Origin: Oscillospiraceae bacterium
Lineage (GTDB): Bacteria > Bacillota > Clostridia > Oscillospirales > Oscillospiraceae
Direction of reading: 5' to 3'
NCBI GenBank assembly: GCA_017456645.1
Contig: JAFTIZ010000028.1
Span: 1-45,333, forward strand
DNA length: 45,333 bases
Part shown: positions 1-45,333 of the stretch, piece by piece
Position numbering within the stretch: position 1 is the stretch's first letter
Layout of the letters: each line of letters begins with the position of its first letter
Position numbers and translations under genes: made by a program
Notes under the pieces: generated by a model
Seen by the model: only the letters and a program-made list of their open reading frames with translations
Told to the model about the DNA's origin: nothing
Databases searched by the model: none

Positions 1-294
1 ATGCACTCCATCAAGGGCGGCATGACCAACTACCAGGCCGAGATGAAGAAGGCTGTTGACTGCGGCTACTGGAATCTGTTCCGTTTCGATCCCTCCAAGG
101 AGACCGGCAAGTTCCAGCTGGACAGCAAGGATCCCAAGGAAGGCTATCAGGAGTTCCTGATGAACGAAGCTCGCTACAGCCGTCTGACCCGCGAGTTCCC
201 CGAGCGCGCCACCGACCTGTTCGCTAAGAACGAGGCCGCTGCCAAGGAGCGTTGGGAGCACCTGAAGAAGCTGGTCGAGATGTACAAGGACTAA
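1..294 (+). CDS. nifJ: Pyruvate:ferredoxin (flavodoxin) oxidoreductase, C-terminal fragment
   Basis: The reading frame is open from the first base and ends at TAA 292-294; the gene starts outside the window. The 97 residues match the extreme C terminus of PFOR, which oxidatively decarboxylates pyruvate to acetyl-CoA and CO2 and reduces ferredoxin, the key step of clostridial fermentation. Recognisable are the HxIKGGM block (residues 2-8), the KKAVDCGYWNLFRF block (16-29) and the helical YSRLTREFPERA end. The first Met is internal, not a start. A strong terminator follows 24 nt after the stop. Identification rests on family motifs only, since the catalytic and 4Fe-4S domains lie upstream. Confidence 0.93.
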   Translation: MHSIKGGMTNYQAEMKKAVDCGYWNLFRFDPSKETGKFQLDSKDPKEGYQEFLMNEARYSRLTREFPERATDLFAKNEAAAKERWEHLKKLVEMYKD

Positions 295-318
295 TTCCTG
301 ACATCAAACAAAACAATG

Positions 319-347
319 ACCGCCCCCGGCAACGGGGGCGGTTTTTT
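319..347 (+). terminator. Intrinsic terminator after PFOR, abutting the next ribosome site
   Basis: Stem 319-328 pairs with 333-342 (ACCGCCCCCG type arms, GCAA loop) and is followed by a six-T run. The ribosome site of the 51-aa gene starts directly at the end of the T run, so that gene may depend on read-through. Confidence 0.9.
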
Positions 348-360
348 AAGGAGAAGCAAT

Positions 361-516
361 ATGCTCTGCACGGTCATTGATATTCGCGGTGACTACGCCT
401 TTGTCAAGTATGACAACACCGGCGTAGTATCCGAGGTCGCCATCGCCCTGCTGCCCTACGGCATCGATGTAGGCGACCGGCTGAAATTCGAGAACTACGA
501 ATTTACACAAATCTAA
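361..516 (+). CDS. 51-aa HypC-like OB-fold mini-protein
   Basis: Start ATG 361 is chosen because AAGGAG lies 7-12 nt upstream; an earlier in-frame ATG at 316 falls inside the terminator. The protein (MLCTVIDIRGDYAFVKY...) resembles the core of the HypC/HupF hydrogenase-maturation chaperone family: the pattern IxGDxAxVxxxxxxxEVxxALLPxxxxVGDxL is shared in order. HypC normally begins MCLxxP, with Cys2 essential for carrying the Fe(CN)2CO unit. Here Cys is at position 3 and the following six or so residues are missing, so canonical HypC function is doubtful. No other hyp or hydrogenase gene is in the window. The similarity is by eye; the role is unknown. It could be co-expressed with PFOR by terminator read-through. 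Confidence 0.75.
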   Translation: MLCTVIDIRGDYAFVKYDNTGVVSEVAIALLPYGIDVGDRLKFENYEFTQI

Positions 517-520
517 AAAT

Positions 521-548
521 ACAGCGCCGCTGAAACCAGCGGCGCTGT
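521..548. terminator. Bidirectional intrinsic terminator
   Basis: A perfect 12-bp stem (521-532 with 537-548, loop AAAC) sits between two convergent genes. An A run at 516-519 gives the U tract for the minus-strand permease gene. Confidence 0.85.
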
Positions 549-552
549 TATC

Positions 553-1857
553 TTATTCTTCAGTTTCTGCATCCTCAGCTGCTTCAACCGGGATCGATTC
601 TTCCACACGAGCTTGCTTGACTTCAGCGGATTTCTTTCGAAACTCCCGCTTTTCTTTCGCCTTTCTACGCTTTTCTGCCAGGCGATTACGCACCTCAGGC
701 GGATGATCACGTAACTTGTCCCGATCGATTCCACGCTTTTCCAATCTGGCTGCTGTGATCTCACGCAGGAGGGTGTACAGCACAGACGCCAGCGGAATCA
801 TCAGCAGCATACCGGCAACGCCCATCAGCTCACCACCGACAGAAACCGCCAGCAGCACCCACATTCCGGGCAAACCCACAGATTTACCCACGACCTTGGG
901 ATAGATCAAATTACCCTCGATCTGCTGAAGCACCAGGAACATGACCACAAACCAGACCGCCTGCAGCGGATCGTTCACCAGAATGAAGAACGCGCCGAGG
1001 ATACAGCCTACAAAGGCACCCACGATGGGAACCAGCGCCGTTACCGCAACCAGCACACTGACCAGAGGAATATATGGCATATCGAAGATCAGCATGGAGA
1101 TCGCAAACATACAGCCCAGAATAAACGCCTCAAGGCACTGGCCGGAGATAAAGTTGGAGAAGGTGGCATTGGCCAGCCGCAGGATGCGCACAGTACCATC
1201 GCAGAACTTCTCCGGGAGGAAGGAATAGGCCAGCCGTCTTGCCTGACGAGCCAGAATCTCCTTGCGGAATAGACAATAGATAGCAAACACCAGAGAGACC
1301 ACCGCATTGAAAATACCGGTGGACAAGCTGGCAATTGTCTTCCAAAGGCCGCTCAACAACAGTGTCACACTATCGCCGGCGAAAGTCACCGCCTTATCGA
1401 TCAGTGACGACCAATCAAGGTTCTCGATATCCGTATTGGCCTGAACCCACTCCATCAGCTCAGGGTTGTCATTCAAAAGCCCCTGAACATTCTCGATGAC
1501 TCTGTTGAGGAAGACCGGCAACTGAACGATTAGGGTTTCAATGGTATCAATGATCTGAGGCAGCAGGAGCCAGAACACTAGCACCAGCACCAGCGCAATA
1601 AAGATAAAGGTCAAGATCACCGCAATGGTGCGCCGAAGGGTCTTATTTTTAACAAAACCGAACCATTTTTCAATACCACGGGTAGGCACATTCAGGATAA
1701 ATGCCAATGCCGCACCTACAAAGAAGGGTGAAAACAGATTCTTGACAAACGTCCATACTGTCTTTACCCGCTCCGTTTCATGCAGGAGCCAGTAAACCAG
1801 AATACACGCGATGACCCCAATAAATATATTTCGCAGGGTCTTGCGCTCAATGTGCAT
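553..1857 (-). CDS. AI-2E family (PerM/YtvI-like) transporter
   Basis: The 434-aa membrane protein has a paired N-terminal hydrophobic hairpin (residues ~10-55), a third and fourth segment (~70-105), a long extracytoplasmic stretch with helical content (~110-190), and a C-terminal membrane cluster (~200-370) with the conserved LVPIVGAFVG and QQIEGNLIYPKVVGKSVGLP motifs. These define the AI-2E exporter/PerM family, whose members include the AI-2 exporter TqsA and B. subtilis YtvI; substrates are usually unknown. The C-terminal 60 residues are highly charged (K/R/E-rich) and cytoplasmic, an extension longer than in many family members. ATG 1857 has AAAGGGGAG upstream. A minus-strand TATAAT (1887-1892) lies in the leader. 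Confidence 0.9.
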   Translation of the reverse strand: MHIERKTLRNIFIGVIACILVYWLLHETERVKTVWTFVKNLFSPFFVGAALAFILNVPTRGIEKWFGFVKNKTLRRTIAVILTFIFIALVLVLVFWLLLPQIIDTIETLIVQLPVFLNRVIENVQGLLNDNPELMEWVQANTDIENLDWSSLIDKAVTFAGDSVTLLLSGLWKTIASLSTGIFNAVVSLVFAIYCLFRKEILARQARRLAYSFLPEKFCDGTVRILRLANATFSNFISGQCLEAFILGCMFAISMLIFDMPYIPLVSVLVAVTALVPIVGAFVGCILGAFFILVNDPLQAVWFVVMFLVLQQIEGNLIYPKVVGKSVGLPGMWVLLAVSVGGELMGVAGMLLMIPLASVLYTLLREITAARLEKRGIDRDKLRDHPPEVRNRLAEKRRKAKEKREFRKKSAEVKQARVEESIPVEAAEDAETEE

Positions 1858-1971
1858 AGCATTCTCCCCTTTCTCATAGTAACGTTATTATAACTTAATC
1901 AGACATAAAAATCCAGTAAACAAGCTGTTAACATTTCTATTTTATTGCGCCTGACGCAGTCTGTCAAGTAG

Positions 1972-2000
1972 GCATATCATCCCTATTTTTATCATAAGTT
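1972..2000 (+). promoter_or_regulatory. Sigma-E-type promoter for spoIIID
   Basis: GCATATC (1972-1978) and CATAAGTT (1993-2000) are separated by exactly 14 nt, close to the Bacillus sigma-E consensus GHATATT-N14-CATACAHT. B. subtilis spoIIID is known to be transcribed by sigma-E. The match is seen directly; the function is inferred. Confidence 0.65.
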
Positions 2001-2033
2001 TTTTTGGCAGCACACAGCATCGGAGGGGATACC

Positions 2034-2285
2034 ATGACAGACACCATCGAGCAGCGGGCCTGCAACTTGGCTGTGTACATCATCGAAAACAGCGCAACGG
2101 TACGCGCTGCCGCAAAACACTTCGGAATCTCCAAATCCACTGTCCATAAGGACCTGCAGCAGCGGCTGCCCCAATGCAACGCGGCATTATTCACTCAGGT
2201 TCGCCAGGTGCTGGAACAAAACAAGCAGGAGCGGCACATCCGTGGCGGTCTTGCAACCCGCAAAAAATACAAGGGAACATCATGA
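2034..2285 (+). CDS. spoIIID: Sporulation transcriptional regulator SpoIIID
   Basis: The 83-aa protein matches SpoIIID along its whole length: IEQRACNLAVYIIENSATVR, then the helix-turn-helix AAKHFGISKSTVHKDLQQRLP (residues ~27-47), then the basic C-terminal RHIRGGLATRKKYK, the second DNA-contacting element. In Bacillus and Clostridium, SpoIIID is a mother-cell regulator that acts with sigma-E and prepares for sigma-K. ATG 2034 is preferred over an upstream ATG at 2004 because GGAGGGG ends 5 nt before it and length and N terminus then fit the family. The gene is monocistronic between a sigma-E-like promoter and a terminator. Its presence says the organism has a sporulation programme. Confidence 0.95.
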   Translation: MTDTIEQRACNLAVYIIENSATVRAAAKHFGISKSTVHKDLQQRLPQCNAALFTQVRQVLEQNKQERHIRGGLATRKKYKGTS

Positions 2286-2289
2286 AAGG

Positions 2290-2319
2290 AAGCGCCCCAA
2301 CTTTACCGTTGGGGCGCTT
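2290..2319. terminator. Terminator between spoIIID and sdpI-like gene
   Basis: A 12-bp stem (2290-2301 with 2308-2319, AAGCGCCCCAAC arm) lies between the convergent stop codons. Flanking U tracts are weak, so efficiency is uncertain. Confidence 0.7.
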
Positions 2320-2323
2320 ATAC

Positions 2324-2965
2324 TTATTGATCGTCTTTGTGTCTGCGGTGGTACAGATAGGAATATACCGTCGGCACGATCACCATCAACAGCGTGATCG
2401 TGAAGAACAGGACAAAGCTTCCGAAAACCGCTGTTGCCATGATCACCGCACCACCGATGACCCAGAGCTTTCCAGTCAGACGGTGGGTCTTGTTCCAGTT
2501 GTCATCACTTTTCAGCGTCCAAGGCAGCTTAATGCCGATGGTACGGTTGCGCTTACACTTCGGCAACAGATTGCCAATCACCATGAACATCAAGCCCATT
2601 GCCAGCGGCATGATAATCTCTACCGCAAGGTCATGGCCCATTATTTGTGCGTAGATCAAAGTATGCACCAGCAGCGAAATAAAGGGACAGATCCACAGCA
2701 CAAGCTGCAGAGGCTTCCCATTCATTTCTTTGCTTTTCCGATCCAAAGATGTGGCTAAGACACCAAGCCAGTGTACCCCGATCATCAATAGTGGGAAGAA
2801 AAATACCAGCATTTCCTTGCCGCCCCAGCCGTCCACCTCACCGGCTGCATTCCAATGCATGGGGATCTGCTCAGGCAATTTGTTCCACACGATCAAGCCA
2901 ATGATCATGGGCAGCAGCAAAATTGCTGTAGTCAATATTAATGTAGCTTTGTTACGTTTGATCAT
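2324..2965 (-). CDS. SdpI-like immunity/DUF1648 membrane protein
   Basis: The 213-aa protein has about six membrane segments. The N-terminal DUF1648 signature is clear: LPEQIPMHWNAAGEVDGWGGKE (split here: LPEQIPMHWN then DGWGGK, residues ~30-51). The C-terminal half carries the SdpI block LGLMFMVIGNLLPKCKRN and GIKLPWTL with NWNKTHRLTGK. In B. subtilis, SdpI protects against the SdpC cannibalism toxin and also signals to SdpR; many homologues have no toxin partner, and none is seen here. The gene overlaps the end of the sdpR-like gene by 14 nt, so they are translationally coupled. Expression is probably controlled by the ArsR-type repressor and its operator upstream. Confidence 0.9.
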   Translation of the reverse strand: MIKRNKATLILTTAILLLPMIIGLIVWNKLPEQIPMHWNAAGEVDGWGGKEMLVFFFPLLMIGVHWLGVLATSLDRKSKEMNGKPLQLVLWICPFISLLVHTLIYAQIMGHDLAVEIIMPLAMGLMFMVIGNLLPKCKRNRTIGIKLPWTLKSDDNWNKTHRLTGKLWVIGGAVIMATAVFGSFVLFFTITLLMVIVPTVYSYLYHRRHKDDQ

Positions 2966-3233
2966 CGTTACCCTCTCCTTTCAAATCCGCGATCCACAGC
3001 AGGATCTCCTCCAAAACCGAAGCGTTCAGATCGTAATAAATGAATTTCCCTTCTCTGGTATCCCGTATCAGATCCGCGTCCTTCAGAACCGAAAGATGGC
3101 GGGACACCGCCGCGCCGGTCACATCAAAGTGATCCGAGATCTCGCCTGCGGACATCCTCCCCTGCTTCAGCAGATTGAGAATCTCCCGACGGATTGGGTC
3201 AGCCAGCGCGCGCATAGTGTTTTGCAGACTCAT
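2952..3233 (-). CDS. ArsR/SdpR-family winged-helix repressor
   Basis: The 93-aa protein has an ArsR-type winged helix: LADPIRREILNLLKQGRMSAGEI, then the recognition region DVTGAAVSRHLSVLKDADLI and the wing REGKFIYYDLN. It lacks the ELCVCDL metal site of ArsR/SmtB, as in SdpR, so it should not be a metal sensor. ATG 3233 is chosen because GAGGAGGG lies 6 nt upstream; an in-frame ATG at 3248 overlaps that ribosome site. The gene leads an operon with the SdpI-like gene, and a perfect inverted repeat covers the transcription start, so autorepression is expected. In B. subtilis, SdpI sequesters SdpR at the membrane; the same circuit is possible here. Confidence 0.92.
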   Translation of the reverse strand: MSLQNTMRALADPIRREILNLLKQGRMSAGEISDHFDVTGAAVSRHLSVLKDADLIRDTREGKFIYYDLNASVLEEILLWIADLKGEGNDDQT

Positions 3234-3252
3234 AAGCGCCCTCCTCATTTAA

Positions 3253-3274
3253 CATTTAACTTATCCGTTAAATG
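3253..3274. promoter_or_regulatory. Probable SdpR-type operator
   Basis: CATTTAAC-N6-GTTAAATG is a perfect 8-bp inverted repeat directly downstream of the -10 box, with a further CATTTAA half-site abutting it at 3246-3252. Its position over the start site fits repression by the adjacent ArsR-type protein. Confidence 0.7.
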
Positions 3275-3275
3275 T

Positions 3276-3304
3276 AGTATAGCAGATCATGCGTTCCTTG
3301 TCAA
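3276..3304 (-). promoter_or_regulatory. Sigma-A promoter of the sdpR-sdpI-like operon
   Basis: On the minus strand TTGACA (3304-3299), 17-nt spacer, TATACT (3281-3276). It is near-consensus and overlaps the operator on its downstream side. Confidence 0.85.
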
Positions 3305-3343
3305 TAAGTATTTTTCCCTCAACTTTTCGTTGAGGGAATGTCT

Positions 3344-3490
3344 TTAAAGATCGTCCGCATCCTGTACCGGCTCTTCCTCCGTCGACAAAACCAGACCCGT
3401 ATAACTTCCGAAAGGATCTGTAATGATTGGGAACGTATTGGTCTGCGGCAGCGGTGGAATAACGGTCTTGCTCTCTTCTTTCTCCTTCAT
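3344..3490 (-). CDS. 48-aa acidic small protein, unknown
   Basis: The frame starting at ATG 3490 has AAGGAGG 7 nt upstream, a good ribosome site, which is the main reason to call it; an upstream in-frame start at 3541 would include that site. The peptide (MKEKEESKTVIPPLPQ..., ending EEEPVQDADDL) has no membrane segment or cysteine. It shows a central NTFPIITDPFGSYTG segment. I do not recognise a family. It stands alone between the sdpR-like promoter and serC. Function unknown. Confidence 0.6.
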   Translation of the reverse strand: MKEKEESKTVIPPLPQTNTFPIITDPFGSYTGLVLSTEEEPVQDADDL

Positions 3491-3634
3491 AGAGGCACCT
3501 CCTTGTGCTGTTTGTAGGATACCACAAGGACAAGTGTCCATTCATCGCGGAAAATTTACCAATTCGTCAATAGAATTTTAAGGTTATCAGCGGTATAATA
3601 GGATAAATTGCTTACCATAAGGAGGAACCACCCC

Positions 3635-4720
3635 ATGTACGATCGCAGCTATAACTTTTCTGCCGGCCCCGCTACCATGCCGGTTGCTGTTTTGGAGGAG
3701 ATTCGAGACGAAATGATGAACTACCGCGGCAGCGGTATGTGCGTCATGGAAATGTCCCACCGCTCCAAGGCATTTCAAGAAATTTATGATAACGCCGAGG
3801 CCGACCTGCGCAAGCTGATGAACATCCCCGACAACTATAAGGTTCTGTTTATTCAGGGCGGCGCTACTCTGCAGTTCTCCATGATCCCCATGAACCTGAT
3901 GAAAAACGGCAAGGCCGACTACATCGTCACCGGCGCATGGAGTAAGAAGGCCTTCAGCGAAGCCAAGAAGTTCGGCGATGTGAAGTGCGTTGCCACCTCC
4001 GAGGATCGCAACTACGCCTACATCCCCGATTGCTCCGACCTGCCCATCCGTGAGGATGCGGACTACGTTTACATCTGCGAAAACGAGACCATCCACGGCA
4101 CCACCTACCAGACCCTGCCCAACACCAAGGGTAAGATTCTGGTGTCCGACCAGTCCTCCATGTTCCTGTCCAAGCCCTGTAATGTTGCCGATTACGGCGT
4201 GATCTACGGCGGCGTTCAGAAGAACATCGGCCCTGCGGGTCTGGCCATTGTTATCATCCGCGAGGATCTGATCCGTGAAGATCTGGATCCCAAGACTCCC
4301 GTCTATATGCGTTATGATACCCACGCCGGTGCCGGCTCCATGTACAACACCCCCAACTGCTGGGCTATCTACGTCTGTGGCAAGGTCTTCCGTTATCTGC
4401 TGGATAACGGCGGTCTGGAGGCCATCGCCAAGGTCAACGAGGATAAGGCCGCTGTGCTGTATGATTATCTGGATAACTCCAAGCTGTTCAAAGGCACCGT
4501 AGACAAGGATGTCCGCTCTGTTATGAACGTCCCCTTCGTCACCGGCTCTAAGGAACTGGACGCCGAGGTGGTGGCCTATACCAAGGCCGCAGGCTTCGAT
4601 AACCTGAAGGGTCACAAGTCCGTAGGCGGTCTGCGGGCTTCCATCTACAATGCCATGCCCAAGGAGGGCGTCGTAGCTCTGGTGGATTGCCTGAAGAAGT
4701 TCGAGGCGGAGCGCGGCTAA
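3635..4720 (+). CDS. serC: Phosphoserine aminotransferase
   Basis: The 361-aa protein matches SerC, the PLP enzyme that makes 3-phosphoserine from 3-phosphohydroxypyruvate and glutamate. Visible are the N-terminal YNFSAGPATMP (residues 4-14), MEMSHRSKAF, the FIQGGATLQFSMIPMN phosphate-binding block, and the PLP-lysine region YGVIYGGVQKNIGPAGL (residues ~190-206). The end GGLRASIYNAMP is typical. ATG 3635 follows AAGGAGG and starts in register with the family. It overlaps rlmH by one base (TAATG). A TATAAT at 3594-3599 is a possible -10 box but no good -35 is visible. No serA or serB adjoins; a D-2-hydroxyacid dehydrogenase lies far away at 42273. Confidence 0.96.
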   Translation: MYDRSYNFSAGPATMPVAVLEEIRDEMMNYRGSGMCVMEMSHRSKAFQEIYDNAEADLRKLMNIPDNYKVLFIQGGATLQFSMIPMNLMKNGKADYIVTGAWSKKAFSEAKKFGDVKCVATSEDRNYAYIPDCSDLPIREDADYVYICENETIHGTTYQTLPNTKGKILVSDQSSMFLSKPCNVADYGVIYGGVQKNIGPAGLAIVIIREDLIREDLDPKTPVYMRYDTHAGAGSMYNTPNCWAIYVCGKVFRYLLDNGGLEAIAKVNEDKAAVLYDYLDNSKLFKGTVDKDVRSVMNVPFVTGSKELDAEVVAYTKAAGFDNLKGHKSVGGLRASIYNAMPKEGVVALVDCLKKFEAERG

Positions 4721-5202
4721 TGTTTGACATCACGCTGATCACCATGGGAAAGCTAAAGGAGAAGTTCTACATCAGCGCCGCGGAGGAGTACGCCAAGCGA
4801 CTTGGCGCCTACTGCCGCTTCAAGCTGGTGGAGCTTCCGGAGCAGCGTCTGCCCGAGGATCCCTCTCCTGCTGAAATATCGGCGGGATTGGAAAAAGAGG
4901 CTGAGCTGATCCTTTCCAAAATTCCCAAGGGTGCGTGGCTGTGTGTGTTCACCCCGGAGGGGAAGGAACTGACCAGCGAGCAGTTCGCGCAAAAGCTGTC
5001 GGAGGTAAAAATCTCCGGTAAGAGCGCGGCCTGTTTTCTGATCGGCTCCTCCTTCGGGATGGCACCAAAAGTTAAAGAGAAGGCTGACTTCCGGCTGTCC
5101 ATGGGAAAAATGACTTTCCCCCACCATCTGGCACGGATCATGGTGCTGGAGCAGCTGTACCGAGCGGAAGCCATTCAGGCCGGCAGCAAATACCATAAAT
5201 AA
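4720..5202 (+). CDS. rlmH: 23S rRNA (pseudouridine1915-N3)-methyltransferase
   Basis: The 160-aa SPOUT methyltransferase has the RlmH pattern: N-terminal ITLITMGKLKEKFY, LCVFTPEGKELTSEQFA, the SAM-knot CFLIGSSFGMAPKVKEKAD, and the conserved LSMGKMTFPHHLARIMVLEQLYRA near the C terminus, ending HK. RlmH methylates pseudouridine 1915 in helix 69 of 23S rRNA on assembled ribosomes. Its start codon overlaps the serC stop (TAATG), so the two are translationally coupled, although their functions are unrelated. A terminator follows directly. Confidence 0.96.
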   Translation: MFDITLITMGKLKEKFYISAAEEYAKRLGAYCRFKLVELPEQRLPEDPSPAEISAGLEKEAELILSKIPKGAWLCVFTPEGKELTSEQFAQKLSEVKISGKSAACFLIGSSFGMAPKVKEKADFRLSMGKMTFPHHLARIMVLEQLYRAEAIQAGSKYHK

Positions 5203-5209
5203 CCCACAC

Positions 5210-5237
5210 CGGGGCTGGAAATTCCAGCCCCGTAATT
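5210..5237 (+). terminator. Terminator of serC-rlmH
   Basis: A 9-bp GC-rich stem (5210-5218 with 5224-5232, CGGGGCTGG arm) is followed by TAATTATTTTTT. Confidence 0.85.
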
Positions 5238-5246
5238 ATTTTTTCG

Positions 5247-5271
5247 AGATACCTTGACAGCCGAGGTATCT
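5247..5271. promoter_or_regulatory. Probable PadR operator
   Basis: AGATACCT-N9-AGGTATCT, a perfect 8-bp inverted repeat, covers the -35 box of the promoter for the PadR operon. PadR boxes commonly contain ATAC...GTAT arms of this spacing. Confidence 0.65.
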
Positions 5272-5282
5272 TGTGATATTAT
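5254..5282 (+). promoter_or_regulatory. Sigma-A promoter of the padR operon
   Basis: TTGACA (5254-5259), 17-nt spacer, TATTAT (5277-5282); the PadR-type palindrome overlaps the -35 box. Confidence 0.8.
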
Positions 5283-5307
5283 AATCTCACGAAAGGGGGA
5301 AACTAAT

Positions 5308-5640
5308 ATGTCCATTGCAGGCGATCTGATTCGTGGCCATACGGATGCCATCATCCTTGCCCGGCTCATGCAGGCCGACAGCTACGGCTACGAGATCAAC
5401 AAGATCATATCCACCCTCTCCGCAGGACGGTTCGAACTGAAGGAAGCCACCCTCTACACCGCATTTAAGCGGTTGGAGGAAGCCGGCTGCATCGCCTCCT
5501 ACTGGGGCGACTCCGGTGCCGGCGCACGGCGGCGGTATTATACCATCACCCCCGCCGGCCGAGAAGCCAGCCACCGTCTGCTGGGAGAATGGCGCGAGAC
5601 CAAGCAGATCATGGATAAACTCTTAGAAACGGAGGAATGA
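5308..5640 (+). CDS. PadR-family transcriptional regulator
   Basis: The 110-aa winged-helix protein shows the PadR signature: DAIILARLMQADSYGYEINKII, then ELKEATLYTAFKRLEEAGCI and the wing RRRYYTITPAGREA, ending in a dimerisation helix. ATG 5308 follows GAAAGGGGG. It leads an operon with a HAAS-like membrane protein (ribosome site inside the stop region of this gene) and a DUF4097 protein. PadR repressors usually autoregulate, and a matching palindrome lies over the promoter. PadR-DUF1700/HAAS-DUF4097 neighbourhoods are common in Firmicutes; their inducing signal is generally thought to be envelope stress or membrane-active compounds, which is inference here. Confidence 0.93.
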   Translation: MSIAGDLIRGHTDAIILARLMQADSYGYEINKIISTLSAGRFELKEATLYTAFKRLEEAGCIASYWGDSGAGARRRYYTITPAGREASHRLLGEWRETKQIMDKLLETEE

Positions 5641-5642
5641 AA

Positions 5643-6329
5643 ATGAGAGAACAACTTTCCAAATACGTGGAGCTGCTCTTTGCCGGCACCACGGATACCG
5701 ATGAAATCAGGCAGGAGATCCTGCAGAATTCTCTGGATAAATTTGACGATTTGGTGGCTCAGGGCAAAACTCCCGAGGCCGCCTACCGCTTGACCATTTC
5801 CGGCATCGGGGATATCAACGAAATTCTGGGTCAGCCCTCTGCCGCCCCGACTCCGAGCCCTAGCGCAAAAGTTCCCCAGCCTAAGCAAACGGAGCTATCT
5901 GATAATAACCGCAAACTGCTGCGAGCCAGTGCCATCGCCCTGTACATCCTCAGTGCAATCCCCACCGTTCTCTCCGACGGCAACACCGCAGGTGTATGCC
6001 TGACCGTACTTCTGGTTGCGATCGCTACCGCGATCATGGTTTACATTGGCAAAAGCAACCCAGAAACCGCTGCAGCAGATTCCGGTTCCGAATTCTCTAC
6101 TCCCGAAGCAGAACAGACAGAAACTACGGCAAGTTCCCCTAAAACCCCTGAACCCCGCAGCAAGAAGACCGCCCGCGGCATCATATGGGGCATCGGCACC
6201 GGCCTGTATATCTGTCTGTCCGTAATTACCGGCGCATGGTATATCACATGGCTCATCTTCCCCATGCTGGCCTGTGTTCAGGGCATTGTCTCTGCCATTT
6301 TCGATTTGAAGGAGGCGTGTAAGAAATGA
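5643..6329 (+). CDS. HAAS/DUF1700-like (permease prefix) membrane protein
   Basis: The 228-aa protein has an N-terminal helical domain (residues ~1-62: REQLSKYVELLF, EIRQEILQNSLDKFDDL, GISDIN-like GIGDINEIL end) typical of the HAAS/permease-prefix domain found beside PadR genes. It is followed by a Pro/Ser linker, two membrane segments (~90-135), a second linker rich in T/E/P and two C-terminal membrane segments (~175-222). ATG 5643 is preferred over ATG 5637 because GGAGG ends 7 nt before it. It overlaps the next gene by 4 nt. It is probably a membrane sensor or partner of the PadR protein; exact role unknown. Confidence 0.8.
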   Translation: MREQLSKYVELLFAGTTDTDEIRQEILQNSLDKFDDLVAQGKTPEAAYRLTISGIGDINEILGQPSAAPTPSPSAKVPQPKQTELSDNNRKLLRASAIALYILSAIPTVLSDGNTAGVCLTVLLVAIATAIMVYIGKSNPETAAADSGSEFSTPEAEQTETTASSPKTPEPRSKKTARGIIWGIGTGLYICLSVITGAWYITWLIFPMLACVQGIVSAIFDLKEACKK

Positions 6330-7108
6330 AAACCAAAGCCATAATTCGTATCGTCATCTATTCCCTTCTGTTTGTAATGCTTACCGGCCTTCTCCTGGGT
6401 GGATTGGGCATCGGTTACTTTATTAGGAACCTATCCTCCGGAAATGCAAACGGATCCGGAGAACGCACCACTACCGTTCGGCAAGTGGACTCCGGCGAGT
6501 ATTCCAATCTATCGATCGAATGGGCAGCCGGCTCTGTAAAGATCGTCACCGGTTACAACGATAAGATCATCATCAAAGAAACCCGGGACACTTCTGTAAC
6601 ATCGGCAATGATCACCGAATTTGAGGGCAACACCCTGAAAATCCGCTACGGTAGCAATTTTGCCTTCCACTTTGGTTCGTTGCAGAGTAAAGACCTTCTC
6701 ATCATCCTTCCGAAGGAGTGGGTCTGCCGGAAGCTTGAGATCGATGGAGCAGCGCTGGACATCGACATTTCCGGCGTAACAATCGATAGAATGGAACTCA
6801 ATGGTGCCAGCACAGAGCTTAGCTTTAACGGCAGCGTCACGGAACTGGAGTGCAACGGAGCAGCCGCAAAAATGAGCATGACCTGCACAAGTTCGCCCCG
6901 TAATATCTCCTTGGATGGAGCAGCCTGCGAACTGACTCTTGACCTGCCGAAGGATTGTGGCTTTGTGGTCGATTCTGACGGTGTAGCGATTGACATTCGT
7001 TCCGGTCATGCTTACGAAGTTATCAACGGCAAATACTGCTACGGAGACGAGTATTGTAAAATTGATGTATCCGGCGTTGGCTGCAAGGTCACCGTCGATC
7101 CTTCCTGA
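6326..7108 (+). CDS. DUF4097-type beta-repeat membrane-anchored protein
   Basis: The 260-aa protein begins with a single membrane segment (residues ~10-32, signal anchor) and continues outside the cell as a repetitive beta structure: recurrent short strands such as LEIDGAALDIDISG, MELNGASTELSFNG, LECNGAAAKMSM and ISLDGAACELTLD with ~20-residue spacing. This is the pattern of DUF4097 (putative adhesin / polymer-forming-like beta helix). It overlaps the HAAS gene by 4 nt (ATGA) and ends the PadR operon. In related operons this protein is thought to scaffold or sense at the envelope; no enzymatic motif is visible. Confidence 0.82.
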   Translation: MKTKAIIRIVIYSLLFVMLTGLLLGGLGIGYFIRNLSSGNANGSGERTTTVRQVDSGEYSNLSIEWAAGSVKIVTGYNDKIIIKETRDTSVTSAMITEFEGNTLKIRYGSNFAFHFGSLQSKDLLIILPKEWVCRKLEIDGAALDIDISGVTIDRMELNGASTELSFNGSVTELECNGAAAKMSMTCTSSPRNISLDGAACELTLDLPKDCGFVVDSDGVAIDIRSGHAYEVINGKYCYGDEYCKIDVSGVGCKVTVDPS

Positions 7109-7145
7109 AAAAAGCCAGCCGATCATTCGACCGGCTGGCTTTTTA
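7109..7145. terminator. Bidirectional terminator, padR operon / rsmE
   Basis: AGCCAGCCG (7113-7121) pairs with CGGCTGGCT (7132-7140), flanked by A and T runs on both sides, so it serves both convergent operons. Confidence 0.9.
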
Positions 7146-7877
7146 TTAAAACTCTCCAACGTGATACATCACTGCGGACAGCGCGCACAGAGGCGCTGTC
7201 TCGCAGCGTAGGATCCGCTTTCCAAGGGTACAGATATCCAAACCCATTTGACGGGCTTTCTCCACCTCAGCGGCCTCCAGACCGCCCTCAGGGCCGGTCA
7301 TCAGGCTGACGGAATGATACTCCCCTGCCTGCAAACTCATGCGCAAAGTCACAGCCTGCTCATTTTCATAGAACAGGATGGCCTTATCCGCCTGCGTCGC
7401 ACGGCTCAACGCTTCGTGAAAGCTACCCAACGCAACCACTTCCGGGATCAAGCCCCGGCCGGATTGCTCCGCAGCCGATGCGGCGATCTTCTGCCACCGC
7501 TCCAGTTTCTTTTTCAGGCTCTTTTCATCAGGACGGGAAACACACCGTGTGGAAGGAAACGCCACGATCTCATGGGCACCCAGCTCCGTAGCCTTCTGAA
7601 TCACGTGTTCCAGCTTGTCGCCCTTGGAAAACGCCATATACACGCTGACCCGAACCACCGCCTCCGCTGCGGATTCCTGCCGACTGCGCACCACAAGGCT
7701 GATCTGACCCTCACTGACATCGCTGACAGCGCAAAGGCATTCCCTGCCCTGCCCGTCGCACACCAGAACCTCCTCGCCGTTTTTCAGCCGAAGAACCTTG
7801 GCGTGCTTGGCATTTTCTCCTGTCAAAACGATGAACTCCGGCAACATCTCCTCCGGTGTTGCAAAAAATCGTGTCAT
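7146..7877 (-). CDS. rsmE: 16S rRNA (uracil1498-N3)-methyltransferase
   Basis: The 243-aa protein fits RsmE, a SPOUT enzyme that makes m3U1498 in 16S rRNA. It starts MTRFFATPEEM, has the N-terminal PUA-like domain (HAKVLRLKNGEEVLVCDGQG, residues ~23-43), then MAFSKGDKLEHVIQKATELGA, KLERWQKIAASAAEQSGR, and the SAM-knot TGPEGGLEAAEVEKA with ILRCETAPLCALSAVMY. ATG 7877 follows GGAGG; the frame is open further upstream but runs back through the tRNA. Its promoter (TTGCAA 7931-7926, TACACT 7908-7903) is divergent from the tRNA-Leu promoter. The usual partner prmA is not adjacent. Confidence 0.96.
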   Translation of the reverse strand: MTRFFATPEEMLPEFIVLTGENAKHAKVLRLKNGEEVLVCDGQGRECLCAVSDVSEGQISLVVRSRQESAAEAVVRVSVYMAFSKGDKLEHVIQKATELGAHEIVAFPSTRCVSRPDEKSLKKKLERWQKIAASAAEQSGRGLIPEVVALGSFHEALSRATQADKAILFYENEQAVTLRMSLQAGEYHSVSLMTGPEGGLEAAEVEKARQMGLDICTLGKRILRCETAPLCALSAVMYHVGEF

Positions 7878-7902
7878 GGCTGATCCTCCTGCTTTTTTGT
7901 AT

Positions 7903-7931
7903 AGTGTATCAAATGTATGCCGGCTTTGCAA
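7903..7931 (-). promoter_or_regulatory. Promoter of rsmE
   Basis: Minus strand TTGCAA, 17-nt spacer, TACACT; about 25 nt upstream of the ribosome site. Confidence 0.55.
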
Positions 7932-7944
7932 GGGCAAAAAAGTA

Positions 7945-7973
7945 TTGACAAAACTACCCCTCGCGGTTATAAT
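7945..7973 (+). promoter_or_regulatory. Promoter of tRNA-Leu(GAG)
   Basis: Perfect consensus: TTGACA (7945-7950), 17 nt, TATAAT (7968-7973), with the tRNA starting 12 nt downstream. Confidence 0.92.
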
Positions 7974-7985
7974 ACATAGGTCCAT

Positions 7986-8068
7986 GCGAGAGTGTTGGAA
8001 TGGTAGACAAGCACGTTTGAGGTGCGTGTGGTTTCGCCGTGTGGGTTCGAGTCCCATCTCTCGCACCA
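7986..8068 (+). tRNA. tRNA-Leu (anticodon GAG)
   Basis: Acceptor GCGAGAG (7986-7992) pairs with CTCTCGC (8058-8064), discriminator A, CCA encoded (8066-8068). The anticodon stem CACGT/GCGTG encloses TTGAGGT, giving anticodon GAG. A long class II variable arm (GTGGTTTCGCCGT) and the T arm TGGGTTCGAGTCCCA confirm tRNA-Leu. It reads CUC/CUU. Confidence 0.96.
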
Positions 8069-8124
8069 AAAAAAGAGGATGCCCTTCGGGCATCCTCTTT
8101 TTTTGGTGCGAGAAGGGACTCGAA
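8046..8124. repeat. Fold-back palindrome of the tRNA-Leu(GAG) tail
   Basis: The tRNA 3' tail (8046-8068) reappears inverted at 8104-8124 after the terminator. TCTCGCACCA matches TGGTGCGAGA and TTCGAGTCCC matches GGGACTCGAA; the inverted copy lacks two bases between the blocks. Together with the terminator stem the arms are 39 and 37 nt. A degraded second terminator plus inverted tail follows at 8251-8294 (CTTCGGGCATCCTCTTTTTTGG, shown here only in part: GGGCATCCTC, then TTGGACTCAA). Confidence 0.85.
8069..8104 (+). terminator. Terminator of tRNA-Leu(GAG)
   Basis: The 16-bp stem AAAAAAGAGGATGCCC (8069-8084) pairs with 8088-8103 across a TTC loop, starting right at the CCA end. It is the centre of a longer palindrome that includes the tRNA tail. 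Confidence 0.92.
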
Positions 8125-8221
8125 AGGCCGTTAAGAAAACATGCCGGTGGCATGTTTTTAGGCCGTGGGAGAGTCCCTCAAATCCAAGACGCATCCCCTA
8201 GGGATGTGGATTGGATTTGAG
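8114..8221 (+). other. Candidate structured element downstream of tRNA-Leu(GAG)
   Basis: On the tRNA strand: GGGACT (8115-8120, the inverted tail) can pair with AGTCCC (8172-8177). GGCC (8126-8129) can pair with GGCC (8161-8164). AAAACATGCC-GGT-GGCATGTTTT forms a hairpin (8136-8158). A 45-nt bulged hairpin follows (8177-8221): 11-bp outer stem CTCAAATCCAA/TTGGATTTGAG, 3x3 internal loop GAC/GGA, 7-bp inner stem GCATCCC/GGGATGT, triloop CTA. The same geometry recurs next to tRNA-Leu(CAG) with different stem sequences. No family name is known to me; whether it is transcribed is unknown. Confidence 0.5.
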
Positions 8222-8304
8222 AATACTCTATTCATTACAATTTAATTACGGGCTCCCTTCGGGCATCCTCTTTTTTGGTATGATTGGACTCAATGAAACA
8301 AAAT

Positions 8305-8329
8305 AGTACCCACCAAGCTGGTGGGTACT
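8305..8329 (-). terminator. Terminator of the 139-aa membrane protein gene
   Basis: AGTACCCACCA (8305-8315) pairs with TGGTGGGTACT (8319-8329), and the minus-strand continuation is T-rich. Confidence 0.8.
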
Positions 8330-8337
8330 TTATTACA

Positions 8338-8757
8338 TCAAGCAGGATAAACATTAGTCACATAGATCAAAATCGGGATCACCAGTGAAAACAGGCTGAT
8401 CAGCCATGGAAACATTACTTTCTTGGAGCCAATTGTAAGTACCGAGCAAAAAACAGTGATGCAAAGTGGCACAAGCACCGCAACGATGCGGTTGACCATC
8501 ATAGAAAACTCGCCGTTGGACAGCAGATTGATGCCGACACTTTCAGGCAGCTTGGACAGACTCATGATCGCCAGCACAACGGCGCCAATGATCACGGGCA
8601 CAGCCAAAATCACGCCCTTATATTTATCCAGGAACTTTCCGATGGTTTTCAGCGCAGTACCGATGCCCTCCATGGTTTCGCCGAACTCTTTTCTGCCGGA
8701 CTTCGTTTTCTCGCAAAAGCCCTGCCACCAATCGTCGATCTTATTCAAAAATTCCAT
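8338..8757 (-). CDS. 139-aa membrane protein, unknown
   Basis: ATG 8757 is chosen because GGAGGTGG lies just upstream; further in-frame starts up to 8922 would have to read through this ribosome site. The protein has an amphipathic, charged N terminus (MEFLNKIDDWWQGFCEKTKSGRKEF shortened: MEFLNKIDDWW) followed by three membrane segments (residues ~47-66, ~80-105, ~113-135). No conserved motif was recognised. It stands alone with its own terminator, convergent with the tRNA-Leu tail region. Confidence 0.7.
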   Translation of the reverse strand: MEFLNKIDDWWQGFCEKTKSGRKEFGETMEGIGTALKTIGKFLDKYKGVILAVPVIIGAVVLAIMSLSKLPESVGINLLSNGEFSMMVNRIVAVLVPLCITVFCSVLTIGSKKVMFPWLISLFSLVIPILIYVTNVYPA

Positions 8758-8924
8758 AAGCCACCTCCGGCTCATCGTTGTATTCGAAAACATCATATCA
8801 CATCGCACCGGCAGATGCAAGACAGTATTTTCCTCGAATACAGCTCTATCAGTCCGTTCTATTGGACTTATTATATGGTATCCTTGGTTCATCAAAAGAA
8901 AACACCACCAAGGAGGAAACAACT

Positions 8925-9086
8925 ATGAAAGCAGCTACCGTACGAAACAACCGAAAGAACATGAGCCGTCCCTACCCCAACGCAGCCGACCGCCGTTATT
9001 ATTTGCAGAAGCTGCTTGACGGCGTTTTGGCTCTGGCCACCGTAGTCGGCGGCCTTACGGCTCTTGTGTTTCTTCTGTTTCTCTAA
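8925..9086 (+). CDS. 53-aa single-pass membrane peptide, unknown
   Basis: ATG 8925 has AAGGAGG 8 nt upstream. The 53-aa product has a basic N-terminal half (KAATVRNNRKNMSRPY, residues 2-17) and one C-terminal hydrophobic segment (ALATVVGGLTALVFLLFL), so it is a predicted small tail-anchored membrane protein. The last 32 bp overlap the 3' end of the convergent phosphodiesterase gene, and its terminator lies inside that gene. No homologue recognised. Confidence 0.65.
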   Translation: MKAATVRNNRKNMSRPYPNAADRRYYLQKLLDGVLALATVVGGLTALVFLLFL

Positions 9087-9570
9087 CCGCCTCCGGCTGT
9101 CGAAAAATTCGGCAGCCGGTTATTTTATTGTTTTCTACCTCGATCAACGCTGCGCTGCCGCCGCCATAGCCGCAGCTGCCGGGATTGATGACCCACAGAC
9201 CATCCTGTTCCTGCCGGCAGTAGATTTCATGGGTATGCCCAAACAGAACCGCCTGCGCATCGGTTTTCCGTGCATCCGCAAGAAGGAGCTCCAGCCCTGA
9301 TTTCACTCTATGATTATGCCCATGGGTCATAAACAGCTTTACGCCGCAAACCTTCTGCACCAGAGTTTCCGGAACAGGGGAATAAAGACGATATTTGTCG
9401 CAATTGCCCGGCACCTGATAGAACCGAGAAATTTTAAATTCCTCGGCGATCGCTTGACCGTCATCATAATAATCGCCCAGATGCACCACCGCATCCGGCT
9501 TTAGTCCATAGACAAACGAACGCATAAATCTCATGCTGGAATGGGAGTCAGACAACACCAGTATTTTCAT
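9055..9570 (-). CDS. MJ0936/YfcE-type metallophosphoesterase
   Basis: The 171-aa protein carries the calcineurin-like metallophosphoesterase motifs of the YfcE/MJ0936 subfamily in order: LVLSDSHS (residues 4-11), VHLGDYYDD, PGNCDKY, MTHGHNH and FGHTHE, then WVINPGSCGYGG. These bind two divalent metals; family members hydrolyse phosphodiesters such as bis-pNPP or cyclic nucleotides, with unknown physiological substrate. In Firmicutes this gene often follows rdgB (YsnB); here it is alone. The C-terminal ~20 codons contain the terminator of the convergent small gene. Confidence 0.92.
   Translation of the reverse strand: MKILVLSDSHSSMRFMRSFVYGLKPDAVVHLGDYYDDGQAIAEEFKISRFYQVPGNCDKYRLYSPVPETLVQKVCGVKLFMTHGHNHRVKSGLELLLADARKTDAQAVLFGHTHEIYCRQEQDGLWVINPGSCGYGGGSAALIEVENNKITGCRIFRQPEAVRETEETQEP
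9093..9128 (+). terminator. Terminator of the 53-aa gene, located inside a convergent CDS
   Basis: Twelve base pairs (9093-9104 with 9108-9119, one G-U), loop AAA, followed by TTATTTTATT. It lies within codons near the end of the minus-strand phosphodiesterase. Confidence 0.75.
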
Positions 9571-9658
9571 AGTTCACCATCCGTTCTTCTTACGCATATA
9601 GTAGTAATGCGATTTTCGTCTGTCTATTATAGCAGGCATTTTGACAGGAGGCAACGAT

Positions 9659-9895
9659 ATGCGGAAAAATTCCGATAATTTTTCTATGCAGGACGCAATG
9701 CGTCTGGCTCAGAGCGAAGCCGGACAGCAGTTATTTGCCATGCTTCGGGCGCAAAACGGAGATGCCGTGGATCAAGCCATGGCACAAGCCGCCTCAGGGG
9801 ACTATTCGCAGATAAAGCAAACTCTGGCAGGACTATTATCATCACCGCAGGTTCAAACCATGCTGGAGCAGCTGGGGAGGCAAAGCAATGAGTGA
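9659..9895 (+). CDS. 78-aa Gln/Ala-rich helical protein, first of a three-gene cassette
   Basis: ATG 9659 follows AGGAGGC by 7 nt; an in-frame start at 9641 overlaps that site. The product is soluble and predicted helical, rich in Q, A and M (AMRLAQSEAGQQLFAMLRAQ, GLLSSPQVQTMLEQLG). No transmembrane segment, signal peptide or catalytic motif was seen. It ends 8 nt inside the next gene, so the two are coupled. The C-terminal SSPQVQTMLEQLG resembles the SNPQMMQQIMAMA segment of the next protein, suggesting related helical modules. Family not recognised by name. Confidence 0.75.
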   Translation: MRKNSDNFSMQDAMRLAQSEAGQQLFAMLRAQNGDAVDQAMAQAASGDYSQIKQTLAGLLSSPQVQTMLEQLGRQSNE

Positions 9896-10229
9896 AATGG
9901 AAGATAAGCTGAACAGTGTTCTCAGTAACCCCCAAATGATGCAGCAGATCATGGCCATGGCGCAATCCATGAACGCCCAGCCCGCCCAAACCGAGCCCCC
10001 TCCGACTCCCAAAAACGAAGGGTTTCCGGAGATTGACATGGGAATGCTGAAAAAGCTTTCCGGCTTAGCCGGCCAAAGCAGTATCGACAAGGATCAGCAG
10101 ACCCTCCTGAAAGCTCTTGGCCCATACCTGAGCCGGGAGCGGATCAAGAAGCTGGAAAAGGCCATGCGCGCCGCGCGGATGGCACGAATGGCCTCCACGC
10201 TCATTGGCTCAGGTGCCTTGAAATTCTGA
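9888..10229 (+). CDS. 113-aa helical protein, second of the cassette
   Basis: It starts at ATG 9888, overlapping the previous gene by 8 nt. The N-terminal segment LNSVLSNPQMMQQIMAMAQSM (split: LNSVLSNPQ, MMQQIMAMAQ) recalls the NP-x-M-M pattern of STI1-type helical modules. A Pro-rich linker (PPPTPK) follows, then a C-terminal helical region ending in a basic helix, RERIKKLEKAMRAARMARMA (20 residues, ~88-107). No membrane segment. The basic end could bind nucleic acid or a membrane, but this is only an impression. Similar small-protein trios occur in other Clostridia as far as I recall; no function is known to me. Confidence 0.78.
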   Translation: MSEMEDKLNSVLSNPQMMQQIMAMAQSMNAQPAQTEPPPTPKNEGFPEIDMGMLKKLSGLAGQSSIDKDQQTLLKALGPYLSRERIKKLEKAMRAARMARMASTLIGSGALKF

Positions 10230-10247
10230 GGAAACAGGTGACGAACC

Positions 10248-10637
10248 ATGTATAACCGATACATCCCACAGCCCGACGGCTCCTACCGCCGCAGTCGAAT
10301 GCCGGACTCCGCTCCGACACCTCCTCCACCCCGCCTGGAGCAAAGGCAACCCCTCCGAGAGGAACGGCCGCAGCCTCAAATGCAGGAACCGCAAACCATC
10401 GCCCCGCCCCAGCCCCACAGGAGAAGCTGTGGGGCGCGCAGACCCTGCCAAAGCCAGCCAGCCAAACCGGAATGCGGAGCCAAAACTTCCGTCAGCGGAT
10501 TTTTGAAAAAGCTGCTGCCCAAGGATTTTGATACCGCAGATTTACTCATCGTTCTGCTGCTTTTGCTCATAGCCGGCGACAGCAGTGATGACCAAAATAC
10601 CGCTCTGCTGACCATGATGCTATATTTGTATATGTAA
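10248..10637 (+). CDS. 129-aa Pro-rich protein with hydrophobic C terminus, third of the cassette
   Basis: It begins MYNRYIPQPDGSYRR 18 nt after the previous stop, with AGGAAACAGGTG upstream. Residues ~25-75 are Pro/Gln/Arg-rich and low in complexity, with two Cys in RSCGARRPC. The C terminus is FLKKLLPKDFDTADLLIVLL (residues ~84-103) plus further hydrophobic residues ending MMLYLYM. The leucine run ending in acidic GDSSDD looks like a membrane or assembly helix. The MYxRYIPxPDG start and the D-T-A-D-L-L-I end look like a conserved clostridial family, possibly spore-associated; that link is inference only. Confidence 0.75.
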   Translation: MYNRYIPQPDGSYRRSRMPDSAPTPPPPRLEQRQPLREERPQPQMQEPQTIAPPQPHRRSCGARRPCQSQPAKPECGAKTSVSGFLKKLLPKDFDTADLLIVLLLLLIAGDSSDDQNTALLTMMLYLYM

Positions 10638-10641
10638 TTGC

Positions 10642-10670
10642 TTGAATTGTGTCGCATTTCCTGCTATGAT
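10642..10670 (+). promoter_or_regulatory. Sigma-A promoter of the CHAP lipoprotein gene
   Basis: TTGAAT (10642-10647), 17 nt, TATGAT (10665-10670); 30 nt before the start codon. Confidence 0.65.
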
Positions 10671-10700
10671 AAAATCATTCCAAATCAGGAAGTGCGGTTT

Positions 10701-11324
10701 ATGAAATTCAGATCCATCATCATACTCCTGAGTCTTGTCCTTCTTTTGGCAGGCTGCAGTTCGGATAAACAGATTCCCAACGAAAACTTCACTTACGCCC
10801 GATCCGTTTCCGATGCAGAGATCGCCCAGCGGGATCGGTTTGTCGCTTCTGCTACGGAGCAATTGGGTATCAATGAAAAGGACGGCTCCCATAAGTCCAT
10901 CGTCGATATCTATAATGCCCATAAGCCTCTGGCGCAGGGCTACATCGTAAGCTACAGTGATGAATGGTGTGCAACCTTTGTCAGTACCATTTCTATCCAA
11001 TGCGGCATGACAGACATCATTCCCACGGAATGCAGCTGTGAGCGTCAGATCAAACTATTCGACGGCCTCGGGTGTTGGATCGAGGACGATGCCTACGTTC
11101 CCCTTCCCGGTGATATCATCTACTACCGATTGGATAACAAGGACGCAGGCGATTGCACTAAATGGGCCAATCACGTAGGGATCGTCATCGGCACCTATGA
11201 AGGAAAGATTCGTGTCATTGAAGGCAACAATAGCGGCAAAGTTGCCTACCGGACGTTGCCTGTGGACGATCCCATGATCCGTGGTTTCGCAGTACCGGAT
11301 TTTGCAGCCCTCATTGAACCATAA
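10701..11324 (+). CDS. CHAP-domain lipoprotein (putative peptidoglycan amidase/peptidase)
   Basis: The 207-aa protein has a lipoprotein signal (residues 1-19, lipobox LLAGC, lipidated Cys ~20). It continues as a CHAP (NlpC/P60-like) fold: catalytic Cys90 in SDEWCATFVS and His158 in WANHVGIVIG, with PLPGDIIYY between them and GNNSGKVAYRTL near the end. CHAP domains cleave peptidoglycan peptide or amide bonds outside the membrane. ATG 10701 gives a clean signal peptide; earlier in-frame codons do not. The gene has its own promoter and terminator. The exact bond cleaved cannot be told from sequence. Confidence 0.88.
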   Translation: MKFRSIIILLSLVLLLAGCSSDKQIPNENFTYARSVSDAEIAQRDRFVASATEQLGINEKDGSHKSIVDIYNAHKPLAQGYIVSYSDEWCATFVSTISIQCGMTDIIPTECSCERQIKLFDGLGCWIEDDAYVPLPGDIIYYRLDNKDAGDCTKWANHVGIVIGTYEGKIRVIEGNNSGKVAYRTLPVDDPMIRGFAVPDFAALIEP

Positions 11325-11327
11325 AAA

Positions 11328-11354
11328 GTCAGCTCGTTTGAGCTGACCTTTTTC
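11328..11354 (+). terminator. Terminator of the CHAP lipoprotein gene
   Basis: GTCAGCTC (11328-11335) pairs with GAGCTGAC (11340-11347), followed by CTTTTTC. Confidence 0.85.
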
Positions 11355-11451
11355 TAAGCCTTATCCACTCCTGCCGTACAGTTGAATGTAGATCATGCAC
11401 AAAACATTGGGCATATTATCTACATTTGATATAGTTTACATTTTCTTCTAG

Positions 11452-11481
11452 TTGTGATATCTTTATATAAAGATATATACT
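11452..11481 (+). promoter_or_regulatory. Promoter with palindromic operator, lipoprotein gene
   Basis: A perfect 20-nt palindrome (11457-11476, arm ATATCTTTAT) fills the spacer between a weak -35 TTGTGA (11452-11457) and TATACT (11476-11481). This is a typical repressor position. The cognate regulator is not known. Confidence 0.45.
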
Positions 11482-11507
11482 CTATCACTGCTTAGGAGGT
11501 GCCAAAT

Positions 11508-12080
11508 ATGGATAAACGCATCAAGCTTATTTCAATCGTACTGATAATTGTTATGCTTATGACCATCAGTACAGGATGCAAAGCAAAACCCGACGAGCCT
11601 ACCCAAACGTATGCCATCGATTATGATATACAAGGTTATTTATTCAAAGAAAACCAATCCGCCGGAAGAGTATTTATCGAAGAAATCACCTTCACCGCGC
11701 GCAATCTCTCATGGCCGGCAACACTCGACGACGGAGAAGTATCATCGGAAAAGTCCTCTTTTGAATATATTAGCCTTAGAGGTTTTCCGTCCATTGACCA
11801 TGAGGACGCACTGTCTTCATATACCCATGAAGTCAACAACAGTATTCTGGAAGTTCAGATCTCCATGCCCGGCAGCATTCGAGATAACCAATCCGGCGAA
11901 GCAAAGCTGATCGTTGAAGCCAAATATGTTATGCTGATCGACAAGGAAACAGAAGAATTACTGTTGTGTCAAGTATTTGCAGAAATGGATGGTCAGTATC
12001 AGCAGTATTACTTCTCTCCCAGCCGTAACCCCGACACGATCGGCGACATACTGACCCGCGCATACACGAATACCCCGTAG
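11508..12080 (+). CDS. 190-aa lipoprotein, unknown
   Basis: ATG 11508 follows AGGAGGT by 7 nt. The N terminus is a lipoprotein signal (SIVLIIVMLMTISTGC, lipidated Cys ~24). The mature part is mostly beta-like, with IFxEEITFTARNL, the SFEYISLRGFPS segment and LLLCQVFAEMDGQYQQYYF, and has no catalytic motif that I recognise. It has its own palindrome-bearing promoter, suggesting regulated expression. Function unknown. Confidence 0.75.
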   Translation: MDKRIKLISIVLIIVMLMTISTGCKAKPDEPTQTYAIDYDIQGYLFKENQSAGRVFIEEITFTARNLSWPATLDDGEVSSEKSSFEYISLRGFPSIDHEDALSSYTHEVNNSILEVQISMPGSIRDNQSGEAKLIVEAKYVMLIDKETEELLLCQVFAEMDGQYQQYYFSPSRNPDTIGDILTRAYTNTP

Positions 12081-12083
12081 CAA

Positions 12084-12113
12084 AAACGCCCCTGCTCGTC
12101 TGAGCAGGGGCGT
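12084..12113 (-). terminator. Terminator of trpS (convergent, shared)
   Basis: Twelve base pairs, ACGCCCCTGCTC (12086-12097) with 12102-12113; the A run at 12082-12086 gives the U tract on the trpS strand. Confidence 0.85.
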
Positions 12114-12119
12114 AAATAC

Positions 12120-13133
12120 TTATTTCGCCACAAAACCGACCTTCTTGTAGACCTTGCGCAGGGTCTTTTCGGCTACATAGCTTGCCTTCTGGGCGCCGTC
12201 ACGATAGACACTCTCCAGATAAGCCTTATCCTTCATCAGCCGCAGGCTTTCCTCACGGATGGGACGCAGATGCTCCACAACCGCCTCGCCTACCACGGGC
12301 TTGAACTTGCCATAACCGCAGCCGGCAAACTCATTCTCGATTTCCTCAAAGGTCTTGCCAGTAACCGCAGAATAAATGGTCATCAGGTTGGCAACACCGG
12401 GCTTATTCTCCTTGTCGTAGCGAACGCAATTCTCGGTGTCGGAATCGGTGATAGCGCGCTTAAACTGCTTCATGACCACCTCAGGGGGATCCATCAGCAG
12501 CACCCGGCCGGTATCCTCGTTCTCAGACTTGGACATTTTAGTCAGCGGATTGGTCAGGCTCATGACACGAGCGCCTACCTTGGGGATGAAGGGCTCGGGG
12601 ATCTTGAATACATCGCCGTAAATGCCGTTAAAGCGGCGGGCAATGACGTGAGTCAGCTCCACGTGCTGCTTCTGATCCTCACCCACGGGCACCAGATCCG
12701 GCTGATACAGCAGGATGTCGCCGGCCATCAAGCTGGGGTAAGTAAACAGACCGGCGTTGATGTTGTCGGCGTTCTTGGCGGACTTATCCTTGAACTGGGT
12801 CATGCGGCTCAGCTCGCCGAACATAGAATAGCAATCTAAAATCCAGCCCAGCTCCGCGTGCTGATGCACATGGCTCTGGATGAACAAAGTGTTCTTCTCA
12901 GGATCTAAGCCGCAGGCGATGTACTGCGCCAGCTGCTCCAGGGTTCTGCGCCGCAGATCGGCAGGATTCTGCCGCACAGTGATGGCGTGCAGATCCGCCA
13001 TAAAGTAAAAGCACTCATATTGATCGGCACGCTCTGCCCAGTTCTTCACCGCGCCCAGATAGCTGCCCAGAGTCAGGTCACCGGAGGGCTTGATGCCGGA
13101 TAACATTCTCTTTTTGGTTACGATTTCTTCCAT
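12120..13133 (-). CDS. trpS: Tryptophanyl-tRNA synthetase
   Basis: The 337-aa class I synthetase has the TrpRS landmarks: MLSGIKPSGDLTLGSYLGA with the HIGH-like SGDLTLGSY (residues ~14-22), the MADLHAITV strand, the MAGDILLYQPDLVPVGEDQKQH tryptophan/dimer region (split: MAGDILLYQ, DLVPVGEDQKQH), and KMSKS in NPLTKMSKSEN (~residue 200). It charges tRNA-Trp. ATG 13133 matches the family start. The leader is only about 35 nt, too short for a T-box, unlike some clostridial trpS genes. It is divergent from gltX. Confidence 0.96.
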   Translation of the reverse strand: MEEIVTKKRMLSGIKPSGDLTLGSYLGAVKNWAERADQYECFYFMADLHAITVRQNPADLRRRTLEQLAQYIACGLDPEKNTLFIQSHVHQHAELGWILDCYSMFGELSRMTQFKDKSAKNADNINAGLFTYPSLMAGDILLYQPDLVPVGEDQKQHVELTHVIARRFNGIYGDVFKIPEPFIPKVGARVMSLTNPLTKMSKSENEDTGRVLLMDPPEVVMKQFKRAITDSDTENCVRYDKENKPGVANLMTIYSAVTGKTFEEIENEFAGCGYGKFKPVVGEAVVEHLRPIREESLRLMKDKAYLESVYRDGAQKASYVAEKTLRKVYKKVGFVAK

Positions 13134-13176
13134 GATATACGCCTCTTTTCGGTTCTCGTTGGTTATCAATGCCGCT

Positions 13177-13205
13177 ATGATATCACATCTGAAATTAAAA
13201 CGCAA
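13177..13205 (-). promoter_or_regulatory. Promoter of trpS
   Basis: Minus strand TTGCGT (13205-13200), 17 nt, TATCAT (13182-13177). Confidence 0.55.
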
Positions 13206-13212
13206 CGAAAAA

Positions 13213-13241
13213 TTGACTTTATCTTTCCGGGATGATATAGT
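13213..13241 (+). promoter_or_regulatory. Promoter of gltX
   Basis: TTGACT (13213-13218), 17 nt, TATAGT (13236-13241), starting only 7 nt away from the divergent trpS -35 box. Confidence 0.75.
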
Positions 13242-13275
13242 ATTGAAAGAATTTGAAAGACAGAGGTTATCAACT

Positions 13276-14922
13276 ATGGATTATCAAGCACTTGCTGATC
13301 TGCTTTTCCCCAACGTCACCGACACTCCTGATGCTCTTGAGGAGCGCTTCCCCTGCCGCAGTCTGCCCGAAGGCGCTGTGGTCACCCGTATGGCTCCCTC
13401 CCCCACCGGCTTTGTCCATCTAGGCAATCTGGTTCAGGGTCTGACCGCCGAGCGCATGGCACACCAGAGCGGCGGCGTTCTGTTCCTGCGCGTGGAGGAC
13501 ACCGATGCCAAGCGCGAAGTCCCCGGCGCGGTAGAAGTCCTCATCAACACCCTGAAGCATTACGGCATCTCCTTCGACGAAGGCGCCACCATTGAAGGCG
13601 ACAGCGGCAATTACGGCCCCTACCGCCAGCGTCAGCGCGCTGCCATCTACCATGTTTACGCCAAAAAGCTGGTAGCCGAGGGTCAGGCCTATCCCTGCTT
13701 CTGCACCGAAGAGCAGCTGGCCGCTATGCGTGAAACCCAGGAAGCCAACAAGGAGACCACCGGCTACTACGGCAAGTACGCCATGTGGCGGGATCGCTCC
13801 ATGGAGGACATTCGGGAGCAGCTGAACGCCGGCAACCCCTGGGTGCTTCGGTTCAAGTCTACCGGTTCCATCGAAAACCAGTTCAAATTTGACGATCTGG
13901 TCAAGGGCAAGCTGACCATCACCGAAAACGACGTGGATCACGTTCTTCTGAAATCCGACGGCATCCCCACCTACCACTTCGCCCATGCGGTGGACGATCA
14001 CCTAATGCGTACCACCCACGTTGTCCGTGGTGACGAATGGTTGCCCACCCTGCCCTTCCACATCCAGCTGTTCAAGGCGCTGGGCTTCAAGCTGCCCAAG
14101 TACGTCCACATCGGACCGCTGATGAAGATGGACGGCACCTCCAAGCGCAAGCTCTCTAAGCGCAAGGATCCCGAGCTGGCTCTGACCTACTACAAGGCCG
14201 AAGGCTTCCCCGTGGAGGCGGTGTATGAGTATATCATGACGCTGCTGAACTCCAATTTCGAGGATTGGCGCAGAGCCAACGCCGACGCGGCCGCCGACAC
14301 CTTCAAGTTCAGCCCCAAGAAACTGAATCCCGCCGGCTCTCTGTTTGATTATGCCAAACTCACCGACGTTTCCAAGAACGTCATCGCTCGCATGGATGCC
14401 ACCAAGGTCTATAAGCTGCTGACGGAATGGGCTAAGGAGTTCGATCCCGACTTTGGCACCAAGCTGGAGTCCGATCCTGCATTCGCCAAGGCCATCCTCT
14501 CCATCGGCCGCGGCGGCAAAAAGCCCCGTAAGGATCTGGCTGTCTGGAAGGATGCCAAGGATTACATGGGCTTCTTCTATGACGAGTATCTGTCCGCTCC
14601 CGTCTTTGACGAGAAGTTTGACAGCGTCACCATCGTGGACGTGCTGAACCGCTTCCTTGAGAAGTTTGACATCAACGACGATTCCGGCGTGTGGTTCGAC
14701 AAAGTTAAGGCTATTACCGAGGAAATCGGCTTCACCACCGACATGAAGGCCTACAAGGCTGATCCCACCGCCTTTAAGGGCACTGTGGCGGACGTTTCCA
14801 CCTTCATCCGTCAGGCCGTGACTGGCAAGACCAACTCCCCGGATCTGTATACGGTTATGCAGATTCTGGGCTACGATCGCACCGTGGATCGCATTCGGAA
14901 AACCATTGAAAACTTGATCTAA
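13276..14922 (+). CDS. gltX: Glutamyl-tRNA synthetase (long form)
   Basis: The 548-aa class I synthetase shows TRMAPSPTGFVHLGNL (HIGH signature, residues ~37-52), FLRVEDTDAKREV, YPCFCTEEQL, the HAVDDHLMRTTHVVRGDEWLPT block (split here as HAVDDHLM and VVRGDEWLPT) and the KMSKS equivalent KLSKRKDPELAL (~292). A C-terminal anticodon-binding domain follows. At 548 aa it is longer than the usual 465-490 aa GluRS because of the C-terminal part, a variant I associate with Clostridia. ATG 13276 is used; a longer open frame upstream overlaps the promoter. Whether it also charges tRNA-Gln (GatCAB route) cannot be seen here. Confidence 0.93.
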   Translation: MDYQALADLLFPNVTDTPDALEERFPCRSLPEGAVVTRMAPSPTGFVHLGNLVQGLTAERMAHQSGGVLFLRVEDTDAKREVPGAVEVLINTLKHYGISFDEGATIEGDSGNYGPYRQRQRAAIYHVYAKKLVAEGQAYPCFCTEEQLAAMRETQEANKETTGYYGKYAMWRDRSMEDIREQLNAGNPWVLRFKSTGSIENQFKFDDLVKGKLTITENDVDHVLLKSDGIPTYHFAHAVDDHLMRTTHVVRGDEWLPTLPFHIQLFKALGFKLPKYVHIGPLMKMDGTSKRKLSKRKDPELALTYYKAEGFPVEAVYEYIMTLLNSNFEDWRRANADAAADTFKFSPKKLNPAGSLFDYAKLTDVSKNVIARMDATKVYKLLTEWAKEFDPDFGTKLESDPAFAKAILSIGRGGKKPRKDLAVWKDAKDYMGFFYDEYLSAPVFDEKFDSVTIVDVLNRFLEKFDINDDSGVWFDKVKAITEEIGFTTDMKAYKADPTAFKGTVADVSTFIRQAVTGKTNSPDLYTVMQILGYDRTVDRIRKTIENLI

Positions 14923-14926
14923 ATTT

Positions 14927-14960
14927 AACGGCTCGGAGGAGATCCTCCGAGCCGTTTTTC
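14927..14960 (+). terminator. Terminator of gltX
   Basis: AACGGCTCGGAGG (14927-14939) pairs with 14944-14956, followed by a T run; the shared A/T context also serves the convergent amylase gene. Confidence 0.88.
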
Positions 14961-14965
14961 CACAT

Positions 14966-16675
14966 TTACACTTGAATAACCGCCGCCTGATACGCACCCA
15001 GCGTACCATCAAATTGGCTGCCGGAAATCAAGTCTTCCTTCCCGGCATATTGAGGCAGGCGGATGCTCCCCTCTTTTCCGTGGAACAGCAGTACCAGACC
15101 GCCCCGACGGATGGTAACAAGGCCGGTTTCATCCTCCGCTGTCATCTCGTCCGCATCGCCGTCAACCAAGCAGGGGTTCGCCTTGCGAATGGCAATGAGC
15201 TTCCGGTAATAGGCAAGCATAGCCTTGTCCTGCCGGCTTTCATCCCAAAGCATACCGCGACGGCAATCCGGATCCCAGCCGCCGGTCATGCCCACCTCGT
15301 CACCATAATAAATGAACGGCATTCCGCTCTGCAGCAGCTGCATCGCCGCCATGAGTTTCATTTTTCGCTTATCCTCGGCGCAGCGGTTCAGCGCACGTGC
15401 AGTATCATGGCTGCCCAGCAAATTCCACATAACACTGTAGCACGCATGGTTCAGATTGCCACGCAGGAAGCCCAATTCATTCAGATACTCCGTGGCGGTG
15501 ATCTCTCCCTTGGCAACGAAGTCCATAGCGGCATTCAGGAAGGGGTAATTCATCACGCTGTCCCATTCGTCGCCCTGAAGGAAATCGGCGGCATAATGCC
15601 ATACCTCACCCACGATCAGAGCATCCGGGAACTCGGCCTTCACCGCCTTGCGGAATTCCCGCCAGAAATAATGAGAAACCTCATCGCCAACATCCAGCCG
15701 CCAGCCGTCGATTCCAGCTGTGCGCAGCCAGTACAGCGCCACATCGATGCAATAGCGTGCCGTTTCCGGATTGGTTAAATTCAGCTTTGGCATGCCGCCG
15801 AAATAGCTGAAGCACTTGTAATTAGGCTTTACAAAGGGCAGCATAGGGCGCTTGGGCTTTTCCTTGCAGTAATACCAATTCCGGTAGGGAGAATCCTGCC
15901 AATTCTTCTCCAGATCCTGAAATGCGAAGAATTCCGGCGCCGTGTGGTTGAACACCGCGTCCAAAACCACACGCAAGCCCATTTCATGGGCTTTGTCCAC
16001 CAGTTCAATCAGATCCTCTTTCGTACCAAAGGAGGGATCGATGGTATAATAATCGATGGTGTCGTATTTGTGGGTGGACTTGGAATGGAAGATCGGCGTT
16101 AGGTACAGCACATCCACACCCAGATCCCGAATATAGCCAAGCTTGCTGATCATTCCCCTCAGATCGCCCTTCAGGTCGGTGTTATGGGCGATAGGAGCCT
16201 TGTACCAAAGCTTATCCGGCACATCCTTGGAGGTAGCAAAGCGGGACGGAAACACCTGATAGACCACCTTGTTTTTCGCCCACTGGGGCACCTCAAACTG
16301 CTCCGTTTCCCGCAGGGTCTGGGGCAGATCGTACATCCGGTCATTGTCATCGATTTCTTTCGTGTAGAACCGACAATTTCCGTAATACAGGCATTCACCA
16401 TCCGTGCCGGTCAACTCGAAGAAATATCGCAAGCAGACCACATCGATCTGCAGTTCTGCTTCATAATAATCATGGCAGCCATCCTGCGCGACACGGCGCA
16501 TCTGCGCGCAACCTCTGGTATCTAAAATGCGAACAGGGATGTATTTATCACGAAAATGCAGCTTAACCCCGCGCAGGTCATCCCGACCGGTCTGAAGTCG
16601 AAAAACAAACCGCCCAGGCTCTACGCAGAAGCAATACCGGCTGTCAGGCATATGGCAAATGGCTCCACGATTCAT
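14966..16675 (-). CDS. GH13 alpha-amylase/neopullulanase-type glucosidase, cytoplasmic
   Basis: The 569-aa protein has an N-terminal beta domain (residues ~1-115, CBM34-like position) and a GH13 barrel. The four GH13 regions are present: DAVFNHTAPE, GWRLDVGDE with nucleophile Asp328, IVGEVWH with acid/base Glu357, and LLGSHDTAR with Asp424. The DVLYLTPIFHSKSTHKYDT motif and the dimer-type N domain point to neopullulanase/cyclomaltodextrinase/maltogenic amylase (GH13_20-like). There is no signal peptide, so it should act on imported maltodextrins. ATG 16675 has AAAGGAG 7 nt upstream; ATG 16681 would be too close. No transporter genes adjoin. Confidence 0.92.
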   Translation of the reverse strand: MNRGAICHMPDSRYCFCVEPGRFVFRLQTGRDDLRGVKLHFRDKYIPVRILDTRGCAQMRRVAQDGCHDYYEAELQIDVVCLRYFFELTGTDGECLYYGNCRFYTKEIDDNDRMYDLPQTLRETEQFEVPQWAKNKVVYQVFPSRFATSKDVPDKLWYKAPIAHNTDLKGDLRGMISKLGYIRDLGVDVLYLTPIFHSKSTHKYDTIDYYTIDPSFGTKEDLIELVDKAHEMGLRVVLDAVFNHTAPEFFAFQDLEKNWQDSPYRNWYYCKEKPKRPMLPFVKPNYKCFSYFGGMPKLNLTNPETARYCIDVALYWLRTAGIDGWRLDVGDEVSHYFWREFRKAVKAEFPDALIVGEVWHYAADFLQGDEWDSVMNYPFLNAAMDFVAKGEITATEYLNELGFLRGNLNHACYSVMWNLLGSHDTARALNRCAEDKRKMKLMAAMQLLQSGMPFIYYGDEVGMTGGWDPDCRRGMLWDESRQDKAMLAYYRKLIAIRKANPCLVDGDADEMTAEDETGLVTIRRGGLVLLFHGKEGSIRLPQYAGKEDLISGSQFDGTLGAYQAAVIQV

Positions 16676-16704
16676 AAGCATACTCCTTTGATGTGTATAC
16701 TGCT

Positions 16705-16733
16705 AGTATATCCGAACCCCACGCCCGTGTCAA
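16705..16733 (-). promoter_or_regulatory. Promoter of the GH13 gene
   Basis: Minus strand TTGACA (16733-16728), 17 nt, TATACT (16710-16705); near-consensus. Confidence 0.85.
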
Positions 16734-16737
16734 ATAG

Positions 16738-16765
16738 AAAAGGACATCCCAAGGGATGTCCTTTT
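16738..16765 (-). terminator. Terminator of the GLUG/Cys-repeat protein gene
   Basis: AAAAGGACATCCC (16738-16750) pairs with 16753-16765; it lies directly upstream of the GH13 promoter. Confidence 0.85.
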
Positions 16766-16778
16766 CAGCTAAATCAAC

Positions 16779-19091
16779 TTATTTTTTCTTCATCAGCAGC
16801 ACAACCACAACAGCTGCCAATCCAGCAGACAAAACGATCGCCGCAACGATGTAAGTCATGCTGTTATCTGCTTCACTCTTACCGATGTACATAGAGCATT
16901 GATCGCAGCTGCCGTTTTTGTCGGCATCCACATGTGCCTGCTTCGTCGAGGAAGCACCGCAGCCACAGCTGTGCCAATGGCCATCTTGATCGCAGATCCA
17001 CTTATCGACAAAGGCATGCCCCAGAGGCTCGCCTTCGGTTTTGTCGCAGGTTGCGCAGATTTTCGGTTTCTCGCAGGTAGCTTCCTGCCAGTCATGCTCC
17101 AGAGCCTGACCTTCAGTCACACCGCAATTGACGCAGCTTTTCGGCTCTTCACAGTTAGCATCCTTCCATTGATGGACAGCGGCCGCAGCTTCTGTGTGAC
17201 CGCACACAAGGCAAACTCTTTCCGCTGTACAATCAGCAATATCCCAGCTGTGACCAAGGGCTGCCCCTTCGGTCTTTTCGCATACTGTACAGGTCTTAGG
17301 CTCCTCACAGGTGGCCTTTTGCCAATCATGCCCCAAGGCAGTGCCTTCGATTTTTAAGCAGGTTCTGCAAACCTTTGCATTTTCACAATCCGCAGCCTTC
17401 CAATCGTGCCCCAATGCCGTGCCGGAAGTTTGACCGCAAGCGGCGCAATACTTCGCCTTTTCGCAGGTCGCGCTCTGCCAATCATGACCGAGAAGATAGC
17501 ACGCCGATTGACCGCAGGTGCTACAAGTACCATTGACAATGTTGTGCGCCAGCGGTTCGCCGCTGGTCATCTGGCAAACCGAGCAAGTCTTGGGCTTTGT
17601 GCAGGTAGCCGGTTGCCAGGTATGTATCTGGCAGGTAGGCGGCGTATTGGTATACACATCCGCTCCATTTGCGCCTGCGCCCTGCTGTTTGTATACCTTC
17701 TTGCCGCCCAGCACCGGATACGGATCCACGCCGATCTTCTGACCGAAGGCCTCACCCAGCAGATAAGCCACCTCACCGGAGGAGAATTTCACAGCCGACA
17801 TAACCTGACCCACTGACGTATCATCCGCACAGCCGGAAAGGAAGTAGCAATTGTTGACCGAACCGGTATTGGGATATCCCACAATACCATCATTCGAAAA
17901 AATACCGGAAACCGCACCAACATTATAGCAATTGGTGATCTCACCGGAGCTTTCACCCGCAATGCCTGCACAAGCACTAGTCCAACTGACATCTCCTTCT
18001 ACCTTGCCCGAATTATAGCAATTCTTCACCACGCCGGAGTCGTTAACGCCCACAACACCGCCTACAGCGGGTGTATGACGGAAACAATCACTGACATTTC
18101 CCGTATTGTAACATTCGCTGATGGTTCCGGCGTTATAACCGGCGATACCTCCGCCGGCAACACTTGCACAAAGATCGCTTGTATTGTAGCAATCCTCTAC
18201 AACACCCTCGTTGTATCCCACAATGCCACCGTAATAGTCAGGATCTCCACCAAGGCTGCCGGAATTATAGCAGCCACGAACCGTACCGGAGTTATGTCCT
18301 GCAATACCGCCAAAAGAAGTATTCGAAGACGTTCCACCCGTCTGATTTCCGGAGGTTAGTGTGCTGATGTTGTAGCAATTACTGACAACGCCTTTATTAT
18401 CTGCGACCACACCGCCCACATTGCCAGAACCGATACAGACGACAGTTCCGACCATATAAGAATCCTTGATGGTACCGAAATTTACAGCAACCAGACCACC
18501 AGCATCGAAATTCGCCCACGCAATGCCATCCGCATGGCAATCGCTGATGTTTCCGCCGGATTGGACCATACCGGCCAGGATCGCAACATCGCGTCTGCCA
18601 GCTAAATATGTATCAGCCACACCCAGATTCTTTACTGTTCCGGTGGATCCGATCTGTCCAAACAAGGCCACATAGTCTATGTTCAAATAATGGAACAAGC
18701 CGCTAATGGTTTTCCCGTTCCCATCAAACGTACCGTTATAGGCAAGGTTATCCGAATCGGATTGGTAGTATCCGATGGATATCCATTGACGAAAACCGGC
18801 GGTTGTAATCGTGTTTTTCTTTTCCAGAACCTTTTCGTTCAGACGAATGTCCGCCATAAGTTTGCCGTTGATGGCGTTCTCTCCCCCATTGACCTTGGCA
18901 GCGAACCAATACAGCTGCCCAGCGTTGCGGATCTCATAGATGCCATTTTTCAAAACAGCCGGCTCATAATTACCGCAATCTGTGCAGAAGCCGTTTTCAT
19001 AGGTGCAGTTTGCCGCCACCGCATTCATCGACAGCAAGCAAATAGTCAGACAAATGACCGCCAGTACGCAAAATAACCGCCTTCCAATCAT
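16779..19091 (-). CDS. Surface protein with GLUG repeats and CxxC-type Cys repeats
   Basis: The 770-aa protein has a signal peptide (residues 1-26), a beta-rich domain with six to eight GLUG-like units (~170-420, e.g. GGIAGYNAGTISECYNTGNV), and then about seven ~28-residue repeats of the form ATCxxPKxCxxCxxTxGxxLGHxW (~480-700). A HxDxxxxGxCDxC module precedes a C-terminal membrane segment and KKK tail (~745-770), with no LPxTG sortase motif. It is therefore probably membrane-anchored, facing outward. The paired cysteines and histidines suggest metal binding or disulphides, which is inference. ATG 19091 has GGAGGTG upstream and a good promoter at 19125-19153. Confidence 0.85.
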   Translation of the reverse strand: MIGRRLFCVLAVICLTICLLSMNAVAANCTYENGFCTDCGNYEPAVLKNGIYEIRNAGQLYWFAAKVNGGENAINGKLMADIRLNEKVLEKKNTITTAGFRQWISIGYYQSDSDNLAYNGTFDGNGKTISGLFHYLNIDYVALFGQIGSTGTVKNLGVADTYLAGRRDVAILAGMVQSGGNISDCHADGIAWANFDAGGLVAVNFGTIKDSYMVGTVVCIGSGNVGGVVADNKGVVSNCYNISTLTSGNQTGGTSSNTSFGGIAGHNSGTVRGCYNSGSLGGDPDYYGGIVGYNEGVVEDCYNTSDLCASVAGGGIAGYNAGTISECYNTGNVSDCFRHTPAVGGVVGVNDSGVVKNCYNSGKVEGDVSWTSACAGIAGESSGEITNCYNVGAVSGIFSNDGIVGYPNTGSVNNCYFLSGCADDTSVGQVMSAVKFSSGEVAYLLGEAFGQKIGVDPYPVLGGKKVYKQQGAGANGADVYTNTPPTCQIHTWQPATCTKPKTCSVCQMTSGEPLAHNIVNGTCSTCGQSACYLLGHDWQSATCEKAKYCAACGQTSGTALGHDWKAADCENAKVCRTCLKIEGTALGHDWQKATCEEPKTCTVCEKTEGAALGHSWDIADCTAERVCLVCGHTEAAAAVHQWKDANCEEPKSCVNCGVTEGQALEHDWQEATCEKPKICATCDKTEGEPLGHAFVDKWICDQDGHWHSCGCGASSTKQAHVDADKNGSCDQCSMYIGKSEADNSMTYIVAAIVLSAGLAAVVVVLLMKKK

Positions 19092-19124
19092 TAGTTACAC
19101 CTCCATAATTATGTATCTATGAAA

Positions 19125-19153
19125 AGTATATCCATTCCCAAAAAACAATTCAA
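19125..19153 (-). promoter_or_regulatory. Promoter of the GLUG/Cys-repeat protein gene
   Basis: Minus strand TTGAAT (19153-19148), 17 nt, TATACT (19130-19125). The rest of the 19092-19369 gap shows only the next terminator. Confidence 0.7.
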
Positions 19154-19326
19154 GTAAATTATGGAAATTTCTATCAAAAGTCGTATTTTCCTGACAAAAA
19201 CTTCGGAAGCCATCGCCCGCTTAAATTCCTTCCCACAAAAAAACATCCGAAAGAATGTCCCAGGCGTATTCCGTAGGCTTGCTCTTGTGATCCATGCGTT
19301 GAGCAATTATTAATAAGAAGAAACTA

Positions 19327-19360
19327 TAAACGGCTTTGGTCCGAAGGCCAAAGCCGTTTA
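19327..19360 (-). terminator. Terminator of the beta-helix/wall-repeat protein gene
   Basis: TAAACGGCTTTGG (19327-19339) pairs with 19348-19360 around an 8-nt loop. Confidence 0.85.
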
Positions 19361-19369
19361 TACTGGGAT

Positions 19370-22039
19370 TTAGTTGACAGTCAGGGTTCCTTCTTGATTA
19401 AATTCGTACATACCCTCGGGCAGGAGGCCTTTGTGGTTGGTGATCCAGTAGGAGCCAACCGCCAGCTGGCCGTTGGTACGGACGTAGATGTAACTGCCGT
19501 CCTCCAGCTTCACCAGGCCCAGGCCGTACTGCTTCTTGCCGTCCAGATAGTAGTACAGAACGCCGTTGTCATTTACGATGCCGTCCTCAATATCGGTGAT
19601 GACCAGGTAGCCATCCTCACCGAATTCGTACATACCCTGCTCCATATTGCCGTTGGTGTTGGTGATCCAGTAGTCACCCACCGCCAGCTGGCCGTTGGAG
19701 CGGACGTAGATCCAGCCGCCGCCCAGCTCGATCAGACCGGCATTGTACTGAATCTGGTCGCCCACGAAGTAGTACAGGTTGCTGTCCACCTCGTAGATGC
19801 CGTTCTTGGGAGCATCGGCGATGCCGTTCTCATCGAACAGCACCTTCATGCCCATGGTGAACAGGCCGGAGGTATCGTTGCTGACATTGGTGATGTAGTA
19901 GGCACCGGTAGCAAGCTTACCGCTGGAGCGGACATAGATGTAGCCGGAATAGACATTCTCGGCGCCATCCTCGCTGTGCCAAGTGGTGTTGACGGAGATC
20001 AGACCCTTGTTATAGGCGGTCTTGCCGCTCTCATAGTAGTACCATGCGCCGTTCTCGAAGTAGATGCCGTCCTTGTCGGTAGAAACAGGCTCTACAAGGT
20101 AGCCGTTCTCATCGAAGATGTAGGTGCCGGAAGCGATGCCCAGATCGTTGCCGGGGACATAGTACTCGCTATCGACGATCAGCTCGCCGTTGGAGTTGAC
20201 GTAGATGTAATTCTCGCCAACCTTGGTCAGGCCGTTACCCAGCATCAGGCGATAGTTTTCGTAGTAGCGCAGATCGACAATGCCCTCATTCTTGCACAGC
20301 TTGCCGTCGGCACCGAAGGTGTAAACGCCGCCAGCCACCATGTCGAAATCGGTGGTATTTCTGCTGACATAGGTGTCGCCGGTGGCCATCTTGTTGCCGC
20401 CGTTATCCACATCGCCGATGAAGTAGTAGTAATTCTCACCGGCCTCTACCAGACCCACATGCCAGACGATGCAGCCGTTCACCGCCCAGCGGTTGTCGGA
20501 GGTCAGCCCGTTCAGATCGCTCTGGAACACGCCGTTTTCGTTAAAAACAAACTGAGCAGTATCCTTATCGATGAAGATCTGACCTTTGTTTTCATAGTAG
20601 GCCACGTCCTCAACGTCAGGGCCGTAGGAATAGCCGTTGATGGACTCGGTGGGATAAGGCACTCGGACGATACCGGTAACAGGCTCATTGGTTTCGGGAT
20701 CGTAGTAATACCAGTCACCATCGATCTGCGTCCAGCCGGAACAGACTTTGTAAGAATATAGCAGTTCTCCGTTAAAGTAATCTCGGCAATCAGGGATAGA
20801 AGTCAGTACTTTCTCTCCGGCAACATAAATCTCAAAAGAACATGTATACGCTCTTTGCCCCTCAACCCAGTAGAACTCATATTCCTTATCGAGATCCATG
20901 GGCATGACCCACGCAGAATGATACACACCGTAAGGTAGATCAACGGTAGCGATCAGCACACCGTCTTCATAAACCTTAATGGCATTTCCGTACCAGCCAC
21001 TGGTATAAGTACTATGCAACATAATGAAGATCGAATTTTTATCATGACCGCAGCCGTCGCAGATCAAATCGTCACCATAGTTGTGAGCTTCCGTAACTGT
21101 GTAGCCGCAGCAGGCATAGACATAAGTATGGTCAATACCGTTATCGGTGTAGGAGGGAGCCACATTTTCATGCTTACAAGCCGCCTGGACAGTAACATCA
21201 CCATTGGCACTGACAATAGTAGCACCGTCCGCAGGAACGATCATGCTGCCATTTTGCCAATAGGCCAAACCGTCACTCAAAAGCTCATTCAGGGTTATTC
21301 CACTCACCCTTAGATTGTTTTTAAAAACCACACCCGCTGTAGTCACAACAGCTTGCGATGCAGCATCCTCCATTGTAATGTGATATCCTCCGCTGCCATA
21401 TCCGCCTTGACTAAAAACGCCGCCGTTGATCGTCACGTTGCTGCTATTCTCTGCATTTATACACCAGTAACCTCGGAATTTTCCTCCGTTAATGGTCACA
21501 TCCGCACCATAAGCATGTATAGCATAAAAATCGGCAGAAATATCGGTCGCGCCGTTGACGGTCAGTTGCCCACCAGTAGAAACACTTACACCATTACTAT
21601 CATTATTTTCAACAATTGTAACATCATTAATGGTCACGGAGCCACCATAATTATTTACGGCGTAAGACCAATTCGGAATAATGGTTCCGCCAGTAATGGT
21701 CACGTTTGCCGAACTCACAAATTGAAATACGCTCCACCCTCTTATTCCTCTAACAATACAGCCGTTCAAATCAAGAGTAAACACACCGGAAATATCAGTT
21801 TGCCTAACATCTGAAAGGTCCTTAAGAACCGTCACCACGGCGTTGTCCTCCGCGATGCACTTTTCCACAGCAGCAAAAGCCTCTCCCAACGTCGCGTACT
21901 GGGTCGTCTCTCCGTTAATGGTAACCTCCGCATCATTGGTAACCTCATCCGCCGCATTGGCAGCCTGCGGCATCCACAGCAGCATACAGGCGCATAACGC
22001 AATACCAAAAAGCCAGCCGAATAGTTTCGTTTTCCTCAT
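19370..22039 (-). CDS. Secreted beta-helix protein with C-terminal Tyr/Gly wall-binding-like repeats
   Basis: The 889-aa protein has a signal peptide (1-29, cleavage near ANA-AD). A right-handed beta-helix-like part (~40-290) follows, with repeated VTINGG/VTITGG turns. Next come a HENVAPSYTDNG segment with a CDGCGHD module (~330) and a compact beta domain. From ~440 to the end there are five to six ~75-residue repeats of the type GLVKxxDGxYIYVRxNGQLAVGxYWITN, resembling cell-wall/choline-binding repeat modules. The repeats are also visible as DNA repeats, e.g. 19440-19500 versus 19640-19700. It is probably a surface adhesin or glycan-binding protein. No sortase motif. A terminator-like hairpin lies in its leader. 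Confidence 0.82.
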   Translation of the reverse strand: MRKTKLFGWLFGIALCACMLLWMPQAANAADEVTNDAEVTINGETTQYATLGEAFAAVEKCIAEDNAVVTVLKDLSDVRQTDISGVFTLDLNGCIVRGIRGWSVFQFVSSANVTITGGTIIPNWSYAVNNYGGSVTINDVTIVENNDSNGVSVSTGGQLTVNGATDISADFYAIHAYGADVTINGGKFRGYWCINAENSSNVTINGGVFSQGGYGSGGYHITMEDAASQAVVTTAGVVFKNNLRVSGITLNELLSDGLAYWQNGSMIVPADGATIVSANGDVTVQAACKHENVAPSYTDNGIDHTYVYACCGYTVTEAHNYGDDLICDGCGHDKNSIFIMLHSTYTSGWYGNAIKVYEDGVLIATVDLPYGVYHSAWVMPMDLDKEYEFYWVEGQRAYTCSFEIYVAGEKVLTSIPDCRDYFNGELLYSYKVCSGWTQIDGDWYYYDPETNEPVTGIVRVPYPTESINGYSYGPDVEDVAYYENKGQIFIDKDTAQFVFNENGVFQSDLNGLTSDNRWAVNGCIVWHVGLVEAGENYYYFIGDVDNGGNKMATGDTYVSRNTTDFDMVAGGVYTFGADGKLCKNEGIVDLRYYENYRLMLGNGLTKVGENYIYVNSNGELIVDSEYYVPGNDLGIASGTYIFDENGYLVEPVSTDKDGIYFENGAWYYYESGKTAYNKGLISVNTTWHSEDGAENVYSGYIYVRSSGKLATGAYYITNVSNDTSGLFTMGMKVLFDENGIADAPKNGIYEVDSNLYYFVGDQIQYNAGLIELGGGWIYVRSNGQLAVGDYWITNTNGNMEQGMYEFGEDGYLVITDIEDGIVNDNGVLYYYLDGKKQYGLGLVKLEDGSYIYVRTNGQLAVGSYWITNHKGLLPEGMYEFNQEGTLTVN

Positions 22040-22060
22040 AATTGCCTACTCGTCTTAAAA

Positions 22061-22102
22061 AACACAAAAACCATCCGCAAGGCCTTTGATCCCTGCAGAT
22101 GG
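22061..22102 (-). terminator. Terminator-like hairpin in the leader of the 889-aa gene
   Basis: On the minus strand a 12-bp stem (22102-22091 with 22082-22071, two G-U pairs) is followed by TTTTTGTGTTTTTT. It sits between a TATACT box (22118-22113) and the ATG at 22039, so it could be an attenuator, or the last stop signal for transcripts from the tRNA side. Confidence 0.6.
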
Positions 22103-22130
22103 CTTATTTTACAGTATAAAATTCCAGGTT

Positions 22131-22152
22131 ACAGACAGACAGACAGACAAAC
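22131..22152. repeat. CAGA tetranucleotide tandem repeat
   Basis: About five copies of CAGA/ACAG lie 13-35 nt upstream of the TATACT box of the 889-aa gene. The stretch 22153-22303 beyond it is AT-rich and shows nothing I can name. Confidence 0.8.
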
Positions 22153-22303
22153 TCATTATACGCCATCTCCATCTGAATACAACCCCTCTCCACAATTATT
22201 TCATACTTTTACCGCGTAATAATATCATTCTTTTCCTGCAAAGTCAATATTTACTGCAGAAATATCCTTATGGAATCATTGCAATATGGCAAAAAATAAC
22301 ATT

Positions 22304-22425
22304 CTAAATTTTCATTCACAGTCCTGCGGACTGCGCCTGGAAATAAAGGGACTTTCCCCCGGGCTAAAAAAGTGTCCACCGGACACTTTTTGCCTTGATT
22401 CGCAATGCCGCCCTCTTCAAGTCCC
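22304..22425 (-). other. Second, degraded copy of the tRNA-Leu(CAG) tail element
   Basis: It repeats the 22493-22615 element 189-190 bp further away from the tRNA. The AAAAAAGTGTCC hairpin, the inverted tail (22416-22425) and the inner stem of the 45-nt hairpin (22304-22348) are kept. The outer stem has three mismatches and the adjoining terminator arm (22441-22461) has lost its partner, so this copy is decaying. Confidence 0.6.
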
Positions 22426-22492
22426 ATTCACCAAATGAGAAAAGGACATCCTGACGGATACCTCTAATGTATCGTTCCCTCGTTGATCCAAT

Positions 22493-22615
22493 CTTCATTT
22501 CCATTCACAGTCCTACGGACTGCGCCTGGAAATAAAGGGACTTTCCCCCGGGCTAAAAAAGTGTCCACCGGACACTTTTTTACCTTGCTTCGCAAGGCCG
22601 CCCTCTTCAAGTCCC
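22493..22615 (-). other. Candidate structured element downstream of tRNA-Leu(CAG)
   Basis: On the tRNA strand: GGGACTT (22615-22609, inverted tail) can pair with AAGTCCC (22543-22537). GGGC (22603-22600) can pair with GCCC (22553-22550). Two hairpins follow, CCTTGC-GAA-GCAAGG and AAAAAAGTGTCC-GGT-GGACACTTTTTT. A 45-nt bulged hairpin (22537-22493) ends the element: 11-bp outer stem (one G-U), loops GGC/GAA, 7-bp inner stem GCAGTCC/GGACTGT, triloop GTA. Layout and sizes equal those at tRNA-Leu(GAG). Confidence 0.5.
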
Positions 22616-22686
22616 ATTCACCAAATAAGCAAAGGACATCCTGACGGATGTCCTTTGCTTATTTGGTGGGCGAGGCGGGACTTGAA
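22606..22686. repeat. Fold-back palindrome of the tRNA-Leu(CAG) tail with terminator
   Basis: The terminator arm and CCA end (22619-22641) pair perfectly with 22646-22668 over 23 bp, loop TGAC. Beyond a short divergent stretch, TTCAAGTCCC (22606-22615) mirrors GGGACTTGAA in the tRNA (22677-22686). The stem on the minus strand is the tRNA terminator. Confidence 0.88.
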
Positions 22687-22751
22687 CCCGCACGTCCGCA
22701 GTGAACACTAGAACCTGAATCTAGCGAGTCTACCAATTCCACCACTCGCCC
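22664..22751 (-). tRNA. tRNA-Leu (anticodon CAG)
   Basis: Acceptor GGGCGAG (22751-22745) pairs with CTCGCCC (22674-22668), discriminator A, CCA encoded (22666-22664). The anticodon stem CTAGA/TCTAG holds loop TTCAGGT, anticodon CAG. It has a long variable arm and a T arm CGGGTTCAAGTCCCG. It reads CUG. Confidence 0.96.
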
Positions 22752-22780
22752 ATATATGCGCCGCTCTTGGCGACCACAGT

Positions 22781-22809
22781 ATAATAGCACAGCAGGCGGA
22801 ATTTGTCAA
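22781..22809 (-). promoter_or_regulatory. Promoter of tRNA-Leu(CAG)
   Basis: Minus strand TTGACA (22809-22804), 17 nt, TATTAT (22786-22781). Confidence 0.85.
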
Positions 22810-22845
22810 CATTAATTTTCAGTATTTCGCAAGTTTTTTCGGCGG

Positions 22846-24363
22846 TCATTCCATTCCGCCCTTGCCGATATAGTCAGCCAGCAGATCCCGTGCGTATACA
22901 CCGGACGTATACTCCTCAACCACCGTCAGGCGGTTGGGCGCGTAGGACGACGTATAGGTATCCACCACGATATAATACGTTCCAGCAGGATCCACATCCT
23001 TCATCCGCTGCGCATCGCCGCAGATGAAATAGCTGTCATGCTTGGAATTGATGAATTTATCCAGCAGATCTCTGCCGCTGACACTGCATAAAACCAGATC
23101 ATTATCAAAGGGGAACAGCGATTGCAGCTGAGAATATTTCACATCGCCGGCAGCCAGCGAATAGGGGCTGCGCACGTTCAAATATCCGCCGCCCAGAACA
23201 ATGGGGTACGCACTCCCCCACCGCTCCATGCCCACCTGATAATACAGGTCAGCGGCGGTCTGGCACAGATAGTCTCCATTCCGTTTTCTGGCGTTGCGTC
23301 CAACTATCTGATTGCCAACAGACACCTGATCCTCATACTTATCCAGCAGCTCATCCACAATCGAATCATCTGGAAGCCTCTCATAGCTGTCTGTTCGAAT
23401 CAGTTCCTTCTGGCGGACATTGAAGCTGCCGGTGACAGTGTTGAACTCCACTTCCACATGGGAAATGCCACCCTTATTGTCGCCCCGGTTTTGAAGGTGA
23501 TAAACGCCGTACTGATCCATAATCAGGTACTGCTGGTGGGTATGCCCCTCAAAAACGAGATCCACATACCCATCGGAAAGCGCTACATCATAGTACGATG
23601 CCATCTGGCTGGGCGCGACAGTAGTAGCCGTCGAGCCGGCGCTTCGTCCATAGCCGTCATGCAGTACGTAAACGATAAAGTCCACACCCTCGCTGCGAAG
23701 TCGGTCGGACTCTTCCTTAACAAGAGCCGTCAACGCCGCGCCGGTCTTAAAGTACACATCCTCCACCTTATCGGCAGCAATGGACGAATAGCAATCGCCC
23801 ATGGCGCCGATGATGCCGATCTGGATGCCATCCGCCTCCACAACCACGCTGGGGCGGCAATAGTCCACCGGTTCATTGGTGGCACGTTCATATATGTTGA
23901 TGGCAAGGAAGGGAAACTCGGCAAAAGCCTGATTTTCCTCTATGTAGCTTTCTCCCCAATCATATTCATGATTGCCAAGGGTCATGGCCACAAAGCCAAC
24001 GCGGTTCATCCAATCCGTCATCAGCAGGCCGTGGGTCAGATTGGATTCGGAGCTTCCCTGCCACATATCACCTGCTGAAAGAATGACCACATTGTCATCG
24101 GTTTCGTGGGCGTTTTTGAAAAAAGTCGTCAGCTCATCTACGCCGGGGTGATTTTCGCCGTCCGCCACTTTTCCATGCAGATCATTAACAGTATAAAAAT
24201 CCACAGTGGTCATAACGGAATGTCCGCACCAATCACATTCGCCATTATAATTTGCGTCGGTGTGGCTATCACAGGGCTGTTCCTTGTTTCCATCCGCAAC
24301 GATACCGCAGCCGCCAAGCAGCAGCGCCACCGCCAGCAGCCATGCCAAAATCCGCTTCTTCAC
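22846..24363 (-). CDS. 5'-nucleotidase/UshA-type metallophosphoesterase lipoprotein
   Basis: The ~505-aa protein has a lipoprotein signal (KRILAWLLAVALLLGGC). A short CDSHTDANYNGECDWCGH module follows, then the two-domain 5'-nucleotidase fold: metal site motifs VNDLHGKV, SAGDMWQGS, TLGNHEYDWG and FEGHTHQQY (N domain), and a C domain with VLGGGYLNVRSPYSL, SQLQSLFPFDNDL and DTYTSSYAPNRL. Such enzymes release phosphate from nucleotides or cyclic nucleotides outside the membrane. GTG 24363 is preferred because AGGAGG ends 8 nt upstream; ATG 24369 is only 2 nt from it. The gene ends just upstream of tRNA-Leu(CAG). Confidence 0.9.
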   Translation of the reverse strand: MKKRILAWLLAVALLLGGCGIVADGNKEQPCDSHTDANYNGECDWCGHSVMTTVDFYTVNDLHGKVADGENHPGVDELTTFFKNAHETDDNVVILSAGDMWQGSSESNLTHGLLMTDWMNRVGFVAMTLGNHEYDWGESYIEENQAFAEFPFLAINIYERATNEPVDYCRPSVVVEADGIQIGIIGAMGDCYSSIAADKVEDVYFKTGAALTALVKEESDRLRSEGVDFIVYVLHDGYGRSAGSTATTVAPSQMASYYDVALSDGYVDLVFEGHTHQQYLIMDQYGVYHLQNRGDNKGGISHVEVEFNTVTGSFNVRQKELIRTDSYERLPDDSIVDELLDKYEDQVSVGNQIVGRNARKRNGDYLCQTAADLYYQVGMERWGSAYPIVLGGGYLNVRSPYSLAAGDVKYSQLQSLFPFDNDLVLCSVSGRDLLDKFINSKHDSYFICGDAQRMKDVDPAGTYYIVVDTYTSSYAPNRLTVVEEYTSGVYARDLLADYIGKGGME

Positions 24364-24465
24364 ACACATCGCCTCCTTGTTTTTTCTCATTTTACAAAGA
24401 AAAAGGCCATAAGTCAATGAAACTGCAAATCACATCACATTTTTCTTCCCTTTTCCGCTGAAAAA

Positions 24466-24474
24466 TGCTATACT
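24466..24474 (+). promoter_or_regulatory. Extended -10 promoter element before the YgiQ gene
   Basis: TGCTATACT (24466-24474) is an extended -10 (TGnTATAAT-like) box 28 nt before the start codon; no convincing -35 box is visible. Confidence 0.45.
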
Positions 24475-24501
24475 GATACAAACAAACTCAGGAGGCTGCA
24501 T

Positions 24502-26385
24502 ATGAGCTTTCTTCCGATCTGCAAACAGGATATGATCGACCGGGGCTGGAGTCAATGCGATTTTGTCTACGTCATTGGCGATGCCTATGTAGATCACCCG
24601 TCCTTTGGCCATGCCATCATCAGCCGTGTGCTGGAAAGTCACGGCTACAGTGTGGGCATTATCTCCCAGCCCGATTGGCGCGACCCCAATTCCATCGATC
24701 TTTACGGCCGTCCCCGTCTGGGATTTCTTGTGTCCGGCGGCAATATGGACTCCATGGTCAACCATTATTCCGTCACCAAGCACAAGCGCAAGACCGATGC
24801 CTTCACCCCCGGCGGCGAAATGGGCAAGCGTCCGGATTACGCCACCGTCGTTTATTGCAACCTGATTCGCCGGCGCTACAAGGATGTTCCCATTCTCATC
24901 GGCGGCATTGAAGCCAGCCTGCGCCGGCTGGGGCATTACGACTACTGGTCCGAGAGCATGAAGCGCTCCATTCTGCTTGACTCTCAGGCGGACATTCTGA
25001 TGTACGGCATGGGCGAAAAGTCCATCGTAGAGCTGGCCGATGCCCTGAACAGCGGCATGGAGGCGAAGGATATCACCTACATCGACGGCACGGTATTTAA
25101 GACAACCGAGCTGGACGAAAGCCTGCCAACCATTATCCTGCCCGCTTTTGATGAACTGAAAGCCAATAAGCGCAAGTATGCCGAAAGCTTTAAGATCCAG
25201 TATGGCAACTGCGATCCCTTTACCGCCAAGCGGCTGGCCGAGCCCTACGGCAAGGAATACATTGTGCAGAATCCGCCCCAGAAGCCCCTGACCACCGAGG
25301 AAATGGATGCGGTCTACGCCCTGCCCTATGAGCGGACATGGCATCCCAGCTATGCCAAAGCCGGCGGCGTGCCTGCCATTGAAGAAGTGAAATTCAGCCT
25401 CGTGTCCAACCGTGGCTGCTTCGGCGCCTGCTCCTTCTGCGCCCTGACCTTCCATCAGGGACGCATCATCCAGACCCGTAGCCACGAAAGCATTCTGGCA
25501 GAAGCGGAGCTCATGGTTAAGGACAAGGATTTTAAGGGCTACATCCACGACGTAGGCGGCCCCACCGCAAATTTCCGCCATCCCGCCTGCGACAAACAGC
25601 TGAGTAAGGGCGCCTGCGGCGGCCGGCAATGCCTGTACCCCACCCCCTGCAAAAATATGAAGGCCGACCACTCCGATTATATTTCCCTCCTGCGCAAGCT
25701 GCGCAAGATTCCCGGCGTGAAGAAGGTCTTTGTCCGCAGCGGCATCCGCTTCGATTACCTGCTGGCAGATAAGAAAGATACCTTCTTCAAGGAGCTGGTG
25801 CAGTTCCACATTTCCGGCCAGCTGAAGGTCGCGCCGGAACATGTATCCGATGCGGTGCTCTCCAAAATGGGCAAGCCGAAAAACGCGGTCTACAACAAAT
25901 TTGTGGACAAATATTTTGCTCTGAATAAGCAATACGGCATGAACCAGTATTTGGTTCCCTATCTCATGTCCAGCCACCCCGGCTCGACTTTAAAGGAAGC
26001 CATTGAGCTTGCCGAATACATCCGGGAGATGGGCTATAACCCGGAGCAGGTGCAGGACTTCTACCCCACCCCCTCCACTTTGTCCTCCGTCATGTACTAC
26101 ACCGGTCTGGATCCCAGAACCATGGAAAAGGTCTATGTACCCACGGACCCCCATGAAAAGGCCATGCAGCGAGCCCTGATCCAGTACCGCAACCCCAAGA
26201 ATTACTATCTGGTTCGGGAGGCACTGCTGAAGGCTCATCGGGAGGATCTCATTGGCTCCGGGCCAAAGTGTCTGATTCGAGCCGTGCCGCCCCGGCAGGG
26301 CAAGCCCTCTGCCCCTCCTCCCAAAGCACCTCCCAAGCATCCTCCCAAACGCGCACCCCAAAATCTGAAGAAACAGAGAAAGTGA
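24502..26385 (+). CDS. YgiQ family radical SAM protein
   Basis: The 627-aa protein belongs to the YgiQ/UPF0313 radical SAM group. It has an N-terminal cobalamin-binding-like Rossmann region ([17 protein letters not shown], residues ~24-40; [16 protein letters not shown]), the 4Fe-4S motif Cys306-x3-Cys310-x2-Cys313 in [13 protein letters not shown], and a conserved C-terminal part ([43 protein letters not shown]). The C-terminal 35 residues are Pro/Lys-rich and probably disordered. The physiological reaction of the family is not established. A downstream CPBP gene starts 4 nt after the stop. Confidence 0.95.
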
Positions 26386-26389
26386 TCAT

Positions 26390-27127
26390 ATGAAAAAACA
26401 ACTTCCGAAATATCTGATCCTTTGCTTCGCGATCTCCTGGCTGTGCTGGGGCGTACTGGCATTGCTGACATATCTGGATGTGCTGGACTTTAATCACCCC
26501 GCTGCCGTGGCGTTGCATATTGCCGGCGGCTTCGGCCCCACCTTTGCCGGCATCTGGGTGCGCAGCGGCAAGTTTATCCCCACAAAAATTCTTCCCTTTA
26601 TTTTCAAGGCGAACAAGAAGACATTCCGATACCTTTTGCTGCTCATTGTCATGCTGACCGTCATGATCGCCCTGTCCTCGCTGGAGCTGACCAATGGTCT
26701 GGATCTGCTTCAGCTTCCTCTAATTTTGCTGGGTGCTGTGTTTATCTACGGCGGCAATGAAGAGGTGGGCTGGCGTGGCGTCATGCAGGCTGATCTGGAA
26801 AAGAACATGCCGTTCCCCTTCGCCGCCATCATCACCGGCGCTGCCTGGGGCGTGTGGCATCTTCCTCTATGGTTCATTGAGGGCACTTCCCAGCAGGGCT
26901 TCCCCTTCTGGCTGTATTTGCTCTACGCCATTTTCCTGAGCTTCCTGCTGGCGGCTCTGTATAAGCGCTCCGGCAGCGTGTTCTACTGCGGCATCCTCCA
27001 CGGTTTCAGCAATTTCCTGCTGACGGTTTTCGTGCTCCATATCAATTTTATTCTTTCTGTTGGTATGATGATTCTGCTCATCACCGCTGTCTGCCTCTGG
27101 TATCCCAAGTGGACAAAAAGTAAATAA
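26390..27127 (+). CDS. CPBP family intramembrane metalloprotease (Abi/Rce1-like)
   Basis: The 245-aa polytopic protein has about seven membrane segments and the three CPBP motifs: EEVGWRG (Glu-Glu-x3-Arg, residues ~124-130), a second motif with catalytic His in GVWHLPLWF, and GILHGFSN in the last third. Rce1-like proteins cleave prenylated CAAX proteins; bacterial members act in peptide processing or bacteriocin self-immunity, generally unknown. It is 4 nt downstream of the YgiQ gene, so co-transcribed, with a weak ribosome site. Followed by a terminator. Confidence 0.9.
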   Translation: MKKQLPKYLILCFAISWLCWGVLALLTYLDVLDFNHPAAVALHIAGGFGPTFAGIWVRSGKFIPTKILPFIFKANKKTFRYLLLLIVMLTVMIALSSLELTNGLDLLQLPLILLGAVFIYGGNEEVGWRGVMQADLEKNMPFPFAAIITGAAWGVWHLPLWFIEGTSQQGFPFWLYLLYAIFLSFLLAALYKRSGSVFYCGILHGFSNFLLTVFVLHINFILSVGMMILLITAVCLWYPKWTKSK

Positions 27128-27134
27128 CCCTTTT

Positions 27135-27170
27135 CCCCACCGGTTCAACCGCCGGTGGGGTTCTTATTTC
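27135..27170 (+). terminator. Terminator of the ygiQ-CPBP operon
   Basis: CCCCACCGG (27135-27143) pairs with CCGGTGGGG (27152-27160), then TTCTTATTT. Confidence 0.8.
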
Positions 27171-27218
27171 CGCTACCGCCCCATAGGATATTTCATACAT
27201 CTGAATTGAGGTGGTACT

Positions 27219-27827
27219 ATGGAACATACAACAAACATCATCACCCTACGGGGTGAGCTGGCTCAGCTGCCGGAGTTTTCCCACGAAAACCACGGTCGCC
27301 AATTCTATCGCTTCATCCTGAATGTTCAACGACTCAGCGGCGCAATCGACGCGCTGCCGGTGGTAGCGGAGGATCGGCTGCTGAACGAATTGGATCTGTC
27401 CGGCGGTGAAATGCTTGCTGTCACAGGGCAGATCCGCTCCCATAATGTCCGCACGGAAACCGGAAGGCGGCTGCTGATCTTCGTATTCGCAACAGGACTC
27501 ACCGCCGAGGATGGCGATCCGATCAATGACGTGCTGCTGGAAGGTCCCCTGTGTCGGGAGCCCACTTATCGGCGCACCCCTCTGGGTCGAGAGATCTGCG
27601 ATGTGATGCTGGCGGTACCGAGAACCTTCCATCGGGCGGATTACCTGCCATGCATCCTTTGGGGACGAACGGCGCAGGAGATCTCCGCGTGCCATACCCG
27701 TGACCGGATTCGCATCTGCGGTCGCCTCCAGAGCCGCACATATATCAAGCAGACCGATGATGGCGCCGTGGAGCGGGTGGCCTATGAGATCTCCGCCTTG
27801 AACGCCGAAGTTATCGAGGAATACTGA
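27219..27827 (+). CDS. Two-domain OB-fold single-stranded-DNA-binding-like protein
   Basis: The 202-aa protein looks like two tandem SSB-type OB folds. The first (~6-100) has NIITLRGELAQLPEF, FYRFILNVQRLSG and LAVTGQIRSHN. The second (~107-198) has NDVLLEGPLCREPTYRRTPLG, ICDVMLAVPR, DYLPCILWGRTA and DRIRICGRLQSRTYI. Normal bacterial SSB has a single fold and an acidic DDDIPF-type tail; that tail is absent and the protein ends VIEEY. So it may bind ssDNA as a monomer of two folds, without the usual partner-recruiting tail. ATG 27219 follows GAGGTGG. It lies just upstream of nth. Confidence 0.8.
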   Translation: MEHTTNIITLRGELAQLPEFSHENHGRQFYRFILNVQRLSGAIDALPVVAEDRLLNELDLSGGEMLAVTGQIRSHNVRTETGRRLLIFVFATGLTAEDGDPINDVLLEGPLCREPTYRRTPLGREICDVMLAVPRTFHRADYLPCILWGRTAQEISACHTRDRIRICGRLQSRTYIKQTDDGAVERVAYEISALNAEVIEEY

Positions 27828-27850
27828 GCATATTCCCTCCATTTTACCCT

Positions 27851-27878
27851 TTGCATTTTTGCCGGATTATGATAAAAT
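27851..27878 (+). promoter_or_regulatory. Promoter of nth
   Basis: TTGCAT (27851-27856), 16 nt, TAAAAT (27873-27878), in the short gap after the SSB-like gene. Confidence 0.45.
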
Positions 27879-27900
27879 AGCGAAAAAAGGAGGGCAAAAT

Positions 27901-28545
27901 ATGAAGGATAAAGTCAACTCCATAATTGAAATCCTCAAACACCGCTACCCGGAAGCCCCCTGCGCCCTGCATTACAGCACGGATTATGAGCTGATGATCG
28001 CCGTGCGGCTGTCGGCGCAATGCACCGATGCCCGTGTCAATCTTGTGACCCCCGCCCTGTTTGCCGCTTATCCGACACTGGAGGCCATGGCCGCTGCCGA
28101 CATTGCCGACGTGGAAACCTACGTCCACTCCTGCGGCTTTTATAAGCACAAAGCACGGGATATCGTTCTGGCTTGCCAGATGCTCCTATCCGAATACGGC
28201 GGAAAAGTGCCGGGAACTATGGAGGCGCTTTTGCGTCTGCCCGGCGTGGGACGCAAAACCGCAAATCTGCTTCTGGGCGACCTTTACGGCACCCCCGGCA
28301 GTGTGGTGTGTGACACCCACTGCATTCGGATCTGCGGTCGGTTAGGTCTTTCCACCGGCAAAGAACCGGAAAAAGTAGAACGCCAGCTGCGCTCCATCCT
28401 CCCTCCGGAGGAAAGCTCCGACTTCTGTCACCGCATCGTGCTGTTCGGTCGGGATTGCTGCACCGCAAGAGCCCCAAAATGCGGTGAATGCCCCCTGAGT
28501 ATATACTGCCGGGAGTTTAACCCTGATACAGTAACGTCAAAATAA
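27901..28545 (+). CDS. nth: Endonuclease III (DNA glycosylase/AP lyase)
   Basis: The 214-aa enzyme removes oxidised pyrimidines and nicks AP sites in base excision repair. It has LIAVRLSAQCTDARVN-type start of the HhH-GPD fold, the helix-hairpin-helix LLRLPGVGRKTANLLLG with catalytic Lys in GRKTA, catalytic Asp in VVCDTHCIRICGR, and the 4Fe-4S ligands Cys187-x6-Cys194-x2-Cys197-x5-Cys203. The usual VDTHV is CDTHC here, a small deviation. ATG 27901 follows AAGGAGGGC; length equals the family norm. Confidence 0.96.
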   Translation: MKDKVNSIIEILKHRYPEAPCALHYSTDYELMIAVRLSAQCTDARVNLVTPALFAAYPTLEAMAAADIADVETYVHSCGFYKHKARDIVLACQMLLSEYGGKVPGTMEALLRLPGVGRKTANLLLGDLYGTPGSVVCDTHCIRICGRLGLSTGKEPEKVERQLRSILPPEESSDFCHRIVLFGRDCCTARAPKCGECPLSIYCREFNPDTVTSK

Positions 28546-28591
28546 CAATGTTTCTCCCTATAATTTTTCTATTTTTGTGAACATCACAGAT

Positions 28592-28634
28592 TTCCCGGCG
28601 GAAGGTTGACTTCCCGCCGGGAATTTGTTATATT
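28592..28634 (+). promoter_or_regulatory. Hairpin-overlapped promoter of the malate/lactate dehydrogenase operon
   Basis: TTGACT (28606-28611), 17 nt, TATATT (28629-28634). A near-perfect inverted repeat TTCCCGGCGG...CCGCCGGGAA (28592-28623) covers the -35 box and spacer. It can act as operator or as terminator for nth. A TGTGA-N3-TCACA repeat lies upstream at 28576-28588. Confidence 0.6.
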
Positions 28635-28691
28635 TTCACAGAAAAGCAAATTCCCAATTAGACATTTCGTCATGTTTTAGGAGGAAAAATT

Positions 28692-29636
28692 ATGAGCAAA
28701 ATCAGTGTTATCGGTGCCGGCAGTGTCGGTGCGACCATTGCCAACGACCTGATGATCCAGGGCGTTGCGTCTGAGATCGTTCTGGTGGACGTGAACAAGA
28801 AGAAGGCCATCGGCGAGGCTCTGGATATCTATCAGGGCGCTCCCTTCTGCTCCCCCGCTGTGGTTCGTCCCGGCGAGTACAGCGATACCGAGGGCTCCGA
28901 TATCGTGGTCATCACCTGCGGCGTTGCCCGTAAGCCCGGCATGAGCCGTCTGGATCTGGCTCAGATCAACGTCAACATCCTCAAGGACGTTGCCGCCAAC
29001 GTTACCCCCTATGCTCCCAACGCTATTTACGTCATCGTGTCCAACCCCGTTGACGTTCTGACCTATGTCTTCCACAAGGTTTCCGGCATCCCCGAGAACC
29101 AGATCATCGGCTCCGGCACCATTCTGGACACCAGCCGTCTGCAGTCCACTCTGGCTAAGCGCTTCTGCATCAGCCCCAAGAACGTCCACGCTCACGTTTA
29201 CGGCGAGCACGGCGACAGCCAGTTCGTCCCCTGGTCTCTGGCTCACATTGCCAACAACCACATCGACAGCTACCGCGATCACTCCCCCGACAAGGATCGC
29301 ATCGAGTGGAACAAGGACTATGCTGAGATCGAGGAGTTCGTCAAGAAGTCCGGCGCTCAGATCATCGAGAACAAGGGCGCTACCTTCTATGCCGTCGCCA
29401 TGTCCGTGTGCCACATCTGCAAGTGCATCTACTCCGATGCCGGCACCGCTCTGTCCGTTTCTACTATGATGCACGGCGAATATGGCGTTGACGATGTCTG
29501 CCTGTCCACTCTGGTTCTGGTTGACCGCAGCGGTGTCCGCGGTAAAATTCTGAACACTCTGACCGACGAAGAGGTTGCCAAGCTGAGAGCCTCTGCCGAC
29601 AAGCTGAAGTCCGTCATCGCTCAGGTTCAGCTGTAA
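28692..29636 (+). CDS. NAD-dependent malate/lactate dehydrogenase (LDH-like fold, MDH specificity loop)
   Basis: The 314-aa protein is an LDH/MDH superfamily enzyme: GxGxxG-like IGAGSVGATIA (residues 7-17), Asp33 for NAD preference, catalytic GEHGDS (His~176) and IIGSGTILDTSRL, all LDH-like. However, the mobile substrate loop is GVARKPGMSR (77-86), identical in character to Bacillus MDH: Arg80 replaces the Gln102 (LDH numbering) that selects pyruvate, a known switch to oxaloacetate/malate. With malic enzyme 21 nt downstream, malate is the more likely substrate. Automatic annotation may call it L-lactate dehydrogenase. Strong codon bias suggests high expression. Confidence 0.85.
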   Translation: MSKISVIGAGSVGATIANDLMIQGVASEIVLVDVNKKKAIGEALDIYQGAPFCSPAVVRPGEYSDTEGSDIVVITCGVARKPGMSRLDLAQINVNILKDVAANVTPYAPNAIYVIVSNPVDVLTYVFHKVSGIPENQIIGSGTILDTSRLQSTLAKRFCISPKNVHAHVYGEHGDSQFVPWSLAHIANNHIDSYRDHSPDKDRIEWNKDYAEIEEFVKKSGAQIIENKGATFYAVAMSVCHICKCIYSDAGTALSVSTMMHGEYGVDDVCLSTLVLVDRSGVRGKILNTLTDEEVAKLRASADKLKSVIAQVQL

Positions 29637-29657
29637 TTTTGAAAAGGAGAAATGATC

Positions 29658-30830
29658 ATGGATTACGCAAAAGAGTCCCTGCGCCTGCACGGCGAATGGA
29701 AGGGCAAAATTGAAGTTGTGTCCACCGTTCCGGTTGCCACCAAGGAAGACCTGTCCCTCGCCTATACCCCTGGCGTTGCCCAGCCCTGTCTGGAGATCCA
29801 GAAGGACGTGAGTAAGAGCTATGATCTGACCCGCCGCCATAACCTGTGCGCTGTCATCACCGACGGCACCGCCGTTCTGGGTCTGGGCGACATCGGCCCC
29901 GAGGCCGGCATGCCCGTTATGGAAGGCAAGTGCGTTCTGTTTAAGTCCTTTGGCGACGTGGATGCCTTCCCCCTTTGCATCAAGAGCAAGGATGTTGACG
30001 AGATCGTGAACACCGTTTATATGATCTCCGGCTCCTTCGGCGGTGTGAATCTGGAAGATATCTCCGCTCCCCGCTGCTTCGAGATCGAGCGCAAGCTGAA
30101 GGAAAAGTGCGACATTCCCATCTTCCACGATGATCAGCACGGCACCGCCATCGTCACTCTGGCCGGTCTGATCAACGCCCTGAAGGTGGTCGGCAAGAAG
30201 AAGGAAGACGTGAAGATCGTCACCTCCGGTGCCGGTGCTGCCGCCATTTCCATCGTTAAGCTGCTGCTGGCTGCAGGCTTCAAGAATGTGATCATGACCG
30301 ACCGTACCGGTGCCATCTATGCCGGCCGTGAGAAGCTGAACTGGATCAAGGAAGAGATGGCTCAGGTCACCAATCTGGATAAGGTCAGCGGCTCTCTGGC
30401 CGATGTGATCGTGGGCGCTGATGTGTTCATCGGTGTTTCCGCTCCCGGCACCCTGACCACCGACATGGTCAAGACCATGAACAAGGATGCCATCGTCTTT
30501 GCCTGCGCCAACCCCACCCCCGAGATCTTCCCCGAGGATGCCAAGGCAGGCGGTGCCCGTGTCATCTCCACCGGCCGTTCCGACTACCCCAACCAAGTCA
30601 ACAACGTCCTGGCCTTCCCCGGCATCTTCCGCGGAACCTTCGATGTCCGCGCCTCCGATATCAACGAGGAAATGAAGATGGCTGCCGCCATGGCCATTGC
30701 CGGCCTGATCTCCGACGAGGAGCTGTGTGAGGATTACATCATCCCCGCCGCCTTCGATCCCCGTGTGGGACCTGCCGTTGCCAAGGCTGTTGCCGAGGCT
30801 GCCAGAGCCACCGGCGTCGCCCGTATCTAA
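29658..30830 (+). CDS. NAD(P)-dependent malic enzyme
   Basis: The 390-aa short-form malic enzyme converts malate to pyruvate and CO2. It shows AYTPGVAQPCLEI (residues ~36-48), NLCAVITDGTAVLGLGDIGPEAGMPVMEGK (split: AVITDGTAVLGLGDIGP then GMPVMEGK), IFHDDQHGTAIV metal/substrate site, the VTSGAGAAAISIVKLL Rossmann motif and ANPTPEI with RSDYPNQVNN. ATG 29658 is preferred to 29652 because AAGGAG is 8 nt from it. It is co-transcribed with the dehydrogenase; together they can interconvert oxaloacetate, malate and pyruvate and move reducing equivalents between cofactors. Cofactor choice cannot be read reliably. Confidence 0.95.
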   Translation: MDYAKESLRLHGEWKGKIEVVSTVPVATKEDLSLAYTPGVAQPCLEIQKDVSKSYDLTRRHNLCAVITDGTAVLGLGDIGPEAGMPVMEGKCVLFKSFGDVDAFPLCIKSKDVDEIVNTVYMISGSFGGVNLEDISAPRCFEIERKLKEKCDIPIFHDDQHGTAIVTLAGLINALKVVGKKKEDVKIVTSGAGAAAISIVKLLLAAGFKNVIMTDRTGAIYAGREKLNWIKEEMAQVTNLDKVSGSLADVIVGADVFIGVSAPGTLTTDMVKTMNKDAIVFACANPTPEIFPEDAKAGGARVISTGRSDYPNQVNNVLAFPGIFRGTFDVRASDINEEMKMAAAMAIAGLISDEELCEDYIIPAAFDPRVGPAVAKAVAEAARATGVARI

Positions 30831-30841
30831 CATTCATAACA

Positions 30842-30884
30842 CCCCCCTTGTCCGCATAAGGTGTGGACAAGGGGGGATCTTTTT
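30842..30884 (+). terminator. Terminator of the mdh-malic enzyme operon, carrying the next ribosome site
   Basis: CCCCCCTTGTCC (30842-30853) pairs with GGACAAGGGGGG (30865-30876), then ATCTTTTT. The G run of its 3' arm is the only ribosome-site-like sequence before the TTG start at 30883. Confidence 0.88.
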
Positions 30885-32361
30885 GCGCCGACAAGTGCCG
30901 ATCTTTTACAGCGCCCTGATGCTGACCGGAGTCAATCTGCTGCTGCGTTTCGCAGGCACAGCCTTTCAGGTATTTATTTCCGGTCAGATTGGCGCGGCGG
31001 GCGTTGGCTTGCTGCAGCTTGTGCTGTCCGTGGGCAGCCTGTCCATGACCGCAGGCATTGCCGGAGTTCGGACAGCCACCATGTACCTGACAGCGGAGGA
31101 GCTGGGCAAAAAACGGCCTCAAAATGTTACATGGGTTCTCTCCGGATCGTTTTTATACAGCATTCTTTGCAGCGGTGTTGTGGCATCTTTTCTGTACACC
31201 TTTGCCCCGGTGATCGCTGAGAAATGGGTAGGCGATCCGCGCACTGCCGAGGCCATTCGCCTTTTGGCAGCGTTTCTTCCCGTCAGCTGCCTGAGCGGTG
31301 TTATGAGCGGATATTTCATCGCCGCCAATCGGGTAGGCTTTTTGGCCGCTGTGGAGGTCGCAGAGCAGCTGATTTCCATGGCGGTCACCGCTTCGGCGCT
31401 GATGTTCTGGGCCGGCAGTGACCCCGGCAGAGCCTGTCAGGCAGTGGTTCTCGGCAGCTGCGCCGGTGCTTTGCTGACACTTGCAAGCCTTGTGTTTCTG
31501 CGGCTGAGAGAACGTGCGGCTTGCGGCATACGGATTTCCATTGCCCGCCGGCTGGGAGATACCGCCATTCCCCTTGCTCTAGCCGATGACCTGAAAGCCG
31601 GTATCTCCACCACAGAAAATCTGATGGTTCCCAAACGCCTTTCCCTGTACACCGCCGATTCCCTTGCCCTGTTTGGAACTGTCTGCGGCATGGTATTTCC
31701 CATCCTCATGTTTCCGGCAGCCATTCTCTTTGGCCTGACCGAGCTTTTAATTCCCGAAATGGCTCGATGCAACGCTGCCGGCAGTCACCGACGCATCCAT
31801 TATCTCATGCGCCGCAGCCTGCGCCTTGCCCTGATTTACGGCACACTCAGCGCAGGCATTTTATTTCTGGCCGCACCGGAGCTGTGCCTTGCGCTGTACG
31901 GCAGCAGCGAAGCCGGCCGCTATCTGCGCTGGTTCGCGCCATTGACGGTGATGCTCTATTGCGACATCGTCACCGATGCCATGATCAAAGGACTTGGCCA
32001 GCAGAAAGCAAGTGTGCGCTACAATATCCTGACCTCTGCCATGGATGTGGCGCTGCTCTACATTCTGCTGCCCAATTATGGTGTGGTCGGCTATTATCTG
32101 AGCTTTCTGGTAACCCACGTGATCAATTTCGCCCTGAGCATTCGCCGGCTGCTGAAGATCGCAGGAAAGCGTATGGATCTTCGTATTCCCATCATCACCA
32201 TAGGCGCGGCGGCAGTGGCGGCGGCGATCTCTTCCCTCGTCCGGTTGACGGTGCTGCGATGCGTAGCCTATGCGATCATTCTGTGCTGCCTGCTGTTCCT
32301 TCTGAGGGTCCTCAGCCGTGAGGATATTCGCTGGCTCAAGGGTCTGATCTGCAAAAAATGA
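30883..32361 (+). CDS. SpoVB-like oligosaccharide flippase (MOP/MATE superfamily)
   Basis: With a TTG start at 30883 (LRRQVPIFYSALMLTGVNLL...) the protein is 492 aa with about 14 membrane segments, the usual size for SpoVB/RfbX/MurJ-type lipid-linked glycan flippases. The N terminus aligns with the family only from this TTG; ATG 30919 would cut the first helix and has no ribosome site. The longer open frame upstream lies inside malic enzyme. SpoVB-type proteins act in spore cortex or polysaccharide export. The GGGGGG used as ribosome site is part of the upstream terminator. Specific substrate unknown. Confidence 0.85.
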   Translation: MRRQVPIFYSALMLTGVNLLLRFAGTAFQVFISGQIGAAGVGLLQLVLSVGSLSMTAGIAGVRTATMYLTAEELGKKRPQNVTWVLSGSFLYSILCSGVVASFLYTFAPVIAEKWVGDPRTAEAIRLLAAFLPVSCLSGVMSGYFIAANRVGFLAAVEVAEQLISMAVTASALMFWAGSDPGRACQAVVLGSCAGALLTLASLVFLRLRERAACGIRISIARRLGDTAIPLALADDLKAGISTTENLMVPKRLSLYTADSLALFGTVCGMVFPILMFPAAILFGLTELLIPEMARCNAAGSHRRIHYLMRRSLRLALIYGTLSAGILFLAAPELCLALYGSSEAGRYLRWFAPLTVMLYCDIVTDAMIKGLGQQKASVRYNILTSAMDVALLYILLPNYGVVGYYLSFLVTHVINFALSIRRLLKIAGKRMDLRIPIITIGAAAVAAAISSLVRLTVLRCVAYAIILCCLLFLLRVLSREDIRWLKGLICKK

Positions 32362-32380
32362 CCCGCCAGACGGCGGGTCA
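32359..32380. terminator. Terminator between flippase gene and pepD
   Basis: TGACCCGCC (32359-32367, including the flippase stop) pairs with GGCGGGTCA (32372-32380), then TTAT. Confidence 0.75.
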
Positions 32381-32389
32381 TTATCAATA

Positions 32390-33835
32390 TCAAAGTCTTT
32401 TCAGAACTTCCAGCAGGAACTCCCATGTGCGTTTTGTGGATGCGATGCCCAGCTTTTCACGGCTGGTGTGAATGTCATGCATCTCCGGGCCGATGGATAC
32501 GCAATCCAGCCCCGGCAGCTTATCACTGAGGATGCCACACTCAAGGCCGGCGTGGATGGCAACCACCTGCGGCTCCTTTTGGAACATTTCCCGATAAACA
32601 GCCACCATGGTATCCCGCAGATCGGACTCCTTGCGATATTCCCAGGCAGGATAGTCGCCCATTTCGCTGTAGCTGCCCTCGTTAAACTCCGCCAGCTTTG
32701 CCAGCTGAGCCAGCAGCTCCCGCTTTTCCTGATTGACAGAGCTACGCACGGCGAAGGTCAGCCGCAGCTGCTCCTTTTCCAACTGGGCGATGCCCAAATT
32801 AAGGCTGGTCTGCACAAGGCCGTCGATATCCTTGCTCCACGCCTGCACACCGTTGGGGGCAGCACACAGCAAAGCGATGACCTTGGCGGTCAGCTCCGTA
32901 GGCAGCGCATTGCCGCCGAACGCATCCACATCATCGCCGTAGATGCGCACCTCGGGCTCGTCGTAGCGCTCCTTAATCTCCTTTTCCAGCTGTTCAGCCA
33001 CGCCGTTGATTCGGTCAATATGGCTGCCCATGACCACCAGCGTCACCGTGCAGCTGCGGGGAATGGCATTGTCCTTAGAGCCGCCGGACAGTTTCGTCAG
33101 GCACAGCGGCATCAGCTGCTGGATGCGGCTGAGGAATTCACCCATGACCTTGTTGGCGTTGGCGCGGTTTTTGTGGATCTCCACACCGGAATGACCGCCC
33201 TGCAAGCCCTCAACCGTCAGCCGCACGCAGGGGCCGTAAACGGCACGACGGGTCACCGGCAGCGTAATGGTACCACGGGCACCGCCGGCACAGGACACCG
33301 TAAAGATGCCCTCCTCCTCGGAGTCGATGTTGATCAGGGTGCGACCCTTCAGATCAGAAAGATCAATGCCGGTAGCGCCCTCCATGCCGGTCTCTTCGTC
33401 CACGGTGATGACCACCTCCAGCGGAGGATGCGCAATGGAGCGATCCGCCAGCAACGCCAGCGCAAAGGCCAGAGCGATGCCGTCATCGCCGCCCAGAGTA
33501 GTGCCCTTTGCGAATACATATTCGCCGTCGTGGGTCACGTCCAGCCCCTCGGTCTGCATATCGATGGGGCAATCCGCATCCTTCTCGCAGACCATATCCA
33601 TGTGACCCTGAAGGATCACGGGAGCATGATCCTCCATGCCGCAGGTTCCCTCTTGATACAGAATCACATTGTTCAGCGCATCCTGCCGGTAACGCAGGCC
33701 ATGTTCCTTAGCAAAGCGCACCAGATAATCGCTGATAGCCTTAGTGTTTCCAGAGCCATGGGGGATGGCGCAGATCTGCTCAAAATATCCAAATACCGCA
33801 GCAGGCTCAAGTCCTGCCAGTTTGATCGTATCCAT
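32390..33835 (-). CDS. pepD: Aminoacyl-histidine (Xaa-His) dipeptidase, M20 family
   Basis: The 481-aa metallopeptidase matches PepD: FEQICAIPHGSGNT at the start, zinc ligands in LQGHMDMVCEKD (His, residues ~80), LGGDDGIALAFALAL (Asp), TVDEETGMEGATG (catalytic and metal Glu) and the C-terminal IGPEMHDIHTSREKL. The lid domain carries GGHSGVEIHKNRANA. It hydrolyses carnosine-like and other dipeptides in the cytoplasm. ATG 33835 has AAAGGAG 8 nt upstream; ATG 33853 precedes that site. A candidate promoter is TGGACT (33891-33886), 17 nt, TAGAAT (33868-33863). Confidence 0.95.
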   Translation of the reverse strand: MDTIKLAGLEPAAVFGYFEQICAIPHGSGNTKAISDYLVRFAKEHGLRYRQDALNNVILYQEGTCGMEDHAPVILQGHMDMVCEKDADCPIDMQTEGLDVTHDGEYVFAKGTTLGGDDGIALAFALALLADRSIAHPPLEVVITVDEETGMEGATGIDLSDLKGRTLINIDSEEEGIFTVSCAGGARGTITLPVTRRAVYGPCVRLTVEGLQGGHSGVEIHKNRANANKVMGEFLSRIQQLMPLCLTKLSGGSKDNAIPRSCTVTLVVMGSHIDRINGVAEQLEKEIKERYDEPEVRIYGDDVDAFGGNALPTELTAKVIALLCAAPNGVQAWSKDIDGLVQTSLNLGIAQLEKEQLRLTFAVRSSVNQEKRELLAQLAKLAEFNEGSYSEMGDYPAWEYRKESDLRDTMVAVYREMFQKEPQVVAIHAGLECGILSDKLPGLDCVSIGPEMHDIHTSREKLGIASTKRTWEFLLEVLKRL

Positions 33836-33906
33836 AATGAAAACTCCTTTCAAAGTGATACCATTCTATCACATGCCCATTCAAAAGTCCACGCTACAAA
33901 TGCAAA

Positions 33907-33934
33907 CGAGGCAGAGGAAAACTCCTCTGCCTCG
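33907..33934 (-). terminator. Terminator of secG
   Basis: CGAGGCAGAGGA (33907-33918) pairs with 33923-33934, loop AAAC. Confidence 0.85.
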
Positions 33935-33947
33935 CGGCGAATGCTTG

Positions 33948-34184
33948 TTAGATCAGGCTCAGGGACAGAGTCAGCAGAACCCAAACCAGTGCGATCCACT
34001 TGGTCCAGGAAGCCAGCTTCTGATCCAGAGTGCTGGACTTACCCTTGCCCATGTAAGTATCCGAGCCGCCGGAGATGGCGCCGGACAGACCGGACTCCTT
34101 GCCGGACTGCAGCAGGATAACAGCGATCAGACCAATGCTGAAGATAACCTCCAGAATAGTAACGATGATCTTAACGATTTCCAT
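33948..34184 (-). CDS. secG: Preprotein translocase subunit SecG
   Basis: The 78-aa protein has two membrane segments (residues ~4-24 and ~55-76) joined by the conserved SecG loop LLQSGKESGLSGAISGGSDTY (split: LLQSGKESGL, SGAISGGSDTY) and the GKGKSSTLDQ stretch. SecG assists SecYEG protein export. In Firmicutes secG often precedes rnr-smpB; here it stands alone with its own promoter and terminator. ATG 34184 follows GGGAGGTAAAAG. Confidence 0.95.
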   Translation of the reverse strand: MEIVKIIVTILEVIFSIGLIAVILLQSGKESGLSGAISGGSDTYMGKGKSSTLDQKLASWTKWIALVWVLLTLSLSLI

Positions 34185-34261
34185 TTCTTTTACCTCCCTC
34201 CGCCGGTGACGGCTTCACGATGCACTTCCGTTTCGGAAGACTTTTTACATATAGCTGGACT

Positions 34262-34290
34262 ATTGTAGCACAATATTTGCGAATATGCAA
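34262..34290 (-). promoter_or_regulatory. Promoter of secG
   Basis: Minus strand TTGCAT (34290-34285), 17 nt, TACAAT (34267-34262). The ~75-nt leader holds a short CTTCCG/CGGAAG hairpin. Confidence 0.65.
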
Positions 34291-34302
34291 GCATTATTTT
34301 CG

Positions 34303-35427
34303 TTATTTCTGCACCCAATTTCCGGTAGCCAGGCAATTCAGATAACTTTCGATGAAAGGATCCAGCGCGCCGTCCATAACGCCGTTGACATTGCTGGTCT
34401 CACAGCCGGTACGGGTATCCTTGACCAAAGTATAGGGCATGAAGACATAGTTTCTGATCTGGCTGCCCCACTCGATCTTCTGCTGAACGCCCTTGATGTC
34501 GGCAATGGTGGCCAGATGCTCGCGCTCACGGATCTCAACCAGCTTGCTGCGCAGCATACGCAGACAGGTCTCCTTGTTCTGGAACTGGCTGCGCTCAGTC
34601 TGGCAGGAAACCACGATGCCGGACTTATGGATCAGACGCACCGCAGAGGAGGTCTTGTTGACCTTCTGACCGCCGGCACCGGAGGAGCGGTAGACCTGCA
34701 TCTCATAGTCTTCAGGCTTGATCTCAAAATCCTCAGAGTCGTCCTCGATATCGGGCACAACTTCAATAGCGGAGAAAGAGGTCTGACGGCGGGCGTTGGC
34801 ATCAAAGGGAGAAACACGAACCAGACGGTGAACACCGCTCTCGCCCTTCAGGAAACCATAGGCATTCTCGCCCTCGATCATAATAGACGCAGACTTCAGA
34901 CCCGCCTCATCGCCTTCCTGATAGTCCATGATCTTGTAGGTAAAGCCGTGGCGCTCCGTCCAGCGGGTGTACATACGGTACAGCATCTGGCACCAGTCCT
35001 GAGCCTCAGTACCGCCGGCACCGGCCTGGAAGTTCAACAGAGCGTTGTTCTTATCGTACTTACCCGTCAGCAAGGTCTCCAGACGGCAGCTTTCCATACC
35101 GGACACAAGGGCGGCATAGCCTTCCTTCAGCTCGTCGAGCATGGAATCGTCGTCTTCCTCCATAGCCATCTCACAGATGGTCATCAGGTCGTCCCAGTTG
35201 GCGCACATCTTCTCATAGCGCTCGATCTTGGTCTCCGTCTGACGGGTCTTGACCACGATCTTCTGGCTCTTCTCGGGGTCATCCCAGAAGCCGGGGGCCT
35301 CCTGCATGGCGTGGAGACGCTCCAGCTCATTGCGCAGGCCTTCCACATTCAGGGAAGCCGCTAGGCCATCTAAGGCAGGCTTGCAATCATTCAGTTTCTG
35401 CTTATAGCTGTCAAATTCAATATTCAT
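34303..35427 (-). CDS. prfB: Peptide chain release factor 2 (no programmed frameshift)
   Basis: The 374-aa protein is a complete RF2: the codon-reading SPF tripeptide in RVSPFDANARRQTSF and the catalytic GGQ in SSGAGGQKVNKTSSAVR. It terminates translation at UGA/UAA. In many bacteria prfB carries an in-frame UGA near codon 26 and a +1 frameshift; here the frame is continuous from ATG 35427 and the region has no CTTTGA site, so the autoregulatory frameshift is absent. The promoter TTTACA (35492-35487), 17 nt, TATAAT (35469-35464) lies upstream. Confidence 0.96.
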   Translation of the reverse strand: MNIEFDSYKQKLNDCKPALDGLAASLNVEGLRNELERLHAMQEAPGFWDDPEKSQKIVVKTRQTETKIERYEKMCANWDDLMTICEMAMEEDDDSMLDELKEGYAALVSGMESCRLETLLTGKYDKNNALLNFQAGAGGTEAQDWCQMLYRMYTRWTERHGFTYKIMDYQEGDEAGLKSASIMIEGENAYGFLKGESGVHRLVRVSPFDANARRQTSFSAIEVVPDIEDDSEDFEIKPEDYEMQVYRSSGAGGQKVNKTSSAVRLIHKSGIVVSCQTERSQFQNKETCLRMLRSKLVEIREREHLATIADIKGVQQKIEWGSQIRNYVFMPYTLVKDTRTGCETSNVNGVMDGALDPFIESYLNCLATGNWVQK

Positions 35428-35463
35428 GGCAGTCTACTCTCCAGGTTCAAAACTTTCCGATAT

Positions 35464-35492
35464 ATTATAGCCCAATTCTGCTCTACTGTAAA
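35464..35492 (-). promoter_or_regulatory. Promoter of prfB
   Basis: Minus strand TTTACA, 17-nt spacer, TATAAT. Confidence 0.75.
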
Positions 35493-35524
35493 GAGGAAAC
35501 GCAAAAAAATCCCAAAAATCCCGC

Positions 35525-35605
35525 CTATCGGTTACTGGGTTTCCATTCCTCACCCTCAAAGATCAGGTCATCCACATCGCGGTCGGTCTCATCCGGCTGT
35601 GTCAT
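35525..35605 (-). CDS. 26-aa acidic micro-ORF, unknown
   Basis: ATG 35605 follows GAGGGGAGG by 5 nt and the frame ends at TAG 35527-35525. The peptide is MTQPDETDRDVDDLIFEGEE followed by WKPSNR. The strong ribosome site in front of a short frame, upstream of the prfB promoter, is the only evidence. It could be a real small protein or a chance frame. Confidence 0.4.
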   Translation of the reverse strand: MTQPDETDRDVDDLIFEGEEWKPSNR

Positions 35606-35680
35606 GGTATCCTCCCCTCTCAAAACAGTTTCCTGCCAGTATATGCTCCCCGACGCGCAAATATGTATTTTTGCTCACCT

Positions 35681-35709
35681 TGACAGCCGGCCATTTTTCG
35701 GATACAATA
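35681..35709 (+). promoter_or_regulatory. Promoter of tRNA-Arg(CCT)
   Basis: TTGACA (35681-35686), 17 nt, TACAAT (35704-35709). Confidence 0.88.
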
Positions 35710-35721
35710 GCAACTGTTCAT

Positions 35722-35798
35722 GCACCAGTAGCTCAGTTGGATAGAGCAGCCGCCTCCTAAGCGGCAGGTCGGGGATTCGAATTCCTTCTGGTGTGCCA
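35722..35798 (+). tRNA. tRNA-Arg (anticodon CCT)
   Basis: Acceptor GCACCAG (35722-35728) pairs with CTGGTGT (35788-35794, first pair G-U), discriminator G, CCA encoded. The anticodon stem GCCGC/GCGGC encloses CTCCTAA, anticodon CCT, reading AGG. The T stem GGGGA/TCCTT has two G-U pairs, which is weak, but all other parts are standard. Confidence 0.94.
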
Positions 35799-35799
35799 A

Positions 35800-35831
35800 A
35801 GATCCTGCTGGCTATCCGGCAGGATCTTTTT
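35800..35831 (+). terminator. Terminator of tRNA-Arg
   Basis: AGATCCTGCTGG (35800-35811) pairs with 35816-35827, loop CTAT, then TTTTT. Unlike the other three tRNA loci it has no inverted tRNA tail after it. Confidence 0.88.
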
Positions 35832-35842
35832 GCTGTAGCTTC

Positions 35843-35870
35843 TTGCAATTTTCTGCGGCTTTGCTATACT
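35843..35870 (+). promoter_or_regulatory. Promoter of the MATE-MFS operon
   Basis: TTGCAA (35843-35848), 16 nt, TATACT (35865-35870), 22 nt before the start. Confidence 0.65.
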
Positions 35871-35892
35871 AAAAGCAAGGAGCGCGATACAT

Positions 35893-37260
35893 ATGAACGA
35901 ACACGAACAGAAATTCCGCCAAATGACCGAACCGCCGGTGCAGAGGCTGATCTGCCGTCTGGCGTTTCCCTGCATCATCAGCATGCTGGTCACATCCTTT
36001 TATAACATGGCCGACACCTTCTTTGTCGGCATGATGGACAGCAACTCAGCCACTGCCGCCGTCGGCGTGGTCTTTTCTATGATGGCGATCATTCAAGCCG
36101 TGGGCTTTTTCTTTGGCCATGGCAGCGGCAACTATATTTCCCGTGAATTGGGTAAAAAGAACTACGAAGAAGCCAGCAACATGGCTGCAACTGGCTTTTA
36201 CTACTCTCTTGCCGCCGGTGTCCTCATCTGTGTGGCAGGACTGATCTTTCTGGATCCCCTCGCCTATCTGCTTGGCTCCACCGATACCATCCTGCCCTAT
36301 ACCAAGGACTATCTGGGCGTTATCCTGCTGGGCGCACCATGGATGGCAGGCTCTCTGGTGCTGAATAATCAGCTTCGCTATCAGGGCAGCGCCATGTACG
36401 CCATGTGGGGCATCGTCACCGGTGCGGTGCTGAATATCGCGCTGGATCCCCTGCTGATTTTCACCTGCGATCTGGGCGTTGCCGGTGCGGGCTGGGCAAC
36501 CATCATCAGCCAGTTTGTCAGCTTTTGCCTGCTGTATGTAGGTGTCAGCCGTGGCAGCAATATCCACATCAGTATTACCAAAGTCAAGCTGAAATTTTTC
36601 TATCTCAAAGAGATCGTTCGAGGTGGTCTGCCCTCTCTGGCGCGCCAATGTCTGGCTTCCTTTGCCACCATCAGCCTGAACCTCGCTGCCGGCATGCTCC
36701 ATGACGATGCAATCATCGCCGCTATGGGCATTGTGCAGCGGATCATGATGTTCGGCGCGTCCACCATGATCGGCTTCGGTCAAGGCTTTCAGCCCGTGTG
36801 TGGCTTCAATTACGGCGCAAAGCTCTATAATCGTGTCCGTGACGGCTTCTGGTTCTGCGTCAAGACCTCTCTGGGCTTCCTGATCGCCGTCAGCGCTCTG
36901 ATGTTTATCTTCGCCCCGGAGTTGATCGGACTCTTCCGTAACGATCCTGCGGTCATCCAATGCGGCGCATCGGCATTACGCTTCCAATGCGTCGCCTTCC
37001 CGGCACAAAGCTGGATCGTCATGAGCAATATGATGGAGCAATCCATCGGCAGAACTGCGCCTGCCACCTTTCTTGCCACAGCCCGGCAAGGCGTATTCTT
37101 CATCCCCACAGTGTGGATTCTGTTTGCCTGCTTCGGGCTTTTAGGCATTCAGATGGCTCAGGCTGTATCGGATCTGCTGACACTGGCTTGCGCCATTCCC
37201 ATCCATATCCACGTCCTTCGCACGCTGGAGCCCCAAAAAACATCTCAATTACAAGGATAA
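35893..37260 (+). CDS. MATE family efflux transporter (MepA/DinF-like)
   Basis: The 455-aa protein has 12 membrane segments and the MATE pattern, starting with PVQRLICRLAFPCIISMLVTSFYNMADTFFVG (split: LAFPCIISML, SFYNMADTFFVG) and repeated in the second half with ARQCLASFATISLNLAAG. GHGSGNYISRELGKKN and GFGQGFQPVCGFNYGA are typical of the MepA-type subgroup. MATE pumps export cationic drugs using H+ or Na+. It is followed 3 nt later by an MFS gene, so the two form an operon. No regulator adjoins. Confidence 0.93.
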   Translation: MNEHEQKFRQMTEPPVQRLICRLAFPCIISMLVTSFYNMADTFFVGMMDSNSATAAVGVVFSMMAIIQAVGFFFGHGSGNYISRELGKKNYEEASNMAATGFYYSLAAGVLICVAGLIFLDPLAYLLGSTDTILPYTKDYLGVILLGAPWMAGSLVLNNQLRYQGSAMYAMWGIVTGAVLNIALDPLLIFTCDLGVAGAGWATIISQFVSFCLLYVGVSRGSNIHISITKVKLKFFYLKEIVRGGLPSLARQCLASFATISLNLAAGMLHDDAIIAAMGIVQRIMMFGASTMIGFGQGFQPVCGFNYGAKLYNRVRDGFWFCVKTSLGFLIAVSALMFIFAPELIGLFRNDPAVIQCGASALRFQCVAFPAQSWIVMSNMMEQSIGRTAPATFLATARQGVFFIPTVWILFACFGLLGIQMAQAVSDLLTLACAIPIHIHVLRTLEPQKTSQLQG

Positions 37261-37263
37261 ACT

Positions 37264-38418
37264 ATGGTTCACCTTTTATTAGCACTCATTTATATCTCTT
37301 TCATCAGCCTCGGTCTGCCGGACGGTCTGCTGGGAGCCGCATGGCCCAGTATGTACGGCGGTCTGGAGGTTCCCGTGTCCTACGCCGGTATCATTTCCAT
37401 GATCATTTGCGTAGGCACGATTCTCTCCAGCCTGATGAGCGAACGGCTCACCCATAAGCTGGGAGCCGGCAAAGTCACCGCCATCAGCGTATGTCTGACC
37501 GCCGCGGCGTTGTTTGGTTTTTCCTTCAGTACGCAATTCTGGATGCTGTGCCTTTGGGCGATCCCCTACGGTCTTGGCGCCGGCAGCGTGGACGCATCTC
37601 TGAATAACTACGTAGCCCTCCATTACTCCAGCCGCCATATGAGCTGGCTGCACTGTATGTGGGGCGTAGGTGCCTCCACAGGGCCGTATATCATCGGTTT
37701 TGTCCTGTCCGGAGGCATGCACTGGAGCATGGGTTACCGGCTGGTGGGATTGATTCAGGTTCTTCTGACGGCCCTGCTGTTCATCAGCCTTCCTATCTGG
37801 AAGAGCAGCCCAAAGAACAGCGACGGTACAGATTCCGCTCCCGTGCCCCTGCATCGTGCTGTGAAGATCCCCGGTGCGAAGGAAGTCATGATCACCTTCT
37901 TCTGCTACTGTGCGCTGGAGCAGACCGCTGCTCTGTGGTCAGGCTCTTACCTGACTCTCTACGCCGGACTTTCCGAGGAAGCGGCAGCATCCTTCGCCAG
38001 CTTGTTTTTCCTTGGCATTACTGCTGGGCGGGCTGTCAGCGGCTTTGTGACCATGAAGCTGAACGACACCCAAATGATTCGCCTGGGAATCTGCATTATT
38101 GCCGCCGGTGTTCTGGTGCTTCTGCTGCCGCTGGGCATTGCGGGCGCCATGGCCGGCTTGCTGCTGGTTGGACTCGGCTGTGCGCCGATCTATCCATGCA
38201 TCATGCACGCCACGCCGGAGCACTTCGGTGCGGACAAATCACAAGCCCTCATGGGCATTCAGACCGCCAGCGCCTATGTCGGCACAGCCCTGATGCCTCC
38301 CCTGTTCGGACTCATCGCCAACCATATCAGTATTTCTCTACTGGGCATTTACCTGCTGATCATCCTTGTGATCATGACCCTGACCCATGAATTAATGGTC
38401 AAAAAATGCGCCCATTGA
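37264..38418 (+). CDS. MFS transporter
   Basis: The 384-aa protein has 12 membrane segments with the MFS layout: LGLPDGLLGAAWPSM in helix 1, SSLMSERLTHKLGAGKVTA (motif A-like loop after helix 2), GLGAGSVDASLNNYVALHYS and HCMWGVGASTGPYI, a pattern shared with FucP-like and other sugar MFS proteins. A second motif A-like loop is RAVSGFVTMKLND. The start ATG 37264 has AAGGA upstream and is coupled to the MATE gene. Substrate unknown. Its last 70 bp overlap the convergent membrane protein gene. Confidence 0.9.
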   Translation: MVHLLLALIYISFISLGLPDGLLGAAWPSMYGGLEVPVSYAGIISMIICVGTILSSLMSERLTHKLGAGKVTAISVCLTAAALFGFSFSTQFWMLCLWAIPYGLGAGSVDASLNNYVALHYSSRHMSWLHCMWGVGASTGPYIIGFVLSGGMHWSMGYRLVGLIQVLLTALLFISLPIWKSSPKNSDGTDSAPVPLHRAVKIPGAKEVMITFFCYCALEQTAALWSGSYLTLYAGLSEEAAASFASLFFLGITAGRAVSGFVTMKLNDTQMIRLGICIIAAGVLVLLLPLGIAGAMAGLLLVGLGCAPIYPCIMHATPEHFGADKSQALMGIQTASAYVGTALMPPLFGLIANHISISLLGIYLLIILVIMTLTHELMVKKCAH

Positions 38419-38855
38419 CAAAAAAGAGCTGCTTCAAGCAGCTCTTTTTTCTTTTCACTGTTATGGCTGATCAGCCACATAATAAGGCAGGCAATAGCCG
38501 TAATCACCGCTACCGCAATAGGCTCACATACTGCCAGCAGTGCGCCTTCTGGATCACTTTGCCCGGTAACCAGCTCATACAGAACAAAATAGGTCACACT
38601 ACCCAGAACATTCGACAAGATGAACACGGGAAAATGCCACCATCGAACCTTCGAAAACAGGCCTTGCAGAAGAGGCATTAGGATCGGACAAACAAACAGA
38701 TTAACCATCAGCCACATAGGCCCGATCATGGATGTCACAATAATAATCGCATCGTTCCCCACATCGAACGCAGGCATGGTGATGTACACACAGAGGATCA
38801 CCAGCAAACTAAACACGCTCGGAACCGCAGGCATAATGCGCAACCATTTCTTCAT
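38349..38855 (-). CDS. 168-aa four-pass membrane protein, unknown
   Basis: The protein has four membrane segments (residues ~10-30, ~38-62, ~72-95, ~107-130) and a charged C-terminal tail. ATG 38855 follows GGAGGTG. No conserved family motif was recognised. The frame passes through the convergent terminator and ends 70 bp inside the MFS gene; the last ~35 residues (from SEKKKELLEA on) may therefore be a late addition by loss of a stop. It is the last gene of a minus-strand run with the zinc-ribbon, TPR and YcxB-like genes. Confidence 0.75.
   Translation of the reverse strand: MKKWLRIMPAVPSVFSLLVILCVYITMPAFDVGNDAIIIVTSMIGPMWLMVNLFVCPILMPLLQGLFSKVRWWHFPVFILSNVLGSVTYFVLYELVTGQSDPEGALLAVCEPIAVAVITAIACLIMWLISHNSEKKKELLEAALFCQWAHFLTINSWVRVMITRMISR
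38420..38452. terminator. Bidirectional terminator inside a convergent gene end
   Basis: AAAAAAGAGCTGCTT (38420-38434) pairs with 38436-38450, flanked by A and T runs. It ends the MFS operon, but lies within the last codons of the minus-strand membrane protein frame. Confidence 0.85.
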
Positions 38856-38880
38856 GTAAACACCTCCTGGTTCAACCCCA

Positions 38881-39183
38881 TCACAGCAAGCTGGAAAGAA
38901 CCCACGTTACAAGATAGCCGCACACAGCTACGATGCCCATAATCAGACCTGCAGTGGCCATTTTGCCGGTGTAGCTTTGCTTTTTCGCGACGATGGCGGC
39001 CACGATCGCCAGCGGGCCGTAAAGATACGGGAAGATCAGCATGGACACAATGCCCAGCACCAGCGAAGCCCATGCAAAATCCTTTGCGTAGCTCTTCGCC
39101 GTCGGCTCGCTCAGCTCCTTGCCGCAGCCTGCGCACACCGTCAATTCTTCGGAATTTTCCATTCCGCACTCCGGACAGACCAT
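38881..39183 (-). CDS. Zinc-ribbon plus DUF4190-like membrane protein
   Basis: The 100-aa protein starts with a zinc ribbon, CPECGMENSEELTVCAGCGK (Cys3, Cys6, Cys17, Cys20), and continues with a two-helix DUF4190-type domain (FAWASLVLGIVSMLIFPY and MATAGLIMGIVAVCGYLVTW). Such proteins are small membrane proteins of unknown role. ATG 39183 follows GAGGGAGGG. The next gene starts 25 nt downstream. Confidence 0.85.
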   Translation of the reverse strand: MVCPECGMENSEELTVCAGCGKELSEPTAKSYAKDFAWASLVLGIVSMLIFPYLYGPLAIVAAIVAKKQSYTGKMATAGLIMGIVAVCGYLVTWVLSSLL

Positions 39184-39239
39184 GTTTGACCCTCCCTCTT
39201 CTTAATTTTACCTCATCGTATCATATTTCCCGCAGAAAA

Positions 39240-40049
39240 TCAATCGCTTTGCGGTGTCACGGAGATTTGCTGCAGCAGGATCTGTGCCTCCTGCGCAGCA
39301 TAAAGCCGGTTGCCACACTGGATCACGAACTCCAGCGGCTCACGGGCAGCGTCCAGATTTCCCTCGGCGACACAGCATCTAGCGTACAGCAAGGCGTGTC
39401 CCACTCGATTGCAGAGTTCCTTCGGCTGGGTAGCATTCAAGGTTTCCTTTGCCTTTTCGTACTCCCCGCGGCGGAACCATGCGTAAGCCGCCGCAGACTC
39501 CACCGAGTCCGCGAGCTGCTTTTTGATCCGATTTTCCGGCAGATCCTTGTAGATCTGCACCGCCTTTTGATACCAGATCTCCGCCTCGGCGTAGCGACCC
39601 ATCATGGTCAGCACATCCATCAGATTGTTGTAGTACACATATTTACTGACCGCTTGAAGCCCGCCGTAACGATCCACATTAATATCATTTAGAACATCCA
39701 GTGCCTGCTGATACTGACCAATCTGGCGCAGCGCGCAGGCATAATTGATTCGGTTGGTTTGATCCAACGTACCCTTATAGCCGTAGTGCAGCTGGCGCTC
39801 TGTTTCCTCCAGCATAGGGTACGGATCGCATTGCTCGTTCAGAGTCTTGATGGTGGGAGTGACCAGATTGGCAATGCTGACATCAACCCAGATATTGAAG
39901 AAAAAGATCATAAACAGATCAACGGCAACAACCAGCCACGGCGTTACATCCACTAACAACAGCGACGAATAACAAATAACCATCGTCGTACATACCAGCA
40001 CCTTTGCCAGTATTCTATGCTTTGCCATCCATCTTCTGATGCTTTGCAT
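39240..40049 (-). CDS. Membrane-anchored TPR protein
   Basis: The 269-aa protein has two N-terminal membrane segments (residues ~14-34 and ~37-58) and then helical repeats of TPR type: RINYACALRQIGQYQQALDVL, NNLMDVLTMMGRYAEAEIWYQKA, AAAYAWFRRGEYEKAKETL and ALLYARCCVAEGNLDAAREPL (each about one TPR). It is likely an adaptor on the cytoplasmic face. ATG 40049 follows AGGGGG. It starts 11 nt after the YcxB-like gene ends, so they are co-transcribed. Confidence 0.85.
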   Translation of the reverse strand: MQSIRRWMAKHRILAKVLVCTTMVICYSSLLLVDVTPWLVVAVDLFMIFFFNIWVDVSIANLVTPTIKTLNEQCDPYPMLEETERQLHYGYKGTLDQTNRINYACALRQIGQYQQALDVLNDINVDRYGGLQAVSKYVYYNNLMDVLTMMGRYAEAEIWYQKAVQIYKDLPENRIKKQLADSVESAAAYAWFRRGEYEKAKETLNATQPKELCNRVGHALLYARCCVAEGNLDAAREPLEFVIQCGNRLYAAQEAQILLQQISVTPQSD

Positions 40050-40060
40050 ACATATCCCCC

Positions 40061-40564
40061 TTAGTGAAGAAGTCCTTTTTGTTTCAAAAATTGAACCATT
40101 TCTGCAGCTGAGCCCTTTGTAAAGGAATCCTTTCTGAACGAATACAGCATCTTCGCATCAGACACCAAAACAATTTGGCTACTTAAATCAATTACTTTTT
40201 TGATTCCGTTCAAGGGAAGTTCTCTGGTTCTTCCGGAAACAGACGTTTCGTATAAAACTTTCTCAGATGTCAATAAAATACGGATTTCAAGATTCTCGCC
40301 GTTGGCGACCTCTAAATTACGTTTTTGTGAAGCATCCGTATTACTGCGATAAGTCAGATACATCAAGCCAAATGCAACCGGAGGCAGGAACAATGTCACG
40401 TCAAAATTAAAATACAAGAAATAATCCAAAACACCGCACAGAAATCCTAATAGTAAGAGTACGTACAAAGCAACCATGAGCGGTCTTTTAAAGAACCAGT
40501 ACCGATAAAACTCCTGATCCATTTCCGCTGTGTGCAAATAACTGCACTCAAATAAGGTATCCAT
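40061..40564 (-). CDS. YcxB-like membrane protein
   Basis: The 167-aa protein has an extracytoplasmic or cytoplasmic N-terminal strand region, two membrane segments (residues ~28-48 and ~53-70) and a C-terminal PH-like domain with the YcxB signature: EIRILLTSEKVLYETSVSG, LPLNGIKKVIDLSSQIVLV and MLYSFRKDSF. ATG 40564 is chosen because AAAGGAGG ends 7 nt before it; ATG 40570 is too close. First gene of the four-gene minus-strand run. Function of the YcxB family is unknown. Confidence 0.8.
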   Translation of the reverse strand: MDTLFECSYLHTAEMDQEFYRYWFFKRPLMVALYVLLLLGFLCGVLDYFLYFNFDVTLFLPPVAFGLMYLTYRSNTDASQKRNLEVANGENLEIRILLTSEKVLYETSVSGRTRELPLNGIKKVIDLSSQIVLVSDAKMLYSFRKDSFTKGSAAEMVQFLKQKGLLH

Positions 40565-40595
40565 TGGCATCCTCCTTTGTATTTCTTACTTTTTT

Positions 40596-40624
40596 AGCAT
40601 ACCATATTCCGGTCTAAATTGCAA
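40596..40624 (-). promoter_or_regulatory. Promoter of the YcxB-like operon
   Basis: Minus strand TTGCAA (40624-40619), 17 nt, TATGCT (40601-40596). Confidence 0.6.
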
Positions 40625-40668
40625 TCGGCTAAAAAATGAGATGCAATCTACCGGACTGTTGCATTTTG

Positions 40669-41038
40669 ATTGGTTCAAATCCCTCATCTCTATTTCGCCA
40701 AAAAGAGGACACCCCGATGGGGTGTCCGGGAAATAATGGAGGAATTTGATTTAATCATGGTGTTGCCGCCGAAAACGGCGGCAAGCGCCGCTCATCCGCG
40801 CCGCATTTATATTGGTTCAAATCCCTCATCTCTATTTCGCCAAAAAGAGGACACCCCGATGGGGTGTCCGGGAAATGATGGAGGGATTTGATTTAATCAT
40901 GGTGTTGCCGCCGAAAACGGCGGCAAGCGCCGCTCATCCGCGCCGCATTTATATTGGTTCAAATCCCTCATCTCTATTTCGCCAAAAAGAGGACACCCCG
41001 ATGGGGTGTCCTCTTTTTGGCGGAGATGGAGGGATTTG
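40669..41038. repeat. Three-unit 142-bp tandem array built on the tRNA-Ser(CGA) tail
   Basis: Units start at 40669, 40811 and 40953, exactly 142 bp apart; the first two differ at only a few positions and the third merges into the tRNA. Each unit holds an inverted tRNA tail (GGTTCAAATCCCTC on the plus strand), a terminator hairpin (GGACACCCC-GATG-GGGTGTCC), a decayed direct tail (ATGGAGGGATTTGA) and a second hairpin (TTGCCGCCG-AAAA-CGGCGGCAA). Unit 3 plus the tRNA 3' end forms a fold-back palindrome. The short open frames in the array are repeats of the same phase and not genes. Confidence 0.9.
40980..41017 (-). terminator. Terminator of tRNA-Ser(CGA)
   Basis: Minus-strand stem AAAAAGAGGACACCCC with its complement, starting at the CCA end; same hairpin as in the upstream repeat units. 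Confidence 0.9.
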
Positions 41039-41108
41039 AACCCCCGCACGCCTTGCGACGCCTAGCGGATTTCGAATCCGCACCCTTCAGCCACTTGGGT
41101 ACATCTCC
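41018..41108 (-). tRNA. tRNA-Ser (anticodon CGA)
   Basis: Acceptor GGAGATG (41108-41102) pairs with CATCTCC (41028-41022), discriminator G as usual for Ser, CCA encoded. The anticodon stem GCGGA/TCCGC encloses TTCGAAA, anticodon CGA. It has a long variable arm (class II) and T arm GGGGTTCAAATCCCT. It reads UCG. Confidence 0.96.
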
Positions 41109-41127
41109 AATTATTCACAACGGGCAC

Positions 41128-41156
41128 ATTATACCAGCCAAAGCTGAAAAAATCAA
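41128..41156 (-). promoter_or_regulatory. Promoter of tRNA-Ser(CGA)
   Basis: Minus strand TTGATT (41156-41151), 17 nt, TATAAT (41133-41128). Confidence 0.82.
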
Positions 41157-41410
41157 GGCTGTTTTTTCGCTATTTCCATAACAAGCTTCAGCTTTTCGCA
41201 AATATCGCCGTAATTCTCCCGCCGGTGAGGACGCAAACAACGTGAGCAATCCTTAATGCCATCTGCCGTGTAGGAAAAGCTGCCTCCGCAGTTCTCCCCC
41301 AAGGCATACAGCGGACAATAACAAAACAGGCAGCTGAAGCTCTCGGGATCTGCTCCGGCGTGGCAGGGGAAATATTCGCAATCCTTATTCTGAACAAAAT
41401 CACAGGGCAT
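41153..41410 (-). CDS. Cysteine-rich small domain protein
   Basis: The 85-aa protein contains about ten cysteines in a set pattern: CDFVQNKDCEYFPCH, SCLFCYCPLY, NCGG and CSRCLRPH. This matches the 'cysteine-rich small domain' family (Pfam zf-like), a presumed metal-binding domain found alone or with cobalamin-related proteins. ATG 41410 follows GAGGTG; a GTG at 41419 overlaps that site. Promoter TTGCAA (41457-41452), 17 nt, TATAAT (41434-41429). Function unknown. Its 3' end reaches into the tRNA-Ser promoter. Confidence 0.85.
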   Translation of the reverse strand: MPCDFVQNKDCEYFPCHAGADPESFSCLFCYCPLYALGENCGGSFSYTADGIKDCSRCLRPHRRENYGDICEKLKLVMEIAKKQP

Positions 41411-41428
41411 AACGATCACCTCACTGCT

Positions 41429-41457
41429 ATTATACTACCATTCAAGTTCCATTGCAA
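41429..41457 (-). promoter_or_regulatory. Promoter of the Cys-rich protein gene
   Basis: Minus strand TTGCAA, 17-nt spacer, TATAAT. Confidence 0.8.
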
Positions 41458-41466
41458 GAAAAAACA

Positions 41467-41486
41467 GCGCGGTCCGAAGACCGCGC
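41467..41486 (-). terminator. Terminator, probably of the RluA-type gene
   Basis: GCGCGGTC-CGAA-GACCGCGC with a flanking A run that gives U on the minus strand; ~90 nt after the pseudouridine synthase stop. Confidence 0.8.
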
Positions 41487-41554
41487 CAAAGGGATAAGCC
41501 GCTAAGTCGATTTTATACTCAAACGTCGAAAAAGTCCGTCGAATTTATGACCCT

Positions 41555-41582
41555 TTGCAAAACCGCCGCGCCGTGTTATAAT
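41555..41582 (+). promoter_or_regulatory. Promoter-like sequence antisense to the pseudouridine synthase gene
   Basis: TTGCAA (41555-41560), 16 nt, TATAAT (41577-41582). It points into the 3' end of the minus-strand gene; no sense gene follows on the plus strand. Confidence 0.45.
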
Positions 41583-42208
41583 TGATCCCATGGAAAGCAT
41601 AACGGAGGCAGAGCAGAGAATTCCATACGTTCCTTCGTCACGGGGTGATAAAATGCGAGCCGATGCGACCACAAAGCGATCTCGCAATCGTCCTCCAGCA
41701 GGCTGTATTTCCGATCACCTACCAAAGGAAACCCTCTGCTGGAAAACTGCGCCCGAATTTGGTGTGTTCTGCCGGTAATCAGACGGATCGATACTTTTGA
41801 CAATTTCTCGACGCTGGACACAACCTGATAGTCGAGAATTGCCTGCTGAACGCCCTTTCCCGGTTCCGTCACCACATAGGTCTTCCTCTCCCGCTTGTCC
41901 CGAAACAGGAGGTCGCAGAACCGCCCCGCCTGAGGCTCCGGATTTCCGTGGATCACAGCCAGATATTCCTTATCAAATTCATCTTCCCGTATCTGTCTGG
42001 ACAGTTCCGATGCCGCGTAAGCATTGCGCGCCAACACCATCAAGCCAGAAACAACACGGTCAAGCCGATGCACCGTTCGCACATCGGCTTTAGCATCACC
42101 AAGTGCTTCCCGAACAAGCGCCGGCATTCCGCCGGGCTCATCGGTGGAAAGCACCCGAGGCGGCTTGATCGCCAGAACGATATCCGCATCCTGATAAATA
42201 ATCTCCAT
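41576..42208 (-). CDS. RluA-family pseudouridine synthase
   Basis: The ~210-aa protein has the RluA core: VRTVHRLDRVVSGLMVLAR with catalytic Asp in HRLDR (residues ~47-51), EYLAVIHGNPEP, LLITGRTHQIR-like RLITGRTHQIRAQFSSRGFPLVGDRKY (split: RLITGRTHQIRAQ, GFPLVGDRKY), and SHRLAFYHPVTKE. There is no N-terminal S4 domain, so it resembles TruC/RluA-type short enzymes. It isomerises uridine in rRNA or tRNA; the target is not deducible. ATG 42208 is given because GAGGTG is 5 nt away; ATG 42211 is equally open. Candidate promoter TTGCAA (42260-42255), TAGGAT (42237-42232). Confidence 0.92.
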   Translation of the reverse strand: MEIIYQDADIVLAIKPPRVLSTDEPGGMPALVREALGDAKADVRTVHRLDRVVSGLMVLARNAYAASELSRQIREDEFDKEYLAVIHGNPEPQAGRFCDLLFRDKRERKTYVVTEPGKGVQQAILDYQVVSSVEKLSKVSIRLITGRTHQIRAQFSSRGFPLVGDRKYSLLEDDCEIALWSHRLAFYHPVTKERMEFSALPPLCFPWDQL

Positions 42209-42272
42209 CATTTCACCTCACATTTGCCACTATCCTATCAAACCTGCAGTCATTTTGCAAGGAGGACTTTCT

Positions 42273-43232
42273 ATGAAAATCGTAATTCTGGATGCAAGTG
42301 CCCTCAACCCCGGTGACATGAGCTGGGATCTGATTCGCGCCTTCAGCGAGGTCACCATCTATCCCCGCACCGTAGGTAAGGATGAGATCGTTCGCCGTAT
42401 CGGCGATGCCGAGATTGTCCTCCTGAATAAAGTCCCAATCGATGAGGAGATTCTCTGCGCCTGCCCCTCTGTCAAACTGATCTGTTGCTTGTCTACCGGC
42501 TATAACGTGGTGGACATTAACGCCGCACGGGATCGGGGCATTCCCGTTTGCAATGTCCCAGCCTACAGCACCGCCGCCGTTTCCCAATTCACCTTTGCCC
42601 TGCTGCTGGAGCTGTGCCATCGTGTTGGTCACCATGACAAAACCGTCCATGACGGCAAATGGGCAGTCTGCCCTGATTTCTGCTACTGGGATACTCCCCA
42701 AATGGAACTGGCGGACAAAACCATGGGTATCATCGGCTTTGGGCGGATCGGTCAGGCAGTCGGGCGGATCGCAAAAGCCATGGGCATGGAAGTTTTAGCA
42801 TACAGCCGAAGCCGCCGCCCCGAAGGCGAAGCCATCGCCACTTATGTGGATCTGGACACCTTACTTTCCAGCTCCGATATCATCAGCCTGCACTGCCCCC
42901 TGTTCCCCGAAACGGAAAACCTTATTAACGCCGACGCCATCAAAAAGATGAAAGATGGCGCTATTCTGTTGAATACCTCCCGTGGGCAGGTCATAGACGA
43001 AGCAGCCGTAGCGGAAGCCCTCAAATCCGGCAAACTCCGGGGTGCTGCTATGGATGTGGTATCAGAGGAACCCATTTCCCCTGCCAACCCCTTGCTCTCC
43101 GCCCCAAACTGCATCATCACGCCCCATATGGCCTGGGCTCCGATGGAAACCCGGCAGCGAATTCTAGATATCACCGCTCAAAATATCGCCGGTTTCCTAT
43201 CCGGAGCCCCTCAGAACGTGATAAATCCCTAA
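42273..43232 (+). CDS. D-2-hydroxyacid dehydrogenase (glycerate dehydrogenase-like)
   Basis: The 319-aa protein has the D-isomer hydroxyacid dehydrogenase fold: LICCLSTGYNVVDINAARDRGIPVCNVPAYSTAAVSQ (split: CCLSTGYNVVD, GIPVCNVPAYSTAAVSQ), NAD motif GIIGFGRIGQAVGRIAKAMGM, catalytic Arg in LLNTSRGQVIDE, Glu in VVSEEP, His in ITPHMAWAP. The HMAWA end and overall likeness suit HprA-type glycerate/hydroxypyruvate reductase. ATG 42273 follows GGAGGAC. Substrate unproven; it could serve serine or glyoxylate metabolism, but it is far from serC. Confidence 0.9.
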   Translation: MKIVILDASALNPGDMSWDLIRAFSEVTIYPRTVGKDEIVRRIGDAEIVLLNKVPIDEEILCACPSVKLICCLSTGYNVVDINAARDRGIPVCNVPAYSTAAVSQFTFALLLELCHRVGHHDKTVHDGKWAVCPDFCYWDTPQMELADKTMGIIGFGRIGQAVGRIAKAMGMEVLAYSRSRRPEGEAIATYVDLDTLLSSSDIISLHCPLFPETENLINADAIKKMKDGAILLNTSRGQVIDEAAVAEALKSGKLRGAAMDVVSEEPISPANPLLSAPNCIITPHMAWAPMETRQRILDITAQNIAGFLSGAPQNVINP

Positions 43233-43234
43233 AT

Positions 43235-43249
43235 TCTCGCTTTGCGAGA
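43235..43249 (+). terminator. Weak terminator after the hydroxyacid dehydrogenase gene
   Basis: TCTCGC-TTT-GCGAGA, six base pairs, followed by GTGATTTTC; weak. Confidence 0.45.
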
Positions 43250-43342
43250 GTGATTTTCGGTTTACGGGCTGTGATTTTTCTCCTCACTTTGGTAGAATGA
43301 GTGCATACAGAGGCCCTGTAAACCTAAATGGAGGTAACACAT

Positions 43343-44659
43343 ATGGACAAGAAAACCATTGGCGCATTTTTGGCTGCCCTGCGAAAGGCAAAAGGACTAA
43401 CACAGAAGCAGCTTGCAGAGAAACTGAACGTATCCGACAAAGCCGTCAGCCGCTGGGAGCGGGACGAGTGTGCTCCCGATCTTTCTTTGATTCCAGTGCT
43501 TGCTGAGATCTATGGTGTCACGGCGGATGAGATCCTCCGGGGACAGCGCCTAGACCCTGAAAATTCTGCTCAAGCCCCAGACAATTACCGCACGGAAAAG
43601 CAGCTCAAACGGATTATAGCCAGCGCACAAACCAAATTCCGCATTCGTAGCATTGTGTCCATTACCATTGCGCTGTTGGGCATTTTCGCCGCGGCGATTT
43701 GCAACCATGGGTTTAATCAAGCAGCGATTGGCTATATGATCGGTTGTGTCTTCTTTGTATCCGCTGCCATATGCCAGATCATTTTTCTAATTCTCGGTCT
43801 ATCTGCCATCAACACAGATGAACTTGACACCGGCACCGTAAGCTCCTTTAGAAAATCCATGATCCAAATCACAGAACTGGTTATCAGCGTCATTCTTGTA
43901 TTTCTTGTGGGTGCAATGCCCCTAATCATTCTAACAGAAGGATTTCCTTATATAGGCATCAACGCAGGCTGGGTATTTGATACAAGTCTGCCATACAGCC
44001 TACTGACAGCGGTGATTTGTATCATTATCAGTTTACTAATCAACAAACCAAACAAAGGAAAGCCGTTTTTCAACGTATCCGCTTCCTCTCGCAAGTTACT
44101 GATCCGATGCGGCGCACTCTTGCTGATTTATCTGGCTGTTGTATTTATTGCGCAGTATTGCGTCAACGTTTTCTTCTTAAGTAGGTACCATCTGTACACA
44201 CCTTGCAATCAATTCGATACGATTGAAGCGTTTCAGAAATATATTGAAACACCAACCGATCCGCTGGGTAATCCGATGAAACTGATCGACGCCAGTAAGG
44301 AAACATACGAAGATGGCACATCGCAAACATTTCTTCACTATACCGCCGAGGACGGAACGGAGTACGTCCTTTCAGATAAAGAAAATATCGCATATCTTTA
44401 TTACACATACACTGATGATGGTTTTACCTACTACTCTGTACCGGTTCATACAGAAGAATCCTTCTTTCATTCCAATCTAAGCATCGCCCATATTGAAGTT
44501 AGTAACGAGTCGGACATCGTCCCGATCTACACCTTCACCCACGAGCAGCTCAGGCAGGGAGCGTTTATCGAAACCAGCATCAATATCGGTTTTGTAATTC
44601 TGTATCTGTGTGGGATCGTCGCTGCAATTCTATTTTTCATAAAAAAACGCAATAAATAA
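43343..44659 (+). CDS. XRE-type regulator fused to a membrane sensor domain
   Basis: The 438-aa protein starts with an HTH-XRE domain (residues ~5-65: AFLAALRKAKGLTQKQLAEK, then SDKAVSRWERDECAPDLSL) and continues with about five to six membrane segments (~95-260) and a ~130-residue probable extracytoplasmic domain (~270-405) before a final membrane segment and a lysine-rich end. ATG 43343 follows GGAGGT. It is thus a one-component membrane-bound regulator; similar XRE-membrane fusions are frequent in Clostridia. The ligand is unknown. TAGAAT (43293-43298) is a possible -10 box between two inverted half-sites. Confidence 0.85.
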   Translation: MDKKTIGAFLAALRKAKGLTQKQLAEKLNVSDKAVSRWERDECAPDLSLIPVLAEIYGVTADEILRGQRLDPENSAQAPDNYRTEKQLKRIIASAQTKFRIRSIVSITIALLGIFAAAICNHGFNQAAIGYMIGCVFFVSAAICQIIFLILGLSAINTDELDTGTVSSFRKSMIQITELVISVILVFLVGAMPLIILTEGFPYIGINAGWVFDTSLPYSLLTAVICIIISLLINKPNKGKPFFNVSASSRKLLIRCGALLLIYLAVVFIAQYCVNVFFLSRYHLYTPCNQFDTIEAFQKYIETPTDPLGNPMKLIDASKETYEDGTSQTFLHYTAEDGTEYVLSDKENIAYLYYTYTDDGFTYYSVPVHTEESFFHSNLSIAHIEVSNESDIVPIYTFTHEQLRQGAFIETSINIGFVILYLCGIVAAILFFIKKRNK

Positions 44660-44669
44660 TAATGTCAGA

Positions 44670-44695
44670 AAGGGCGTGCCAACCGGCACGCCCTT
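44670..44695. terminator. Terminator between XRE regulator and HIT gene
   Basis: AAGGGCGTGCC (44670-44680) pairs with GGCACGCCCTT (44685-44695); convergent genes share it. Confidence 0.8.
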
Positions 44696-44697
44696 AA

Positions 44698-45165
44698 TCA
44701 CAGATCTGAATTCAGTAATTTCCTTATCTTAAATAGCTTTTCACGGTCTTCTACATAGCAGCTACGTTCCTTCACAAAATTTCCAGAACCACGACGCTCA
44801 TGAAGGTACCTCGGAATTAACTGAACATGGAAATGGTTCATGGGTCCATCGCACATGGTACACAAATACACACTCTCCGCAGTGTAAACCTGCTTTAATG
44901 CCACCATCACCCGCCGTGCAAAGGAATAGATCTCCCGACAAAGCTCATCCGGCAGATCCATCATATCTTTATAGTGTGCTTTCGTGGAGATGATCGAATG
45001 TCCCGGCGCCCTTGGGTTTCCGATCAACAAGCACTCAAACAACTCATTTTCATACAACATTCTCCCTGCCGGATCACCATATAGGCAGTGCCCATGCTGC
45101 CGGTCATAGCAAGTCGGGCAAATGCCCATATCAACCAATTCAGCAGGTGTTAGGTTATGCATCAT
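44698..45165 (-). CDS. HIT-family nucleotide-binding protein with HxHxQ motif
   Basis: The 155-aa protein has the HIT fold: ECLLIGNPRAPGHSIISTKAHYKDMMDL and the active-site strand MNHFHVQLIPRY. The canonical HIT motif is HxHxHxx; here the third His is Gln (HFHVQLI), as in the GalT branch, where it makes a nucleotidylated intermediate. An N-terminal CPTCYDRQHGHC segment could bind zinc. So it may be a hydrolase or a nucleotidyltransferase of nucleotide conjugates. ATG 45165 follows GGGGG by 5 nt. It lies just downstream of the rRNA operon end. Confidence 0.88.
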   Translation of the reverse strand: MMHNLTPAELVDMGICPTCYDRQHGHCLYGDPAGRMLYENELFECLLIGNPRAPGHSIISTKAHYKDMMDLPDELCREIYSFARRVMVALKQVYTAESVYLCTMCDGPMNHFHVQLIPRYLHERRGSGNFVKERSCYVEDREKLFKIRKLLNSDL

Positions 45166-45199
45166 TTATTCCCCCAATCGTATCAAAATAGCAGAAAAA

Positions 45200-45221
45200 A
45201 CTCCACTCTTTCGAGTGGAGT
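45200..45221 (-). terminator. Terminator of the rRNA operon
   Basis: ACTCCACTC (45200-45208) pairs with GAGTGGAGT (45213-45221); an A run at 45195-45200 gives the U tract after 5S rRNA. Confidence 0.85.
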
Positions 45222-45230
45222 ATCGTGTTT

Positions 45231-45333
45231 GCGTTACCTATCTTCCCGGGCAGTCGCCCGCCAAGTATTGTCGGCGTACATGTGCTTAACTTCTGTGTTC
45301 GGGATGGGAACAGGTGGACCCACATGACAATCA
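45231..45333 (-). rRNA. rrf: 5S ribosomal RNA, 3' part
   Basis: The minus strand shows conserved 5S blocks: GGTCCACCTGTTCCCATCCC (near 45318-45299), GAACACAGAAGTTAAGC, and the helix IV/V end GGCGGGCGACTGCCCGGGAA. The 5' end of the gene lies beyond the window, so roughly the first 15-20 nt are missing. The 3' end is set at about 45231 from the conserved end and may be off by a few bases. 16S and 23S genes are expected further right. Confidence 0.92.

Follow-up and report, generated by a model that had tools for sequence, protein, structure and literature searches.

The locus considered here raises the question of what kind of structured element lies behind two tRNA-Leu genes of an Oscillospiraceae bacterium, and how it came to be there. 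The window, by which we mean the entire stretch of 45,333 nt that was analyzed, contains a tRNA-Leu(GAG) gene on the plus strand (7986-8068; ARAGORN) with the T-loop sequence TTCGAG (8046-8051) in its 3' end, which we infer to be the target of the element. The gene is followed by a symmetrical terminator hairpin consisting of an A-run, a stem and a T-run, as seen in the sequence (8069-8104, plus), and then by an inverted copy of the 3' end of the tRNA (GGTGCGAGAAGGGACTCGAA; 8105-8124, plus) that ends at T54 of the T-loop. Terminator, tRNA tail and the inverted copy of the tail together form a perfect inverted repeat of 26 nt (8059-8084/8088-8113). Further along the same strand are a type A core without the H1 hairpin, comprising a GGCC/GGCC helix and an A/T-flanked hairpin with a GGT loop (8125-8170), a direct T-arm copy, GAGTCCC, the pairing partner of the inverted tail (8171-8177), and a bulged hairpin with locus-specific arms (8178-8220). 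A covariance model of the family matches this copy at 8115-8224 with 92.3 bits, and by eye the remnant of a second unit (half a terminator and an eroded inverted tail) lies behind it (8250-8297, plus).

A second type A copy (22494-22622, minus; 100.4 bits) stands behind the tRNA-Leu(CAG) gene (22664-22751, minus; ARAGORN), with its inverted tail at 22622-22606, a core extending to about 22544 that holds both H1 (CCTTGC GAA GCAAGG) and H2, the sequence AAGTCCC at 22543-22537 and the hairpin at 22536-22494, all on the minus strand. In tandem with it is a third type A copy (22306-22461, minus; 84.2 bits), the match being 95% identical and the terminator partly lost. Behind the tRNA-Ser(CGA) gene (41018-41108, minus; ARAGORN), repeat analysis (D1, D2) revealed an array of type B with a period of 142 (40661-41017, minus), the units of which consist, in order, of a terminator, an inverted tRNA-Ser tail, a B core and a displaced tRNA-Ser 3' fragment; by eye, 15 nt of the displaced fragment are identical in the first unit. 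The outer layout of this array follows the same logic as that of the type A copies. By eye, the tRNA-Arg(CCT) gene of the window has a plain terminator, and three more copies are present elsewhere in the same genome (1.15 Mb, 53% complete), behind tRNA-Val(GAC), tRNA-Val(CAC) and tRNA-His. The element is a tightly folded sequence of approximately 100 to 200 bases, without genes, found behind many tRNA genes of these gut bacteria.

Both tRNA-Leu copies exist as a sequence-only reading of this DNA had described them, with the same order of parts, and RNA folding recovers the expected stems in both (z = -9.2 and -8.7, with 0/200 shuffles as stable); the tandem third copy folds more weakly (z = -4.0). 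That reading had the inverted tRNA tail pairing with AGTCCC or AAGTCCC, which we confirm, the tail being a copy of the T-arm of the tRNA directly upstream. The hairpin geometry that it gave, 11-3-7-3-7-3-11, fits the aligned family, although RNA folding closes one extra pair (10-2-8-3-8-2-10). Two features go beyond that account: arms that copy the adjacent tRNA and, decisively, an insertion at the T-loop in which the tRNA ends are regenerated and displaced.

The further copies that were to be looked for with a covariance model were found, both in the same genome and in relatives. The model was built from 18 sequences from relatives, picked for equal H1 length, and rare forms may be missed because the seeds were so chosen; large-scale searches were run with stricter filters. 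Within the genus the element occurs in 93 of 136 genomes, with up to 15 copies, and in 21/40 of those of high quality. At the level of the family 11 of the 300 genomes drawn were positive, counting the genome under study and one other of the same genus; in the order the figure was 10/325, again with this genome counted, and in the phylum 1/348, which is this genome itself. An exact pattern run against GTDB r220 returned 59 stretches, from MAGs labeled Oscillospiraceae, Clostridia, Clostridiales, Eubacteriales, Bacillota or uncultured bacterium, and from Pseudoflavonifractor sp. MSJ-30, the sole record without a MAG label. Two model searches of the collected loci gave 119 and 105 matches, amounting to 165 distinct ones, of which 93 have the 3' end of a same-strand tRNA no more than 200 nt upstream (89 of them at 42-65 nt). 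Eighteen types of tRNA carry the element. The other 72 distinct matches, for which no tRNA was called within 200 nt, appear to comprise tandem copies, contig ends, tmRNA-like tails (recognized by eye; the gene at L339 was called as a tmRNA) and some orphans.

With the queries used, type A gave no matches in phage records, plasmids or IMG/VR, and IMG/VR yielded two type B matches that by eye look like host DNA beside a prophage. On one IMG/VR contig (L334, approximately 860-920) the 3' part of a tRNA is followed by a type B unit, apparently in host DNA at a prophage edge, again by eye. No longer, gene-bearing version was noticed by eye among the exact half-site matches in the genus; the first half-site pattern was weakly specific, a reversed control matching in many genomes too. 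An element of this kind is not named in the open-paper literature searched, and the family appears to represent a type of very small mobile element that has not been described.

The statement of the sequence-only reading that the stems vary while pairing is kept was borne out across the family. In 105 distinct rows, 96.8% of cells pair and 38 of the 46 pairs are changed on both sides, the alignment having been fitted to the model and so leaning toward structure. The doubly changed cells number 950 as compared to 249 in shuffles (0/500 shuffles reach the observed value), the covariation score is 0.489 versus 0.124 for shuffled and at most 0.070 for slid partners, and pairing falls to 36-48% once partners are slid. 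The bias of G-U pairs toward the tRNA strand likewise holds across the family: G-T outnumbers A-C by 143 to 52 with two G-T rich pairs excluded, and at the base of the inner stem of the bulged hairpin G-T occurs in 119/164 distinct copies, with a gap in 25. Since G-T exceeds A-C, folding seems to take place on the tRNA-coding strand, be it RNA or DNA, although the DNA folding energies of the two strands are alike for the two window copies. The earlier suggestion that the bias points to RNA holds as far as the strand is concerned, but the bias does not single out RNA, because a single DNA strand would give the same one. Rfam gave no match to type A at the gathering score across the whole window, and in searches of three loci (L004, L139 and L152) down to E 5 all matches, tRNA aside, were below the gathering score.

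The arms of the family copy the adjacent tRNA. In the basal stem, the T-loop region of the tRNA directly upstream is present twice, once as its complement and once in direct orientation; the inverted tail extends to T54 of the T-loop, and base 57 is the first of the right arm. For instance, elements behind tRNAs with TTCGAGTCC have the arms GGACTCGAA and GAGTCC, those behind tRNAs with TTCGAATCC have GGATTCGAA and GAATCC, and the same correspondence was found for GATTCC, GACTCC, AAGTCC and AAATCC. Among 89 first copies from the 165 distinct matches, the left arm equals that of the element's own tRNA in 83 over eight bases and in 81 over nine, whereas 1000 shuffles of the labels gave 35 on average and never more than 49. 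The right arm does so in 73/73 arms that could be cut out (16 were not separable), and the own six right-arm bases lie within 84/89 elements and are absent from L126, L196, L112 and L032. The acceptor part of the inverted tail behaves differently from the T-arm part: it is exact or nearly exact in 22/89 and eroded in 67/89, 61 of which nevertheless keep all nine bases of the T-arm exactly. When acceptor parts were compared, the own tRNA was strictly best in 29/89 and tied best in 10/89. Where both parts of the inverted tail are intact, 12/21 tails have 1-4 extra nucleotides between acceptor and T-arm parts (exactly three in 8 of the 12), and these bear a resemblance to extrahelical bases.

How the element is placed at its target is seen most directly at tRNA-Val(GAC). 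At empty loci (L330, which corresponds to the place of L305, and L307, L328 and L311) a terminator, ATACATGAAAAATCCGAAC or a close variant, directly follows the tRNA. At the filled loci L299, L301, L303 and L316, inserts of 156, 152, 158 and 151 bp, respectively, precede the same terminator; each consists of its own terminator, an inverted tail, a type B core and a second copy of the tRNA 3' end, and the terminator inside the insert is unlike the displaced original. The inserts sit between 22-bp direct repeats (TCGAGTCCTATATCGTCCACCA) that start in the T-loop, with one mismatch near the end of the right copy in L301.

A census of 203 tRNA flanks, covering inserts of up to approximately 190 nt, with longer ones outside its scope, found 166 T-arm-bracketed inserts with several core types in 123 flanks; its class labels are rough because variant A cores land under "other". 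In 27 inserts, five of them from other genera, at least 13 nt of the displaced own tail are present on the right, at tRNAs for Leu, Val, Arg, Tyr, Gln, Ser and Pro. Among loci from other genera or families, 18/24 could be parsed and in seven the tail continues for at least 12 nt, as it does by eye in L342; at two loci of the order, a tmRNA (L339) and a tRNA-Glu (L340), a displaced end of 20 nt comes after the core. Inserts labeled A in the census have a displaced tail of at least 15 nt in 1/113 cases. The bulged hairpin usually occupies the place of the displaced tail in type A of the genus, and for that reason insertion of type A at the T-loop rests on its relatives and on the arms. Clean T-loop insertion with direct repeats was thus seen at one locus family, and elsewhere the displaced fragment alone.

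Several comparisons suggest that cores move between tRNA genes. In the genome with 11 copies (G066), the Pro, Leu and Ser tRNAs have cores that share 98-100% identity, and the basal and hairpin arms differ. For the 108 of 118 copies whose cores were separable by regular expression, core identity of at least 0.9 was found in 25% of 104 pairs from the same genome at different tRNAs, in 11% of 448 pairs at the same tRNA across genomes and in 2% of 5202 pairs differing in both, a moderate excess of near-identical cores between the tRNAs of one genome over all pairs. Between tRNA-Leu(GAG) and rsmE (named by eye), nothing is present in G098, whereas G110, G081 and G096 have B or A units. G017 and G069 share the inverted tail and hairpin at tRNA-Leu(GAG), but not H1 and H2. 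A survey of this tRNA covered 71 loci, including L203, from 114 genomes with a match; symmetrical A/T terminators occur at 27/34 filled loci as compared to 17/37 others (Fisher p = 0.0066, with L262, L263 and L271 reassigned by eye). We also note a type C palindrome of approximately 62 nt (GGTTGCCGGTGGCAACC) inside an A and a B core of one genome, G018 (L050, near 1180 and 14600; L139), and a further core type, AGGCGGC...CAACCGCCGTGG, within the same T-arm brackets in other genera (L154, L162, L338 and L343).

Taken together, the comparisons among relatives lead us to think it likely that we are dealing with mobile cassettes of very small size, devoid of coding sequence, whose insertion site is the T-loop of tRNA and tmRNA genes. 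Each cassette would bring a 3' end to replace that of the tRNA, along with a symmetrical terminator, the same 3' end in inverted orientation and a structured hairpin core. On insertion the replacement end would restore the tRNA, and the original 3' fragment and terminator would be displaced to the far side; arrays might then arise by tandem insertion or by recombination between tail copies. Mobilization would presumably occur in trans, by a putative recombinase recognizing a folded single strand, and we tentatively favor recombination of the folded single strand. When one strand folds, the inverted tail would render the T-loop half-site double-stranded, in the manner of a folded attC, and the inner arms would keep or regain the local tRNA sequence after a move. 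The inverted tail, which would be useless to an ordinary island, makes sense if one strand must fold. A more specific proposal, offered tentatively, has gene-free cassettes travel as folded single-stranded DNA and enter the T-loop through a tRNA-specific tyrosine recombinase, with each move overwriting the arms by the sequence of the new target. Points against the cassette model are the lack of Y1 and IVP matches in some copy-rich genomes, the near absence of displaced tails behind type A in the census, the 72 matches without a called tRNA and the four elements without the own right-arm bases. Moreover, a T-loop integrase that switched to another tRNA would bring along a foreign acceptor strand, and both strands of the two window copies fold alike as DNA (z = -8.2 and -7.4; -8.3 and -8.8). 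The existence of the cassette family is well supported, and by its sequence comparisons it is apparently mobile.

Alternatively, the elements might encode a structured non-coding RNA that serves the host and is transcribed by read-through from the tRNA promoter, with the antisense T-arm copy serving as a switch in tRNA maturation; in that version the upstream tRNA and the downstream T-arm copy would be alternative pairing partners of the antisense T-arm. Strong covariation, the G-U bias on the tRNA strand and the retention of T-loop identity despite a decayed acceptor part all agree with this, and in folding of a read-through RNA that includes the tRNA tail, the tail is captured by the inverted tail (z = -12.5). 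We nonetheless regard a host RNA as unlikely, given that a terminator separates the tRNA from the element, that presence varies by species and by tRNA (the 21/40 high-quality genomes of the genus), and that the insertion signature, the tandem arrays and the different cores in the same brackets stand against it; a function of the element as RNA is possible. Another explanation dispenses with a dedicated enzyme. Template switching reportedly both generates and repairs hairpins (PMC8794818), and switching during replication at the terminator hairpin might copy the tRNA tail backwards, with a switch back via T-arm homology adding cores and the same mutational process keeping the arms paired. It would account for locus-specific inverted tails, for symmetrical A/T terminators and for hairpin arms that differ beside identical cores, and may well rewrite arms. 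The terminator of the tRNA-Val insert, however, differs from the displaced original, and the snap-back was therefore not on the resident terminator; this foreign terminator argues against template switching as the sole process, as do the recurrence of one T-loop junction across several core types and the strand bias of pairs. As a complete explanation we hold it to be possible, if doubtful.

The insertion signature is identical to that of full-size tRNA islands or prophages, and the elements might be what is left of these after loss of the interior. One locus (L158) has a 59-aa integrase-like frame adjoining a displaced tRNA-Val tail (513-689; by eye like the C-terminus of a tyrosine integrase, no Pfam match). 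However, the same small, covarying cores are found at many tRNAs and in many genomes, and random decay would not keep them, which makes this origin improbable. We give still less credence to a REP-type origin, with a TnpA-REP (RAYT) transposase moving the palindromes. The sequence-only reading had noted a likeness to such palindromes and had seen no TnpA-REP gene; the bulged hairpins fit the likeness, and a RAYT-like Y1 gene is in fact present in the same genome (by eye; contig C17, L287 767-1249; PF01797 at E 3.7e-4, below the cut-off). This gene lies approximately 3.5 kb from the tRNA-His copy. The likeness nonetheless fails at the loci tested: palindromes stand beside RAYT-like genes in 2/4 loci scanned (in the relatives L288 and L289; GTAGGGAACG...CGTTCCCTAC) and are unlike the element, and the scan found none at the other two, that of the genome under study among them. 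Around Y1 genes, the model matched once, and weakly, in 20 loci (E 0.011, 20.3 bits), and copy-rich genomes such as G066 with its 11 copies and G011 with eight have no Y1 match at E 0.001.

As candidates for the mover, Y1 or IVP were rejected, as neither tracks the element in the rows compared. Pfam Y1 matches occur in 76/136 genomes of the genus and IVP in 94/136, with IVP absent from G070, G000 and G033. Group II introns and retroelements were considered as well, as these can insert behind terminators.

Among known systems, tRNA islands (Islander, PMC4383910) and integrons (PMC3053210) are the first to compare. For tRNA islands, a regenerated gene and a displaced fragment mark the ends, and such marks are present at the empty and filled tRNA-Val(GAC) loci, in the 27 displaced-tail inserts and at the tmRNA L339. 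The element shares with islands and ICEs that use tyrosine integrases a tRNA or tmRNA target, a regenerated gene, a displaced 3' fragment and direct repeats. Unlike them, it measures 151-158 bp (at the one locus measured), has a structured core, its own terminator and an inverted tail, and occurs with the same core at many tRNAs; there is no integrase gene in the measured inserts of 151-158 bp. In integrons, a folded attC gives a double-stranded half-site to the integrase, and the core site has the motif GTTRRRY. This motif is present in 3/164 distinct copies on the plus and three on the minus strand, as compared to approximately 21 and 11 in mononucleotide shuffles. Arrays, palindromes with variable stems and a kept geometry, extra unpaired bases and a one-strand pair bias are shared with attC cassettes; the element differs in that GTTRRRY is not enriched, in having no cargo gene and in its target, the tRNA T-loop.

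REP and BIME sequences are, like the element, intergenic imperfect palindromes in many copies, but the element does not flank a RAYT gene at the loci tested, has a different sequence and inserts at the T-loop. MITEs are similarly short and non-coding with inverted repeats, and would likewise need help in trans; here, however, the inverted repeats match the adjacent tRNA, differ from locus to locus and are not the element's own.

If the elements move as folded single-stranded DNA, tRNA genes would be integron-like platforms for hairpin cassettes able to colonize many tRNAs. To our knowledge, no tRNA-targeting mobile element would be smaller; this one has no gene at all and would be the sole one whose ends take on the sequence of the host gene. 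It would also be a caution for covariation-based RNA discovery that strong covariation can arise in apparently mobile DNA. The invasion of tRNA genes by palindromes is directly testable, as one carrier, Pseudoflavonifractor sp. MSJ-30, may be cultured.

Some neighboring features deserve mention in their own right. Behind the tRNA-Leu(GAG) terminator of other genomes (L239, L242, L255 and L221) stand elements of several hairpins, the spacers of which read ATGATAT or AGTTATATT, and in L239 and L255 the hairpins are followed by a small gene that by eye resembles one for a 23S rRNA IVP/four-helix bundle protein; at the place of L255 in G120 there is a PF05635 match. Structured RNA candidates of gut bacteria such as Gut-1 (RF01706) are, like our element, multi-hairpin, but Gut-1 resembles the different, neighboring element at L239, which has a sub-threshold match to it (41 bits, E 2.5e-5), and not type A. 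Within the window, an 889-aa open frame with repeated modules (19370-22039, minus; families D3, D4, D6 and D8) perhaps encodes a repeat-containing surface protein.
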